Source: Nitrospirota bacterium
GTDB taxonomy: Bacteria > Nitrospirota > Nitrospiria > Nitrospirales > Nitrospiraceae
Direction: 5' to 3'
Assembly: GCA_002737345.1 (NCBI GenBank)
Contig: NSIK01000010.1
Coordinates: 160,906 to 224,905 of the forward strand
Length of the DNA stretch: 64,000 nucleotides
The notes under the pieces are model-generated. The model was not told the origin of the DNA, ran no database searches, and worked only from the letters and a program-made list of their open reading frames with translations. How positions within the stretch are numbered: position 1 is the stretch's first letter; every line of letters begins with the position of its first letter. A program made the translations under genes and the position numbers. Below are positions 1-64,000 of the stretch, piece by piece.

Positions 1-1
1 A

Positions 2-349
2 ATCACGCTGGAGATGGCGAAGAATGTGCTCCGGGATCTGATCGGCGCCAAAAAGAAGATCGTGTCCATGGACGATATCCAAGAAACGGTGGGCGCGCGC
101 TTCCATGTGAAAGTTTCCGACTTGAAATCTCGTCGCCGGAGTAAAACGTTGGTGCACCCAAGACAAATCGCCATGTATCTCTGTCGGGAACTCACGGACT
201 CCTCCTACCCCGAGATCGGACGGCAGTTCGGGGGCAAAGACCACACGACCATCATCCATGCCTGTAAGCAGGTCATCAAAGCCAAAGATAGCGACAGTGC
301 ATTAAGTGCCACGTTGGACAGCTTAAAGGAGCAGATCCTGGGAGCGTGA
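2..349 (+). CDS. dnaA: Chromosomal replication initiator DnaA, C-terminal part (5' end outside window)
   Basis: DnaA binds DnaA boxes at oriC, melts the origin and recruits the replicative helicase. Only the last ~115 codons are present; the frame is open to the left edge, so the gene begins upstream. The visible part is the end of the AAA+ lid and domain IV, the helix-turn-helix DNA-binding domain. The domain IV signature can be read around residues 60-90 of the fragment (HPRQIAMYLCREL, then the GGKDHTTIIHA loop that contacts the DnaA box). The stop is followed by a 25-bp gap to dnaN, the usual dnaA-dnaN order. Identification is secure from domain IV alone. Confidence 0.97.
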   Translation: MTLEMAKNVLRDLIGAKKKIVSMDDIQETVGARFHVKVSDLKSRRRSKTLVHPRQIAMYLCRELTDSSYPEIGRQFGGKDHTTIIHACKQVIKAKDSDSALSATLDSLKEQILGA

Positions 350-374
350 GTCACGCACTAAGGGGGAAGATATT

Positions 375-1502
375 ATGAAACTCCGCATGGGACGAGTCGA
401 GCTCTTGACGGGCCTCCAGCGGGTTCAAGGTGTCGTGGAGAAGCGCAACACGATGCCGATCCTCTCGAACATCTTGCTCGAGGCGAAACAGGAGGGGGTC
501 GAAATTGTTGCCACCGACCTCGAAATCGGCATGCGCGGCCTCTATAAGGCGACTGTGGAGAAGCCCGGAGGGGTAACGGTCTCAGCCAGAAAGCTCTACG
601 AGATTATCAAGGAGCTGACGGTCAAGGAGATCGAGATCACGTCCGGCGAGAATAACTGGACGACGATTCAAGCCGGCAAAAGCCAATTCAAGATTGTGGG
701 CCTCCCCAGCACCGACTATCCTGCCTTGCCGACGATCGAACGGGAGGGGCTCATTCCCCTCGCCGGGGCCGGATTTTTAGAGTTGATTCGCAAGACCCTC
801 TTTGCGGCCGGGGACAATGACGCGCGCTATATCCTCAATGGGCTGCTGATCACGTTGATCACGTCGGAGAAGAAAACGATCTTGCGGCTGGTCGGGACCG
901 ATGGCCATCGGTTGGCGGTGGCCGAGCAGGAAGTCGGCAAGGCCGGCGTCAAAGGGGCGCCGCAAGAGATCAAGGCCATCATTCCGAAGAAGGCGGCGCA
1001 TGAGATGCAGCGCCTGTTGGAAGAGGGCGGCGAGGGCGAGCCCTTGATCGGGTTCACCAAAAATCTCATGATCTTCCGGAAGAGCGGGCTGTTGCTGACC
1101 TCGCGCTTAATGGAAGGAAATTACCCGAACTATCAGCAAGTGGTGCCGAAAGAAACCGGCAGAAAGATCGGGGTCAACCGCAACGAGCTCGAAAGCGCGC
1201 TCCGGCGTGTTTCCGTGCTGTCCCGCGATAAGGCGAACGCGGTGAAGGTGTCGTTCGTTACAGGACAGATGACGCTGTTCTCTAGCAATCCGGATTTCGG
1301 GGAAGCGACCGAAGAGCTGGCAGCGAAGTACGAAGGTGAGGCCCTGAACACGGGGTTCAACGCCCGCTATCTGCTGGACGTTCTGGGCGTGATGGATGGA
1401 GAGACGATCTCTCTGCAGATGGACAATCCGCTGAGCCCCTGCTTGATCCAGGAGTCGGACAGCCCTAGTTTCAAATGTGTCGTGATGCCAATTAAAATCT
1501 AG
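375..1502 (+). CDS. dnaN: DNA polymerase III beta subunit (sliding clamp)
   Basis: The beta clamp is a ring-shaped dimer that tethers polymerase III to DNA and docks other replication and repair proteins. At 375 aa the length is normal for three repeated clamp domains. The N-terminal segment contains the family pattern KRNTMPILSNILLEA, and the C-terminus ends VVMPIKI, matching the usual clamp end that shapes the peptide-binding cleft. The ATG at 375 is preceded by an AGGGGGA-like ribosome site. It lies 25 bp after dnaA and 69 bp before gyrB, so the three are probably partly cotranscribed. Confidence 0.97.
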   Translation: MKLRMGRVELLTGLQRVQGVVEKRNTMPILSNILLEAKQEGVEIVATDLEIGMRGLYKATVEKPGGVTVSARKLYEIIKELTVKEIEITSGENNWTTIQAGKSQFKIVGLPSTDYPALPTIEREGLIPLAGAGFLELIRKTLFAAGDNDARYILNGLLITLITSEKKTILRLVGTDGHRLAVAEQEVGKAGVKGAPQEIKAIIPKKAAHEMQRLLEEGGEGEPLIGFTKNLMIFRKSGLLLTSRLMEGNYPNYQQVVPKETGRKIGVNRNELESALRRVSVLSRDKANAVKVSFVTGQMTLFSSNPDFGEATEELAAKYEGEALNTGFNARYLLDVLGVMDGETISLQMDNPLSPCLIQESDSPSFKCVVMPIKI

Positions 1503-1559
1503 CCGAGTCCAGCGACGAGTGGTCAGCCGCTGAAGGCTGAAACTTTAAGGCTGTATTGA

Positions 1560-4043
<2,484 letters not shown>

Positions 4044-4053
4044 CGTTGAAGAG

Positions 4054-4074
4054 TGGAAGAACAACGGTCTTCCA
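4054..4074 (+). terminator. Hairpin in the gyrB-gyrA gap, possible weak terminator or attenuator
   Basis: Eleven bases after the gyrB stop there is a perfect 7-bp inverted repeat (TGGAAGA / TCTTCCA) around a 7-nt loop. The bases after it are only moderately T-rich (TTATGTG), so strong intrinsic termination is doubtful. The 128-bp gap leaves room for a separate gyrA promoter. Confidence 0.3.
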
Positions 4075-4171
4075 TTATGTGTGACCATTGTCCTATTCGA
4101 ATGCTTAAAATAGTCATCCAGCAAGGCCGAGAACGACGCTGGTGATCATTTCAGCATCCGTGGAGAATTAG

Positions 4172-6634
4172 ATGCCACCTGATGAACGGTTAGGACAGAT
4201 CGCCATCGAAGACGAGATGCGCTCGTCGTACCTGAGTTACGCGATGAGTGTCATCGTGGGCCGGGCGCTTCCCGACGTGCGTGACGGCCTCAAGCCGGTC
4301 CATCGCCGGATCCTCCATGGCATGAACGAGATGGGCCTGGCTTCGAACCGGGCCTATCGCAAGTCCGCCAAGATCGTCGGCGAAATCATGGGTAACTACC
4401 ATCCCCATGGAGACAGCGCGATCTACGATACCCTCGTCCGCATGGCGCAGCCCTTCAATATGCGCTACATGCTCGTGGACGGGCAGGGTAATTTCGGATC
4501 GGTCGACGGCGACCCTCCGGCGGCCATGCGTTATACCGAAGCGCGCCTGACGAAGGTCGCCGAGGACATGCTCGCCGATATTGATAAGGATACGGTCGAT
4601 TTCGGGCCGAACTACGATGAGTCGCTGGTCGAACCGCTGGTACTCCCCTCGAAAATCCCAAACCTGCTCGTCAACGGCGCCGGCGGCATCGCGGTGGGTT
4701 ATGCCACGAACATCCCGACCCACAATGTCGGCGAAGTGATCGAGGGGCTCCTCCAGTTCCTGGAAAATCCTGATATCACGATCCCCCAGTTGATGAAGAA
4801 GATCCCGGGGCCCGACTTCCCGACGGCCGGCTTCATCTATGGCACGGCCGGTATCAAGTCCGCCTACGAGAGTGGACGGGGCCTTCTGACCTTGCGCGCG
4901 AAAGTGAAGGTCGAGACCGATGAACGGACGGATCGCGAACGGTTGATCATCTCGGAGCTGCCCTATCAGGTCAATAAGTCCAGGCTGATCGAAAAAATTG
5001 CCGAGTTGATCCGGGAAGAACGGATCAAAGGGATTTCCGATCTGCGCGATGAGTCCGACCGGGACGGCATCCGCGTCGTCATCGAGCTCAAGCGCGGAGA
5101 AATCCCGCTGATCACTCTGAATAACCTGTATAAGCTCACGCAGCTCCAGACGACCTTCGGGGTCATCATGCTTGCGCTAGTCAACAAGCGGCCAGAGGTC
5201 TTGAACCTCAAGCAGATCCTGCACCATTTCATCGAGCATCGTCGCGAAGTCGTGGTCCGACGGACCGCTTTCGAACTGCGCAAAGCGGAAGAGCGGGCCC
5301 ATATCCTCGAAGGCCTTAAGATCGCGCTCGACAATCTGGATGCGGTCATTGCCTTGATCCGGCTGGCGCAATCGCCCGATAAGGCCCGCGAGGGCCTGAT
5401 GCGGAAATTTTCGCTGAGCGAAATCCAGGCGAATGCAATTTTGGAGATGCGGCTCCAGCGGCTCACGCAATTGGAACGCAACAAGCTGATCGAAGAATAC
5501 AAAGAAGTCTTGAAGCAGATCGAGCGGCTGAAGTCGATCCTGAGCAGCGAAGCGCTGGTGCGCACGATCATCAAGAACGAGTTGATCGAGGTGCGCGAAG
5601 CCTACCAGGATGAGCGCCGCACGCAGATCGTGAAAGAAGAAGCGGAAATCACGCTAGAAGACATGATCGCGAATGAAGAAGTGGTCGTGACGATCTCACA
5701 TGCCGGCTACATCAAGCGGAACCCGGTCACGCTCTATCGGGCGCAAAAGCGCGGCGGTAAAGGCAAGATCGGGATGGGGGTTAAGGAAGAGGATTTCGTC
5801 GTAACCCTTTTCACGGCTTCCACGCACGAGTCGCTCTTGTTCTTTACGGACGCCGGGAAGGTCTATTGGCTGAAGGTCCATGAGATTCCTGACGCGGGCC
5901 GGGCCGCCAAGGGCAAGGCGCTGGTGAACTTGCTAGCGCTCTCCGGCGACGAGAAGGTCACGGCGACTGTGCCGGTCAAAGAATTCCGTGGCGATCAGTT
6001 CGTCGTGATGGCGACCAAGCAGGGCATCATCAAGAAGACGGCACTGTCGGCCTATGGCAATCCCCGCCAGGGCGGCATCATTGCTCTATCGTTAGATAAG
6101 GGAGATCGGCTCATTAGCGTGCATGTCACCGACGGCCAGCGGGAAATTTTGTTGGGCACGAAGAAGGGCATCACGATCCGTTTCAAGGAAGACGACGCCA
6201 GGCCGATGGGCCGCACGGCGCACGGGGTGCGCGGCATTGCGTTGGAAGAAGGCAACGAAGTCATCGGAATGGAAACCATCACGCCGGACTCCACCACCCA
6301 AATCCTCACGGTCACGGAGGGCGGCTACGGAAAGCGCACGCCAGTGAACGAGTATCGTGTCCAGGGGCGCGGGGGCAAGGGCATCATCAGCGTGAAGACC
6401 AATGAGCGCAACGGACTCGCCGTCGGGTTCCTGCAAGTCCGAGATGGCGACGAGATCATGCTGATGGCCGCGCATGGCAAGGTGCTGCGGTGTAAAGTGG
6501 ATGAATTCCGCGAGATCGGCCGGAATACCCAGGGGGTTCGGATTCTGGATCTCGACGGCGCGGGGGACCGGGTTGTGGCCGTCGCGCGGTTGGCGGAAGC
6601 GGTCGAAGTTGTTCCAGAGGAAGGCGGCGCTTAA
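4172..6634 (+). CDS. gyrA: DNA gyrase subunit A
   Basis: GyrA performs DNA breakage and rejoining in gyrase. The 820-aa product starts with the winged-helix/tower region. The quinolone-determining segment can be read as [19 protein letters not shown], and the catalytic tyrosine sits in [11 protein letters not shown]. The C-terminal beta-pinwheel contains several GRGGKG-type blades. The GyrA-box equivalent reads [10 protein letters not shown] near residue 526, and a second [10 protein letters not shown] occurs near residue 733, which supports gyrase rather than ParC. The Ser/Asp pair of the quinolone site is the sensitive-type GDSAIYD. It follows gyrB by 128 bp on the same strand. Confidence 0.96.
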
Positions 6635-6676
6635 CGGATATGTGCGGCACGCTATGCCTTGTTCGTTGAGCCTTCC

Positions 6677-7285
6677 ATGGATGAGCAGGATTTTTCTTCA
6701 ACGGCTCCCTCCGGATCCCAGGCGAAAAAGCCACTGGATACGGTCGTCAAGTTGGCTATCAGCGTTTTGGTGGGGTCCTTCGCTCTGATCTGGGGAGGGA
6801 TGTATCTCAGCCGTCCCGACCGGTCTATCCCTCCCTATAGCATCGGATCGCAGGAAGAGACCTCCGTCGCGATCCATGTTCCGCCCTGGACGAGCGACGG
6901 TGAAATCGAAACGCTCATCGAGCGCTTTCGCAAAGTTGGCCATGAGACGAGAAACTTCGGACCGATGAAGGTCCGGCCGACGACGCCAGACGACCCGACT
7001 GAGCGCTATCGCCTTCTCACCATTTATATCTTTTCTCTCGATGCCTGGGCGGAGCCAGCCATGTTGCACCAGTATCTGGCCGCGGAAGACCGGGATGTGC
7101 GGGACGGCGTTCGGAAAGCTTTGCGGGGGCTGTACCGGCTGACTGAGTCGGAGGAAGAGGGACGGATCGGTCCGTTGCTGGATGGGCCGGAGACGGCGGC
7201 GACGCAGATCTATGCCCGGCAACTTTTCAAAGGACCGCTCAGCCTGCCTTCGGTCCGCGCGGTTGAGCCAACGATTGCGCCATGA
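6677..7285 (+). CDS. Hypothetical single-pass membrane protein
   Basis: I do not recognise this family. The 202-aa product has a short polar N-terminus and one hydrophobic segment at about residues 21-42 (VVKLAISVLVGSFALIWGG). A soluble domain of about 160 residues follows, probably on the periplasmic side. There are no Cys pairs and no enzyme motif. I chose the ATG at 6677; a TTG at 6659 is the alternative and would add six residues. It follows gyrA by 42 bp, and its last 47 bp overlap the 3' end of the convergent dciA-like gene. That it is a real gene is likely from codon pattern and position; its function is unknown. Confidence 0.75.
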   Translation: MDEQDFSSTAPSGSQAKKPLDTVVKLAISVLVGSFALIWGGMYLSRPDRSIPPYSIGSQEETSVAIHVPPWTSDGEIETLIERFRKVGHETRNFGPMKVRPTTPDDPTERYRLLTIYIFSLDAWAEPAMLHQYLAAEDRDVRDGVRKALRGLYRLTESEEEGRIGPLLDGPETAATQIYARQLFKGPLSLPSVRAVEPTIAP

Positions 7286-7727
7286 GCTGCGTCAGGTGAT
7301 GGCGGAGATCAGGATCCTGGATCGTGGTCACATGATCCGAGATTTCCGCGAGCAACTCGGCGCTCGCAGTCGGGGCGGCCTCGGGCAGGGCCTCCGGTGA
7401 CGCGGGTGCCCGGTCAGCTTCCGGCAGTTCCCCTATCTTCAATACGATATCCGTGACGACTTCCGAGCCGGCGACCTGGTTGAGTTTTTGAATGAGCGTC
7501 GGCTTAAGAAACGTGAGCTGGTGCAGCCAGACACTGTTATGAACTAGGAGATAGAGCTTCTTGTAGCGAATCTGGTCCGGCCAGGTATTGGACGCGATCG
7601 GTTCTCCGACGATGGAGACCCAGTCCCGACGCAAGCGGCTTTCCAGCAGCTTGGATTCGAGACCCAGGCGGCGAGCCAGCCCCTCAAGGACGCTGGAAAT
7701 CGAATCGATGGGGCCAAGTCCTCCCAT
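7239..7727 (-). CDS. DUF721 / DciA-like protein, probable replicative helicase loader
   Basis: The 162-aa product has the DUF721 layout at residues 10-100: a helix, then RLRRDWVSIVGEPIASNTW, then a strand-rich part (KLYLLVHNSVWLHQLTFLK) and a helix ending in a DIVLKIGEL-like strand. This matches the KH-like domain of DciA, the ancestral loader of DnaB helicase in bacteria lacking DnaC or DnaI. The rest is a low-complexity Ala/Pro linker and an acidic helix. Its place beside dnaA-dnaN-gyrBA fits a replication role, since DciA genes often lie near these genes. The DciA function is inferred from the family; DUF721 membership is well supported. Confidence 0.7.
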   Translation of the reverse strand: MGGLGPIDSISSVLEGLARRLGLESKLLESRLRRDWVSIVGEPIASNTWPDQIRYKKLYLLVHNSVWLHQLTFLKPTLIQKLNQVAGSEVVTDIVLKIGELPEADRAPASPEALPEAAPTASAELLAEISDHVTTIQDPDLRHHLTQLMAQSLAQPRGPKAG

Positions 7728-7858
7728 GGCGGCATCATATCAAAAATCGCTGTGGCAAGCAGCAGCTCTGTTCCATCATGTCAGGACGATCGTTTCCTGG
7801 TATTCTGAGGAGAGAGTGACTCGGGACCGACCTTTTGAGGATGAAAGTCTGACGCCTG

Positions 7859-8332
7859 ATGGGGAAAGAGAGAGCTAGTTTCGAGAAAGCGGTGGTTACG
7901 AACCGTAAGGCGTACCATGATTATTTCATTGAAGAGAAGTTCGAGGCGGGTATCATGCTCCAGGGGACGGAGGTCAAATCTCTGCGTGAGGGGCGTGTGA
8001 ACTTGTCAGATAGTTATGCCAGCGTGAAAGATAACCAGGTCTTTCTTCACCATTGCCACATCAGTCCCTACAGCCACGGGAACATTTCGAATCACGAGCC
8101 GCTACGTACCAGAAAACTGCTTCTTCATCGCAAGGAAATCAACAAACTGCTCGTGAAGACGAAGCAGCAAGGGCTCACGATCATTCCGCTTCGTATCTAC
8201 TTTTCCAATCGGGGCCTGGCCAAGGTCGAAATCGGGTTGGCTAAAGGTAAGAAGCAGCATGACCGCCGGGAATCCGACAAGGTGCGTGAAGCAGGCCGGG
8301 AAGTAGAGCGGGCGATGAAGGATAGAAGGTAG
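7859..8332 (+). CDS. smpB: SsrA-binding protein SmpB
   Basis: SmpB binds tmRNA and brings it to stalled ribosomes for trans-translation. The 157-aa product shows the OB-fold core and signatures: NRKAYHDYFIEEKFEAGI, LQGTEVKSLREGRVNL, the HISPYSHGNISNHEP loop, and a basic tail rich in Lys/Arg (KKQHDRRESDKVREAGREV) that enters the decoding centre. The tmRNA gene lies about 9 kb downstream, so both partners are in this window. The ATG at 7859 has no strong ribosome site, but the length matches the family. The stop is 3 bp before the efflux operon start. Confidence 0.96.
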   Translation: MGKERASFEKAVVTNRKAYHDYFIEEKFEAGIMLQGTEVKSLREGRVNLSDSYASVKDNQVFLHHCHISPYSHGNISNHEPLRTRKLLLHRKEINKLLVKTKQQGLTIIPLRIYFSNRGLAKVEIGLAKGKKQHDRRESDKVREAGREVERAMKDRR

Positions 8333-8335
8333 GCC

Positions 8336-9553
8336 ATGCAACCGATGCAACCTGAACCGAATCTGAGCCTAATAACTGGGCGCATGGTAGCGAGGATTGC
8401 CGCTCATGGGTTCGCGGCGCTTTGCCTCATGTGGTCCATTGGCTGCAAGAAAGAAGCAGTCCCGGCCCCCGCCCGAAACGTGGCGCAGGTCGAGGTGGTC
8501 ACGGTGGCCAGCCAAACGATCCCGGATGAACCAGAATTCATCGGGCAGGCCGAAGCCTCGCGCCCGGTGGAGATTCGGTCGCAGGTGACGGGTCTCTTGA
8601 AGGCCCTGTTGTATCAAGAGGGGCGTGACGTCAAGAAGGGCGCTCCTCTTTATCAGATCGACCCCGTCCCGTTCCAAGCCGCCGTGGCGATGGCCAAAGC
8701 CAAGATTGCCGAGGCGGAAGCGCGGTTTGTGCAAGCGAGACAGGACTTGGCCCGCGTCAAGCCGCTTCTGGCGCAGCAGGCGGTCAGCCAGAAAGATGTC
8801 GATGATGCCATGGCCGGAGGCCTTGCCGCCCGAGCGTTGCTGCAAGGCGCGCATGCCGAGCTGACCAAAGCGCAGTTCGACCTCGACAATACGCTCATCA
8901 CGTCCCCCATCGATGGCTTAATCGAACGGAGCCATTATTACGAAGGGCGCCTGGTGTCGGCGCAAACGGATTTGCTAACAATCGTCCACCGCGTGGATCC
9001 GATGTATGTAGTGGTGAGTATGCCGGAGACCTTCATTCTCAAACGGCGGCGAGACATCGAGTCGAAGAAAATTCATCACCCCGGGGTCTATCAGTTGCGG
9101 GGCCAGCTCACATTGATGGATGGCACAGTCTATCCCCATGAAGGGGTGCTCGATCTCCTGGATCCGGGCCTGCGGACGGAAACCGGGTCCCGCCAAACCA
9201 GAATCACGTTTCCCAATCCGCAGCGACTGCTTTTGCCAGGCCAGTTCGTGCAGGTGCGTTTCACCGGCGATACGAAGACGGATGCGATACTCATTCCGCA
9301 ACGCGCCGTTCTGCAAGGCCCCCAGGGCCCCTTCGTCTATGTGGTCAACCGGGACGAGAAGATCGAAATCCGGGCCGTGGCCGCATCTGACTGGAAGGGG
9401 AATCAATGGTTCATCGAGCGAGGTCTGAGCCAGGGCGATCGCGTGGTGGTGAACGGATTAGTGAAGATCGGTCCCGGTGCGCTGGTGAAGGCCGTGCCCT
9501 GGGGCCCAGCCCCTGTGCCGGCCGTGGACTCCGTTCCTTCCAGGCCTCAATAA
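8336..9553 (+). CDS. RND efflux periplasmic adaptor (membrane fusion) lipoprotein
   Basis: This is the adaptor that links the inner-membrane RND pump to the outer-membrane channel. The 405-aa product has a hydrophobic N-terminal segment ending in LMWSIGC, a lipobox that would give an N-acylated Cys at about residue 37. Next come the lipoyl half-motif, an alpha-helical hairpin (roughly residues 115-200, KAKIAEAEARFVQARQDLA), the second lipoyl half and a beta-barrel domain. The ATG at 8336 has a good AAGGTAGG ribosome site; an ATG at 8384 would give a more typical signal peptide. It lies 3 bp after smpB and 10 bp before the pump gene. Family: AcrA/MexA type. Confidence 0.93.
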   Translation: MQPMQPEPNLSLITGRMVARIAAHGFAALCLMWSIGCKKEAVPAPARNVAQVEVVTVASQTIPDEPEFIGQAEASRPVEIRSQVTGLLKALLYQEGRDVKKGAPLYQIDPVPFQAAVAMAKAKIAEAEARFVQARQDLARVKPLLAQQAVSQKDVDDAMAGGLAARALLQGAHAELTKAQFDLDNTLITSPIDGLIERSHYYEGRLVSAQTDLLTIVHRVDPMYVVVSMPETFILKRRRDIESKKIHHPGVYQLRGQLTLMDGTVYPHEGVLDLLDPGLRTETGSRQTRITFPNPQRLLLPGQFVQVRFTGDTKTDAILIPQRAVLQGPQGPFVYVVNRDEKIEIRAVAASDWKGNQWFIERGLSQGDRVVVNGLVKIGPGALVKAVPWGPAPVPAVDSVPSRPQ

Positions 9554-9563
9554 AGGATCATTT

Positions 9564-12500
9564 GTGACGTCGCACGTCTTCATCGACCGGCCGATTCTCG
9601 CGTCGGTGGTGTCCATTATCATTGTCGTGATGGGACTCCTCGCGCTGCAGTTTCTTCCGGTAGCCCAGTTCCCTGAGATCACTCCGCCAGTCGTGCAGAT
9701 TGATGCGGACTATCCAGGCGCCAGCGCGGAAGTCGCAGCCGAGTCGGTCGCCAGACCGATCGAGGTGACGCTGCCCGGCATCGACAATCTGCTCTACTTC
9801 GATTCCACCAGCAGCAACGACGGGCATGTGACGATCAAGCTGACGTTCGAGATCGGCACCGATCCGGACATTGCCCAGGTCCAAACCCAGAATCGTCAGA
9901 AACTCGCCGAACCGCAGTTGCCGACGGAAGTCATCCGACAAGGCGTGACCGTGAAGAAGGTGTCCCCGGACCTGGTCGCGGTCATTGTCCTGAAGTCGAC
10001 GGATCCCTTGCACGACGGGGTCTTTCTTTCGAACTACGCGACGCTCCGAGTGGTCGATGACTTAAAGCGGGTCAAGGGCATCGGGGATGCGGTGGTCTTC
10101 GGGCAGCAGAATTACAGTATGAGGATCATCCTCAATCCCCTGCTCATGGCGAAGCTGAGCCTCGTGCCGAGCGATATCGCCTCCGTCATTCGAGAACAGA
10201 ATCGCGATTATCCATCCGGGACCATCGGGCGGGAGCCGGCGCCTCAGGGCACCGAGTTGACGATTCCAATCATTACAAAGGGCCGGCTGACCGAGGTGAA
10301 GGACTTCGAAGAGCTGATCGTTCGCGCATTGCCGGACGGTTCCATGGTTCGGATCAAGGATGTGGCGCGTATCGAATTGGGCGCCCAGTCCTATGCCCTA
10401 GAGGGGCGCTGGAACAGCAAGCCCACCACCTTCATCCTGACCTTCCTCGCTCCGGGGGCCAATGCCCTTGAGACGGTGCGCCGCACTCGCGCGCAAATGG
10501 ACGAACTGACCAAGAATTTTCCGTCCGGCGTGACCTACGACATTCCCTACGACACCACGCGCTTCATTGACGTTTCGATCAAGGAAGTGGTCAAGACCCT
10601 GGCGGAGGCGATGGTCCTGGTCGTGCTGGTGGTCTATCTATTTCTCCAAAGCTGGCGGGCCACGATCATTCCGGCGATCGCCGTGCCGGTTTCGCTGATT
10701 GGCACTTTTATCGGGCTCTATGCGCTGGGGTTTTCGATCAATACGATTACGCTTTTCGGGATGGTCTTGGCCATTGGGATCGTGGTGGACGACGCCATCG
10801 TGGTCGTGGAAAACGTCGAGCGCCATATGCGCGAAGATCGCCTGTCTCCTAGAGACGCGGCTAAACGGGCGATGAGCGAAGTGACGGCCCCGATCATTGC
10901 CATCGTGCTAGTGCTGGTGTCCGTGTTCGTGCCGGTCGGGTTTGTCGGCGGGATCACCGGCGCCCTCTATAAACAATTCGCCGCGACGATCGCGATTTCT
11001 GTAACCGTGTCCGGGTTCGTGGCGCTGACGCTGAGTCCCGCGCTCTGCGCGATGGTGCTCGTGCCCCAGCAGGAAGGACGGAACTGGTTCTGGGCCTTCT
11101 TTGACCGGACCTTCAGCCGGACGCAGTGGGGCTATATGGCAGCGGTGCGAGGATTCACGGCGCGGCCCGTACTGGTGTTGCTGCTGTTCGGGGTGCTTCT
11201 CGTGGTTTCGGTCGGCCTCTTCAAAGCTCTGCCGAAGAGTTTTCTTCCGGAAGAGGATCAGGGCTATTTCATCGTGGTGGCGCAGTTACCGGACGGAGCG
11301 TCGAAGCAGCGCACCGATGCAGTGCTTGAACGGGTTGAGCGATTTTTTCAGGCGAATCCGGCAGTCCATTCGACCGATGCCATGTCCGGTCAGAACTTCG
11401 TGTTCGGCACCAGAGGGCCGAACTCGGCGACGATGTACGTCCCGCTGACGCTCTGGGACGAACGGACGGATCCCAAGAGCCATGCGAAGGCGCTGGTCGG
11501 CGCCGCTTATGCCGAGTTCGCGAAGATCCCGGAAGCCTTGTTGCTGGCCTTCAATGCGCCGGCGATCCGTGGTGTGGGAGCCGTCGGGGGATTCTCCGCG
11601 CAGTTGCAGGATCCTAGCGGCGGGGACTTCAAACGGTTTGCTTTAGTCGCGCAGCAATTTGTCGAACGGGCGCAGAAGGAACCGGCGATCGGCCGGGTGG
11701 GGACGAATTTTCGCGTTTCCTCGCCGCGACTCTATGTTCATGTGAATCGGGAGAGGGCGAAAGCCCTGGGCATTCCGATCTCGGATATCTTCGATACCCT
11801 GCAGGCCTACTTCGGCAATTTCTACATCAACGACTTTGTGAAATTTGGCCGCGTCTATCATGTGCAGACGGAGGCGGAGGCGGAGTACCGGGCCACTCCT
11901 CAGGATATTTCGAAAATTTATGTGCGGGCTCAAACCGCCCAAGGCATCAACATGATCCCCCTCAATACTGTCGTGACGACGGAATATCAGAGCGGGCCTG
12001 ATCCGGTGAATCACTTCAATGGATACAACACCGCGCTGGTGCTGGGCGCGGCTGCGCCAGGTTATAGCTCCGGCCAGGCGCTCGAAGCCCTCGACCGTGT
12101 GGGCAAAGAAGTGCTGGTGTCGCAGGGCTACGGGATCGACTACAGCAATATTTCCTTTCAAGAGCGGCGGGTGGGCGGCCAATCAGGCCAGGTCTTTGCG
12201 GTGGGCCTCCTCATGGTGTTCCTGGTGTTGGCGGCCCAGTTCGAGAGTTGGGCCGTGCCCTTTGCGGTGATCCTGGCTGTGCCCTTCGCGATTTTCGGGG
12301 CGCTTACCGCCGTCTGGATGCGCGGGTTCGAAAACGATATGTACTTTCAGATCGGGCTGGTGACCTTGATCGGCCTCTCCGCCAAGAATGCAATCCTGAT
12401 CGTGGAGTTTGCCAATACCCGCTATGAGGCCGGCCGTCCGCTGATCGAGGCGGCGTTGGAAGCGACCAGATTGCGGTTTCGGCCGATCATCATGACCTCC

Positions 12501-12734
12501 ATGGCCTTTATCTTCGGCATGATTCCGCTAGTCGTGGCCACTGGCGCCGGGGCCTCAAGCCGCCAGTCGATCGGGACCGGCGTGATGGGCGGGATGTTGG
12601 CCGCCACATTCCTCGCGATCTTCTTTGTGCCGCCGTTCTATGTGGTGATTCGTCGATTGACCCAATCTCGTGGATCAGTGGAACCAGTCTCCGAGGAGCT
12701 TCTGATCCAGCCAGCTCCGGAGGATCAGGCCTGA
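9564..12734 (+). CDS. RND multidrug efflux permease, HAE-1 (AcrB/MexB) type
   Basis: A proton-driven exporter of hydrophobic and amphiphilic compounds. The 1056-aa length and two-fold repeat of six membrane helices plus large periplasmic loops fit AcrB-type pumps. The proton-relay aspartates are present in GIVVDDAIVVVENVE (around residues 402-416), and the partner lysine is in LIGLSAKNAILIVEFA in the second half. The N-terminus reads FIDRPILASVVSIIIVVMG, as usual for the class. It starts with GTG at 9564 after an AAAGGA ribosome site. The C-terminal tail is short and polar. Heavy-metal (HME) pumps have a different charged pattern in TM4, so a drug/solvent substrate is more likely. Confidence 0.95.
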   Translation: MTSHVFIDRPILASVVSIIIVVMGLLALQFLPVAQFPEITPPVVQIDADYPGASAEVAAESVARPIEVTLPGIDNLLYFDSTSSNDGHVTIKLTFEIGTDPDIAQVQTQNRQKLAEPQLPTEVIRQGVTVKKVSPDLVAVIVLKSTDPLHDGVFLSNYATLRVVDDLKRVKGIGDAVVFGQQNYSMRIILNPLLMAKLSLVPSDIASVIREQNRDYPSGTIGREPAPQGTELTIPIITKGRLTEVKDFEELIVRALPDGSMVRIKDVARIELGAQSYALEGRWNSKPTTFILTFLAPGANALETVRRTRAQMDELTKNFPSGVTYDIPYDTTRFIDVSIKEVVKTLAEAMVLVVLVVYLFLQSWRATIIPAIAVPVSLIGTFIGLYALGFSINTITLFGMVLAIGIVVDDAIVVVENVERHMREDRLSPRDAAKRAMSEVTAPIIAIVLVLVSVFVPVGFVGGITGALYKQFAATIAISVTVSGFVALTLSPALCAMVLVPQQEGRNWFWAFFDRTFSRTQWGYMAAVRGFTARPVLVLLLFGVLLVVSVGLFKALPKSFLPEEDQGYFIVVAQLPDGASKQRTDAVLERVERFFQANPAVHSTDAMSGQNFVFGTRGPNSATMYVPLTLWDERTDPKSHAKALVGAAYAEFAKIPEALLLAFNAPAIRGVGAVGGFSAQLQDPSGGDFKRFALVAQQFVERAQKEPAIGRVGTNFRVSSPRLYVHVNRERAKALGIPISDIFDTLQAYFGNFYINDFVKFGRVYHVQTEAEAEYRATPQDISKIYVRAQTAQGINMIPLNTVVTTEYQSGPDPVNHFNGYNTALVLGAAAPGYSSGQALEALDRVGKEVLVSQGYGIDYSNISFQERRVGGQSGQVFAVGLLMVFLVLAAQFESWAVPFAVILAVPFAIFGALTAVWMRGFENDMYFQIGLVTLIGLSAKNAILIVEFANTRYEAGRPLIEAALEATRLRFRPIIMTSMAFIFGMIPLVVATGAGASSRQSIGTGVMGGMLAATFLAIFFVPPFYVVIRRLTQSRGSVEPVSEELLIQPAPEDQA

Positions 12735-12735
12735 T

Positions 12736-14154
12736 ATGCGCATGCCTGTTGTCATCGGACTTTCTTGTTTGCTGATCTCCTGTACGATGGGGCCGGACTA
12801 TGAACGGCCCAAGATGGAGGGGGCCGAAGCCTTTCGGATGGGGGAGCCGCATGCCGACGCCTCTTCGATTGCGAATCTGGCCTGGTGGGAAATTTTACAG
12901 GACGAGCCGTTGCAACAGCTCGTGCGTATCGCGCTGGAGGAGAATAAGGATCTGCAGCGTGCTGTCGCCGTTGTCGACGAGTTTCAGGCCCGCGCGGGTC
13001 TTGCCAGGTCTGATTTTCTTCCGGGGGTCTCGGCTTCGGGCAGTGCTCCGGCCTTAGGCCGCAAGACGAGCTTTCTCGTGCCGGGGTTTGTGAACCCCTT
13101 CAATTATTATCTACAAGGCAATCTGGCCTGGGAGCTGGACCTCTGGGGCCGCGTGAGACGTGCGAACGAAGCGGCTCGCGCCGAGCTCCTCTCGAAGGAA
13201 GAAAATCGGCGCGCCGTTGTGTTGCAGCTGGTGAGCGGCGTGGCCGAGAGTTACTTTAACCTGCTCCAGTTCGATGCACAGCTGGACATTGCCAGGGGGA
13301 CGCTCCAGTCCTGGGAAGAGTCGGTCCGCATCGCCAGGGCCAGACTGAAGCAAGGCGTGACCTCACGGCTCGACCTGGATCAGTTTGTCGCAGCGCGAGC
13401 CAATGCCGTGGTCCGCACCGCGGAGCTTGAACGGCAAATGGTCCAGGCGGAAAATCAATTGAGCGTTTTGTTAGGGCGCAAACCTTTTACGATTCCCAGA
13501 GGCCGTTCGCTCACGGATCAGGTCATGCCGCCTTCTGTGCCAGCCGGACTTCCCTCAGACCTGTTGCAGCGGAGGCCCGATCTGTTGCAGGCGGAGCAGG
13601 AGCTGGCGGCGGCGACGGCCCACGTTGGTGTCGCCAAGGCCGATCGGTTCCCCAGGATTTCACTCACGGGGTTACTGGGAGTATCCAGTCCGAAATTGTC
13701 GAGGCTGTTCACCGATCCCGCTTCCTTTGGGGTGGCGGGGGTTGGAGTCACTGCGCCTCTCTTGAATGGGCCGGCGTTGGGTTTTCAGCAGGAGGCGGCA
13801 GAGGCGCAAGCGAGGCAGGCGGTGGCGCAGTATCAAGAGAGAGTGTTGACGGCGTTCCGTGAAGTCGAAGATTCGCTCGTAGCCGTGCGCACATTGTTGG
13901 TGCAACATGACGCGCAGCGCCAGCAAGTGACGGCGTTGCAGTCGGCGCTCAGGCTGGCAGAGCTTCGCTATAAGGGCGGGCTGGCGAACTATTTGGATGT
14001 GCTGGTGGCGCGGCGCAATCTCTTCGAGGCGGAATTGTCTTTGACCGGCACGCGCCGTTTACATCTGGTCTCGGTGGTGCAACTATATAAGGCCCTCGGC
14101 GGCGGCTGGTCTCCCGATATGGAGCGACCCACAGACCGGCGCATAGGCTCATAA
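12736..14154 (+). CDS. Outer-membrane efflux channel lipoprotein, NodT/OprM family
   Basis: This is the trimeric outer-membrane duct of the RND system. The 472-aa product begins with a short signal ending LLISC, a lipobox with Cys at residue 15. The family start TMGPDYERPK follows. Two repeated helical regions of the TolC fold are visible, including LAWELDLWGRVRRANEAAR in the first and the paired LPSDLLQRRPDLLQAEQEL segment, a hallmark of the NodT subgroup. The start codon is 1 bp after the pump stop, so translation is coupled. It completes a three-gene adaptor-pump-channel set. Confidence 0.94.
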   Translation: MRMPVVIGLSCLLISCTMGPDYERPKMEGAEAFRMGEPHADASSIANLAWWEILQDEPLQQLVRIALEENKDLQRAVAVVDEFQARAGLARSDFLPGVSASGSAPALGRKTSFLVPGFVNPFNYYLQGNLAWELDLWGRVRRANEAARAELLSKEENRRAVVLQLVSGVAESYFNLLQFDAQLDIARGTLQSWEESVRIARARLKQGVTSRLDLDQFVAARANAVVRTAELERQMVQAENQLSVLLGRKPFTIPRGRSLTDQVMPPSVPAGLPSDLLQRRPDLLQAEQELAAATAHVGVAKADRFPRISLTGLLGVSSPKLSRLFTDPASFGVAGVGVTAPLLNGPALGFQQEAAEAQARQAVAQYQERVLTAFREVEDSLVAVRTLLVQHDAQRQQVTALQSALRLAELRYKGGLANYLDVLVARRNLFEAELSLTGTRRLHLVSVVQLYKALGGGWSPDMERPTDRRIGS

Positions 14155-14158
14155 GGCG

Positions 14159-14764
14159 ATGGACAATCAGACAGATAATCCCTATCCGATTCATGATCTC
14201 TTGCGTCAGCGTTGGAGTCCGCGCGCCTTTGACGATCGACCAATTGAACCGGAGAAACTGCGGAGCCTCTTTGAGGCGGCGCGCTGGGCTCCGTCATTGG
14301 ATAATGGGCAGCCCTGGCGATTCCTGGTCGCCACGAAAGATGAGACAGCCGAGTACGAACGTCTGTTCAACTGTCTGGTCACAGGCAATCAGAAGTCGGC
14401 CTACCGGGCCCCGGTACTGATGTTATCCGTGGCGCATCTGCAGTTCGAGGATGGCTCGCCGAACGCTCATGCGCTCCATGACACGGGCATGGCGGTCGAA
14501 AATCTCGTCGTCCAGGCTACGGCCCTCGGGCTGGTCGCACGCCAGATGGCGGGCTTTCGAATCGATCAGGCCAGGGAAGACTGTCGGATCCCGGACGGCT
14601 ATGAGCCGGTGGTCATGATTGCGGTCGGGTATCCAGGCGACCCGGCTTTACAATCGGACCGTTTGCGGGCGCAGGAACCTCCATTGCCAGTCCGCAAGCC
14701 CCTCACAGAGTTGGTGTACTCTGCAACCTGGGAGTTGCCGTCCTCCATTTTTCGGCAGGGATAA
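14159..14764 (+). CDS. Nitroreductase-family flavoprotein
   Basis: An FMN-dependent NAD(P)H oxidoreductase of the nitroreductase fold; the natural substrate is unknown. The 201-aa product has the FMN phosphate-binding pattern RWSPRAFDDRPI near residue 19 and AARWAPSLDNGQPWRF near residue 43. The mid-region helix AVENLVVQATALGLVARQM and the strand PVVMIAVGYPGDP are also typical. It starts 4 bp after the efflux channel gene and is followed by an SDR enzyme, so it is probably the fourth gene of the efflux operon. A role in reducing or detoxifying compounds handled by the pump is inference. Confidence 0.88.
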   Translation: MDNQTDNPYPIHDLLRQRWSPRAFDDRPIEPEKLRSLFEAARWAPSLDNGQPWRFLVATKDETAEYERLFNCLVTGNQKSAYRAPVLMLSVAHLQFEDGSPNAHALHDTGMAVENLVVQATALGLVARQMAGFRIDQAREDCRIPDGYEPVVMIAVGYPGDPALQSDRLRAQEPPLPVRKPLTELVYSATWELPSSIFRQG

Positions 14765-14822
14765 ATCGCATCGAAATTCAAGGATCGAGTCGATCACGAA
14801 GTGGAAAGGGCCAGGATATATT

Positions 14823-15554
14823 ATGGCGTCACTCAGTGGAAAAGTTGCGATCGTCACAGGATCCTCCAGCGGGATCGGGCGAGCGATCGCAGAACGGTTG
14901 GCTGAGGACGGAGCGATTGTGGTGGTGAATTACGGCATGAGTGAGGAGAAGGCCCGGCAAGTCGTCACGGGCATTCAAGGCAAGGGAGGGAAGGCCATCG
15001 CCGTGCAATCCGATATGAGCAAGGCGGACCAGGCGCGTCGGCTTGTCAGTGAGACGGTGAAGCAATTCGGGCGGCTGGATATTCTCGTGAACAATGCGGG
15101 GAAGTTTATGCCCAAGCCCCTCCTGGAAACGACTGAGGCAGATTTCGACCAGGCTATTGCGTTAAATGCCAAGGGCCCGTACTTCGCCATGCAGGAAGCG
15201 GCTACTGTACTTAAAGAAGGCGGCCGCATCGTGAATATTTCCACGGAAGGGACGCACTTAAGTTTTCCCGGTGCAACGGCCTACCTTGGCAGCAAGGCGG
15301 CGCTGGAACAGTATACGAAGGGCCTAGCTCAGGAGCTGGCGCCTCGAGGCATTACGGTGAATACGGTTTCGCCCGGCTTCACCGAGACGGGCATGATGAC
15401 GGACCAGCTCCGCCAGATCGGCTCAGAGATGTCTCCGTTGAAGCGGCTTGGCGCGCCGAAAGATATTGCCGATGTGGTGGCGTTCATTGTGAGTGAAGAG
15501 GCGCGGTGGTTGACGGGCCAGAATATTCACGCCGGCGGCGGCATTGTCATGTAG
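14823..15554 (+). CDS. Short-chain dehydrogenase/reductase (SDR), FabG-like
   Basis: A classical 243-aa SDR with a Rossmann fold. The cofactor loop reads TGSSSGIG (residues 12-19), followed by NNAG after the fourth strand. The catalytic Ser lies in VNISTEG, and the Tyr-x3-Lys pair is in AYLGSKAALEQY. The chain ends with the typical LTGQNIHAGGGIVM. An NADP preference is possible because there is no acidic residue at the end of beta-2 (VVVNYG), but this is only a hint. The ATG at 14823 is chosen because the fold starts there; the frame is open further upstream but overlaps the nitroreductase. Substrate unknown. Confidence 0.9.
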   Translation: MASLSGKVAIVTGSSSGIGRAIAERLAEDGAIVVVNYGMSEEKARQVVTGIQGKGGKAIAVQSDMSKADQARRLVSETVKQFGRLDILVNNAGKFMPKPLLETTEADFDQAIALNAKGPYFAMQEAATVLKEGGRIVNISTEGTHLSFPGATAYLGSKAALEQYTKGLAQELAPRGITVNTVSPGFTETGMMTDQLRQIGSEMSPLKRLGAPKDIADVVAFIVSEEARWLTGQNIHAGGGIVM

Positions 15555-15563
15555 GAGGGGCAG

Positions 15564-15953
15564 ATGGGGCGGCAGAATATTTCGACTGGTGGTCCTTGGG
15601 AAGGTAAGATCGGTTATTCACGGGCCGTAAGGGTCGGAGCCCATATTTCCGTGTCTGGCTCCACGGCGATGACGGAATCCGGTCTGGTTGGCAAGGGCGA
15701 TCCCTATGCGCAGACGATTCAGGCCCTCAGGACGATCGAAGCAGCTTTGCAGCAAGCAGGCGCGTCGCTCGCCGATGTAGTGCGGACCAGAATTTATATG
15801 GCGAATATCGATCAATGGCAGGAAGTCGGCCGGGCCCATGGCGAAGTCTTCAGTGCGATCCGGCCGGCGACGACGATGGTGGAAGTGAAGCGCTTAATCG
15901 ATCCAGACATGTTGGTCGAGATCGAGGCAGACGCCATCATGAGTCAGGGATAG
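15564..15953 (+). CDS. RidA/YjgF/YER057c-family protein
   Basis: RidA proteins hydrolyse reactive enamine/imine intermediates produced by PLP enzymes; many paralogues have other, often unknown, substrates. The 129-aa product has the single chorismate-mutase-like domain with the C-terminal signature ATTMVEVKRLIDPDMLVEIEADAI and the arginine in VVRTRIYMANID that sits in the subunit-interface pocket. It starts 9 bp after the SDR gene. It appears to be part of the accessory tail of the efflux operon. Confidence 0.88.
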   Translation: MGRQNISTGGPWEGKIGYSRAVRVGAHISVSGSTAMTESGLVGKGDPYAQTIQALRTIEAALQQAGASLADVVRTRIYMANIDQWQEVGRAHGEVFSAIRPATTMVEVKRLIDPDMLVEIEADAIMSQG

Positions 15954-15980
15954 AGCCATCGACAGGCACAGAGGTTGTGT

Positions 15981-16862
15981 ATGGCCGATCAGAATAAACG
16001 ACTCGACTCTAATGTCTCAGGTAACTTTTACGTCGATGCAACTTGCATTAATTGTGACACCTGCCGGCAGTTGGCGCCGGCGAGCTTTGAAGAAGTTGGC
16101 GATTTCTCCGCAGTTACCAGCCAGCCGACTAGCGAGGGCTCTCTTCATCAGGCCTATCAAGCGCTCCTCTCCTGCCCGGTTGGTTCGATCGGGACAGAGC
16201 GTGGTGAGCCGGTACGGATGCAAGAGGCCATGGCTAGCTTTCCGCTTCACCTGGAAGAAGGGGTCTATTACTGCGGATTTAATTCCGAGAAGTCTTTTGG
16301 CGCGAACAGTTTTTTTCTCGAACATCCGGATGGCAACTGGCTCATCGATTCGCCTCGTTATCTCAAACATCTGGTCGAGGCCTTCGAGCGGAAGGGCGGC
16401 CTGTCCCACATCTTTTTAACCCATAAAGATGACGTGGCCGAAGCGGAGAAGTATGCAGCGCATTTCGGGGCGAAGCGGATCATTCATCGAGCGGATCTGG
16501 AGGCGGCCCCTGGCGCGGAATGGATTATCGAAGACGTGGATAGCAGCCAGATTCTGCCAGAATTTCAGATCATTCCCGTGCCGGGCCACACGGCCGGCAG
16601 CATGGCCCTGCTATATAAGAATAGATTTTTGTTCACGGGCGATCATCTCTGGTGGGATTCGAAGCAGCAGATGTTGCGTGCTCCGAGCCAGCAGGTCTGG
16701 AGAAAGCGCGTGTTGCTGGACTCACTCCAGAAACTGCTCGACTACCGGTTCGAATGGGTCTTGGCGGGGCATGGGGATGGCATACGATTGTCAGCTGCAG
16801 CGATGCAATCGCAATTGCAAGCGTTGATCGAACGTCGCCAGCCAGCCAGAATGCCCTCCTAG
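15981..16862 (+). CDS. Ferredoxin-domain / metallo-beta-lactamase-fold fusion protein
   Basis: The 293-aa product has a 4Fe-4S ferredoxin domain at about residues 10-65, with ligands in CINCDTC and a fourth Cys in LLSCPVGSIG. A metallo-beta-lactamase domain follows. The usual HxHxDH metal motif is replaced by THKDDVAEAEK, so most of the first metal site is gone. PGHTAGSM, FTGDHLWWD and LAGHGDG keep the downstream His/Asp ligands. A redox or hydrolase role cannot be assigned. The ATG at 15981 is preceded by GAGG; a TTG two codons upstream is the alternative. It is the last gene of the run that begins at smpB, 27 bp after ridA. Confidence 0.85.
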   Translation: MADQNKRLDSNVSGNFYVDATCINCDTCRQLAPASFEEVGDFSAVTSQPTSEGSLHQAYQALLSCPVGSIGTERGEPVRMQEAMASFPLHLEEGVYYCGFNSEKSFGANSFFLEHPDGNWLIDSPRYLKHLVEAFERKGGLSHIFLTHKDDVAEAEKYAAHFGAKRIIHRADLEAAPGAEWIIEDVDSSQILPEFQIIPVPGHTAGSMALLYKNRFLFTGDHLWWDSKQQMLRAPSQQVWRKRVLLDSLQKLLDYRFEWVLAGHGDGIRLSAAAMQSQLQALIERRQPARMPS

Positions 16863-17143
16863 TATGTTCATGCGTGTCGCCAGCTGGATCGGTTGCAATA
16901 TGCTAGAGCTGGGCCGGGAGATGCGTGACCTGCGCATTTTGGAGCTTTTGCTAAGCTTTGCTCGCCCCCGTCGCTGGGATTTTGTTGGCCTGTGTCAGTC
17001 GCGCCAAAAGCGCGTAGCTGGATGGCCCCGCAATCGGGCAATAACAATGGGCTCTGGCATCCCCTTGAACTGTGCTGTATGATGGTTATCTGAAAATAGC
17101 GAAAGCTCAGAGATGGGCCTTTTCACCATTCGACTAAATGAAA

Positions 17144-17493
17144 GGGGGCGACCGGAATCGACGGGGATACTAAGGTCAGCGATGCATGTCGAGCTCTCGG
17201 GGTCTCGTAAATCCTCCGGGAAAATGTAACTGCAAACCAAGAATTTGCACTCGCAGCTTAAATAACTGCGACGTTCCTCCACCTGAGGCCCGCGGGGGTG
17301 GTCGGAGCGCGATACAGCGGGCTGGTCCAAAGCTGGTGCTCAGCGGCTAAGGACGAGACAATACTGGGCTAGTGGCCAGTCTAAGCTAGCCGGTGGGCGT
17401 GGGTGGCTGCGAAATTAAAACGATCGGCTAAACATGTAGATTCGTTGTGCTGAAGGTCTTCGGACCCGGGTTCAACTCCCGGCGCCTCCACCA
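17144..17493 (+). ncRNA. ssrA: Transfer-messenger RNA (tmRNA, SsrA)
   Basis: The 5' end GGGGGCG (17144-17150) pairs with CGCCTCC (17483-17489) to form the tRNA-like acceptor stem, including one G-U pair; A and an encoded CCA follow. The T-arm ACCCGGGTTCAACTCCCGG and the tmRNA-specific start GACCGGAATCGACGGGG are clear. The tag frame at 17232-17261 encodes ANQEFALAA and a TAA stop. With the charged Ala the tag would be A-ANQEFALAA, one residue shorter than that of E. coli, with the ALAA degradation signal kept. tmRNA with SmpB rescues stalled ribosomes. No confident promoter was identified. Confidence 0.97.
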
Positions 17494-17500
17494 AAAATTG

Positions 17501-17530
17501 ATGCCCAACGGTTCTCCGTTGGGCATTTTC
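17501..17530 (+). terminator. Intrinsic terminator of ssrA
   Basis: A perfect 11-bp hairpin (ATGCCCAACGG / CCGTTGGGCAT, loop TTCT) begins 8 bp after the tmRNA CCA end and is followed by TTTTC-type U-rich sequence. This is a textbook rho-independent terminator. Confidence 0.9.
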
Positions 17531-17742
17531 TTTGGGAAATCAGGCAAACACGCGAGGGTTTGTGCAGAAACCCGTGGCCTTCGCCAGCTGACCATCGGCA
17601 CCGTTTTATATCACTTTCTGCTCTCTCCACCCCAATAGTCTCTGTCCCTCTTCTTTCTTCTTGCATGCTCATTGCTCCATGGTGAAGGCAGGTTAAGATC
17701 TCCCCTCTGGATTGTCCTTGCTATTTTCTGTACTCTCATCAC

Positions 17743-18699
17743 ATGAGGCGATGGATGCTGGTTCGGATCATGATGTGCAGGATGGTGATTATCCTATTGG
17801 CATCGATAGGGCTCACCGATAGTCTCTCGCTGGCGAATGCGCCTCTCCCGGTGAAGCCGGAATTGGTGCCGGCTCTCGCCGTACCCAAACCACATGCGCC
17901 AGAGACTGAGTCCAGGCCCATCGGGAAGGTACATCCTCCATCCGGTGTTGGCGCTGTGCCGAAGCCTGCCGGTGTTCCACCCCCTGCTGAGGTCATCGGG
18001 AAAGACGGCGCTCCCATGATGTTGGTTCCCGCCGGTGAGTTCACGATGGGGAGCGACAAGGGCGATGACGATGAACAGCCAGTTCATCGAGTCTTTCTCG
18101 ACAGTTTTTATATGGATAAGTTTGAAGTGACGAATGGCCGGTTTGCGAAGTTTGTCGAAGCGATTCAGAGTGAACCGCCTTGGGGCTTTGCGGATAAGGA
18201 AACGCCGGTTGTCCGCTCGGATCGTCCGGTTCGCTGGGTGAATTGGATGGAGGCGTTTGGCTATTGTCTCTGGGCCGGAAAGCGGTTGCCGACCGAAGCG
18301 GAGTGGGAGAAAGCCGCTCGTGGAACGGACGGAAGGGTTTATCCCTGGGGAAGCGATCAGCCGACTCCGATCCATGCAGTGTTTGGCTTGAAGGAAGGGG
18401 CCGATATGGTTGCGCCCATTGGCAATCGTGATAAAGGGAAAAGCCCTTACGGCATTCACGATCTGGCGGGCAACCTGTATGAATGGGTGGCTGACTGGTA
18501 CGACGAACAATTTTACACGAAAAATCCTGCCATCAATCCGCGCGGAGCGGTTGAGGGTACGGCCAAGGTGCAACGAGGCGGTTCCTATATCAATAATCCC
18601 TATCGGCTTCGATCCTCCTTTCGGTCAAAAGGCGATCCCACGGAGCATGATCCCAACGTTGGATTTCGCTGCACGGAAGATGCCTCCAAACTACCGTAG
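17743..18699 (+). CDS. Secreted FGE/SUMF1-fold (formylglycine-generating-enzyme-like) protein
   Basis: The 318-aa product starts with a hydrophobic signal segment (residues 13-29) and a Pro-rich linker to about residue 85. The FGE-sulfatase domain follows: MMLVPAGEFTMGSDKGDDDE, DKFEVTNGRFAKFV, KRLPTEAEWEKAARG, GIHDLAGNLYEWVADWY, VQRGGSYINNPYRLRSSFR and NVGFRCTED. The paired active-site cysteines of true formylglycine-generating enzymes are not at the GGS...YR segment, so it is probably a C-type-lectin-like or regulatory member and not a sulfatase activator. It stands alone between ssrA and a 322-bp gap. Confidence 0.85.
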   Translation: MRRWMLVRIMMCRMVIILLASIGLTDSLSLANAPLPVKPELVPALAVPKPHAPETESRPIGKVHPPSGVGAVPKPAGVPPPAEVIGKDGAPMMLVPAGEFTMGSDKGDDDEQPVHRVFLDSFYMDKFEVTNGRFAKFVEAIQSEPPWGFADKETPVVRSDRPVRWVNWMEAFGYCLWAGKRLPTEAEWEKAARGTDGRVYPWGSDQPTPIHAVFGLKEGADMVAPIGNRDKGKSPYGIHDLAGNLYEWVADWYDEQFYTKNPAINPRGAVEGTAKVQRGGSYINNPYRLRSSFRSKGDPTEHDPNVGFRCTEDASKLP

Positions 18700-19021
18700 C
18701 GTTCTTCTCCAATTTTTCTGTGGTGGCGTGATAAAGGGAAGGTCTCGCCGCTCTAAGATTAGATGTTGCTCACGAGCACACAGGAGGCCGTGAACGAGCC
18801 GATCTTTTGTATGGAGGATTTTTGTTCCGGTTCGTGAGTCATGGATCGCTTACGGCATCCTGTTTCGTCTTTCCTGCCATACTGGACGGTGCCTGGGAAG
18901 CGAGGCGATGGCTTCGTGGTGCCTTGTTCCCCCATCTTGCCCTTCCTCTCGAAGCCCCTTTAGAATAGGGCGTTAGGTCGGTCGGCCGGCAACGGTGATT
19001 TCCTTATCCGGAGGTGGTGCG
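18700..19021. other. Gap of 322 bp with no recognised feature
   Basis: No convincing ORF, tRNA, repeat or strong promoter is visible. The last bases hold a good ribosome site (GGAGGTGG) for the following pterin dehydratase gene. Confidence 0.5.
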
Positions 19022-19372
19022 ATGAGCCTTGCTGAGAACAGCTGTATTCCCTGTCGTGGCGGTGTGCCTCCCGTCACGGCTGATCGTGCGCAGGCCCTGT
19101 TGAAGGAATTGGGACAAGGGTGGTCGCTGAACCAGGCGGGCCATCTTGAGCGTTTGTATTCGTTCAAGGATTTTTCTCAGGCCTTGGCTTATGTGAATAA
19201 GATAGGAGCGGTGGCAGAAGCGGAAGGCCACCATCCGGATCTTTATCTGGCCTGGGGGAAGTGCAGGGTCGAAATCTGGACCCACAAGATCAATGGCCTG
19301 GCAGAGAGCGATTTTTATCTGGCCGCCAAGGCCGACCGAGAGTTCGAGCCATTCCGACCCGCAGCCAGTTAG
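19022..19372 (+). CDS. 4a-hydroxytetrahydrobiopterin dehydratase (pterin-4a-carbinolamine dehydratase)
   Basis: PCD/DCoH enzymes dehydrate 4a-hydroxy-tetrahydropterin during cofactor recycling; bacterial members may also act on molybdopterin or folate-type pterins. The 116-aa product has the fold and the active-site histidines in EAEGHHPDLYLAWGKCRVEIWTH. The N-terminal extension carries a Cys pair (CIPC). The ATG at 19022 is selected because GGAGGTGG lies 5-12 bp upstream. It is 33 bp upstream of the radical SAM gene on the same strand, so cotranscription is likely. No aromatic amino acid hydroxylase is in the window. Confidence 0.9.
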   Translation: MSLAENSCIPCRGGVPPVTADRAQALLKELGQGWSLNQAGHLERLYSFKDFSQALAYVNKIGAVAEAEGHHPDLYLAWGKCRVEIWTHKINGLAESDFYLAAKADREFEPFRPAAS

Positions 19373-19405
19373 TCACGAGTCTTCTATGACGTCACGAGGC
19401 AACAG

Positions 19406-21265
19406 ATGAGCGACCAGGCCCAGGTGGCGCTCGTCAATATGCCGTTTAGCTATTCGAAGTATCCGTCGATCCAGCTGGGCACATTGTCCGCCTTGCTTAA
19501 GTCGAAGGGGATTCCCGTCGATTGCCACCATCTGAACGTGCGCTTCGCCCACAAGATCGGCGTGCCTCTCTACGAAATGATCTGCGAGAAGCGAGCGCTC
19601 TTCGGCGAATGGATTTTTTCCTATCTGCTGTTCCGCGACAATCCTAAGCGCGCTGAGTATCCCCGTCTGTTCAAGCCGGTCTTTGAGCAAGTGGCTAAGG
19701 CCAGCGGTCAGTCGGTTCCCTTCTTTGAAGATATGGCGACGAGGACCGCGCCGCAGTTTTTGACCGAATCTCTAACCTCCATTGATTGGGGGCAGTATAA
19801 AATCGTTGGGTTCACGTCGACCTTCGATCAAAACGTAGCGAGCCTGACGATGGCAAAACTCATCAAGGATCTGTATCCCGAAGTGATGATTGTGTTCGGC
19901 GGGGCGAATTATGATGGCGAGATGGGGCTGGAATATTTCCGGGCCTTCCCGTTTATTGATTATGTGGTGGTGGGAGAAGGGGAAGGTGTCTTTCCGGAAC
20001 TGGTTCGCTATCTCCTTGGGGGAACGTCAGGGGCTGTGCCCAATGGTGTGGCCTATCGAGAGGGAACGGCACCAGTCTTTACGCCGAATCATGCACTCTT
20101 CTCAGATTTTGCAAAGACCGGTCCGCCGGACTACGACGACTATTATCGACTACTGGGTGAATTGGGCGAAACGGCGCAGGGGCTCGATCGGATTCTCCTT
20201 TACGAAGGTTCGCGGGGCTGTTGGTGGGGAGAAAAACATCACTGCACCTTTTGCGGCTTGAATGCGCAGAGTATGAAGTTTCGGGCCAAGTCGTCCGAGC
20301 AAGTGGCCCGGGAGATGGCCTATCTCTCCAGCCGGTACGATACAGCGCGCTTTCGCCTGGTGGACAATATCATCGATATGAAATATGTGGAGAATCTCTT
20401 CGGCCGGTTTGCGGCGGACCATTGCGATCTTGATCTCTTCATCGAAACCAAGAGCAATTTGAAGAAGAGCCAGATTCGCATGCTTGCGGTCGGGGGCGTG
20501 AAGTGCATGCAGCCGGGGTTGGAGAGCCTGAGTGCCAATCAGTTGCAGGCGATGGACAAAGGCGTCACCCCGATGCAGAATATTATCTGCCTGAAGTGGA
20601 GCTTCTACTACCATGTCACGGTGTCCTGGAATATCCTGCTCGGATTTCCTGGTGAAACGAATGAGGACTACCGTCGGCAGATCGCCCTGCTTCCCTCGTT
20701 ATTCCATCTCCAGCCGCCCGAGTCGACCGGGAAGTTCTGGCTAGAGCGGTTCAGCCCCTATTACACCAAGCCCCATGAATATGGCGTCCGTATCACCGGT
20801 CCCGGGACCGCGTACGAATATGTCTATGATGCACGGCTGCTGGATCTGAAGAAGATCGCCTACGATTTTGAATATGAGCTGGATAATTGGAATGTGGATC
20901 AAGAGGTCTATCAGGAACTGGTTGACCTGGTGCAGGAATGGCAGAGACTCGCCGGTTCGAGCGATCGGCCGTTTCTCTACTATTCGAAGGCGATCGACTA
21001 TGTCACGGTCTACGATGGTCGGGATCCCAAGGCCCCGATCAGGATGCGTTATGAGTGGCCCGCGGCAGCGATTATTGAGGTCTGTAGCGAGGCACCCAAG
21101 AGTGTGGATCAGATTCGTTCTCTGCTGGCACAGCGACCGGAGAAGGGTGAGGGCAGCGATCAAGAAATCGATCAGGCGCTCATCGCGTTGACAGATGCGC
21201 GAATTCTCTACGAAGAGCGTGGCAAGTATTTTACGTTGGCCATCCCCGAAAACACTTACCTCTAG
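19406..21265 (+). CDS. B12-binding-type radical SAM protein, RiPP-maturation radical SAM protein 1 family
   Basis: The 619-aa product has an N-terminal cobalamin-binding-like domain (roughly residues 1-210; Rossmann strands in MIVFGGANYDG and YVVVGEGEGVFPELV). A radical SAM domain follows with cysteines in SRGCWWGEKHHCTFCGLN, spaced C-x7-C-x2-C (Cys272, 280, 283) instead of C-x3-C-x2-C. That spacing and the WGEKHHC context match the RiPP-maturation radical SAM 1 group, whose studied members are C-methyltransferases on ribosomal peptides. The canonical B12 DxHxxG motif is not seen. The C-terminal ~150 residues form an extra domain. No precursor peptide with a Nif11 or nitrile-hydratase leader is visible nearby, so the substrate is open. 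Confidence 0.82.
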   Translation: MSDQAQVALVNMPFSYSKYPSIQLGTLSALLKSKGIPVDCHHLNVRFAHKIGVPLYEMICEKRALFGEWIFSYLLFRDNPKRAEYPRLFKPVFEQVAKASGQSVPFFEDMATRTAPQFLTESLTSIDWGQYKIVGFTSTFDQNVASLTMAKLIKDLYPEVMIVFGGANYDGEMGLEYFRAFPFIDYVVVGEGEGVFPELVRYLLGGTSGAVPNGVAYREGTAPVFTPNHALFSDFAKTGPPDYDDYYRLLGELGETAQGLDRILLYEGSRGCWWGEKHHCTFCGLNAQSMKFRAKSSEQVAREMAYLSSRYDTARFRLVDNIIDMKYVENLFGRFAADHCDLDLFIETKSNLKKSQIRMLAVGGVKCMQPGLESLSANQLQAMDKGVTPMQNIICLKWSFYYHVTVSWNILLGFPGETNEDYRRQIALLPSLFHLQPPESTGKFWLERFSPYYTKPHEYGVRITGPGTAYEYVYDARLLDLKKIAYDFEYELDNWNVDQEVYQELVDLVQEWQRLAGSSDRPFLYYSKAIDYVTVYDGRDPKAPIRMRYEWPAAAIIEVCSEAPKSVDQIRSLLAQRPEKGEGSDQEIDQALIALTDARILYEERGKYFTLAIPENTYL

Positions 21266-21275
21266 CAGCGCACAT

Positions 21276-21608
21276 TCACATCGAGAGTTTGTCCGCGACG
21301 TTCCTCATCTGGACTCCGTGCGCGAGCGAGGCGCCGCCTCGGATGGCGCAGGCGACATGAATGGCTTCCGTCATTTCTTCGATGTTTGACCCCTTCTCAA
21401 GAGAAGCCTGCGTGTAGGCATCGATACAGTAGGGGCATTGGACTGCATGGGCGACGGCGAGGGCGATGAGGGATTTCTCTCGCTCCGTCAGAGCTCCTTC
21501 AGCGAAGACGGCCTTGTAGTAGGCCATAAATTTATCCCAGAGGCCCTGGTTGCCCTTGCCCATCTCGGCGAACTTGCCCAGATCGTGCGGATGATAGTAG
21601 CTCTCCAT
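21276..21608 (-). CDS. Carboxymuconolactone decarboxylase/AhpD-like protein, arsenosugar-associated type
   Basis: The 110-aa product is a single CMD domain with a redox CxxC (HAVQCPYCIDAYTQASLEKG) and the helix IHVACAIRGGASLAHGVQM. The N-terminal pattern YYHPHDLGKFAEMGKG and the AFAEGALT-like region resemble the peroxidase-like group that neighbours arsenosugar biosynthesis genes (ArsS). No arsS or arsM is in the window, so a general AhpD-type peroxidase/disulfide role is equally possible. The start has AAGGAGCTG upstream. It converges with the radical SAM gene (10-bp gap). Confidence 0.8.
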   Translation of the reverse strand: MESYYHPHDLGKFAEMGKGNQGLWDKFMAYYKAVFAEGALTEREKSLIALAVAHAVQCPYCIDAYTQASLEKGSNIEEMTEAIHVACAIRGGASLAHGVQMRNVADKLSM

Positions 21609-21636
21609 GGACAGCTCCTTATTCTCGCCTTCGGTC

Positions 21637-21921
21637 CTATGCGTTGCTGGGTGGTTCCGGGTCGGCTTGCGCGAGGACCTGAGAAAACTTGGTGCCGACG
21701 ATCGCAGTGACTTTGGCCATGAGGTCTGTGACTTCTTCCCATTCTTGCGGGAGTAGATCCTGTTTCAGTTGAGGATGAATCGCCCATTGGGCATCGACCT
21801 GTGTTCCCTTGCGGCTCACAAGGACCCGCAGCAGTTCCACATCTCTATTGTGCGACTCGGTCCCTGGGGCTTGGGGGGGATTTCCGTTTGGTTGTCCTGA
21901 TGGAGGCGTTGAACGTGCCAT
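21637..21921 (-). CDS. Hypothetical small acidic protein
   Basis: I do not recognise this 94-aa protein. The first 25 residues are Pro/Gln/Asn-rich and probably disordered. Residues 27-85 look folded (DVELLRVLVSRKG, QEWEEVTDLMAKVTAIV). There is no signal peptide, Cys or metal motif. A clear AAGGAG ribosome site 7 bp upstream supports translation. It is 28 bp upstream of the CMD gene on the same strand and probably forms a two-gene unit with it. Confidence 0.65.
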   Translation of the reverse strand: MARSTPPSGQPNGNPPQAPGTESHNRDVELLRVLVSRKGTQVDAQWAIHPQLKQDLLPQEWEEVTDLMAKVTAIVGTKFSQVLAQADPEPPSNA

Positions 21922-22016
21922 AGAGCGAATCTCCTTCCTCTTGAGCGGGAATCATACCGCATCGTTATTCTGTCTGTATATCTGCCACTAGGCTTCTGTG
22001 GCTGGTCGAGGTGACG

Positions 22017-22835
22017 TTACCCGTGAATTATATCTTCTTGGAGGACGTCGATCATGGCTTGATGGAGGGGGCCGTTGCTTGCGACTAATTCTTGGCCGTA
22101 GATGGAGTGAGTCGTGCCTGCAAAGTCCGTTACCCTGCCGCCAGCTTCACGCAGAATGAGGACTCCCGCCGCCATGTCCCAGGGATTCAGTTTCACTTCC
22201 CAGAATCCATCGAACCGGCCGGCTGCGACATAGCAGAGATCCAGGGCGGCCGTTCCAGTTCGCCGTAATCCCTGTACCTTCAGAGCGAATCGCGCGAAGT
22301 GGTTCAAGTTATTGTTCCTGGCCTCGCGAATGTCGTAGGCAAATCCTGTGACCAGGAGCGCGTAATCGAGATGATTTGTTGAGGAGACGGAAATGGGAGC
22401 CCCATTCAAGCAGGCGCCATGGCCGAGTTGCGCGCTGAAGAGTTCATCCCTGGTCGGGTCGTAGACCACCCCGACAATCTCGCGTCCGTCGTATTCCACC
22501 CCGATAGAGACGCAGTAGGCGGGGGATCCATGGGCGAAGTTCGTTGTGCCGTCTAGCGGGTCGATAATCCATTTGTAGCGGGAGGGGGACTGCTTGGTCA
22601 GGCCCCGCTCCTCGGCTAGGATCGGATGGCTTGGGAAGGCCTTGTGGACGACGTCAATGATGCGCTGTTCGGCTTGGTGGTCTGCATCGGTGACCAGGTT
22701 GATAAGCTCTTTATGTTCAATGCGAAAACCGGCTCGCGTACATTGGGTGAGAACGGCTCCGGCCTGACGGGCTGCATCCATGGCGACCGCAAGGACTGCA
22801 TCAAGTGGGATGTCCTGGTCATAGGGTTGGGGCAT
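22017..22835 (-). CDS. suhB: Inositol-1-monophosphatase family protein
   Basis: A Mg-dependent, Li-sensitive-type sugar phosphate phosphatase. The 272-aa product has the metal-site motifs EERG (about residue 75), IDPLDGTTNFAHG (about residue 93) and the C-terminal WDMAAGVLILREAGGRV. SuhB-type proteins also serve as rRNA antitermination partners in some bacteria; whether this one does is unknown. It stands alone, divergent from the HARE-HTH gene across a 268-bp gap. Confidence 0.9.
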   Translation of the reverse strand: MPQPYDQDIPLDAVLAVAMDAARQAGAVLTQCTRAGFRIEHKELINLVTDADHQAEQRIIDVVHKAFPSHPILAEERGLTKQSPSRYKWIIDPLDGTTNFAHGSPAYCVSIGVEYDGREIVGVVYDPTRDELFSAQLGHGACLNGAPISVSSTNHLDYALLVTGFAYDIREARNNNLNHFARFALKVQGLRRTGTAALDLCYVAAGRFDGFWEVKLNPWDMAAGVLILREAGGRVTDFAGTTHSIYGQELVASNGPLHQAMIDVLQEDIIHG

Positions 22836-23045
22836 GAGAAGGGATCATAGCACGGGGTCGTGTTTTCGTATTGTCGCGCAAAAATATCTTGACGATCCGC
22901 AAGGAGATGGGTTGCCGGACACACTGTCGACAAGATCTTAGAGGGTTTCTTGTCACTCTTGAGGCCCAGATTAAAATGCTCTGCACAAGCATGGACTGAC
23001 ATTAAAGCTATAATTCTATGCAAGCAACAATTATAACTTTCTCTA

Positions 23046-23074
23046 TTGACTTGCTTTGCAATTAATGCTACAAA
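23046..23074 (+). promoter_or_regulatory. Sigma-70 type promoter of the HARE-HTH gene
   Basis: TTGACT at 23046-23051, a 17-bp spacer and TACAAA at 23069-23074. The predicted transcript starts near 23081, downstream of the TTG/ATG starts at 23056 and 23065, which rules them out and points to the GTG at 23104. Confidence 0.7.
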
Positions 23075-23103
23075 CTAAACATGCTTCACCTGGGGGCAAT
23101 TTC

Positions 23104-23613
23104 GTGGAAGAACTTACTGACATATTGGTCGGGCTTGAACAGCGCATCAGCGCCTACAAGAACCGGCTGCAAGAGCTTGAAAAGAAACGTCGCCGTTTGG
23201 ATGACGAAATCGCTACGATCAAAAAATATTTGGAGTTGGCAGAAACGCTCTATCGCGTCGAAGCCGACAAGGCCAAGCTCGCCAGTCTCTCCAGTCAATT
23301 GTATTCAGATGAAAAAGGCGGTCGTCAGCGGCCGAATACAGATGTCACGGACCAGTCGAGAGAAATCCTTATGGGGCGGAGCAAGTATTCGGGGAAAAGC
23401 GTGGCGGAAGCCGCATACGAAATGCTCCGCGAGGCGAACCGCTCGATGCACGCAAAAGAGCTCGTGCGGCGATTGGTCGAGGGGGGCCTCCAGATCAAGG
23501 GGAAGACGCCGCTGACATCAGTGGCCACTTCTTTGAAGCGGGATAAGCGGTTCAAGAAAGTCGGTCCGAATACGTTCGAAGCATTGGAAGAAGTATTGAT
23601 TCACGCAGTGTAG
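23104..23613 (+). CDS. Coiled-coil protein with C-terminal HARE-HTH winged-helix domain
   Basis: The 169-aa product has an N-terminal coiled coil (residues 1-70, with heptads such as YKNRLQELEKKRRRLDDEI). A linker and a C-terminal domain at about residues 100-165 follow: KSVAEAAYEMLREANRSMHA, ELVRRLVEGGLQIKGKTP, SVATSLKRDKRFKKVGPNTF. This is the HARE-HTH fold known from ASXL, restriction endonucleases and the RpoE delta subunit of RNA polymerase, where it is linked to DNA or chromatin. The GTG start has a CTGGGGG ribosome site about 9 bp upstream and is the only start downstream of the predicted transcription start. A nucleoid or regulatory role is inferred from the fold. Confidence 0.8.
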   Translation: MEELTDILVGLEQRISAYKNRLQELEKKRRRLDDEIATIKKYLELAETLYRVEADKAKLASLSSQLYSDEKGGRQRPNTDVTDQSREILMGRSKYSGKSVAEAAYEMLREANRSMHAKELVRRLVEGGLQIKGKTPLTSVATSLKRDKRFKKVGPNTFEALEEVLIHAV

Positions 23614-23662
23614 AGTGTCCGAGTCGGTCATATCTTAAAATACTTGGAGGGGGGTGAGAGTC

Positions 23663-23713
23663 TTGGCGAAGAAGAAAGCAGCAAAGAAGAAAGCAGCAAA
23701 GAAGAAGAAGTAG
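23663..23713 (+). CDS. Possible Lys/Ala micropeptide of 16 residues
   Basis: A TTG start (alternative GTG at 23654) is preceded by GGAGGGGGG. It encodes MAKKKAAKKKAAKKKK and then TAG. The DNA holds two copies of a 15-bp unit (GCAGCAAAGAAGAAA). The ORF sits 49 bp after the HARE-HTH gene and just before a strong hairpin, so it would be cotranscribed. The peptide resembles histone-H1-like Lys/Ala tails. Whether it is translated, or is a leftover of a longer basic tail, cannot be decided from sequence. Confidence 0.45.
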   Translation: MAKKKAAKKKAAKKKK

Positions 23714-23731
23714 TCCCCGCCTCGATCCTAG

Positions 23732-23767
23732 CGTCGGGAGCAAGGCCACTTGCTCCCGACGTTAAAT
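23732..23767 (+). terminator. Strong hairpin ending the HARE-HTH unit
   Basis: A perfect 13-bp stem (CGTCGGGAGCAAG / CTTGCTCCCGACG) with a GCCA loop, followed by TTAAAT. The U-tract is weak, but the stem is the most stable in this part of the window and ends the plus-strand unit. Confidence 0.6.
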
Positions 23768-23851
23768 CATATCTCACGGTTACTACCACGCCACAAAGCA
23801 TCACGCCTTTTAGGCAGACTACTAGCAGATTGCTCTATCAGTGATTGAATA

Positions 23852-24787
23852 TTACGAGGCTTGAAGTGCCACCATCGATGCGGATCGAGGTGCGGTCATG
23901 GCTGAATGGGGCTCAGGCGCAGCAACGGTTTCGTTGGCGTTGAGCAACACCCAGCTATCAGGGTGGCTGAGAATCTGTTGAACGAGGCGCGTATGCATCG
24001 CATGACCGGAACGCTCTGCGATGATGTGTCCGATAAAGGGCACGCCGAGCAGCGAAAAATCTCCGATCAGATCCAGGATCTTGTGACGAACGAATTCATT
24101 GGGGAAGCGCAGGCCTGATTCGTTGAGAATTCCGTCATGAGAAAGGACGATAGTATTATCCAGGCTGCCGCCATGGCCAAGTCCGCGCGCCCACAGCGCT
24201 TCCACTTCCTGTAAGAAGCCGAAGGTTCTGGCCTCAGAAATCTCACGTTCAAACGCCTGGGCCGAGTGTTCGTAGGTGTAGGTCTGAGTCTGGATCAACG
24301 GATGATTGTAGTGGATGGAGTATGTCATTTTCGTTGTCGCAGAGGGCTCGATGCGGACGTGACGGTTTCCATCGATCACTTCGAGGGGCCGGGTAATTTT
24401 CAAATAGGGCTGCCGGCGATTCTGCGCGAGAATTCCTGCTGATTGAATCAAGCGAACGAAAGGGGCGGAGCTGCCGTCCATGACGGGTGCTTCACTCGCA
24501 TTCACGTCCACATAGACATTGTCGATGCCGAGTCCTGCTAATGCCGCCAGGATATGCTCGATGGTCTTGACCTGAAATCCATTGCCACTGATGGCGGTGC
24601 AGAGGTCGGTCGCCACGAGATGCTCGACGGAGGCCGCGAGAGAGGCTCCGTCTGTGCTGAGCCGGTTTATGAAGACTACGCCGGTATTGACCGGGGCAGC
24701 TCTGAGCGTGAGAGTAACTGGCTCTCCAGAATGGAGTCCAATCCCCGTACAACTCACCGGATTTGCTAACGTTTGCTGAAGCCGCAC
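23852..24787 (-). CDS. lpxC: UDP-3-O-acyl-N-acetylglucosamine deacetylase
   Basis: LpxC catalyses the committed step of lipid A synthesis, so the organism makes LPS. The 311-aa product has the two-domain fold and zinc ligands: His in VKTIEHILAALAG, and His/Asp in RFPNEFVRHKILDLIGDFS. The catalytic His is in GHAMHTRLVQQIL. The N-terminus QTLANPVSCTGIGLHSGEPV is typical. It starts with GTG at 24787 behind GAGGTGA. The C-terminal ~20 residues extend past the usual end and look disordered. The upstream 305 bp are strikingly AT-rich. Confidence 0.96.
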   Translation of the reverse strand: MRLQQTLANPVSCTGIGLHSGEPVTLTLRAAPVNTGVVFINRLSTDGASLAASVEHLVATDLCTAISGNGFQVKTIEHILAALAGLGIDNVYVDVNASEAPVMDGSSAPFVRLIQSAGILAQNRRQPYLKITRPLEVIDGNRHVRIEPSATTKMTYSIHYNHPLIQTQTYTYEHSAQAFEREISEARTFGFLQEVEALWARGLGHGGSLDNTIVLSHDGILNESGLRFPNEFVRHKILDLIGDFSLLGVPFIGHIIAERSGHAMHTRLVQQILSHPDSWVLLNANETVAAPEPHSAMTAPRSASMVALQAS

Positions 24788-25092
24788 TGATCACCTCAAT
24801 AATTTAAACATCATACTAGCAATTCATGTGCCAAGATGAATCAACACGAATAATATGCATAACTTATTGATTATATATCAGAATTAAAACACCGTGCATA
24901 TTTACTTTGTGTTGTAAAAAAAATACATATGTGTTTTTCAGGCTGGGAGCGACTTATTATTGTAGTTCTTTATTACGAGAATGATAAACAGTCGTAGGGG
25001 GTCATTAATTTGTGGCGTGGGTGATCGCAAAGATGGCTGCCTGGCAGAGACGGCGCTCAGCCGGTCCGGCAGGAACGTTCCATCCATACGAA
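24788..25092. other. AT-rich gap of 305 bp upstream of lpxC
   Basis: Most of this gap is clearly AT-rich, with runs such as TTGTAAAAAAAATACATATG, against GC-rich flanks. No ORF is supported. Several TATAAT-like hexamers occur on the lpxC strand but none has a well-spaced -35, so I name no single promoter. It may hold the lpxC promoter, a protein-binding site, or a long leader. Confidence 0.5.
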
Positions 25093-25764
25093 CTAGGGTC
25101 TGGGATCCAGTTCGATCAGTCCCTTCCTGATAGCCAGGATAGCGGCCTGTGTGCGGTCATATACTTGAAGCTTATGAAAGATATTTCGCACATGGTTTTT
25201 AACGGTCTTCTCGCTCAGATCCAGATTATTGGCAATTTCCTTGTTCGTCTTGCCGTCCGCGACCAAGCGGAGGACAGTGATCTCCCGCTCCGTTAGATCG
25301 TGCTCGACCCATCCTGGCTTCTTTCCTTTTTTCTGGGACATTAACGAGAACTCCGCCAGGATCTTGCTCGCCACAGAGGGGTGGATCAGCGACTCGCCCT
25401 TGTAGATTGCTCGAATAGCAGCGACGATCTGAGAGGACTCGGAATCCTTCAAGAGATAGCCAGTGGCGCCAGCGCGGACCAAATCGAAAATGTATTGCTG
25501 CTCGTCATACATGGTCAGGGCCACGATCCCGATGTGAGGGAACTCGCGTTTAATCTGTCTGGTCGCTTCGACCCCTCCCATCCTGGGCATGCTCACATCC
25601 ATCAGCACGACATCAGGGACGAGGGTCTTCACTTTTTCGACGGCTTCCATGCCGTCCTGGGCTTCGCCCACGATCAGGATGTCGTCTTTCGTCTTGAGGA
25701 TCGCGGCCAGTCCTTCGCGGACCACCCGATGATCGTCCGCGATGAGCACCTTAATCTTTTCCAT
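25093..25764 (-). CDS. NarL/FixJ-family response regulator
   Basis: A two-component transcription factor. The 223-aa product has a receiver domain (acidic pair at ADDHRVVREGL, phospho-acceptor Asp56 in VVLMDVSMPRMGG, Lys in LLKDSE) and a LuxR-type helix-turn-helix (HDLTEREITVLRLVADGKTN, SEKTVKNHVRNIFHKL). The linker carries a Lys-rich QKKGKKPGW stretch. Its start overlaps the end of the kinase gene by 14 bp, so the two are translated together. Confidence 0.94.
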   Translation of the reverse strand: MEKIKVLIADDHRVVREGLAAILKTKDDILIVGEAQDGMEAVEKVKTLVPDVVLMDVSMPRMGGVEATRQIKREFPHIGIVALTMYDEQQYIFDLVRAGATGYLLKDSESSQIVAAIRAIYKGESLIHPSVASKILAEFSLMSQKKGKKPGWVEHDLTEREITVLRLVADGKTNKEIANNLDLSEKTVKNHVRNIFHKLQVYDRTQAAILAIRKGLIELDPRP

Positions 25765-26860
25765 CGAGTATCGTCTCCTTTTTTACGAGCGGGACGTCAA
25801 CGACGATGGTCGTGCCGCACCCTTTCTTCGATTCGATTTTGCCTTCGCCGCCGACGAGCCGCGCTCGTTCTAGGATGCCGCGAATCCCGAAGTGGTCCCA
25901 TTTGTCAGGGTCGCGCAGAACGGTGTCCATGTCGAATCCCACGCCATTATCCCCGATGGTGACCCGGAGGCGTTCAGGGTCGATGTCCAGGCCCACGGTG
26001 ACCCGGGTCGCCTTCGCGTGCCGCTCTACGTTGCTGAGGGCTTCTTGCACAATGCGAAACAGGAAAATCTTGGTGCGAGGGACCAGGATCTGCTCATCGC
26101 CGGACACGCGGAACTGCGTCTTGATGTGATACTGCGTCTCGTACGAGGTGAGATAGTTTGTGAGGGCCGGGAGCAGCTCCATCTTGTCATAGTGGAGAGG
26201 GCGGAGATTGAAAATGACTTGCCGCGCTTCCTGAATGGCCAGTTTGAGCTGGGCTTTGCTTTCGCGCAAAGTGGCCAGGCTGGCTTTCGGATTTTTTCGA
26301 ATCAATTGCTGGCTCAGGTCCAGCTTGAAGTTCACGCCAGCCAAACTTTGCACGAGGCCATCGTGCATTTCGCAGGCGATGCGGGTCCGTTCCTCCGTGA
26401 CTGCTACACTGGTTTCCTTGACGTAGAGTCGATAGAGCGATTGGTATTTATTTAAAGTCTTCTCGATCTCTGCCGTCGCGCGGATGCGGGCTCCGATGAG
26501 CTCCCACATGAATTTTGCGCTGGCCCCGCCGATGATTGTGACGTCCATGCGGTGAAATTCTTGGAGTAGTTTCCAGACCGTGGCATCGCCCGACACGTCG
26601 ATAATGAGATCCACGCGCTCGAGATTCAGGAGTTTGCGGTAATCACGGGTCACGGGAATGCCAAGCTGCTTTGCCAGGGCGATGCCAGGGGCATTTTTCT
26701 GGACTTCGGCCACGCCCACGATTTGTACGAGCGGGTCCGACGCAAAGATTTCGATTAGCGCTGTGCCGCCTCGGCCTGCGCCGATGATTCCCACATGCGT
26801 GCTGCTGAGCGCTTGAGCTTTACGTGGTCGTCTTGGAAGTTTGGTCTTGGTTATCGGCAT
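25751..26860 (-). CDS. NarX/DegS-type histidine kinase with N-terminal Rossmann (NAD(P)-binding-like) sensor domain
   Basis: A soluble kinase partner of the downstream regulator. In the 369-aa product, residues 21-115 look like a dinucleotide-binding domain of the Gfo/Idh or dehydrogenase type: HVGIIGAGRGGTALIEIF (GxGxxG loop), AEVQKNAPGIALAKQLGIPV, VDLIIDVSG. A helical linker (about 120-150) leads to a HisKA_3 dimerisation helix with phospho-acceptor His166 in ACEMHDGLVQSLAG. The HATPase domain follows, with N box EALSNVERHAKA and G boxes GDNGVGFDMD and HFGIRGILERARLVGG. There is no transmembrane segment. Sensing of NAD(H), redox state or a small metabolite is inference. Rossmann-fused HisKA_3 kinases are not a standard class that I know. 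Confidence 0.9.
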   Translation of the reverse strand: MPITKTKLPRRPRKAQALSSTHVGIIGAGRGGTALIEIFASDPLVQIVGVAEVQKNAPGIALAKQLGIPVTRDYRKLLNLERVDLIIDVSGDATVWKLLQEFHRMDVTIIGGASAKFMWELIGARIRATAEIEKTLNKYQSLYRLYVKETSVAVTEERTRIACEMHDGLVQSLAGVNFKLDLSQQLIRKNPKASLATLRESKAQLKLAIQEARQVIFNLRPLHYDKMELLPALTNYLTSYETQYHIKTQFRVSGDEQILVPRTKIFLFRIVQEALSNVERHAKATRVTVGLDIDPERLRVTIGDNGVGFDMDTVLRDPDKWDHFGIRGILERARLVGGEGKIESKKGCGTTIVVDVPLVKKETILDGKD

Positions 26861-26960
26861 CGTGGCGCCTACGAACTGAAAAATTGTACCATGTCGTTGA
26901 CAGGCTGAGCATGAAAGGGTCGAGAGAGGACGAGAGGGGAGAGGGCTGGTTCCGCGGAAC

Positions 26961-27425
26961 TCACCGGTCTCGGCGTTGCTGGGCCAACGTTCTCAGCTCG
27001 TCCATAAACTGGTCAATGTCTTTGAATTCGCGGTAGACCGACGCAAAGCGCACATAGGCGACCTGATCCAGCTGATGCAGCTCTTTCATCAGCTCTTCGC
27101 CCACGATCCGGCTTTCAATTTCCGTTTCGCCCATCTCCTGAATGCGCTTTTCGATGCGATCCGTGACGGTTTCGATCGTGGCGGTGCTGATGGGGCGTTT
27201 TTCGCAGGCTTTCTTGAGACCGGCAAGAATTTTGGATCGGTCGAAGGATTCTCGGCGGCCGTCTTTTTTTACCACTACTGGGAGGATTTCCTCGACGCGT
27301 TCGTAGGTGGTATAGCGGCGTTTGCAGGCGAGACATTCTCGGCGACGGCGAATAACCTCGCCTTCCTTCGCCATACGCGAGTCGACGACTTTATCTTCGA
27401 GTTCATTGCAGAACGGACATTTCAC
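26961..27425 (-). CDS. nrdR: Transcriptional repressor NrdR
   Basis: NrdR represses ribonucleotide reductase genes in response to ATP/dATP. The 154-aa product has the N-terminal zinc ribbon ([17 protein letters not shown] and [18 protein letters not shown]) and an ATP-cone domain ([19 protein letters not shown] onward). It starts at a GTG at 27425 with only a weak ribosome site. It follows glyA by 30 bp on the same strand. Confidence 0.95.
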
Positions 27426-27455
27426 AGGTGGTGACCCTGTCCCATCTGACGTGGG

Positions 27456-28718
27456 TTAGTAGGTATGAAAAATCGGGAAGCGGTTGCAAAGAGCTTTAGC
27501 CTGCGCGCGGACCTTCTCGAGCATCGCGGCATCTTGCCGATGCTGCAGGACTTGGTCGAGCAAATCCACAATCTCTTTCATCTCGGCTTCGCGCATGCCA
27601 CGGGTCGAGACGATGGGCGTTCCCAGTCTGATACCGCTAGCCACGGCGGGCGGCCTCTCGTCGTAGGGCACGGCATTTTTATTCACGATAATGCCCGCGG
27701 CATCCAGGGCTGCATCCGCTTCTTTTCCTGTAATGCCCTTGTTCGTCAGGTTCACTAACATGAGATGCGTATCCGTGCCGCCCGAGACAATCTTGTAGCC
27801 ACGGTCGAGGAGCCCCTGGGCCAGCACCTTGGCATTAGCGATGACCTGCTGTTGGTACCGTGTGAAAGACGGTGAGAGAGCCTCCTTGAAGGCTACGGCC
27901 TTGGCCGCGATTACATGCATCAAGGGGCCGCCTTGCATGCCGGGGAAGATGAACTTGTCGACGGCCTTGGCATGCTCCGCTTTGCACATGACGACGCCAC
28001 CGCGCGGCCCGCGCAAGGTTTTGTGCGTGGTCGTGGTGACAAAGTCGGCATAGGGCACAGGATTAGGATGGAGGCCCGCCGCGATCAGGCCGGAGATGTG
28101 GGCCATATCGACCATGAGATAGGCGCCGACTGATTTGGCGATCTGCTGGAACCTCGGGAAGTCGAGGGTGCGGGCATAGGCGCTGGTGCCCACGACGAGC
28201 ATGCGGGGCCGGCATTCCTCCGCCAACTTTTGCACCGCGTCATAGTTGATGGTCTCGGTCTCGCGGTCCACTCCGTAGGAGAAGGCGCGAAAGAGGATCC
28301 CTGAAAAGTTGACCTTGCTGCCGTGCGTGAGATGGCCGCCTTGGGCGAGGTCCATGCCCAAGATGGTATCGCCGGTCTTAAGCACGGAGAAGTAGGCCGC
28401 CATATTGGCTTGCGAGCCTGAGTGCGGCTGCACGTTCACATGTTCCGCGCCGAAAATTTGCTTGCACCGCTGGATGGCCAGATCCTCGACGGTATCCACA
28501 TGCTGACAGCCGCCGTAATACCGCTTACCCGGGTACCCCTCGGCGTACTTATTGGTCATGAGGGAGCCTTGCGCGGCCAGGACGGCGGGACTGGCAAAGT
28601 TCTCCGAGGCGATCAGCAGCAGCTTGTCGCGCTGCCGCTCTTCCTCTGCGGCAATCGCGGCATAGACATCCGGGTCTGTGGCCTTGAGTGCGTCCAAAGA
28701 ATCGACCGCGTATTTCAT
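27456..28718 (-). CDS. glyA: Serine hydroxymethyltransferase
   Basis: PLP enzyme that interconverts serine and glycine with tetrahydrofolate and supplies one-carbon units. The 420-aa product has the PLP lysine in [14 protein letters not shown], the folate/PLP region [20 protein letters not shown], and the N-terminal [17 protein letters not shown] and [10 protein letters not shown] chose the ATG at 28718; a GTG one codon upstream is equally placed behind AGAGGG. It sits between rplI and nrdR, a common operon order. Confidence 0.96.
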
Positions 28719-28734
28719 CACAGCTCGTTCCCTC

Positions 28735-29208
28735 TTAGGCCTCGGAGGGGGCCGCTTCGGCTTCGTGCTTCTTCACCACGTGGATTGCGACGGTTGCGGT
28801 TACGTCACGGGGCAGCTTGATCGGAACCGTGATGGTGCCGAGATCTTTGATCGGCTGGTCCAGCTGGATCTTACGCCGATCGACCGTAAAGCCTTTTTGC
28901 GCCAATGCTTCCGCAATGTCCTTGGCCGTGACGGCCCCGAACATCTTGTCGTCCTTGCCGACTTGGGCCTGGATGGTTATGGCCACGGCTGAGATGCTCT
29001 TGGCGTGGGCTTCGATCTCCGACTTTTCCTTCTTTGCTCGTTCGCCGGCGACGCGCTTGATATGCTCAAACGCCTTGATGCTGCGACTGTCGGCTAGAAC
29101 GGCTTTTTTGCGCGGAAGTAAGAAATTGCGTGCGTATCCGTTTTTTACATCGATGAGATCGCCGAGATGGCCGACCCCTTCCATCGTCTCTTGTAGAATA
29201 ACTTTCAT
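28735..29208 (-). CDS. rplI: 50S ribosomal protein L9
   Basis: L9 bridges distant parts of the large ribosomal subunit by a long central helix. The 157-aa product has the N-terminal signature [20 protein letters not shown] and [16 protein letters not shown], the helix, and a C-terminal domain. The start at 29208 is chosen because AAGGAG lies 8 bp upstream and the L9 fold begins here; the frame is open further. It begins the rplI-glyA-nrdR run. Confidence 0.95.
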
Positions 29209-29420
29209 GCCCCTAACTCCTTCTGTTGGAAAGGGAGTGAGCATACTGGGGAGGAGGGAAAAAGTCAATTCGCGAAAGGAGATTCTTCACTTTTGCAGCA
29301 ACAATAATGGTTTTCTGAGCCGCGTTCTCTGTGAGGGTCAGTGCTGACGGCCGGCGCCCCCCTGCACTCACCGGGCTGGCTCCGTCTCGCCGGTGATTGC
29401 GTTGACATGCTGAGGGCCCG

Positions 29421-30365
29421 ATGGTACCGTCCTCGCCCATGCTGAACGTCAGATTTACTTGTGTATGTTGGGCGATCGCTCTTAGCTACGGGTTGTTGTC
29501 CGTGCCTCTGGTTCTTGCCGCTCCGTCGGCCGAGTCCCTTAACATCGTGGTGACGATTCCCGTTTTAAAGGACTTGACCGAACAGGTCGGTGGCCCCCAT
29601 GTCCATGTCACGTCCCTGCTGAGCGGTTATGAAAATGAACATACCTATTCGCCGAAACCGAGCGATTTGGTCGCGGTTCGGAAGGCCCGGCTGCTGTTTC
29701 AAGTCGGTATCGGCCTCGAGGTTTGGGTCTCTTCGCTGGTCAAGAATGCCGGCAGTCCATCACTACTGGTCGTGACGACTTCCAAAGGCATTGCGCTGCT
29801 TCAGGATATAGAACATGACGGTGCGGCTCATGGTGGTGCAGGGGGCGAACGAGGTAACCCCCACATCTGGATGGACCCTGAGAATGCCATGGTGATGCTG
29901 CAGCACATCGCCGACACGCTCATCGCGGTTGATCCGGCTCATGCGGCAGAGTATGAGGCTAACCAGGCTGCCTACCTCCGGAAGCTGGACCAACTACGAG
30001 GAGAGTTGAATGAACGGGTTGCGCATGTGGCCGACCGGCGATTTATCGCCCAGCATCCAGCCTGGCCGTACTTCGCGAAACGGTTTGGCTTCCAGATCGT
30101 TGGCATGATCCAGTCCCAATCAGGCAGTGAGCCATCGGCGCGCCAGTTGCACAGCTTGATTGCCACCATCAAAAAAGACCGGATCAAGGTTGTGGTGGGT
30201 GAAGTGCAGTTGAGTCGAAGGATCCCCGAGCTCTTGGCGAAAGAGACCGGTGCCCGAGTCGTGGTACTCACTACGCTTCCCGGAGGACTTCCGCACACGG
30301 AGACCTACCTCGACATGCTCCGTTATAATGTGCTCCAATTGGCCAACGCATTAAACGGGCCTTAG
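29421..30365 (+). CDS. Metal ABC transporter substrate-binding protein (ZnuA/MntC-like)
   Basis: Periplasmic high-affinity Zn or Mn binding protein of cluster A-I. The 314-aa product has a signal peptide (hydrophobic to about residue 34, cleavage near LAAPSA). Metal ligands are in SGYENEHTYSPKPSD, NPHIWMDPENA, and FIAQHPAWPYFAKRFG, with an acidic ligand near VVGEVQLSR. A short His/Gly loop (EHDGAAHGGAGGERG) precedes the second ligand; such loops favour zinc. The first ATG has GAGGG upstream; an ATG at 29439 is possible. It is followed by ATPase and permease genes. Confidence 0.92.
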   Translation: MVPSSPMLNVRFTCVCWAIALSYGLLSVPLVLAAPSAESLNIVVTIPVLKDLTEQVGGPHVHVTSLLSGYENEHTYSPKPSDLVAVRKARLLFQVGIGLEVWVSSLVKNAGSPSLLVVTTSKGIALLQDIEHDGAAHGGAGGERGNPHIWMDPENAMVMLQHIADTLIAVDPAHAAEYEANQAAYLRKLDQLRGELNERVAHVADRRFIAQHPAWPYFAKRFGFQIVGMIQSQSGSEPSARQLHSLIATIKKDRIKVVVGEVQLSRRIPELLAKETGARVVVLTTLPGGLPHTETYLDMLRYNVLQLANALNGP

Positions 30366-30439
30366 CTGAACGTCAAAATGTCCAAAGGTCATAGCGTCGT
30401 CGGTGGGAAGATTAGGAGACGTGAAGATTTTCGAACGCG

Positions 30440-31246
30440 ATGACTTTCAGACCTCTCATTATGTCGACCCCCATCATACATTTCGATCATGCGACCTTTG
30501 GATTCCCCAGCGTCATTGCGCTTGAGGATATTTCGCTCGAGATTCAATCGGGCGAGTTCGTGGGGGTGATTGGGCCCAACGGGTCCGGAAAGACAACCCT
30601 CTGCCGCGCGGTTCTCGGCTTGCTAGCGCCACTCAAGGGCCACCTGAGAATTTTCGATTGCGCCTGCGATGAGCTGCGCTGTCACCATCGGGCTAAGATC
30701 GGCTACCTTCCGCAGAAGGGCGTGGTCGATCGTAACTTTCCCGTCACAGTTCTGGAAACGGTCATGATGGGACGGTACGGTGCTCTCGGTTTGTTTACAC
30801 GGCCATCGGAGAAGGATCGCAAGATCGCGCTGGAAGCGTTGGCGCACGTGGGGATGGAGGACCATCGCGATAGCGCGCTCGGCCACCTTTCCGGAGGCCA
30901 GCAGCAGCGGGTCTTTATCGCGCGCGCTTTGGCTCAGCAGCCTAAGGTGTTATTGCTCGACGAGCCGACGACGGGGCTGGATATCACCACGCAGCACAAT
31001 GTCGTCGAGCTGGTGCGGCATCTCCATGACAAGTTGGGGTTGACCGTTCTGCTCATCACCCATGACATCAATATGATCCGCTCGCATGTGGATCGGCTCG
31101 TGCTTCTCAAGACCAGGCTTTATGCAGCGGGGCCTCCTGCTGAGGTTCTGAAGCCGGAGATCCTTAGCCAGGTTTACGGAAAAGATCTGGTGATTACGGA
31201 GCGGGACACCATTATCGTGCAAGATTACCATAACCACCATCACTGA
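30440..31246 (+). CDS. Metal ABC transporter ATP-binding protein (ZnuC-like)
   Basis: ATPase of the same Zn/Mn importer. The 268-aa product has the Walker A GPNGSGKTTLCRAVLG, Q-loop GYLPQKG, the ABC signature LSGGQQQRVFIARAL, Walker B VLLLDEPTTGLD, and the switch His in LLITHDINM. It ends in a His-rich tail (YHNHHH), which could touch metal. The start may be the ATG at 30461 (MSTPII), which fits the family start better. The stop is 2 bp before the permease gene. Confidence 0.94.
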   Translation: MTFRPLIMSTPIIHFDHATFGFPSVIALEDISLEIQSGEFVGVIGPNGSGKTTLCRAVLGLLAPLKGHLRIFDCACDELRCHHRAKIGYLPQKGVVDRNFPVTVLETVMMGRYGALGLFTRPSEKDRKIALEALAHVGMEDHRDSALGHLSGGQQQRVFIARALAQQPKVLLLDEPTTGLDITTQHNVVELVRHLHDKLGLTVLLITHDINMIRSHVDRLVLLKTRLYAAGPPAEVLKPEILSQVYGKDLVITERDTIIVQDYHNHHH

Positions 31247-31248
31247 CC

Positions 31249-32073
31249 ATGCTTGATCTGCTCGCCTACGATTTTATTCAACGTTCTCTACTGGCGGCTG
31301 TGCTCGTCGGGGCCCTGTGCTCAACGATCGGGGTGTTCGTCGTGTTGCGGGGGCTGGCCTTTATGGGGGCCGGCACGGCCCATGCGGCCTTTGCAGGAGT
31401 CGCGTTGGGTTATCTTATGGGTTGGCCCCCACTGCTCATGGCCATTCTTTTCGGCCTTGCTACGGTCTGGATCACGGGCTGGGTGGAAGAAAAAGGCCGG
31501 ATGAAGTTGGATGTCTCCATTGGCATTCTCTATACCGCAACCATGGCCCTGGCGATTCTCTTTATCGGTCTGATGAAGGCCTATAACGCCGAGGTCTACG
31601 GCTATTTGTTTGGGAATGTGTTGGCCGTGACGAGCGAGGAGCTCCGCACCATTGCCGGATTGAGCATTGTCGTCATCAGTGCAATCGTGCTTTTCTCGAA
31701 AGAGCTGTACTTCATCGCCTTCGACCAGGAAATGGCTGCAGCCTCTGGTGTGCCAGCCCGGCGGATATTTTTTCTCTTGCTGACCTTAGTGGCCCTCACG
31801 GTGGTGATTTCACTCAAGACCGTCGGTGCGATCCTCGTGTTTGCGATGATCCTGATCCCGGCATCCACCGCTTACCAGCTGACACATAGTCTCTCGACGT
31901 TGACCTGGTACTCGGTCCTCATCGGCATTGCCTGCTCAGTGGGGGGCGTGCTGATCTCTTCGTATTGGGATATCCCCTCCGGTCCTGCCATTGTGTTGCT
32001 GGCTACGCTGTTCTTTTTTATCGCGGTGCTTTTGTCCCCCAAGAGACAGCGTCGGACCCTTGCCAGGACCTAA
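31249..32073 (+). CDS. Metal ABC transporter permease (ZnuB-like)
   Basis: Inner-membrane channel of the importer. The 274-aa product has about eight hydrophobic segments and the family patterns GVFVVLRGLAFMGAGTAHAAFAG near residue 24 and KTVGAILVFAMILIPASTAY near residue 190. It overlaps nothing and follows the ATPase by 2 bp. With the two preceding genes it makes a complete cluster A-I transporter. No Zur or MntR box was recognised upstream. Confidence 0.93.
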   Translation: MLDLLAYDFIQRSLLAAVLVGALCSTIGVFVVLRGLAFMGAGTAHAAFAGVALGYLMGWPPLLMAILFGLATVWITGWVEEKGRMKLDVSIGILYTATMALAILFIGLMKAYNAEVYGYLFGNVLAVTSEELRTIAGLSIVVISAIVLFSKELYFIAFDQEMAAASGVPARRIFFLLLTLVALTVVISLKTVGAILVFAMILIPASTAYQLTHSLSTLTWYSVLIGIACSVGGVLISSYWDIPSGPAIVLLATLFFFIAVLLSPKRQRRTLART

Positions 32074-32142
32074 AGAGCCATTCGGCGGAGTTCATGCGAC
32101 AGATTGGCAGAGAGAAACGAGAGAGTGGCGAGGGGCCTATTC

Positions 32143-32568
32143 CTAACGATCCTGTTTGGATCTGGCCCAGACCATTCCGGTCTGTTCCTTCGAACTGAAG
32201 CCGAGTTTTTCATAAAAACCTGGCATGCGGGTGCAGAGCCAGAAGAGTTCGACTTTTTTTAGGCGGGGATGGCTTAAGATGCGCTGAACGATATCGGCGC
32301 CGATGCCCTGCCTTTGGTAGCCCTTGTCGACGATCACATCCCAGATGGTTGCGCGGTAGACATAGTCCGTTAGGACCCGTCCGAATCCGATCAGTCGGTC
32401 GCCGTCCCAGGCCGTCACCACCACATCGGTATGCCGCGACATCTCACGCGCGTCTTCAATGGTCCGTCCTTTAGACCAAGGGGCTTGCTGGTAGAGGCGG
32501 ACGAGCTTGGCTGGATCGAGGTTTTTCTTCTCGGCGAAAGTGATGGCAGGCTTGAGGGTTGGGGGCAT
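32143..32568 (-). CDS. GNAT-family N-acetyltransferase
   Basis: The 141-aa product has the GNAT fold: WDGDRLIGFGRVLTD (strand pair), then the acetyl-CoA loop DVIVDKGYQRQGIGADIVQR (Q/RxxGxG), then KKVELFWLCTRMPGFYEKLGF at the end. Substrate unknown. It is a single gene between the metal importer and a small zinc-ribbon gene on the other strand. Confidence 0.88.
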   Translation of the reverse strand: MPPTLKPAITFAEKKNLDPAKLVRLYQQAPWSKGRTIEDAREMSRHTDVVVTAWDGDRLIGFGRVLTDYVYRATIWDVIVDKGYQRQGIGADIVQRILSHPRLKKVELFWLCTRMPGFYEKLGFSSKEQTGMVWARSKQDR

Positions 32569-32630
32569 CTTGTACTAGATTATCTCCTGGCTACAGTAAT
32601 TTAAAACAGGCGGAGTGTACGAGGAACATT

Positions 32631-32810
32631 ATGACAACGCAAGTCCGTAGCTGCACTAAGTGTTTTCAGCTCATGTGGCTCACTGGGGAGCAGTATGAAC
32701 TCCTCGATGAAACGACCATTCGAGCTAAGTGCCCGCACTGTGGATCAGCCGTTCGCTTCTCGCTCGTCTCGCAGGGTGAGAACGCAGCCGGCCCAAAGAT
32801 GGGTCACTGA
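32631..32810 (+). CDS. Small zinc-ribbon protein
   Basis: The 59-aa product carries CTKC and CPHC knuckles 29 residues apart, spaced as a single zinc ribbon, with a GSAVRFSL strand after the second pair. Such mini-proteins are often nucleic-acid or protein adaptors; the function here is unknown. The start ATG at 32631 is preceded by GAGGA. The frame is open to 32559 but that part lacks protein-like character. Confidence 0.65.
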   Translation: MTTQVRSCTKCFQLMWLTGEQYELLDETTIRAKCPHCGSAVRFSLVSQGENAAGPKMGH

Positions 32811-32919
32811 TTTAATAGCTGTTAGCATACAGCGATCAGCTCTCAGCCTTAAGATGTTCTCTTCGGATGTCCTTCCGGTTCAGAACCTCAGGGCTAATGG
32901 CTAAAAGCTTCCCGCTCAG

Positions 32920-33342
32920 TCACATTCCCCGCCCTGCCCCGTCAAGCTCAGGCTTATTGCCCGGCAGAATTTTATTTAGCGTCGCTCGATATTCGCCGGT
33001 GCGTTTTTCATCGATCCGCCCTATTTCGATTTCCTTATCTCGCTGCATTCGCTCCAGATGGTCGAGGACTGCGAGAAGAGGCTGGACGGATCCGAGGAGG
33101 CGGCCGACCTCGAAGGCCTCCAGCGATTCGACAAATAGTTCGTTGAGACCCTTATAGGCGGTTCCGGTGCTTTGGCTCCGGAACCGGGAGACGATGTCTT
33201 CATACTCCTCGACCGCTTCGAACTTGGGCTTTACCCCGGTCGGCACAGCCGACAGGTGCACGATCGGGGGCAGTTTGGCCGCATACACTTTCAGATGGGC
33301 CACCAGTCCCCCTATGGCGTCGAGTACATCGGCAGTCTGCAT
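32920..33342 (-). CDS. Hypothetical protein
   Basis: I do not recognise this 140-aa protein. It is mostly helical: VLDAIGGLVAHLKVYAAKLP, YEDIVSRFRSQS, VGRLLGSVQPLLAVLDHLER and a charged C-terminal part with DKEIEIGRIDEKR. There are no Cys, signal or membrane segments. An excellent ribosome site (AAGGAGG) and a TTGACA-N17-TAAGCG promoter lie upstream, so expression is well supported. It lies downstream of the promoter within 28 bp of its start, alone between two unrelated genes. Confidence 0.7.
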   Translation of the reverse strand: MQTADVLDAIGGLVAHLKVYAAKLPPIVHLSAVPTGVKPKFEAVEEYEDIVSRFRSQSTGTAYKGLNELFVESLEAFEVGRLLGSVQPLLAVLDHLERMQRDKEIEIGRIDEKRTGEYRATLNKILPGNKPELDGAGRGM

Positions 33343-33365
33343 AGAGTCCTCCTTCGAGGGGGCAT

Positions 33366-33394
33366 CGCTTACGCCAAGCTGTGAGACCTGTCAA
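33366..33394 (-). promoter_or_regulatory. Predicted sigma-70 promoter of the 140-aa hypothetical gene
   Basis: Minus-strand TTGACA (33394-33389), 17-bp spacer, TAAGCG (33371-33366). The -35 is perfect and the -10 poor. It overlaps the 3' end of the rluD-like gene. Confidence 0.4.
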
Positions 33395-34356
33395 GACTTC
33401 TTCGCGCTGGGAGGAGGCGTGAGCCTGTCGAGCGCCTGAAACACCTCTTCCATATCCGAGGGGAGCGCCTTTGTATATTCATGAAATTCACCGGTCGAGG
33501 GATGTTTGAACCCCAGGGTCCTCGCATGCAACATCACGCGGGGTATCTCCGCTCCCTCGACCTCACAGACTTTCTTCCCTCCATAGGTCTGATCTCCCAA
33601 AATCGGATGGCCCAGAGAGGTTAGGTGGACTCGGAGCTGGTGCGTCCGGCCTGTGCGTGGATACAAGAGCACATGAGCGGCCAGTTTGCCAAAGCGGTGG
33701 TCGACCTTGTATTCCGTCACGGATTCTTTGGGCCGCGCCGTGTGGGCGGAGAACTTCTTTCGTTCTTTCTTGTCGCGACCGATGGCCAGATCGATTAACC
33801 CATGGCCTTTTTTCGGTACGCCTAAGATCAGCGCTTCGTATACTCTGGTGATCGTATGGTGCTTGAATTGAGCGGATAGGAGGCGATGGGCCTCATCGGT
33901 TTTGGCGATCACCATCACGCCGGAGGTATCCTTGTCCAGCCGATGGACCAGTCCTGGCCGTTCCTTTCCCCCGATCGTCGACACTGTGCCGCCGGAAGTT
34001 TGGAAATGGTGGAGGAGAGCATTGACCAGGGTACCGGCCCAATGGCCTGGCGCAGGATGGACGACCAAGCCGGATGGTTTGTTCAGGAGCAGCAATACAT
34101 CGTCCTCGTAGAGGATCTCCAGAGGGATGGCCTCGCCCTTGAGGTCGAGCGGTTCTGCCTTGGGAATGTCGAAGGCAATGCTGTCGCCTGGTTTGATCTT
34201 TTGGCTGGGCTTGACGGCCTGACCGTTGATCCGGACACGCCCTTGCCCGATCAGCCGCTGTAGGGCCGACCGCGATAATTTCGGCTCGCGATTGACCAGA
34301 AAGACATCCAACCGTTTGGGCTGCTCACCGGCCGTCACGACAAACTCTGTCACCAT
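33391..34356 (-). CDS. rluD: RluA/RluD-family 23S rRNA pseudouridine synthase
   Basis: The 321-aa product has an N-terminal S4 RNA-binding domain (residues 14-75: RLDVFLVNREPKLSRSALQR, GRVRINGQ). The pseudouridine synthase domain follows, with the catalytic Asp in GLVHRLDKDTSGVMVIAKT and the family strand TGRTHQLRVHLTSLGHPILG. The presence of S4 and the total length favour RluD (helix 69 of 23S rRNA) over RluA. Which uridines it modifies is inferred. Downstream is the 140-aa hypothetical gene. Confidence 0.92.
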   Translation of the reverse strand: MVTEFVVTAGEQPKRLDVFLVNREPKLSRSALQRLIGQGRVRINGQAVKPSQKIKPGDSIAFDIPKAEPLDLKGEAIPLEILYEDDVLLLLNKPSGLVVHPAPGHWAGTLVNALLHHFQTSGGTVSTIGGKERPGLVHRLDKDTSGVMVIAKTDEAHRLLSAQFKHHTITRVYEALILGVPKKGHGLIDLAIGRDKKERKKFSAHTARPKESVTEYKVDHRFGKLAAHVLLYPRTGRTHQLRVHLTSLGHPILGDQTYGGKKVCEVEGAEIPRVMLHARTLGFKHPSTGEFHEYTKALPSDMEEVFQALDRLTPPPSAKKS

Positions 34357-34790
34357 AGATACATGGCCTCCACCAGTTCGTTGAGGCCACGCTACTGTAG
34401 AGAGCGGCTCAATTGCAATCAGAGGCTTCTCGATCTGGGCCCCTCGTCTTTGGTTGGGGCGAAGCTATTGTCCCAAGGTTGGCTCGATGTAGGAGGGAGA
34501 AAACTATGCGATGGAGGGACCGCTTCATCAAGAGTCCGGACGCTCGGTGTTGCTTTAGGATTTTTTTATCAGGACTCAAGGATGGGGTCTAGGCTTCGTT
34601 GGCTTTGACTTGGGCGGTTGTCCCGCAGATTGCTTGAGCTTGGCGAGGTTTTCCTCCTGTTCGTCAATCTTTCGCTTGAGCCGATCGATTTCCTCCTGCA
34701 AGGAGCGTAGCCCCGTGACGCTACATCCTGAACGGAGACAAAAGCTCTACGGTGTTTACTGTTGTGCTGCTGGATGAGCTGAGAGGGACG
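34357..34790. other. Gap of 434 bp between rluD and atpC
   Basis: No long ORF is convincing. On the plus strand an ATG at 34506 behind AGGAGGGAG opens a 28-codon frame ending at 34592. On the minus strand a coiled-coil-like frame ends at 34576, listed separately. No terminator with a good U-tract after atpC was identified. Confidence 0.4.
34576..34701 (-). pseudogene. Possible truncated coiled-coil mini-ORF
   Basis: The frame reads LQEEIDRLKRKIDEQEENLA, followed by a Lys/Pro tail and a stop. The heptad pattern and amphipathic charge look like real protein, but the only start is a TTG at 34701 without a ribosome site, and a stop lies about 50 bp upstream. It may be the remnant of a longer gene or a frameshifted small gene downstream of atpC. 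Confidence 0.25.
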
Positions 34791-35210
34791 TCAGTGGCTG
34801 GTCTTGCGGGCTCGGTCAGCGATCTTTTTGCGGAGACGGGCTTTTTCGAGACTGATCTCTGCTTCTTTGACTTCGGAGGGGAGGCCGCCGGCCTTGAGTC
34901 GTTCTTCGGCCTTCTCGAATGAAGCCTGAGCCTGTTCCACATCCATGTCCTCGGCCTTCTCCGCGATCTCGGCCATGATGGTCACTTTGGTCGGGGTGAC
35001 TTCTGCGTAACCCCAGAGGACCGCCATGTAGTTGGTCTGATCCCCGACGCGATAGCGAAGCTCACCGATGCGTAGCGTAGAAAGGAAATGGCAATGTCCC
35101 GGTAAGACGCCGAACTCACCCTCTGAGCCCGGAGCGATGACCTCATCCACCTGCTGGCTCAAGAGCAACTTATCCGGCGTCACCACTTCTAGCAAAATCT
35201 TCCCAGCCAT
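34791..35210 (-). CDS. atpC: F1 ATP synthase epsilon subunit
   Basis: Epsilon forms part of the central stalk and regulates ATP hydrolysis. The 139-aa product has the N-terminal beta-sandwich (LEVVTPDKLLLSQQVDEVIA, GEFGVLPGHCHFLSTLRIG) and the C-terminal two-helix hairpin (QASFEKAEERLKAGG onward). It is last in the atpHAGDC order, 98 bp after atpD, a gap that contains short inverted repeats. Confidence 0.95.
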   Translation of the reverse strand: MAGKILLEVVTPDKLLLSQQVDEVIAPGSEGEFGVLPGHCHFLSTLRIGELRYRVGDQTNYMAVLWGYAEVTPTKVTIMAEIAEKAEDMDVEQAQASFEKAEERLKAGGLPSEVKEAEISLEKARLRKKIADRARKTSH

Positions 35211-35220
35211 TCTTTCCTCG

Positions 35221-35307
35221 TGAAACGTGAAAGGTTAGAGGTAAAAAATGAAACAGATTGAGAGGGCGTTCCTCTCGTTTCACTTTTCACGCTGTACGTT
35301 TCAGGCT
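35221..35307 (-). repeat. Inverted-repeat-rich atpD-atpC spacer
   Basis: The spacer contains GTGAAACGTGAAAGG on the left and TTTCACTTTTCACG then ACGTTTCA on the right, which can pair at long range. A perfect 6-bp hairpin (GAGAGG / CCTCTC, loop GCGTT) lies at 35260-35276 in between. Such GTGAAA-type units look like a dispersed intergenic repeat and could shape mRNA stability between atpD and atpC. Confidence 0.5.
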
Positions 35308-35308
35308 G

Positions 35309-36754
<1,446 letters not shown>

Positions 36755-36778
36755 TCACTCCTTCTTCAACGTGGCGGA

Positions 36779-37657
36779 CTATTTCAGCGCTTCGGCGCCG
36801 CCGACGATATCCATCAGTTCTTTAGTAATCGCGGTCTGGCGGGTCTTGTTGTAATGCAAGGTCACTTTCTTGATCAGCTGTCCTGCGTTGCGCGTCGCGC
36901 CGTCCATGGCCGCCATGCGGGCGCCATGTTCCGCCGCGGCCGATTCCAACAGAATACGAAACGTCTGCACCTGAAAATGTTTCGGGATAAAGACGTTCAA
37001 AAGTTCGGCTTCGTCCGGCTCATAGAAGTAGCTGCCGCCGGTCGTGCCCTCCGCCTGCGCGGCCCCGAACTCGGCTGCGGTATCGACAGGAAACAGTTTC
37101 TCGACGATTACGCGTTGTTGAATGGCGGATTTGAATTCGTTATAGACGATGTAGAGCTCGTCGAAGGTGCCCTTGACGAAGTGGTCGGTCAGGTCGCCGC
37201 CGATATCCATGGCATGTTCGAACGTCAGTTTATCGAAGATGCCGGTCCATTCTTGTCTGATCGGCCAGGTGCGGCGTCGGAAATAGTCGCGGCCCTTACG
37301 CCCCACGATGCTCAAATTGACCTGCATGCCGCGGGCTTCGCATTCCCGCACGAATTCCGAAGTCTTTCGCGCGATATTGCCGTTGAACCCGCCGCATAGC
37401 CCGCGATCGCTTGTGATGACGAGGACTTCGACCTTCTTGCCCTCGCGTTTTTGCAGCAGGGGGTGAGAGGCTCGGTTCACACGTTGGCTCAAGTTGCTGA
37501 GCACGCCGCGCATTTTCAAGGCATAGGGCCGCGCCGCCAGAATGCGGTCCTGTGACCGTTTCAGCTTGGCCGCGGCCACCATCTTCATGGCCTTGGTAAT
37601 CTTCTGCGTATTTTTAAATGCCGCAATTTTACGACGTAGCGATTGAAGACTCGGCAT
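36779..37657 (-). CDS. atpG: F1 ATP synthase gamma subunit
   Basis: Rotating central shaft of F1. The 292-aa product has the typical N-terminal helix (SLQSLRRKIAAFKNTQKITK, AMKMVAAAKLKRSQ) and the C-terminal MDGATRNAGQLIKKVTLHYN with TRQTAITKELMDIVGGAEAL. The region between is the Rossmann-like domain (VLVITSDRGLCGGFN). It is 65 bp after atpA. Confidence 0.96.
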   Translation of the reverse strand: MPSLQSLRRKIAAFKNTQKITKAMKMVAAAKLKRSQDRILAARPYALKMRGVLSNLSQRVNRASHPLLQKREGKKVEVLVITSDRGLCGGFNGNIARKTSEFVRECEARGMQVNLSIVGRKGRDYFRRRTWPIRQEWTGIFDKLTFEHAMDIGGDLTDHFVKGTFDELYIVYNEFKSAIQQRVIVEKLFPVDTAAEFGAAQAEGTTGGSYFYEPDEAELLNVFIPKHFQVQTFRILLESAAAEHGARMAAMDGATRNAGQLIKKVTLHYNKTRQTAITKELMDIVGGAEALK

Positions 37658-37722
37658 GGTGTCTGTGCTTTCGGCAATCAGGCGTTCGCGTTCAGCTCAC
37701 GGCTGACGGCGAGGCGCCGCGG

Positions 37723-39240
37723 CTACTTGGCGCCGTATCCCATCTTCTGTTTAAAGGTCGTGATGATCTCTTTCAGTCTGGCGCCAACCTTGTCGTCAAT
37801 TTTTCCGATGCTGGCGATTTCTTTTTTCAGCTCTGGATGGTGGTGCTGGACATAATGCAGCAGGTCAGCTTCGAACTGTTGCACTTTGTCGACGGCGACA
37901 TCATCCAGGTATCCGTTGACGCCGGAGTAAATCGATAGCACTTGGTCGGCCACCGGCATCGGCTTGTATTGACCCTGCTTGAGCAATTCCACCATGCGTA
38001 CGCCGCGCGCGAGCTGCATCTGAGTGGCCTTGTCGAGTTCGCTGCCGAACTGTGAGAAGGCGGCCATTTCGCGATATTGCGCAAGGTCGAGCCGAAGGGT
38101 ACCAGCCACCTGTTTCATGGTCTTGATCTGGGCCGAACCTCCGACGCGGGAGACGGAGAGGCCGACGTTAATTGCAGGGCGTATACCGGAGTAGAACAGA
38201 TCGCTGCCAAGATAGATCTGCCCGTCGGTAATCGAGATGACGTTGGTCGGAATATAGGCGGACACGTCGCCAGCTTGCGTTTCAATGATTGGCAAGGCGG
38301 TGAGGCTTCCCCCTCCGAGTGCATCACTGAGTTTGGCCGCGCGTTCCAGCAGCCGCGAGTGCAGATAGAACACGTCGCCAGGATAGGCTTCGCGGCCCGG
38401 TGGACGACGGAGCAAGAGCGACAACTGGCGATAGGCCACGGCATGTTTGGAGAGATCATCGTAGACAATCAGGGCATGCTTGCCGTTATCCCGGAAATAT
38501 TCGCCGATGGCTGCGCCGGAAAAGGGTGCCAGGTACTGCATGGGCGCGGCATCGCTGGCGGTGGCTGCGACCACGATGGTGTATTCCATCGCGTGGTTCT
38601 CTTCGAGCGTCTTGACGACGCGAGCCACGGTAGAGCGTTTTTGTCCGATGGCGACATAGATGCAAAATACGTTGAGGCCTTTTTGGTTGATGATCGTATC
38701 GACGGCGATGGCGGTCTTGCCGGTTTGTCGGTCGCCGATGATCAGCTCACGCTGGCCGCGGCCGATGGGGATCATGGCATCGATGGCCTTGATCCCGGTC
38801 TGCAGGGGCTCGCGCACGGATTGGCGTGTGTTCACGCCGGGGGCCACGACTTCGATGCGGGAGGAGAGGGTTGAATTGATCGGGCCCTTGCCGTCAATGG
38901 GCTGTCCGATGGCGTTGACCACACGGCCGATCAAGGCTTCGCCGACCGGCACCTCGGCAATGCGTCCCGTACGTTTGACCGGATCGCCCTCCTTGACCCC
39001 GACGTCATCGCCCATGAGTACGGCGCCGACATTGTCTTCTTCCAGGTTGAGAGCGATCCCGTAGAGGCCGCCCGGGAATTCGAGCATTTCGCCGGCCATC
39101 GCGCCGTCTAGACCATAGACCTTGGCGATTCCGTCTCCGACCTGGATGACGGAGCCGGTCTCCTTGACGTCGACCTGTTTGTCGAAGCCCTTGATCTTTT
39201 CTTTGATAATCGAACTGATTTCTTCTGCCTTGATCTGCAT
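37723..39240 (-). CDS. atpA: F1 ATP synthase alpha subunit
   Basis: Non-catalytic nucleotide-binding subunit of F1. The 505-aa product starts [20 protein letters not shown] and has the Walker [21 protein letters not shown], the segment [20 protein letters not shown], and the arginine-finger region [19 protein letters not shown]. Length and order are normal. The start is 2 bp after the atpH stop. Confidence 0.98.
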
Positions 39241-39242
39241 GG

Positions 39243-39782
39243 CTACTCCTTAGTCAACAAACTCTGCATCGCCTGTAACCGCGCACGGATAGTGCTATCG
39301 ACCACCGTGCTCCCGAGCTGAATCTGAACGCCAGCCAGATGGCGGGCATCCGTGCGAAAGGTCACGTCAACCTGACGTTTGAGCATCTCGCGTAAGCGAG
39401 TGCTGATTCGATCTTGTTCCGCTGAGGGCAGGGCCGCCGCGGAGGACAAGGTAATTTGCTGGGTGCCTTTCGACGCATCGGCTAGTTTGGCGAAGGCCTC
39501 GGCGATTTCAGGGAGAAAGCCGACGCGATTCTTTTTCACCAACTGCGCGAGAAAGGTTTTTCCAACCGGCGGACATCCCAGGCGTGAGGCAAGTTCTGCG
39601 AGGACGGCGATCTTTTCTTCGGCGCCGAAGCTCGGTGAGGCCACGACATGGCGTAGAGAAACGGAGTCCTTGGTTGCGTTCCCCAGCGCTATGAGGGCGG
39701 TGCGGGTTGACTCAATCGTGGAGACGTCGAGTAGCTCAAAGAGCGCCCGTGCGTAACGTCGCGCAACTGCTGTCTTTATCAC
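39243..39782 (-). CDS. atpH: F1Fo ATP synthase delta subunit
   Basis: Delta holds the peripheral stalk to the top of F1. The GTG at 39782 gives a 179-aa product beginning [19 protein letters not shown], the usual family start. An upstream ATG at 39833 would add 17 residues (MHEGFPFAKKKNERTSI) and has no ribosome site. The C-terminal part keeps [20 protein letters not shown]. It heads the atpHAGDC set, with a predicted promoter just upstream. Confidence 0.9.
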
Positions 39783-39854
39783 TATGCTGGTCCGTTCGTT
39801 CTTCTTTTTGGCAAAAGGGAAACCTTCGTGCATGTGCGCGAAAAGTGGCGGGCC

Positions 39855-39884
39855 AAGTTAGCATTGGCAGCGGAGAACTGTCAA
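39855..39884 (-). promoter_or_regulatory. Predicted sigma-70 promoter of the atpHAGDC operon
   Basis: Minus-strand TTGACA (39884-39879), 18-bp spacer, TAACTT (39860-39855). The predicted transcript starts near 39848, leaving a short leader to either atpH start. The spacer overlaps no gene. Confidence 0.5.
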
Positions 39885-39909
39885 TACGATGCTGCGGGCG
39901 CGAAAGAAG

Positions 39910-40992
39910 TTAGAACGATTGGATGATGCCGCCGCCGAGTACGCGATCTTCTCGATAGAAGACGGCGGACTGTCCCGGGCTTAAGGCGCGCTGTGGCTCG
40001 TGGAAGAGAATGCGAAGGGCGCCCTCTGAAAGGGGCTGGAGGGTTGCAGGGGCTGCGGGCGTGGCATAACGGACCTTCACCATTACGCCCGTTGCGCCAG
40101 TGAGGAGAGTGGGGTCGAAGAGGTTCAGGTCCGCAATATCGCATTGATCGCGGCGGAGCGACTCCTCCGTCCCGAGGACAACCGTATTGGTGGCGGGCTG
40201 GACCTGTTGCACATATAGCCTGCGGCCTGTTGCAACTCCGAGGCCCCGTCGTTGGCCCGGTGTGTAGAAGGCGATTCCTTCGTGATCACCTAAATGTCGT
40301 CCCTCTTCGTCCACAAAGGGCCCGGACTTCTTGGCGGCGGGGGCTTCTTTTTCGATGAAGGTCCGGTAATCGCCGTGGCTTACGAAGCAGATTTCCTGGC
40401 TCTCCTTCAATTCGTCCACAGGAAGGCCCAGGGCGTCTGCTTCTTTCCAGACATCGGCCTTTTGCATCTCCCCTACGGGAAAGAGTAGGCGAGAGAGCCA
40501 GGGCTGACGGAGCCGATAGAGAAAGTAGCTCTGGTCTTTCTTGGGATCAGTCGCCCGGTGGAGAGTCGGGAGACCTTCAGATGAGCCGATGCGGACATAG
40601 TGGCCGGTGGCGACAAAATCGATGCCGCGCGCGTCCGCTAGTTCGATGAGACCGCGTAGCTTGACGCGCTCATTGCACCGAACGCAGGGGTTGGGTGTGG
40701 TGCCGTCGAGATAGCCGGCCAAAAAGTCGTCGATGACACCGGCACGAAATGCTTGTCTGGTATCGACGACCTCATGCGGAATTTTCAACGTCTGCGCCAC
40801 ATAGCGGGCGATGCCGACCTTGCAACAGCCGCGCTCCTCCCATTTCTTGGAGGCCGTGACCGTTTCGTCTTCGTGTTCCCAGACCTGAAGCGTGACGCCC
40901 TGGACGTCGTAGCCCTGGCGAACCAGGAGCGCTGCCGCGACGGAGCTGTCTACTCCACCGCTCATGCCGAGAAGAACTGTTGGACGAGTCAT
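39910..40992 (-). CDS. mnmA: tRNA-specific 2-thiouridylase MnmA
   Basis: MnmA thiolates position 2 of the wobble uridine in tRNA-Lys, -Glu and -Gln. The 360-aa product has the PP-loop (LLGMSGGVDSSVAAALLV), the catalytic Cys in NPCVRCNERVK, the second Cys in SQEICFVSHGDY, and GATGVMVKVRYATPA near the end. Partner genes of the same wobble pathway, mnmG and mnmE, lie 4-7 kb away on the same strand. Confidence 0.96.
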   Translation of the reverse strand: MTRPTVLLGMSGGVDSSVAAALLVRQGYDVQGVTLQVWEHEDETVTASKKWEERGCCKVGIARYVAQTLKIPHEVVDTRQAFRAGVIDDFLAGYLDGTTPNPCVRCNERVKLRGLIELADARGIDFVATGHYVRIGSSEGLPTLHRATDPKKDQSYFLYRLRQPWLSRLLFPVGEMQKADVWKEADALGLPVDELKESQEICFVSHGDYRTFIEKEAPAAKKSGPFVDEEGRHLGDHEGIAFYTPGQRRGLGVATGRRLYVQQVQPATNTVVLGTEESLRRDQCDIADLNLFDPTLLTGATGVMVKVRYATPAAPATLQPLSEGALRILFHEPQRALSPGQSAVFYREDRVLGGGIIQSF

Positions 40993-40997
40993 AGGGG

Positions 40998-41325
40998 CTA
41001 TTGTACTGAGTGGGGAACGAAAGAACTAGGGGGCCGGTCGTTAATGTGAGGATGCGGCAAGACCGGGGGCGCGCCGATCGGCAGGGCAGGTTTCAGAATC
41101 TGAATTTTTCCGTGGCGGTGATCATGCCGTTGGTCTTGTCGCTATTGATGAGTGTGCCGGTCGATAAGAGGCCGTTCATCCCCGCATGCTCCCCGACGAT
41201 CAGCGTCCCAATGCTGGGATTTCGCCCTCGACATGACCGTCGATCTGCACGGTCCCGTGAACGTTGTCACCCTCTTGAAGTTCATGCTCTTGACCATGAG
41301 CGTGAAGTTCTCGTGGGCGGATTCG
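40998..41325 (-). pseudogene. Frameshifted bactofilin (DUF583) relic
   Basis: Minus-strand frames give HGTVQIDGHVEGEIPALG, then after a shift near 41209 GTLIVGEHAGMNGL, LSTGTLINSDKTNGMITATE, and after a second shift near 41104 QILKPALPIGAPPVLPHPH. This is the beta-helix repeat pattern of bactofilins (IDG.VEGEI.., GTLIVGE.A, G.I.A.EKIQILKPA). The best frame ends at TAG 41000-40998. No start codon is intact, and at least two single-base indels break the frame. Bactofilins are cytoskeletal polymers. The upstream boundary is approximate. Confidence 0.65.
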
Positions 41326-41647
41326 GCGTGCGGACCCCCATCGTTATTGCCCACATCATGGCCTCCCGCGGCGAGGTCTGTTCGCGCACAGCCCATTGCT
41401 ACAGCGAAGAAAAAATATATACTTAAGTATATATATTAGCTATTCGCACGTTTCAATTCTGGCTGGGCGATGACGCCAACTTCACGCGCCAGGATTTCTC
41501 GGGGAAGCGCGAGCTAGTGTAGCGTTTCACCATGACCGCAATCCCGTATGTCTAGAGTAGACGGTACGGACGAGCTCAATGATGAGCGAGAGAGCAATAA
41601 ATATGTCCTGGCTAGTAGGAGTTTTAAGAGGCACAAATGGGTGTGAA
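41326..41647. other. Decayed spacer between the bactofilin relic and parB
   Basis: No intact gene. It contains an AT-rich 20-bp palindrome (listed separately). A plus-strand frame at about 41459-41521 reads WLGDDANFTRQDFSGKRELV before a stop; it looks like the end of a lost protein that I cannot name. Base composition is uneven. Confidence 0.4.
41415..41434. repeat. Perfect 20-bp AT-rich palindrome
   Basis: ATATATAC-TTAA-GTATATAT, symmetric about TTAA. It could extrude as a cruciform or bind a dimeric protein. It sits in decayed sequence 0.2 kb from the parB end. Confidence 0.6.
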
Positions 41648-42496
41648 TTAGCGCAGAAGAGTTTCAAGAATTCCGTCAAGTTCCGGGGCTGAGAAGTAGT
41701 GAATAACAATTTTCCCGCCGCGTCGTCCTTTTTGGATCGAGACTTTGGTGCCTAGTCGTTTTTGCAGCCGCTCTTGAACGTCTGCCCAGGGTGTCCGGCG
41801 TAGATCTTTGGTCTTGCGATTCTTTGCAATTGGCGAGGCCTCTACGAGTTTTTCCGTCTCTCTCACCGATAATGCTTTGGCGATCACGAGCTTGGCGACT
41901 CGAAGCTGCTCACTCGAACTTGGGAGACCAAGAATAACCTTCGCATGGCCCATGGAAAGCTGGTTCAGTTCAATGAGCTGTTGAATTTCTGATGGCAGAT
42001 TGATGAGGCGTACGATATTGGCGATAGAGGATCGTTCACACCCGACTCGCTGCGCAATTGTGTCCTGCGTGAGCCCAAATTCGTTCATCATCCGATGGTA
42101 GGCTCTAGCCATTTCCATGGGGTTGAGGTCTGCCCGCTGAAGATTTTCTACCAGCGCCAGGACGACGGATTCTTCATCTCCGCAATTGCGAATGACCGCT
42201 TGAATCGTGTCGAGTCCCGCATCTTTCGTCGCGCGCCAGCGTCGTTCACCGGAAATAAGTTCGTAGATTCCGTTGCCCTTGCGGCGCACCAAAATTGGCT
42301 GCAACAATCCGCTTTGCTTCAGTGAGGCCGTGAGCTCCGCCAGTTCCTGCGGCGCAAACGTCTGTCTCGGCTGATACCGGTTGGGCACAATCGCATCGAC
42401 CCGCAAATACTGAACCTCCGGCATGTCCCGCGTGGACGCAGGTTTGGCGGCAGGCAACAACGCGTCGAGCCCTCTACCGAGCGCTTTTTTCTCCAT
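41648..42496 (-). CDS. parB: Chromosome partitioning protein ParB
   Basis: ParB binds parS, spreads as a CTP-dependent clamp and works with ParA in chromosome segregation. The 282-aa product has the N-terminal [12 protein letters not shown], the CTP-binding [13 protein letters not shown] box preceded by [10 protein letters not shown], a helix-turn-helix ([20 protein letters not shown]) and a C-terminal dimer domain. Its start overlaps the parA end by 23 bp. Confidence 0.96.
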
Positions 42497-43250
42497 GGCT
42501 TACAAACTCCTTGGCTAAAGACAAATAGGCCTGCGCCCCTGCCGACGCGACGTTATACAGCATGGCTGGACGACCGTAACTTGGAGCCTCGGCGAGCGTC
42601 ACATTGCGGGGGATTACGGTGTTATAGACGACGTCTTTAAAATGTGCCCGAACTTGCTCAACTACTTGACGTGCCAACGTATTCCTTGCATCAAACATTG
42701 TCAAGACGATCCCTTCCAGTTGGAGATCCTGGTTGAATGATTGGCGGATTCGCTCGATGCTGCCGACCAACCGGCTGAGTCCTTCCATCGCATAATACTC
42801 GCATTGAACCGGGACTAAAATGGTGCGGGCTGCGACGAGGGCGTTTACCGTCAAGATTCCCAATGTTGGTGGGCAATCGAGGAAGATGACGTCGAACAAT
42901 GGCTCGACGTCTCGCAGGAAACGTTGAAGCAGTTTTTCACGGTCCTCAACGTTCACCAGCTCTATTTCTGCCCCGGACAGGTCGGCATTTGCTGGCAAGA
43001 GCGATAGCCCATTTACTTCCGTGGTAAGCACGACGTCCTGAAACTTCACCCCATTGACCAGACAGTTATAGATCGTGGCCTGTAGGGCCCTTGGGTCGAC
43101 CCCAAGCCCGCTGGTGGCATTCCCTTGCGGGTCCATATCAATGAGAAGGACCCGTTTGTCCAGCAGCGCGATGCCAGCGGCAAGGTTGACGGCCGTGGTC
43201 GTTTTTCCCACGCCACCCTTTTGATTTGCGATCGCAATAATTTTTGTCAT
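42474..43250 (-). CDS. parA: Chromosome partitioning ATPase ParA (Soj)
   Basis: ParA-type ATPase that drives movement of ParB-parS complexes on the nucleoid. The product from the ATG at 43250 is 258 aa and starts [25 protein letters not shown], the deviant Walker A motif. Walker A', Walker B ([17 protein letters not shown]) and [18 protein letters not shown] follow. An ATG at 43286 would add [12 protein letters not shown], but those codons are the parS palindrome and no ribosome site precedes it, so I prefer 43250. Confidence 0.94.
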
Positions 43251-43269
43251 TATGAAGTTAAATCGATCC

Positions 43270-43285
43270 TGTTCCACGTGGAACA
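43270..43285. promoter_or_regulatory. parS site 1
   Basis: TGTTCCACGTGGAACA, a perfect 16-bp palindrome matching the bacterial parS consensus with a CC/GG variant. It lies just upstream of parA. Confidence 0.92.
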
Positions 43286-43307
43286 TAGACGTAAATAATT
43301 TATTATA

Positions 43308-43967
43308 TTATGAATTACTACGTTCGAGCACTGCAATGACTCTTCTGCCAGACTCCTGCGGTAAAAGGAAAATTGTTTCATTGGCAAGATGGAATTCATC
43401 GCCAAGTTCATGATTTTGGAGTGTTGCTGTTCGATACAGGACGACTTTCCCTTTCGGGGCCAATAAGGTAGGAGCATGTTTTCTTACCTCTTCAAACTTC
43501 AATGCTCGTAGGACAATCATGTCAACAGTCGGAGGAAGAGGTTTTTTAGCATATTGCTCGATAGTACCATTAAACGTTGATATTCCCAGGAGCTTTAAGA
43601 GGCCAATTACTGAATTAAGAAATGCACATTTTTTTTGAACTGGCTCAATAAGAACCAGCTGGAGGTCTGGTCTCATAATTTTCAATGGAATGCCGGGGAA
43701 CCCCCCGCCAGACCCTATATCAAGCACCCGGGCCTGTTCAGGGAAATTTGTTGCAGCAAGCGCGGCAAGTGAGTCAATGAAATGCTTGATGATAATTTCA
43801 TGAGGCTCGACGATTGCAGTGAGATTAATCGCCTTATTCCACTCAATAAGTTGAGCAAGATAACGTAGGAATTGCCCAGCCTGATCATCCTCTATAGTCA
43901 GTCCGATTTCTTTTGCGGCGCTAACTATGAATGTCTGTAATGCTTGTTTGTGTTCCACGTGGAACAA
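43308..43967 (-). CDS. rsmG: 16S rRNA (guanine-527-N7)-methyltransferase
   Basis: RsmG methylates G527 of 16S rRNA with SAM. The 219-aa product has motif I ARVLDIGSGGGFPGIPL, NLTAIVEPHEIIIKHFIDSL and the strand DMIVLRALKFEEV. The ATG at 43967 lies inside parS site 2, so the first residues MFHVEH are the parS palindrome. This gives a known family oddity (rsmG starts with MFHVE). Translation starting there is likely but not proven. Confidence 0.94.
   Translation of the reverse strand: MFHVEHKQALQTFIVSAAKEIGLTIEDDQAGQFLRYLAQLIEWNKAINLTAIVEPHEIIIKHFIDSLAALAATNFPEQARVLDIGSGGGFPGIPLKIMRPDLQLVLIEPVQKKCAFLNSVIGLLKLLGISTFNGTIEQYAKKPLPPTVDMIVLRALKFEEVRKHAPTLLAPKGKVVLYRTATLQNHELGDEFHLANETIFLLPQESGRRVIAVLERSNS
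43951..43966. promoter_or_regulatory. parS site 2
   Basis: A second copy of TGTTCCACGTGGAACA, identical to site 1 and 666 bp away, overlapping the first codons of rsmG. Two close parS sites beside parAB mark the partition centre. Confidence 0.92.
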
Positions 43968-44034
43968 TTACGTGAATCAGGAGATGAGGTCAAGGTATTC
44001 CGGTGCTGACCGAGAAATATCAGCATTTATGAGC

Positions 44035-45933
44035 TTAAGACGAGAGCTGCAAAAGATTGCCTTGGTTGGACTCTCCCCTGTGCCTTTCGAGTGCCACAAG
44101 GAGAAGCGAAATTCCCGCTGGTGTGACTCCTGAAATTCTCGAGGCTTGTCCGATGGATGCCGGGCGTACTTTCTTCAATTTTTCACGAACTTCCCGTGAG
44201 AATCCAGTCGTTTTATCGTAGTCAAAGCTGAGTGGAATGGGCTTGGACTCAAGCTTTTTGAACCGCCCTATCTGTTGGAGCTGCCGCTTAATATAGCCCG
44301 AATACTTAATCTGTAGCTCTATTTCATCATATGTTTCAATATCTTGCACGGATTCAATCTCAAGCGCCTCCAGAAGAGTCTTATAGCTAACACCCTGTCT
44401 CCGTAATAGCTGGGCAGCGGTGCAGGGCCCGGAGATTTCTTGGATCTGAATTTTCATTAAACGTTCACGAACGACTTCTGTGAGCCTGGGCCGAAACTCT
44501 TCGAGCCGTACCAGTTCTGATTCGATGGCTTCTTGTTTTATTTGAAACTTGGCATAGACCTCATCGGAGATCAGCCCGGCCTTTCGCCCAATGTCAGTTA
44601 ATCGAAGATCCGCATTCCCGTGGCGCAGCAAGAGGCGATATTCTGCCCGCGAGGTGAACATACGATAGGGCTCACGCGCGTCCTTCGTAATAAGATCATC
44701 AATTAAAACACCAATATAGGCCTGCGAACGATCCAGAATCAGTGGAGGCTCTTCGCGCAGTTTCAAGACTGCATTGATCCCCGCCATGAGACCCTGAGCT
44801 GCCGCTTCTTCATAGCCGGATGTCCCATTAATCTGTCCCGCATGGTAAAGACCGGCCAGAAGTTTTGTTTCCAGAGTCTGGTGCAATTGCCTGGGAGGAA
44901 AATAGTCATACTCAATCGCATAGCCAGGCTTCAGCATGGTGGCATGCTCCAATCCTGGAATCGTCTTGAGCATGGCGGCCTGTACATCGACCGGGAGGCT
45001 GGTGGAAATGCCGTTGGGGTAAAACTCGAGGCTTTCCAGCCCTTCCGGCTCGATAAAGATCTGATGCCGCTCTTTGTCGGCGAAGCGCACAACTTTATCT
45101 TCGATCGAGGGACAATAGCGGGGTCCTATTGATTCAATGATGCCGCTGTAGAGCGGCGACCGGTCCAGGTTGCGTTGGATCAACTCGTGAGTTGCGCGAC
45201 TGGTATGAGTCAAATGACAGGGAAGCTGTCGGTTTACGATTCGCTCGGTGCGATACGAGAAGGGCGGAGGCGGATCATCGCCCGGTTGCGGTGCCATGAC
45301 GGAAAAGTCGATGGTGGCTCCGTCCAGGCGAGGCGGTGTGCCGGTTTTGAGCCGTCCCACTTCAAACCCCAGGTCGCGCATACAATCGGACAGGTGTTCG
45401 GCGGACGCTTCACCCGCTCGTCCCGCAGGGAAATGATTCAGGCCGATATGAATAAGTCCCTTAAGGAATGTACCTGATGTTAGAATGACAGCCTTTGCCG
45501 AGATGTGTTCTCCGTGACCGGTCACGACCCCCGTAATCGCGCCGGCATGCGTCAGCAAGCGATCGACCGTGCCCTCGCCGATCGTGAGCCCTGGCTGGAG
45601 GCGCAACGTCTGTTGCATGGCCTCCCGGTACAGTTTCTTGTCGCATTGGACGCGGAGGGCTCGCACCGCCGGGCCTTTGCTCGTATTGATGAACCGGAAC
45701 TGGATGCCAGCTTGATCCGTGTTCCGCGCCATCTCCCCGCCCAGCGCATCGATTTCCTTGACGAGGTGCCCCTTGGCGATGCCCCCGATTGCCGGATTAC
45801 AGGACATCTGTGCGATGCGGTCGTGATCCATCGTCAACAACAGGGTTCGCGCACCCATGCGCGCCGCAGCCAAGGCGGCCTCGCAGCCTGCATGACCTCC
45901 CCCCACGACAATGACGTCAACCGTCTGTTCCAT
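44035..45933 (-). CDS. mnmG: tRNA uridine-5-carboxymethylaminomethyl enzyme MnmG (GidA)
   Basis: With MnmE it makes the cmnm5 modification on wobble U34. The 632-aa product has the FAD-binding [21 protein letters not shown], the motif GTPPRLDG and the Cys-containing [14 protein letters not shown] segment. The C-terminal helical domain is intact ([12 protein letters not shown]). It lies between mnmE and rsmG, the classical gidA-gidB order. Confidence 0.97.
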
Positions 45934-45946
45934 GCGCTCCCTCGTC

Positions 45947-47374
45947 CTACTTGCCGATACAGAATTCTGAAAAGATCTGCGCTAAAATTTCGTCCGTCGT
46001 AATGGCCCCGGTAATTTCTCCGAGCGCGTCGGCCGCGGCTCGCACATCGATCGAGACGAGCTCGCCGGCCATTCCACCTTGCACAGACTCAAGGGCCTGG
46101 TCCAGCGATTCACCGGCCCGGCGTAATGCATCACGGTGTCGCACGTTCGTAACCGTGACGCTCTCTGCCCCCTCAAAGCCTCCAGAGACCAGCTGAGCAC
46201 GAAGAGCCGACTTCATCCTCTCCACTCCCAGACCAGTTGTTGCCGAAATAGCGTAGGTCAGATGGCCTGTTAGCGCCGCCTCCGTCGCGAGGGTCTGGGG
46301 AAGATCCGATTTATTGAGCAGCACCAGATGCTTGCGATCGTTGACCGCCTCTAAGAGGTCACGGTCGTCGCTCGTGAGGGGAACAGTTCCATCCAGCACG
46401 ACTAATAAAAGATCCGCTTCGCCTTGCGCGGCGCGCGTCCGTTTGATCCCTTCCCGTTCGACGAGGTCGTCCGTGTCCCGCAGTCCTGCCGTATCAATCA
46501 ACCGAATCATCACTCCGTGGAGATCGATGGATTCCTCGATCACATCCCTCGTCGTGCCGGGAATGGCCGTCACGATGGCGCGGTCTTCTCGTAATAGACG
46601 GTTGAGCAAGCTGGATTTCCCAACATTCGGACGGCCGAGAATGACGACGCGTGCCCCCTCCCGCAAGATCCGTCCCTCCTGTGCCGTGGCTTCGAGTTTC
46701 TGAACTACGGCATAGGCTTCCTTGACGATACGCACCAGCTCATCTCGTTGCAGGAAGGCGATATCTTCATCCACAAAATCGATCCCTGCCTCCACATGGG
46801 CTAACACCGTGAGGAGCGAGGATCTAGCCTGGTCTACTTCGCGGGTGAGCTCACCCCGTAGATGTCGCTGGGCGATATGGAGGCCAGCGGTCGATGTGGC
46901 CCTGATGGTATCGAGGACCGCTTCCGCCTGGGACAGGTCGAGTCGCCCGTTGAGGAATGCCCGCTTTGTAAATTCTCCAGGCTCCGCCATCCGTGCGCCT
47001 GACTCGACGCAGACCTTGCAGATTAGCTCCAGCACCAAAGCCCCGCCATGCGACTGAATCTCAACCACATCTTCTGCGGTAAATGAACGGGGCGCCTTCA
47101 TGTAGACCACGAGGGCTTCGTCGAGCAGGCCAGCAGCCTGCGTGCGATCATGATCGAGCGAACGCTCATTCCGCTTGTCCGCTGCGGGAATCACCAGATC
47201 GGCGAGATAGAGTCTGTGCGAGGAAACCGATGTCAGGGGGCGACCGGAACGTAATCGAACGACCTGGGAGGCGGCAATGAGCGATTGGGGGCCGCTCAGA
47301 CGGACGATCCCGATGCCGCCTTCCCCCATGGGGGTGGCAATGGCGCAGATCGTATCCTCAAGTCCTCCCCGCAT
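45947..47374 (-). CDS. mnmE: tRNA modification GTPase MnmE (TrmE)
   Basis: GTPase partner of MnmG. The 475-aa product has the tetrahydrofolate-binding N-domain, the central helices, and an inserted G domain ([32 protein letters not shown]). It ends with the catalytic CIGK tail (FCIGK). Thirteen bp separate it from mnmG and 56 bp from yidC. Confidence 0.97.
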
Positions 47375-47430
47375 GACATTCTTTCGCTCGGCGCTGCTTC
47401 CCCCAGCGAGGTACTGGTTCCTGGGGGCGG

Positions 47431-49128
47431 TTATGACTTCGCGTTGCTCTGCTCAGGCCCTGTCGAGATGAGGGTCTTGCCGCGGAACAGAAACTGATCC
47501 GTAAATACTTGTTGAGAGATGGTCAGGACGTTGTTCGTCAGCCAATACAGGACAAGCCCTGCAGGGAAATTGACGAACAGGAAGGTCATGAACACTGGGA
47601 GTACCAGCATGATCTTCGCTTGCGTCGGGTCCATTGTGGTGGGCGTGATCTTCTGCTGGATCACCATCGTCGCCCCCATGATTACCGGTAACACATAGTA
47701 GGGATCCTGCACCGACAAATCGGTAACCCAGAGCATGAAGGGCGCTTGGCGCAGATCGATCGTCATGTAGAGGATGTTGAACAGGGCAACGAACACCGGC
47801 ATCTGTAAGATCATCGGGAGGCAGCCGCCCACCGGGTTCACCTTCTGGTCGCGATAGAGTTTGATCAATTCCTTGTTCAGCCGGTCCCGGTCGTCCTTGT
47901 ACTTTTCCTGGACAGCCGCAACCTTGGGCTGGATCAGCTGCATCATCTTCATCGACTTGTAGCTCTTGTACTGCAACGGCACAAACAACAGCTTGATCGC
48001 CAGCGTCAGGAGGATGATGGTGAGCCCGTAGTTATAGGTATAGTCGTGGATGAATCGCAGCACGTAGAAAATCGGCTTGGCCACCGACTTCACCACTGTC
48101 CAACTGCCAAAGATGAACCAGCCGAAATCGATTGTGTCTTCCAGGCCCACGTTCAATGAGCGGAGCGTGTCGTATTCCTTCGGGCCGGCATAGAGCTGGA
48201 GTGCAACAGAGGTCCCTGCGAGAGGCGCGGGCATCCGCACACCGGCCGAGACCACCTTATCGCCTTCTTTTTTGGCTAGCGCGGAGGTTGCCTGTTTCGG
48301 CATCAAGACAGAAAGGAAGTACTTGTCCTGCAACGCGACCCACTGAACCGAGCCCTTCCGCTCAAGCTCCGTGTCGGGCGTTTCCTTTTCTGCCTTGTCG
48401 TCAACCAGCGAAGCTGATCCGATCAGGCCGATGAATCCTTCGCCCCATTCCACGATACCGAAGTTCGTCCCCAGGCTGACATCGTAGGGTTCGGTCACGC
48501 CTTCCAGGGCGACGGCGATATCCACCATGTAACTATTGTGATGAAAGGTTAGCCGTTTCTCCACGCCGAGATGGGTGACGGGATCGTGAAACTGCATCGT
48601 GACATGCCCGACGGGATGGGCTGCATCCAGGGCCGTGAAGTCTTGTTCAATATGATAGAGGCCTTCCTGAATCGTTTTTTCAATCTCGGCGTTCGTCACA
48701 GTAATCGAGAGCGGGCCTCTGAATTTCCCCCCCGAGTAGACGAGTTGTACCGGTTTTTCTTCGGGGGGCGCCGTATGGTAGCGCTTCAACTCCCAACTCT
48801 TGATGACGCCGCCACGATTCGAGAACCCGACCCGCACCAGATTCGTTTCAACCGTTACCGTCTGTTCCAATGTCGTTGGCGAGAGGTTCAGGCCCTGCGC
48901 GGTAGGCTGTTGACCCGATTGGGTGGCGAGGCGTGTGCCAGGGGAACCGCTGTTCTCGCCCGCTACACCCGTAGGACTAGATTCTGGCTCAGTGGAGAAA
49001 GAGCCACGAGCGGACGAGTCCTGGACAGGCACTGGCTCGGGGAGCCAGCCCATCTGTTTCAGGAGCAGGTCGTAGCCCAGGATGATGGCTAACGAGAGAA
49101 CGAGAAAAATGACGACGCGTTTTTCCAT
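47431..49128 (-). CDS. yidC: Membrane protein insertase YidC
   Basis: YidC inserts and folds inner-membrane proteins, alone or with SecYEG. The 565-aa product has the N-terminal membrane helix (VVIFLVLSLAIILGYDLLLK), the large periplasmic beta-domain of the Gram-negative type, and the core insertase with five helices (YNYGLTIILLTLAIKLLFVPL, PVGGCLPMILQMPVFVALF). It begins at the ATG at 49128; the TTG two codons upstream is an alternative. Confidence 0.97.
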   Translation of the reverse strand: MEKRVVIFLVLSLAIILGYDLLLKQMGWLPEPVPVQDSSARGSFSTEPESSPTGVAGENSGSPGTRLATQSGQQPTAQGLNLSPTTLEQTVTVETNLVRVGFSNRGGVIKSWELKRYHTAPPEEKPVQLVYSGGKFRGPLSITVTNAEIEKTIQEGLYHIEQDFTALDAAHPVGHVTMQFHDPVTHLGVEKRLTFHHNSYMVDIAVALEGVTEPYDVSLGTNFGIVEWGEGFIGLIGSASLVDDKAEKETPDTELERKGSVQWVALQDKYFLSVLMPKQATSALAKKEGDKVVSAGVRMPAPLAGTSVALQLYAGPKEYDTLRSLNVGLEDTIDFGWFIFGSWTVVKSVAKPIFYVLRFIHDYTYNYGLTIILLTLAIKLLFVPLQYKSYKSMKMMQLIQPKVAAVQEKYKDDRDRLNKELIKLYRDQKVNPVGGCLPMILQMPVFVALFNILYMTIDLRQAPFMLWVTDLSVQDPYYVLPVIMGATMVIQQKITPTTMDPTQAKIMLVLPVFMTFLFVNFPAGLVLYWLTNNVLTISQQVFTDQFLFRGKTLISTGPEQSNAKS

Positions 49129-49166
49129 GGCCAAATATTATCCAAAATAAACAACGAAGGCCCCCG

Positions 49167-49376
49167 TTACTTCACAGGGTCCATTCCTCCGGGATGAAAC
49201 GGATGGCACTTCAGCAGGCGGCAGGCCGCAAGTCGTAGCCCGCGGGGTACCCCATACCGATCGATTGCAGCACTCGCATATTCAGAGCAGGTCGGCTCGA
49301 AACGGCAGGCCGGTCCGAGAAACGGCGAGATCCAATAGCGGTAACCGGCAAGCAGAGCTAGGCACCAGTGGCGCAT
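49167..49376 (-). CDS. yidD: Membrane protein insertion efficiency factor YidD
   Basis: The 69-aa product has the YidD signature [20 protein letters not shown] followed by [10 protein letters not shown] and CHPFHPGG near the end. YidD assists YidC. It starts 1 bp after rnpA stops and ends 38 bp before yidC, the standard rpmH-rnpA-yidD-yidC order. Confidence 0.95.
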
Positions 49377-49377
49377 G

Positions 49378-49740
49378 CTAGGCCTCAGGGATACGTAAGA
49401 GTCGCTGGCGCTGGAGCGATGACAGCCAGGCCTCTTTCAGGACGGCAAAGGGCTGCAGAATCGATTCCCGTTTGGGAAAGACGACAAGAGCTTGCCCTGG
49501 GATCAATTGATCTTGCACCTGCCGCGTGAGCTCCCGAAACAGACGCTTCGCACGATTCCGGCTGACGGCGCCTCCGAATCGCTTGCCGACGACAATGCCG
49601 ACACGGGAGCCGCTTACCTCAGTCTCGCAAATCATCATATTAAAGAAGGCAGTCGAAATGCGGCGGCCGTGCTTCTTGGCGTGCTCGATATCACGGCTGC
49701 GTTTCAGGAACAGATCCCTGTCAGTTCCACCCTGCGACAT
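49378..49740 (-). CDS. rnpA: Ribonuclease P protein component
   Basis: Protein subunit of RNase P that matures tRNA 5' ends and, here, probably tmRNA. With the start at 49740 the product is 120 aa. The motif [15 protein letters not shown] is present and the RNP-like loop [15 protein letters not shown] precedes it. The ATG at 49740 has CAGGA about 8 bp upstream. The frame is open to 49818 but the added N-terminus is not family-like. Confidence 0.93.
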
Positions 49741-49909
49741 GACGATCATCCTGGGTGAGAGCCAGCTCGCACAGGAGCTCCCTTCGAGTCCAGATCTCCG
49801 GATCTCGATTATGACCACATGTCGTCATTCTGTGAAGGGAACGTCCTTGTTTGGGATACGTACCGAGGGCAAGATTCCTCTCGAAGCCTGCAGGGGTACC
49901 GCTCACTAC

Positions 49910-50047
49910 TTATACGGTTAAGCGGGCCCGACCCTTCGCGCGACGGCGAGCCAAGACCTTGCGGCCATTCTTCGTGCTCATCCGTTTACGAAATCCATGC
50001 TCACGCTTTTTCTTGAGGTTCGAGGGCTGTGCAGATGTAAATGACAT
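49910..50047 (-). CDS. rpmH: 50S ribosomal protein L34
   Basis: The 45-aa product carries the L34 signature: [35 protein letters not shown], then TV and stop. AAGGAGTG lies upstream of the ATG, and a perfect consensus promoter lies 43 bp upstream. It starts the rpmH-rnpA-yidD-yidC block. Confidence 0.96.
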
Positions 50048-50089
50048 TACAATCACTCCTTGCTAAGAATACTCAGGGATTAACGGGGC

Positions 50090-50118
50090 ATTATAGGGGC
50101 GGGGCTGCACTCTGTCAA
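50090..50118 (-). promoter_or_regulatory. Consensus sigma-70 promoter of rpmH
   Basis: On the minus strand TTGACA (50118-50113), a 17-bp spacer and TATAAT (50095-50090), matching both hexamers perfectly. The predicted transcript starts near 50083, 36 nt ahead of rpmH. Confidence 0.85.
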
Positions 50119-50464
50119 ACTGTTGCTCCTTCGAGCGCGGTTGTTTGCGCCTCGGTCCGCGCGCGCGATATTAGCCGGAGGCTCGTGTCACATTGCGAGT
50201 TCCTCCTTCTATACGTACTATAATCATTGAGGCGCTTTTGTCGTGACGGGCTAGACCGCCCCATCACTTTCACAATATTCTCATGGCATTTCCATAATAA
50301 AGCTTTATAATACAAATACTTCGTGCTGATTATTATCGTGGGTTCGCTGGCATAACCCTTGCGAATTAATTCTTGTTCGACGCATCTTGCGTGCGAAGAA
50401 CGGGCGAGTAAACGAAAATAAACAGGAGCGCTGACCCTTAGTCGGCTTTTTAACAAGGAGAGAA
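50119..50464. other. Divergent control region between rpmH and the envelope operon
   Basis: About 345 bp without a protein gene. It contains the sigma-54 element listed below, and a minus-strand AAGGAGG followed by ATGTGA at about 50200, a start-stop element with an overlapping 6-codon GTG frame. No DnaA-box cluster was found, so oriC is not supported here. Confidence 0.5.
50348..50362 (+). promoter_or_regulatory. Predicted sigma-54 (RpoN) promoter
   Basis: TGGCATAACCCTTGC has the -24 GG and -12 GC exactly 12 bp apart and matches the TGGCAC-N5-TTGC consensus except for C to T at one site. The predicted start is near 50373, giving a leader of about 90 nt to the lipoprotein gene. Confidence 0.65.
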
Positions 50465-51085
50465 ATGATGAATACACGAGCAGCAGTCTTGCCAGTTATG
50501 TGCGCTCTTTTGATGCTGACAGCCTGCGCGAAGGCGCCGACGGAACAGATCGCAGCGGCAGAGAAAGCCGTGACCGAGGCGCAGCAGAGCGGCGCCGCAA
50601 CCTATGTCGCGGACGAATATGCCAAAATCGAAGGCACGATGGCAGCGCTCAAGAAAGAAGTGAGCGAGCAGGACGGTAAATTCGCATTGCTGCGCGATTA
50701 CGGGAAGGTCGAGCAGCTCGCCGCCGCCGCCAAGAGTGATGCTGAACGGGTGAAAGTCGAGGCTGCGACGAAGAAGGAAGAGGCGAAAGCCGCCGCACTC
50801 CAAGCTCAACAGGTTGCGCAAGAGGCCGTAGCCTCCACGCTCGCACTCGTCGCCAAAGCGCCTACCGGAAAAGATCGCGCCGCATTAGAGTCGATCAAGG
50901 CCGATGCCAACGCGCTCAAGGAATCGCTCAATCAGGTGCAGACGGCCATCGATGCCGCAGATTACCCGACCGCGCAAACCAAGGCGAAGGCCATTCACGA
51001 GAAGAGCCAGGCTGTGTCCCAGGAAATCAAGGCAGCGCTTGCCAAGATCGGAAAGAGAAAACCTTCTGCAGCAAAGAAGAAGTAA
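50465..51085 (+). CDS. Lipoprotein with coiled-coil body
   Basis: The 206-aa product begins with a signal ending LLMLTAC, so Cys about 21 would be lipidated. The rest is Ala/Lys/Glu-rich and helical, with heptads (KVEAATKKEEAKAAALQAQQ) and a TPR-like C-terminal part (DAADYPTAQTKAKAIHEKSQ). The tail ends in SAAKKK. No enzyme motif. A strong AGGAG ribosome site precedes the ATGs at 50465 and 50468. It heads the operon with two transpeptidases, so a cell-envelope scaffold role is plausible but inferred. Confidence 0.85.
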   Translation: MMNTRAAVLPVMCALLMLTACAKAPTEQIAAAEKAVTEAQQSGAATYVADEYAKIEGTMAALKKEVSEQDGKFALLRDYGKVEQLAAAAKSDAERVKVEAATKKEEAKAAALQAQQVAQEAVASTLALVAKAPTGKDRAALESIKADANALKESLNQVQTAIDAADYPTAQTKAKAIHEKSQAVSQEIKAALAKIGKRKPSAAKKK

Positions 51086-51100
51086 GATAGACTGATCCTA

Positions 51101-52249
51101 ATGTCTGATCACTGTCCACGAGTTAGATCGATCGTCTTGGGGTGGGGAGCCTTGGCGTTAGCCGGTCTGTTCGCTGGCTGCGTGGAGGCCGTGCCTCAAG
51201 ATGCGATCGAAGCGGTTGAAAACATTGATCGGGATCTCATGGAGTTGCGGGCGGCCGAGTTTTCCCCGGTCGACTATGCTCGGTTCGCCCACCAGTGGAT
51301 GGAGCTGAAAAGTCGCGTTCAGGCTGACGAAGATCTGGTTCGCTGGCCCTGGGAGCTCAACGATTTGGAGCTCGCCCTGCGGCGGCTCCAGGAAGAAGGC
51401 TCCCAGACAGTTGCCCGCCTCACTAAAGAGCGCGAAGCGTTGCGCCAGTCAGCGGAAAGCAAGATCGCCCAGGTCGAGGATCGATTTCGGGTCATGGCGG
51501 TGCAAGTCGGCGCCATCGATAGCCGGATCGTGCTGGGGCAGAAACCCGTTGAAACCGATCTGCTCATGAAGCAAGCCCATGCCTTCTACGAGCAGGGCCG
51601 GTACGACCGCTCGCTTGATGCATCGGACCGGGCCGCGCAGAATCTGGCCACGCAAACGATTTTGCTGGGTAATGAGTTTGGCCGATATGCGGATCGCGGG
51701 CAAATCAGCGGCTGGCAACAGATGGCCAAGGACACCATCGCCTGGTCTCGTACCCACCAAACTTCCGCGATTGTGGTCAATAAGGCTGATCGCATATTGA
51801 CTCTCTACCGCAACGGGCAGAAGGTTCTGTCCTATCCTGTTCGTCTCGGTTTCAATGGCATTCGCGAGAAGCGTTATCAGGGCGATGGCGCTACTCCGGA
51901 GGGCCGCTATCGGATCAGCCGTAAACGCGGACAGGGAGAGACGCAGTTTTATCGCGCGTTGGTTCTGGACTATCCCAACGAAGAGGATCGCCGACGCTAT
52001 CGGCTGGAACAAAAGACCGGGCAGATTCCGGCCTCGCGCGCCATCGGGGGGCAAATCGAAATTCACGGGGTCGAGAATCAGTTGATGGCCCAAACATTAG
52101 GGTGCGTCATGCTTGAAAATCCACAGATGACTCAGCTGTTTAATCGAGTCGAGAAGGGCACGCCAGTCACCATCGTTGGCGCGCTGCATGAGCAGAACTC
52201 CGTCGCACAGACGCTAGTGCTGCTGGGTGTTCCACGGGAAGAAACCTAA
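51101..52249 (+). CDS. L,D-transpeptidase (YkuD) with helical N-terminal domain
   Basis: The 382-aa product is a probable lipoprotein (LAGLFAGC, Cys about 27). A helical region at residues 30-200 resembles the preceding lipoprotein. A YkuD domain follows from about residue 225 (AIVVNKADRILTLYRNGQ, GDGATPEGRYRISRK). The catalytic Cys335 is in LGCVMLEN and His322 in IEIHGVEN. The Arg that usually follows the Cys (GCIR) is replaced by Met, so activity may be altered. YkuD enzymes cross-link peptidoglycan or attach Braun-type lipoproteins. Confidence 0.87.
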   Translation: MSDHCPRVRSIVLGWGALALAGLFAGCVEAVPQDAIEAVENIDRDLMELRAAEFSPVDYARFAHQWMELKSRVQADEDLVRWPWELNDLELALRRLQEEGSQTVARLTKEREALRQSAESKIAQVEDRFRVMAVQVGAIDSRIVLGQKPVETDLLMKQAHAFYEQGRYDRSLDASDRAAQNLATQTILLGNEFGRYADRGQISGWQQMAKDTIAWSRTHQTSAIVVNKADRILTLYRNGQKVLSYPVRLGFNGIREKRYQGDGATPEGRYRISRKRGQGETQFYRALVLDYPNEEDRRRYRLEQKTGQIPASRAIGGQIEIHGVENQLMAQTLGCVMLENPQMTQLFNRVEKGTPVTIVGALHEQNSVAQTLVLLGVPREET

Positions 52250-52259
52250 GGGAGGCCTC

Positions 52260-52892
52260 ATGAAGCGCGTCCTCTTATGTGTGTCAGTCGGCCTGATGGG
52301 CCTCTTCCTGGTCACCCTGGTGCAGAGCAGCGGTCTGCCTCTGCCGAAGGCATTAACGGTTCGCCCAGCCACAGTCGATCCCGTCTCGTTGCGCACGCTT
52401 CAGGCTCGCTATAAAACGCTCGCCAAGCAACTGACCCAGTTGATGCCGACGCAGCCCTATATTCTCGTCGACACGGCCCGCAACCATCTCTATATTAAGC
52501 GACAGGATCAGGTTATGTTGGACGCGCTGGCCTCCACTGGCAGCGGCACGATCCTAGACAAGCCGGGCGATTCGAAGAGGCAGTGGATCTTTGATACCCC
52601 CCGGGGGGAATTTGCCGTACAATCGCGGTTGGCCAATCCCGTCTGGGTCAAGCCGGACTGGGCATTTATCGAAGAGGGGCTCGCGGTCCCCAAGAGCCAG
52701 GCCGACCGTCTTGAGTCGGGAGTGCTCGGGGAATATGCCCTCGGCTTCGGGAAGGGTTACTTTATTCACGGGACGCTCTATACCCGCCTCCTCGGGAAAA
52801 ATGTGACGCACGGCTGTATCAGACTAAACGACGACGATCTGAAGAGTGTGTATCGGCTTGCCAAGGTCGGGACGCCGATCATGATTTTCTAA
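52260..52892 (+). CDS. L,D-transpeptidase (YkuD)
   Basis: The 210-aa product has a signal or anchor helix (VLLCVSVGLMGLFLVTLV) and a YkuD domain from residue 60: YILVDTARNHLYIKRQDQVM, FDTPRGEFAVQSRL, and the complete active site THGCIRLNDDDL (His184, Cys186, Arg188). This looks catalytically competent, in contrast to its two neighbours. The ATG at 52260 follows AGGGAGGCC, 10 bp after the previous gene. Confidence 0.9.
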   Translation: MKRVLLCVSVGLMGLFLVTLVQSSGLPLPKALTVRPATVDPVSLRTLQARYKTLAKQLTQLMPTQPYILVDTARNHLYIKRQDQVMLDALASTGSGTILDKPGDSKRQWIFDTPRGEFAVQSRLANPVWVKPDWAFIEEGLAVPKSQADRLESGVLGEYALGFGKGYFIHGTLYTRLLGKNVTHGCIRLNDDDLKSVYRLAKVGTPIMIF

Positions 52893-52914
52893 TCTGCCGC
52901 TTGGCGCAGCCCCT

Positions 52915-53553
52915 ATGACTTTTCTCTGCGCAACGTTCTCCGTTCTCTTATCACTGATTTCGGTAAGCTGGGCTGCCGAGTCGGAGGTCATTCCGCCAGG
53001 GGACTTGGCCGATTCCGCCTCTCTGCAAGAAGCCACCAGAGTGCTGGAAGAAGAGATCAAGCTCGCCGCCAAACCCCAGACCTATGTGTTTATCGATCTC
53101 GTGACCAATGCCATCTTGATTAAGGGGCGGGGCGTCGAGCTCCACCGGATTCCGATTGAACGCTGGTCGGGGTCCGACCTATCGAGGCTTGCAGCCCCGC
53201 GCCGCCTCCGTGAACGTCCGCAAGTGAATCGCCGTAAAATTGATCACACGGCCGTGACGGAGCAAGATCCCATTTCCCTGGTCGACATGCCGACCACCTT
53301 TACGCTCAAATTCGCTCCGCTTTTGACGATCCTCGTCCTTTCCAATACGGACGGCAATCCTTGGCAATGGACCCTACAGCAAGGGCGAGTCTGGTGGAGC
53401 CGGCTCACGGCCTGGGGGCAGATCCTCCGGACTGGAGTCATGTCTCCGCCCCCGCCCTCCCTCAATCTCACCGTTTCGCTCGATCATGCGCAATCGCTCG
53501 CCTGGACGGTCACGGAAGGCATGCCCTTTCTCATCCGTCGCCCCACACCATAG
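52915..53553 (+). CDS. Secreted protein related to the YkuD neighbours, without active-site residues
   Basis: The 212-aa product has a signal peptide (to about residue 20, SWAAES). A segment YVFIDLVTNAILIKGRGVEL resembles the start of the YkuD domain in the preceding gene (YILVDTARNHLYIKRQ), but no His/Cys active site follows. The C-terminal half is Pro- and Trp-rich (QWTLQQGRVWWSRLTAWG). It may be a degenerate paralogue kept for binding. It is 22 bp after the active transpeptidase gene. Confidence 0.7.
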   Translation: MTFLCATFSVLLSLISVSWAAESEVIPPGDLADSASLQEATRVLEEEIKLAAKPQTYVFIDLVTNAILIKGRGVELHRIPIERWSGSDLSRLAAPRRLRERPQVNRRKIDHTAVTEQDPISLVDMPTTFTLKFAPLLTILVLSNTDGNPWQWTLQQGRVWWSRLTAWGQILRTGVMSPPPPSLNLTVSLDHAQSLAWTVTEGMPFLIRRPTP

Positions 53554-53669
53554 AGAGGCCTTATGTTTGTCTTTCGTGCGTCCGATATCTCTACGTTGAG
53601 AAACGATCGATGACCCGGAGCCGTACGAGAAGTGCGGACGGCATAAACGATTCCAGTGGATCGAGCCCC

Positions 53670-55370
53670 ATGAAGCTCAAAACTGCCCAATCATTTTCTC
53701 CAGAACTGCAAAGGCTGGTCACAGCGGCTCACGCGCAACTCACGGCTTCCCGTGCGGTCGAGCGGCTGTGGGCTCGCGATCATCGGCTATGGAAAGAAGA
53801 TCCGACCGACATCACGAACCGTCTCGGCTGGCTGACGATCGTTGGCGAGATGGAAGCGCATGCCGAGGAGTTGCACGTTTTTGCAAATTCCGTGAAGAAT
53901 CGCGGCATCCGCGATGTGATCCTCCTCGGCATGGGCGGGAGTAGCTTGGGTCCTGAAGTGTTGCGCGCCTCGTTTGCATCGAGCCGCGGGTTTCCGCGTT
54001 TGTGGGTCCTCGATTCCACGATCCCCGGCCGGGTTCGGCAGACCACAGAGGCGATTGATCCGGCTCGCAGTTTGTTCATCCTCGCCAGCAAGTCCGGCGG
54101 AACTATCGAGGTTCTGTCCCTCTTCGGCCATTTTTGGGAACTCGTGCATCAGACTCCGGGCCATCAAGGAGGCGAACAGTTTATTGCCATTACTGATCCC
54201 GGCACTGGATTGGAGAAGCTGGCAGCGGAACATCGGTTCGGTCGAGTCTTTACCAGCCCCGCTGACATCGGTGGACGGTATTCGGTGCTCTCCTATTTTG
54301 GGTTGGTTCCGGCGGCGTTGACGGGGATCGATGTGGCGCAGTTGCTGGCACGGGCTGCCATGATGGTTCGCATCTGCCAGGTCCAGGCTCCTCTCGCCCA
54401 TAACCCGGGCGCAGACCTTGGCGCGGCGATGGCCTCATTGGCGCAAGCGGGACGCAATAAGGTCACTATTATTACGTCACCTCAGATCGCGGCTTTTGGT
54501 CTCTGGGCGGAGCAACTGCTCGCAGAAAGCACGGGGAAAGAAGGCACCGGCTTGATTCCTGTCGCGAACGAACCGAGCGTGTCAGCGAAGGCCTATGGCC
54601 AAGATCGGTTGTTCGTGTATCTCCGGCTGAAGAACGATGAGAATAGACGCCTCGATCAGCAAGTCGCCAAGCTGGCTAGAGAGGGCCATCCCGTTCTGAC
54701 CGTCACGCTCCAAGACCGGTACGATCTCGGGGCGGAGTTTTTTCGCTGGGAAGTGGCCACGGCTGTGGCCGGTCATCTCCTGGGGATTCAGCCCTTCGAT
54801 CAACCGAACGTTCAGGAAAGCAAAGACAACACGGCCCGCGTGCTGAAGACCGTTCAATCCACCGGCAAGTTGCCGAAGCAGACCACCGTCACTCCTGCTA
54901 AGGCGGCGGCTCAGCTTAAGCGGCACTGCCGCCCCGGCATCTATGTCGCCATCCTGGCCTACACGACGCCCTCTCCAAAGATGGAGCAGGCCCTTCGTGC
55001 GCTGCGGCGGGCGCTCGTCTCCCATCATCATGTGACGACGACGGCCGGCTATGGGCCTCGTTATCTCCACTCGACAGGCCAGCTCCATAAAGGGGGCCCC
55101 AAGAGCGGAATTTTCTTACAGCTCATCGATCAAATGAGTCCGGATCTCGCGATCCCGGGAGCAGTCTTTACTTTTGGGACGCTTGCGCGGGCCCAGGCAG
55201 CCGGCGACATTCAGGCGCTGCACGCGCATGGCCAGGAGGCCATCGTGATGCCCTTGGGGAAGAACCCGTTTGTGGCGATTCAGGCTTTGACGAAATCTCT
55301 CACGCCCCGTACAAAGGTCCGGCCGTCAACTAGCACGCGCAGCAAGACCAGGGGCAGTAGTCAAAAGTAA
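53670..55370 (+). CDS. pgi: Glucose-6-phosphate isomerase
   Basis: Interconverts glucose-6-P and fructose-6-P. From the ATG at 53670 the product is 566 aa. The SIS domains are visible: ILLGMGGSSLGPEVLR, FILASKSGGTIEVLSLFGHF, FTSPADIGGRYSVLSYFGL, and the C-terminal GPRYLHSTGQLHKGGPKSGI. It is closest to the PGI half of transaldolase-PGI fusion proteins but has no transaldolase domain here. An ATG at 53610 would add 20 residues. It heads pgi-pgl-glk-rpiA. Confidence 0.9.
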   Translation: MKLKTAQSFSPELQRLVTAAHAQLTASRAVERLWARDHRLWKEDPTDITNRLGWLTIVGEMEAHAEELHVFANSVKNRGIRDVILLGMGGSSLGPEVLRASFASSRGFPRLWVLDSTIPGRVRQTTEAIDPARSLFILASKSGGTIEVLSLFGHFWELVHQTPGHQGGEQFIAITDPGTGLEKLAAEHRFGRVFTSPADIGGRYSVLSYFGLVPAALTGIDVAQLLARAAMMVRICQVQAPLAHNPGADLGAAMASLAQAGRNKVTIITSPQIAAFGLWAEQLLAESTGKEGTGLIPVANEPSVSAKAYGQDRLFVYLRLKNDENRRLDQQVAKLAREGHPVLTVTLQDRYDLGAEFFRWEVATAVAGHLLGIQPFDQPNVQESKDNTARVLKTVQSTGKLPKQTTVTPAKAAAQLKRHCRPGIYVAILAYTTPSPKMEQALRALRRALVSHHHVTTTAGYGPRYLHSTGQLHKGGPKSGIFLQLIDQMSPDLAIPGAVFTFGTLARAQAAGDIQALHAHGQEAIVMPLGKNPFVAIQALTKSLTPRTKVRPSTSTRSKTRGSSQK

Positions 55371-55371
55371 G

Positions 55372-56154
55372 ATGGCCAGCACCCCCGAGATCCGCGTCTC
55401 TTCCGATCGTCATTCCTGGGCCGCGACCGCCGCTGAGCTTGTGCATTCGGTGGGCCGTGAGGCCCTTCGCGAGAAGGGCCAATTCTTTATCGCCCTCTCC
55501 GGCGGTGCGACGCCGGCACTCCTCTATGAAGCCCTGACCTCTCCCGTGTTTGCCGGCCGTTTCGACTGGTCCCGCAGCACATTTTTTTTCGGAGACGAAC
55601 GTTGCGTCCCTCCGGATGATTCCCGGAGCAATTACGCCTTAGCCAACCAGGCCCTCTTCATCCCGCTGAATATTGGTCCGTCGCAGGTCTGCCGTATGGT
55701 GGGGGAATCTCGCGATCAACAGGCGGCCACGGCTGACTATGAACAGCAACTCCGTCGCGCAACGAACACCGCAGCGCCGGCTCAGCCACAGCTCGACCTC
55801 ATTCTTCTGGGTCTGGGAGAGGATGGCCATACCGCGTCTCTCTTTCCCGGATCGCCGATTTTACGGGACCGTGAGAACGTGATCGCGGTGACGCAGTCTC
55901 CAAAAGGTCCTCCAGCCAGATTGACCATGACCCTAGGTGTGATCAACCGGGCGAGTGTGGTACTGTTTCTCGTCGCAGGAGCCAGTAAAGCAGGAGTCGT
56001 GAGCACCATTCTCAATCCGAAGATCGAGGCAGACCGGCAGCTCCCGGCATCGTTGGTCGCGCCAGACGAGGGCCGCCTTATCTGGCTGCTCGACCCGGCG
56101 TCTGCCGCAGGGCTGTCGAGAGATCGAGTGAGCATGATCGTGCGTGAGGACTAG
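55372..56154 (+). CDS. pgl: 6-phosphogluconolactonase
   Basis: Hydrolyses 6-phosphogluconolactone in the oxidative pentose phosphate pathway. The 260-aa product has the NagB-like fold: ALSGGATPALLYEAL, STFFFGDERCVPPDDSRSNY, and the active-site LGLGEDGHTASLFPGSP. It starts 1 bp after pgi, so translation is coupled. glk begins directly at its end. Confidence 0.93.
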   Translation: MASTPEIRVSSDRHSWAATAAELVHSVGREALREKGQFFIALSGGATPALLYEALTSPVFAGRFDWSRSTFFFGDERCVPPDDSRSNYALANQALFIPLNIGPSQVCRMVGESRDQQAATADYEQQLRRATNTAAPAQPQLDLILLGLGEDGHTASLFPGSPILRDRENVIAVTQSPKGPPARLTMTLGVINRASVVLFLVAGASKAGVVSTILNPKIEADRQLPASLVAPDEGRLIWLLDPASAAGLSRDRVSMIVRED

Positions 56155-57228
56155 ATGATTGTTGCCGGTGATATCGGGGGCACGAAAACTCACTTAGCCC
56201 TGTTCGATTGGAAGAAAGACCGCGTCGACCCCGTCCGGCTGGAGTCTTTCCATAGCGCTGATTACACCTGCCTTCAGGACATGCTCGCGGAGTTTCTTGT
56301 CCCGCCGAAACCTCCGACGCCCATCGACGAATACGAAGCTGAAAAAAATACTATTGAGGAACCGGAAGAGGAACGTCCGGTGCAAGAACCGTTGAAGATC
56401 GACGCAGCCTGTTTCGGCATCGCCGGCCCCGTCATTCAGAACCATTGTCAGACGACCAACCTTCCTTGGATGGTGGATGGCGCGGCATTAGCCAAACATT
56501 TCGACATCCCGAACGTGCGGCTTCTCAACGATCTCGAGGCTATGGCCCATGGCATTCTGCTCCTGCGATCCGACGAAGTCGAAGTCCTCAACGCCGGCAT
56601 GCCCCCGCCCCATAATCAGGCGCTCGCCCTCATCGCAGCGGGAACGGGACTGGGTGAGGCTATCCTCTGTTGGAACGGGTCGCGTTATCAGCCCATGCCG
56701 TCGGAAGGCGGCCATGCCGACTTCGCGCCGAATAACGACAACGAGATCGAACTTTTGCGCCATCTACGTGGCCATTACCTGCATGTCAGTTACGAGCGGG
56801 TCCTATCAGGGCCGGGCCTACATGCGATCTACGACTATGTCCGCGACAGCAAGAAGAACGAGCCGACCTGGCTCTCAGAACAAATCAAGGCCGGCGACCC
56901 CGCAGCGGTGATCGCAGAAGCAGGCCTCAAGGGGCAGGCGGAGATCGCTAAACTGACGCTCGACCTGTTCGCATCGATCTATGGAGCAGAAGCCGGCAAT
57001 CTTGCGTTGAAGGCCATGGCGCTCAACGGTGTTTACCTGGGCGGAGGGATGGCACCCAAGCTGCTCGCCAAACTGAAGGACGGGATATTTATGAAGTCGT
57101 TCACGAACAAGGGCCGCTACAAACGGTTGATGAGTTCGATTCCGGTCAAAGTCGTGATGAACCAACAGACCGCCTTGCTCGGCGCCGCATCGTTCGCCGC
57201 TCACCTCGCCCGGCAGGCTTCATCATAA
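56155..57228 (+). CDS. glk: Glucokinase
   Basis: Phosphorylates glucose. The 357-aa product has the phosphate loop AGDIGGTKTHLALFD, the sugar-binding NDLEAMAHG region, AAGTGLGEAILCWNG, EGGHADFAP and GGGMAPKLL. Residues 51-80 form an acidic Pro/Glu insertion (IDEYEAEKNTIEEPEEERPV) not usual for the family, so a disordered loop is expected. It overlaps rpiA by 1 bp. Confidence 0.9.
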   Translation: MIVAGDIGGTKTHLALFDWKKDRVDPVRLESFHSADYTCLQDMLAEFLVPPKPPTPIDEYEAEKNTIEEPEEERPVQEPLKIDAACFGIAGPVIQNHCQTTNLPWMVDGAALAKHFDIPNVRLLNDLEAMAHGILLLRSDEVEVLNAGMPPPHNQALALIAAGTGLGEAILCWNGSRYQPMPSEGGHADFAPNNDNEIELLRHLRGHYLHVSYERVLSGPGLHAIYDYVRDSKKNEPTWLSEQIKAGDPAAVIAEAGLKGQAEIAKLTLDLFASIYGAEAGNLALKAMALNGVYLGGGMAPKLLAKLKDGIFMKSFTNKGRYKRLMSSIPVKVVMNQQTALLGAASFAAHLARQASS

Positions 57229-57923
57229 TGGCGATGGATCTAGATGCATTGAAACGGGCGGCGGCGTTGAAAGCGGTCGAGTACGTGCGTGATGGCATGG
57301 TCGTCGGACTGGGGACCGGCTCCACGGCCAAACATATGGTCATGGCGCTGGGGGAGAAGGTCCGTTCCGGCATGAAGATCCGCGGAGTGCCTACGTCCAA
57401 GGAAACAGCCACGCTTGCCAGGGAACAGGGCATCACCCTCATCGATGCAGACAATGCCTGGGTGATCGATATCGCGATCGACGGAGCGGATCAGGTCGAT
57501 CCAGCCTTTAACCTCATTAAAGGCGGCGGCGGCGCACTGCTGAAAGAAAAGATTGTCGCAGCCTCGGCCAAACAGTTCATCGTTCTGGTCGATCACACGA
57601 AGCGAGTGCCGGTACTGGGGGGCTCCTTCCCTCTCCCGATCGAAGTGATTCCCTTTGGCTGGGGCAGCACGGCGAGAGAAATCGAAGGCCTCACGAAGAG
57701 TTCCGTGGTGCTCCGGGAGCGGAACGGATCGCCGTTCTACACGGAAGCAGGCCATGTGATTCTGGATGTCTATCTGGCACGAATCGACAACCCGTGCGAA
57801 TTGGAGACCGCCTTGAATCTGATTCCTGGAGTCGTCGAGACCGGGCTCTTTGTGGGACGAACGGACCTACTCATCGTCGGCACGCCTAACGGAGTGGAGA
57901 CCTATCCTGCGACGAGGGCCTGA
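57228..57923 (+). CDS. rpiA: Ribose-5-phosphate isomerase A
   Basis: Interconverts ribose-5-P and ribulose-5-P. The 231-aa product has GLGTGSTAKHMV near residue 25, the DGADQVDPAFNLIKGGGGAL active-site region with Lys in LKEKIVA, and ends with a DLLIVGTPNGVE strand. It closes the pgi-pgl-glk-rpiA unit and is 119 bp before the aminopeptidase gene. Confidence 0.95.
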   Translation: MAMDLDALKRAAALKAVEYVRDGMVVGLGTGSTAKHMVMALGEKVRSGMKIRGVPTSKETATLAREQGITLIDADNAWVIDIAIDGADQVDPAFNLIKGGGGALLKEKIVAASAKQFIVLVDHTKRVPVLGGSFPLPIEVIPFGWGSTAREIEGLTKSSVVLRERNGSPFYTEAGHVILDVYLARIDNPCELETALNLIPGVVETGLFVGRTDLLIVGTPNGVETYPATRA

Positions 57924-58042
57924 GCGAGCTCGCCGATGGGTGCGAGCTCTTCCAAGTCTCTTGGGACGCACGTCAGTTTTCTTTTGTCTTCCCCTGCCAC
58001 AGTGCTCGCATAAGAAGCCGTGAACGGCCAAAAGGTAAAGTT

Positions 58043-60631
58043 ATGAACCCGGACTCTTCTCCAGGCCCACTCAATCCCTACAGGCTTCCGAGGCAGGTGG
58101 TCCCGACTCGTTATGACCTGCGATTGGAGCCGGACCTGACCAACGCGACCTTTGCCGGGCAGGAAACCATCACGCTCACGGTTTCTCAGCCGACAGCTGA
58201 CATCGTCCTCAACGCGATAGAGCTGGAGATCCTCTCGGCGCAGATCGAGGGAGACGCAGGTCAGGCGAGACAGGCTAGGGTTCTGTTGGACGAATCGCTT
58301 CAACGGTGCCACCTGACATTCGCCAAGCCTCTTTCGTCTGGCATCTGGAAGCTGACAGTCACATTCCGTGGCACGCTCAACGACAAGCTTCGCGGCTTTT
58401 ATCGCAGCACCTACAAAGACGAGCAAGGCGCGACGCATAACATGGCCGCGACGCAATTCGAAGCGACCGATGCCAGGCGGGCCTTCCCCTGCTGGGACGA
58501 ACCGGACTTCAAAGCGGTTTTTGCCACTACGCTAGTCATCGATCCGGCCTTAACCGCTGTCTCGAACAGCATGATCACATCGGAAACGGTGGAAGGGGGA
58601 AAGAAGGTGTTGCGCTTCGCCGATACCATGAAGATGTCCACCTACCTGGTGGCCTTCATCGTCGGCAAGATCGAACCGACCGAACCGACGATGGTTGGCC
58701 GGACCCCCCTGCGCCTTTGGGCCGTCCCTGGGAAAAAGCACCTCGCCACATTCGGCCAAGACATTGCGGCAGCGTCGCTCTCATTTTTTGAAACCTACTA
58801 CGGCATCCCCTATCCCGGCGACAAGCTGGACCTGCTCGCCATTCCTGACTTTGCCTCCGGTGCCATGGAAAATCTTGGTGCCATTACCTATCGGGAAACG
58901 GCCCTGTTGGTCGACCGACAGAGCGCCACACATGGAGAGCTGGAGCGAGTGGCCGATGTGGTGGCTCATGAAAACGCCCATATGTGGTTCGGCGATTTGG
59001 TCACCATGTCCTGGTGGAACGGGCTCTGGCTGAACGAAGCCTTCGCGACCTTCATGGAAATGATGGCTGTAGATGTCTGGAAGCCGGAATGGAAACGCTG
59101 GGACAGTTTCGGTGTCTCGCGGGCCGCGGCTTTTTCCGTCGACGGACTTCAGAGCACCAGACCGATCGAATATCCGGTGCAGGCCCCCAAGGATGCTGAT
59201 GCGATGTTCGACGTTCTGACCTATGAAAAGGGTGCGTCGGTGCTACGTATGCTGGAGCAGCACATCGGTCCGACGGTCTTCCGCGACGGGGTCCGCGATT
59301 ATTTGCAGGCCCATGCCTATGGGAATGCTGATACGAATGACCTCTGGGTGTCGCTGGGGAAGATTGCCAAGCAGCCGGTGCCGGAGCTGATGAATGGGTG
59401 GATTTTCCAGTCGGGGTTTCCGCTCCTGACCGCTAAGGTGAATGGGCCATCCGAACTGACGATTACGCAACAGCGGTTCAGCTACTTGAGCGGGAATCAG
59501 ACGGGCTTATCGCACGACCAGCAATGGCAGATTCCTCTCCAGATGCGGGTTATGGCCAACGGCAAGTCCAGCACCTCCCACCTCTTGTTGACGGAGAAGG
59601 AGACGACCATTCCGCTCCCTCAAGGTTGGGAGTCCCTGCTCCTCAATGAAAGCGGCCACGGTTTCTATCGAGTGAGGTATGAGTCGGATTTACTTCATCG
59701 ATTGCTGGATGGAGGCCTCGACCGTCTCGCCGTCACGGAACGGTTCAACCTTGTCAGCGATGCCTGGGCCACGACCCTCGCAGGCCTCATGGCCCTGACG
59801 GACTATATCGACCTGACCAACCGTTTCATGGCTGAGCGGGACAAGAATGTCTGGGCCGTCCTGCTGGACTCCTTTTCATTCCTTAACAAGATCGTCGCAG
59901 CGGAGGATCGCCCGGCATTAGAAGCCTTCGTGCGGGCGCGAGTTGGTCCGGCTGTGGCAGCGCTAGGTTGGGCGCCTAAGAGCGGCGACAGCGAAGGTAC
60001 GAAACAGCTGCGGGGAGACCTGGTCGGGGCCATGGGAAAACTTGGCAATGATTCGGCTATCCAAGATCGTGCGGCAGAGCTGTATCAGGCCTATCGAAAG
60101 GACGTGACGGCGGTCGATCCTAATATCGTGCCGGCACTGGTTTCGATCCTCGCCCATCGAGGAGATGAGGCCCGGTACGATGAGTTCGACGCAGGGTTTC
60201 GCGCCGCCCTCACCCCACAAGAAGAACGGCGCTATCTGTTTTCACTTGCGACCTTTCAGCAGAAATCCTTGCTCGAACGGACCCTGGCCCGCACCATCAG
60301 TGGAGAGACCCGTACCCAGGATGCGCCGTTCCTCGTTAGTGCGGTCATGGGCAATGTCTTTGGCAGAGAGCTGGCCTGGGATTTCGTCAAGGCGAACTGG
60401 GAGAAGATGGATCAACTCTTTCCCAAGCAAGGGCTGCGGCGCATGTGCGGTGGGATCGTCAACCTCGCCACTCCGGAACTCGAACGGGACGTGCGGGATT
60501 TTTTCACGAGTCGCCAAATTGACTTGGGCGGGAAAACGCTAGATCAAAACCTCGAGCAATTGCGGGTCGCCGTCACGGTCCGAGAGCGAGAGACCAGCGC
60601 CTTACGCAGGCATCTAAATCGATTTCGCTAA
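58043..60631 (+). CDS. M1-family zinc aminopeptidase (puromycin-sensitive/ERAP type)
   Basis: Removes N-terminal residues from peptides. The 862-aa product has the GAMEN-type exopeptidase loop FASGAMENLGAITYRETALL and the zinc site VVAHENAHMWFGDLVTMSWW with the third ligand in NGLWLNEAFATFMEM (HExxH-x18-E). A long C-terminal helical ERAP1-like domain follows. No signal peptide is seen, so it is probably cytoplasmic. It follows rpiA but with a larger gap and may have its own promoter. Confidence 0.93.
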   Translation: MNPDSSPGPLNPYRLPRQVVPTRYDLRLEPDLTNATFAGQETITLTVSQPTADIVLNAIELEILSAQIEGDAGQARQARVLLDESLQRCHLTFAKPLSSGIWKLTVTFRGTLNDKLRGFYRSTYKDEQGATHNMAATQFEATDARRAFPCWDEPDFKAVFATTLVIDPALTAVSNSMITSETVEGGKKVLRFADTMKMSTYLVAFIVGKIEPTEPTMVGRTPLRLWAVPGKKHLATFGQDIAAASLSFFETYYGIPYPGDKLDLLAIPDFASGAMENLGAITYRETALLVDRQSATHGELERVADVVAHENAHMWFGDLVTMSWWNGLWLNEAFATFMEMMAVDVWKPEWKRWDSFGVSRAAAFSVDGLQSTRPIEYPVQAPKDADAMFDVLTYEKGASVLRMLEQHIGPTVFRDGVRDYLQAHAYGNADTNDLWVSLGKIAKQPVPELMNGWIFQSGFPLLTAKVNGPSELTITQQRFSYLSGNQTGLSHDQQWQIPLQMRVMANGKSSTSHLLLTEKETTIPLPQGWESLLLNESGHGFYRVRYESDLLHRLLDGGLDRLAVTERFNLVSDAWATTLAGLMALTDYIDLTNRFMAERDKNVWAVLLDSFSFLNKIVAAEDRPALEAFVRARVGPAVAALGWAPKSGDSEGTKQLRGDLVGAMGKLGNDSAIQDRAAELYQAYRKDVTAVDPNIVPALVSILAHRGDEARYDEFDAGFRAALTPQEERRYLFSLATFQQKSLLERTLARTISGETRTQDAPFLVSAVMGNVFGRELAWDFVKANWEKMDQLFPKQGLRRMCGGIVNLATPELERDVRDFFTSRQIDLGGKTLDQNLEQLRVAVTVRERETSALRRHLNRFR

Positions 60632-60671
60632 CCAGCTGAGGCACTGGGCGAGCCTGAAACCGGACTGCCCC

Positions 60672-60755
60672 CGTGAGAATCTTTTCTCATTGTCACTCCC
60701 CTTACCATCCAGGCGCGCTGTCTTCGACTGCGCGCATCCAACGAGGACCTTCTGA
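60672..60755. terminator. Hairpins between two convergent genes
   Basis: TGAGAA / TTCTCA (60674-60689, loop TCTT) is followed by TTGTCACTC, and GCGCGC / GCGCGC pair around an 11-nt loop further right. They lie in the 171-bp gap after the aminopeptidase stop and after the permease stop on the other strand, where transcription should end. Confidence 0.3.
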
Positions 60756-60802
60756 GGCCGCGCGTTGTGGGAGCAAGGAGACAACCTGCCTGGATGCATC
60801 CT

Positions 60803-63465
60803 TTATTCGTGGCGCAGGATGGCCAGAGGCCGTTGGCCGAGAATCCGGTAGGTGCTCGCAAACCCGACGAAGAGCGTGAACCACATCGTCAGGAGCAGGC
60901 CCTTCCCAAGGACCAGTGGGTGCAGGCTCCAGGGCAGATCGAAGACATGGCGCAGCACCGCCCAGGATAAGACGGTTCCGAGCATCAAGCCGATCGATCC
61001 CGCCACCAGTCCCAATAAGAGATATTCGAGCGCAAAGGCCTTGACAAGCAGGCCCCTGGTCGCGCCGAGCGCTTTCAGAATGACCGATTCGTAGAGCCGC
61101 CTATAGCGTGTCGCAGCGAGGGTCGCTGCCATGACCAGGCCGCCGGTCAGGAGGCAGAAGAGCGCCATGGCGCTGATCGCCAGTGCGAGACGGTCCAGCA
61201 CCCGCGAGAATCCGTCGAGCACATCGCCGATATGGATGGCACTGACGTTCGGGAAAGAGGCGACGACCGCTTGCTGCAACGGCACCTCTTCCTCCTGCGA
61301 GACTTGCACCGTTGCGACATAGGTGAAGGGCGCTCCTTCAAGAGAACCCGGTGACAGGATCAGGTAGAAGTTCGTCGAGAAATTTCCCCATTCCACCTTG
61401 CGAATACTGCTCACCTCCGCCGAGATGATGGCCCCCTGAATGTCGAGCTCTACAAGCGAGCCGATCGTGAGTCCTAAATGGGCGGCCGCTTCTTCCTCGA
61501 CCGACAGTTGTGGTCTTGAAAAGACCTCCCCCGGCTTCCACCAGGTGCCCTTCACCAGTTGATTATCCTTCGGTAGGTGGCCGAGAAATGTCAGCACATA
61601 TTCCCTGGTGAGATACCATTGTTTCCCCTGCTCTTCTTTTCCTTCCGCGAGCGCGTGGTTCGTCTTGCTTCTTTCTTCTGCCGCAACGACCAGTCCATTG
61701 ATTGCATGGAGCCGTGATCGGACCAATGGAGTGAGTTCAGGGTTCGGTCGGCCGGTCTGTCGATGCACGAGTGCCATAAACTCCTGCGCTTGATCTGGTT
61801 GAATATCGATGAAGAAGAAGGTCGGAGCATCAGTCGGGCGATTCTCCTGGACATGGCGGAGCAGGGCCTGTTCCACCAGTGAGATCGTGACGATCAACAT
61901 GACGCCGATGCCGATGGCGACCATGATTCCGGTTGCCTGGCTTCCGGGCCGCACGACATTGCCCAGAGCGAAGCGTAGGCTCAGGATGTTGGGCTTGGGC
62001 ATCCAGGCCAGCAACCGTATGAACAGGCGCACGGAGACAAAGAGGATCACGAGGGCGAGAGACAGAGCCCCGAGAAACAGGAGCCCGATTGACCAGGAGC
62101 CTGCTTGCCAGATCGAGAGGGCGGAGAGTCCGAGGATGATCCCTCCAGCCGTACCGACATTCAATCGATCGGCCAGGCCCCATCTCACCCACCAGCGTGA
62201 CGGAGCCATCTTCTGCGTGACCGTCGTTTCTTCCATTTCGCGTCGGAAGATCTCTCCCGGCTGCATCTCGCGAATCTTCAAGAGGGGCCAGAGGGTAAAG
62301 AGTAAAGTGGATAGGAGTCCCAGCATCGCCCCTTTCAGCAAAGGCCAGAGGGAGGAGCGGGATAATTCCGAGGAGACGCCCAATTGTTCAAGGAGGTTCG
62401 ATGTAAAGAGGTCGGCCATGAGTGGCGGCAGTCCCTGCTGGAGCGCGATCCCCAAGAGGATTCCCGCCAAGCTCCCGATGGAGCCCAGGAAGATCGCTTG
62501 CACTACATAGGTGGAAATCACTGTGGCTGAATCGGCTCCGACCGCTTTAAGGATCGCGATCGTATTCAATTTGTCACGCAGGAAGGCATGGATCGAGGTG
62601 CCGACTCCCAACCCTCCAATGAAGAGAGCCGTGAGGCCGATCAGGCCGAGGTAGCGGGCGAGCTGGTCGAGAAATTGTTTCAACTGGGGCTGGGCCGTAC
62701 GATAGCTGGAGAGGCGCGCAGAATCGGATGCCAGCCGGCCTCGAAGCTCTGAGAGGAGCGGCTCAATCGGCATGCCAGTTGGCAGCTTCACGAGATACCG
62801 TTCTCGCACCCTGCTGCCCGGTTTGATGAGCTCCGCTTCCCGCAGCCCCTCCTGCGCAATCATCACCCGTGGGCCCAAGCTGAAGGCATTGGCCATGCGA
62901 TCCGGTTCGGTCTTAACGATCCCTGTAATGAGAAACGTTGCCTGACCGATCTTGATCCGATCCCCGACCGAGAGGCCCATCCGAATCAGCAGCGACTCCT
63001 GCACCACGGCGCCCAAACAGACTTGACCGCCACAGCTACGTTCATCAGGGTGGAGCAGGGTCTCAAGTGGCTGCGCCGGGTCGAGCGCGATGGCTCCATA
63101 TAGGGGATAGGTCGATTCGACGGCTTTGAGTTCGACGATCTGGGTCGCCTGGGGCGTAGCAGATCCCTGAGTCTGACGCGAAGCCATGGCGATGAGCTCG
63201 CTCGCATGGGTGAGGGCCATGTTTCGCGCATCCAGCAACTGTAGTACGGCCTGGCCTTCTGAACTGAGGGAATGGGTCAGGCGAATTTCGAGATCGCCGC
63301 CTAGTAGACTGCGCGCTTCTTTCGTGACCGCGCGATCCACGTTGGCGCTAAAGAGCGAGACCCCGACCAAGGCGCCGACACCGATGGCGACGCAGGCGAA
63401 GAAATAGAGGAAATGCCGCCAGGAACCCCTGGTTTCCCGCCAGGCCATTTTAAAGATGAAGAGGT

Positions 63466-63469
<4 letters not shown>
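60803..63469 (-). CDS. ABC transporter permease, FtsX-like, YbbP type
   Basis: The 888-aa product has about ten membrane segments: one N-terminal (FLYFFACVAIGVGALVGVSL), two FtsX domains (near residues 270-400 and 760-880) and a long periplasmic MacB-like region after the first segment. The FtsX permease core is seen in TALFIGGLGVGTSIHAFLRD and ILKALGATRGLLVKAFALEY. E. coli YbbP and its ATPase YbbA share this layout; substrate unknown, possibly lipids or lipoproteins. The GTG at 63469 overlaps the ATPase stop by 4 bp (GTGA), so translation is coupled. Confidence 0.88.

Positions 63470-64000
<531 letters not shown>

Follow-up and report, generated by a model that had tools for sequence, protein, structure and literature searches.

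Sigma-54 control of envelope genes has been predicted before. Francke et al. 2011 (PMC3162934) predict such control for lipoprotein and peptidoglycan genes across phyla; the text of that study is without transpeptidases, whereas the Nitrospira case described here concerns one particular operon that has a predicted activator site of its own. The NtrYX system of Rhodobacter (PMC7240162) is comparable in that both have few direct sites, located at envelope genes, but the site differs. In terms of gene products the operon resembles the DpaA/LdtF (YafK)-Lpp system of E. coli (PMC8263019), with which it shares an Arg-less YkuD protein of the hydrolase type, a YkuD transpeptidase and a helical, basic-tailed lipoprotein. 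Unlike in E. coli, the lipoprotein is not Braun's, the hydrolase-like protein scores under the DpaA cut-off, and all the genes lie in one predicted sigma-54 operon.

The promoter type is known, and the operon adds a new case to a familiar arrangement: like other sigma-54 promoters with upstream activator sites it has the -24/-12 spacing, a paired site 80-150 nt upstream, and rpoN together with activators in the genome. It differs from the described ones in its half-site, TGWGGCRNTYTKGY; neither this half-site nor such use of a sigma-54 promoter was found described in the papers searched. Sigma-54 promoters are usually called singly from weak consensus matches; here the prediction, made from the bare sequence, has the support of conservation across dozens of species and of a paired site at a precise position. 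The hosts are slow-growing nitrite oxidisers that matter for the nitrogen cycle and for the treatment of wastewater.

The sigma-54 element and its conservation

The window, i.e. the whole 64-kb stretch of DNA that was analysed, belongs to a genome of 1.67 Mb that is 91.6% complete (denoted G000). The features of the locus are as follows.

49910..50047, minus strand: rpmH (ribosomal protein L34), the divergent neighbour
50090..50118, minus strand: sigma-70 promoter of rpmH, TTGACA-17-TATAAT
50228..50241, plus strand: left arm (arm A) of the predicted activator site, TGAGGCGCTTTTGT, conserved in relatives according to the alignment
50250..50263, minus strand: right arm of the same predicted site, inverted (TGGGGCGGTCTAGC as read on this strand), from the alignment
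50298..50310, no strand assigned: position of a weak IHF-like site of many relatives
50348..50362, plus strand: sigma-54 -24/-12 element, TGGCATAACCCTTGC
50374, plus strand: predicted transcription start
50465..51085, plus strand: gene of a helical lipoprotein, with lipobox LTAC and a basic tail (...AKKK)
51101..52249, plus strand: LDT1, a probable lipoprotein (lipobox) with a C-terminal YkuD domain, IHG...TLGCVML, DpaA/Csd6-like
52260..52892, plus strand: LDT2, a YkuD L,D-transpeptidase with the motif THGCIRL, LdtE/LdtA-C-like
52915..53553, plus strand: fourth gene, a secreted protein with a YkuD-like fold and without a catalytic Cys, from predicted structure and sequence

An earlier note, made from the DNA of the window, had proposed a 15-mer with correct -24/-12 spacing as a sigma-54 promoter. 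This 15-mer is present at 50348-50362 of the plus strand, and sequence inspection finds its GG and GC in register, 10 nt apart, in a TGGCAY-N5-TTGC context. Sigma-54 promoter geometry places the start of transcription 12 nt past the -12 C, i.e. at 50374, and the ATG of the lipoprotein gene follows 102 nt after the end of the element and about 91 nt after the predicted start. The match by itself is not significant, since the pattern TGGCA-N6-TTGC occurs twice in the window and 0.7 matches are expected by chance. The matches of the same genome beyond the window, where sigma-54 sites were sought with exact patterns only, all lie within open reading frames.

A chance match is ruled out by conservation across loci. 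Eighty named loci of the Nitrospira family were compared, 76 of which had sufficient upstream sequence. An automatic census found TGGYAY-N5-YTGC upstream of the operon in 72 of these; in L214, L217 and L220 the element is farther upstream, which brings the total to 75/76, and in L220 an extra small Lys-rich gene stands between the element and the operon. As controls on the 72 loci, the reversed pattern was found in none and a match on the opposite strand in one. Genes kept with the element lost were seen only in L151, a clear exception in which the operon genes are intact and most of the repeat is lost as well. The conservation in relatives that the earlier note had proposed as a check is thus what was found, and we have hardly any doubt that this is a genuine sigma-54 promoter.

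Where the neighbours in the 80 loci could be read, the operon is nearly always flanked by rnpA/rpmH on one side and pgi on the other. The related loci in named genomes are those of Nitrospira, the nearest being in N. lenta MAGs, and N. moscoviensis also has the operon. The module is dispensable, since LDT1 is undetectable in 10 of the 32 genus members. Decayed copies are found in several genus genomes: L013-L016 and L023-L027 have a broken lipoprotein gene or none, LDT1 contains stops in L023-L026, and among these decaying loci the damage extends to the element or the upstream repeat in L023, L024 and L026.

The paired upstream site

The earlier note had also pointed to 50220-50330 as the place to look for an activator-binding palindrome, and an inverted repeat does lie there, with its arms at 50228-50241 and 50250-50263. 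In the alignment of relatives the repeat is one conserved block amid variable surroundings. Arm A is found with two mismatches at most in 70/72 loci, 111-132 nt and mostly 117-122 nt upstream of the -24 element (70 loci), and in 70 loci the two arms have TG-GGC in common at set places, with one exception in one arm; the TG and GG of the two half-sites are invariant in these loci. The right arm of the window matches the left arm at 9/14 positions only; a perfect repeat, TGAGGCACTTTGG-N10-CCAAAGTGCCTCA, is present in L226 and near-perfect ones in the g28 genomes. The spacing of the arms is 34-36 nt, but it is 46 nt in G032, i.e. about one extra helical turn, which favours a protein pair on one face of the DNA and not a sigma-70 spacer.

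The repeat is found approximately once per genome and, where examined, nearly always at the operon. A genus-specific pattern gave one match each in 19 of the 175 family genomes, and a looser pattern gave matches, nearly always a single one, in 96 of the 175; the unusual looser matches in L233 and L234 are probably due to chance. L227 and L229 have a second target, where the repeat and a sigma-54 element precede the gene of a small secreted Lys-rich protein and rpmH is not adjacent. In the N. moscoviensis-like genomes the operon itself begins with a similar Lys-rich gene. The best IHF-like matches are weak; in about 35 of the 77 loci they cluster near -50 relative to the -24 element, and in the window the site is degenerate.

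Two other readings of the intergenic region have to be weighed against an activator site. The operon might be transcribed mainly from an intergenic sigma-70 promoter, the -24/-12 match being incidental or secondary. Sigma-70-like matches of 10/12 do end at 50298 and 50311, and the intact genes of L151 have no sigma-54 element; in the alignment, however, the hexamers in question lack conservation, unlike the sigma-54 element and the repeat, and the 46-nt spacing in G032 rules out the repeat itself as a -35/-10 pair. We consider this reading very improbable. It is also rather improbable that the repeat binds a repressor or an architectural protein, or acts for the rpmH promoter, which in agreement with the earlier note is a sigma-70 consensus in 12/12 positions (50118-50090). 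The repeat sits between two divergent promoters, as such a role would have it, and its role as an activator site is itself predicted from sequence. Nevertheless, its distance from the -24 element is nearly fixed and of the kind usual for enhancers, it goes together with sigma-54 elements at the L227 and L229 loci, to which rpmH is not adjacent, and pattern scans find no repeat in the operon-less genus members, which must carry rpmH.

The repeat is therefore, with high probability, the predicted activator site of the sigma-54 element, and there is an equally good case that the operon would be under sigma-54 and activator control from these sites. The strictly conserved sigma-54 promoter and its own paired activator-binding site make it very likely that the operon is switched on by a dedicated signal and is not always on. 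In the mechanism that we propose, sigma-54 RNA polymerase would wait at 50348-50362, and a bEBP bound to the inverted repeat (50228-50263) would loop over, hydrolyse ATP and open the promoter. Opening would turn on four genes, i.e. those of the basic-tailed lipoprotein, the DpaA-like YkuD hydrolase, the YkuD transpeptidase and the catalytically dead YkuD-like protein. Together these would most likely remodel the covalent link between peptidoglycan and an outer-membrane (lipo)protein, presumably under envelope stress. The parts of this scheme that sequence backs are the promoter, the paired site, their fixed geometry, the gene content, the active-site motifs, and the presence of rpoN and three activators.

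The gene products

The gene order given in the earlier note, i.e. a lipoprotein, two YkuD-domain proteins and a fourth gene in close succession, is correct, and the gaps within the operon are 10-22 nt. Its "two YkuD transpeptidases" have to be reduced to one: LDT2 alone has THGCIRL, and LDT1 is DpaA-like, with TLGCVML and without the transpeptidase Arg. A sigma-54 promoter that needs an activator can be retained from the note, but for the same reason its wording that a "cross-linking activity" is switched on is not supported.

The lipoprotein has a weak match to DUF4398, below the cut-off. A Braun-type terminal Lys seemed invariant within the genus and fails as a general feature across the family, where the C-terminal residue is Lys in 52/79 loci and Arg in 14. 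The nearest solved relatives of LDT1 are entries 8ikr and 4xzz, which we take to be DpaA and Csd6. With 33.1 bits against a cut-off of 365 LDT1 is far under the NCBIfam DpaA family and so is not filed as DpaA. Its motif TLGC[VIL][MQ][LM] is found in 79/80 loci and lacks an Arg at the second position past the Cys; this Arg is reported to be absent from most DpaA-like enzymes (PMC8263019). LDT2 has THGC[IV]RL in 73/76 loci and reaches 72.9 bits with Pfam YkuD (cut-off 23.4). The fourth protein was called related to the transpeptidases, which applies to its YkuD-like fold and not to catalysis, as there is no Cys past the signal peptide. The best matches of its structural model (mean pLDDT 74.5) are all L,D-transpeptidase folds, the matches being weak (E at least 0.002, TM about 0.3-0.4).

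A hydrolase-like LDT1 and a non-catalytic fourth protein suggest a module that may work in both directions, attaching and detaching. We put this forward tentatively, as something that we infer, since its basis is motifs. If true, it would mean a system like that of Braun's lipoprotein and DpaA outside Enterobacteria, under on/off control.

Candidate activators and a second promoter at lpxC

One copy of rpoN was found in each of 12 genomes, that of the window included. Full-length sigma-54 activators (interaction domain and HTH) number four in G020 and three in the genome of the window:

G000:C31:51704-53137: regulator A, with a 1058-aa kinase partner; the stretch CGFQSCPYTGGLPQESCGFC, which lies between its AAA and HTH domains, holds four cysteines
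G000:C29:145437-146828: regulator B, NtrYX-like, closely similar to NtrX; an NtrY_N kinase is present too
G000:C29:160410-161807: regulator C, a two-component regulator with a membrane kinase

Assignment by co-distribution failed, as all three are core regulators that are found in nearly every genus member searched, regardless of whether the operon is present. Distribution thus picks C only weakly, and only the family-level boundary is informative. Regulator C was found in 22/22 family genomes tested (67-85% identity, own copy aside), with its recognition helix unchanged where readable. Outside the family, in f3, it has only 48-49% paralogues, and the f3 operon has sigma-54 elements without the repeat. 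Regulators A and B are order-wide, and their recognition helix is the same in f3. In other words, C is confined to the family like the repeat, which modestly favours it; it is the best candidate, and its being the activator is possible, if somewhat doubtful. A search for the repeat or a sigma-54 element at the activator loci, as a sign of autoregulation, gave nothing convincing.

The sigma-54 promoter could instead answer to NtrYX (regulator B), as in the envelope control of Rhodobacter. An NtrX-like regulator and an NtrY_N kinase are at hand, and the NtrX of Rhodobacter binds in front of genes for peptidoglycan, division and lipoproteins (PMC7240162). However, its proposed motif GCAn9TGC is absent from the promoter and from the whole of 46335-54986 in the window, and the NtrX helix is unchanged in the order-level family f3, where the operon has no repeat. 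We find this unlikely. Regulator A lies near apparent respiratory accessory genes and would make the operon redox- or nitrite-responsive, a reading to which we give a low probability: A is one of only three full activators and has the four cysteines, but it is order-wide with an unchanged helix and the repeat is absent from its own locus. With only three candidates in the genome, pairing activator and promoter is a short binding experiment.

LpxC catalyses the committed step of LPS synthesis, and its gene, which is in the same window, also has a sigma-54 element:

24833-24819, minus strand: second sigma-54 element, TGGCACATGAATTGC, about 32 nt upstream of lpxC

All 22 genus loci have this element, at -46 to -50 relative to the start codon, as do three loci of another family. 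It is not without precedent: according to a survey from 2025, LpxC (COG0774) shows sigma-54 enrichment in Myxococcia (PMC12316311). Nothing that links the operon to nitrogen was found in this analysis. One may speculate that sigma-54 is mainly an envelope sigma factor in this small-genome Nitrospira, where its few activators would drive the link module and, from a separate block, lpxC, so that the two outer layers would be set by sigma-54 signals and not by nitrogen status. The conserved block in question lies about 101 nt upstream of the lpxC element and is unlike the repeat of the operon; it reads TCACAGGTGT...TTTACAAC in most loci and CACATATGT...TTTACAAC in the window. Between this block and the element a perfect IHF consensus is found in the genome of the window and in 9 of 21 others.

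The lpxC promoter and a cysteine-cluster activator

A second sigma-54 element, separate from that of the L,D-transpeptidase (LDT) operon, is found upstream of lpxC, the gene for the committed step of LPS synthesis.

24819-24833, (-) strand: second sigma-54 element TGGCACATGAATTGC, about 32 nt upstream of lpxC
23852-24787: lpxC, the gene downstream of this element

The lpxC element was found in all of the genus loci (22/22), and it has its own conserved block upstream, near 24910-24935, that is separate from the block of the operon. In the window, an IHF consensus, AATCAATAAGTTA, is also located upstream of the lpxC element, at 24860-24872.

An activator gene at another locus, L081, adjoins secDF and apparent respiratory accessory genes.

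L081:7702-9138, (-) strand: sigma-54 activator whose AAA and HTH domains flank a cluster of cysteines, CGFQSCPYTGGLPQESCGFC

It is possible that this protein is a metal or redox sensor.

Variation upstream of the LDT operons

In several members of one sub-group (L012-L016, L023-L027) an IHF-type sequence, TAACCCATTGATA in some of them, abuts the predicted activator site just upstream of its left arm, i.e. on the promoter-distal side.

The order-level relative G057 carries two LDT operons in one genome (L028 and L030), both with sigma-54 elements. The inverted repeat of the operon is absent from both, and the two share a different upstream sequence, around GGACA. Sigma-54 control of LDT operons may be older than the present predicted activator site.

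Gene content of the operon

In one part of the genus (L013-L016, L023-L027) the lipoprotein gene and then LDT1, the first YkuD gene, are decaying pseudogenes, and in some of these loci the operon promoter or the repeat decays along with the genes. LDT1 was undetectable in 10 of the 32 genus members.

In some genomes (L154, L161, L206, L215, L220) the operon begins with a gene for a small secreted Ala/Pro/Lys-rich protein, upstream of the lipoprotein; at L227 and L229 this gene appears to be a separate target of the operon's repeat.
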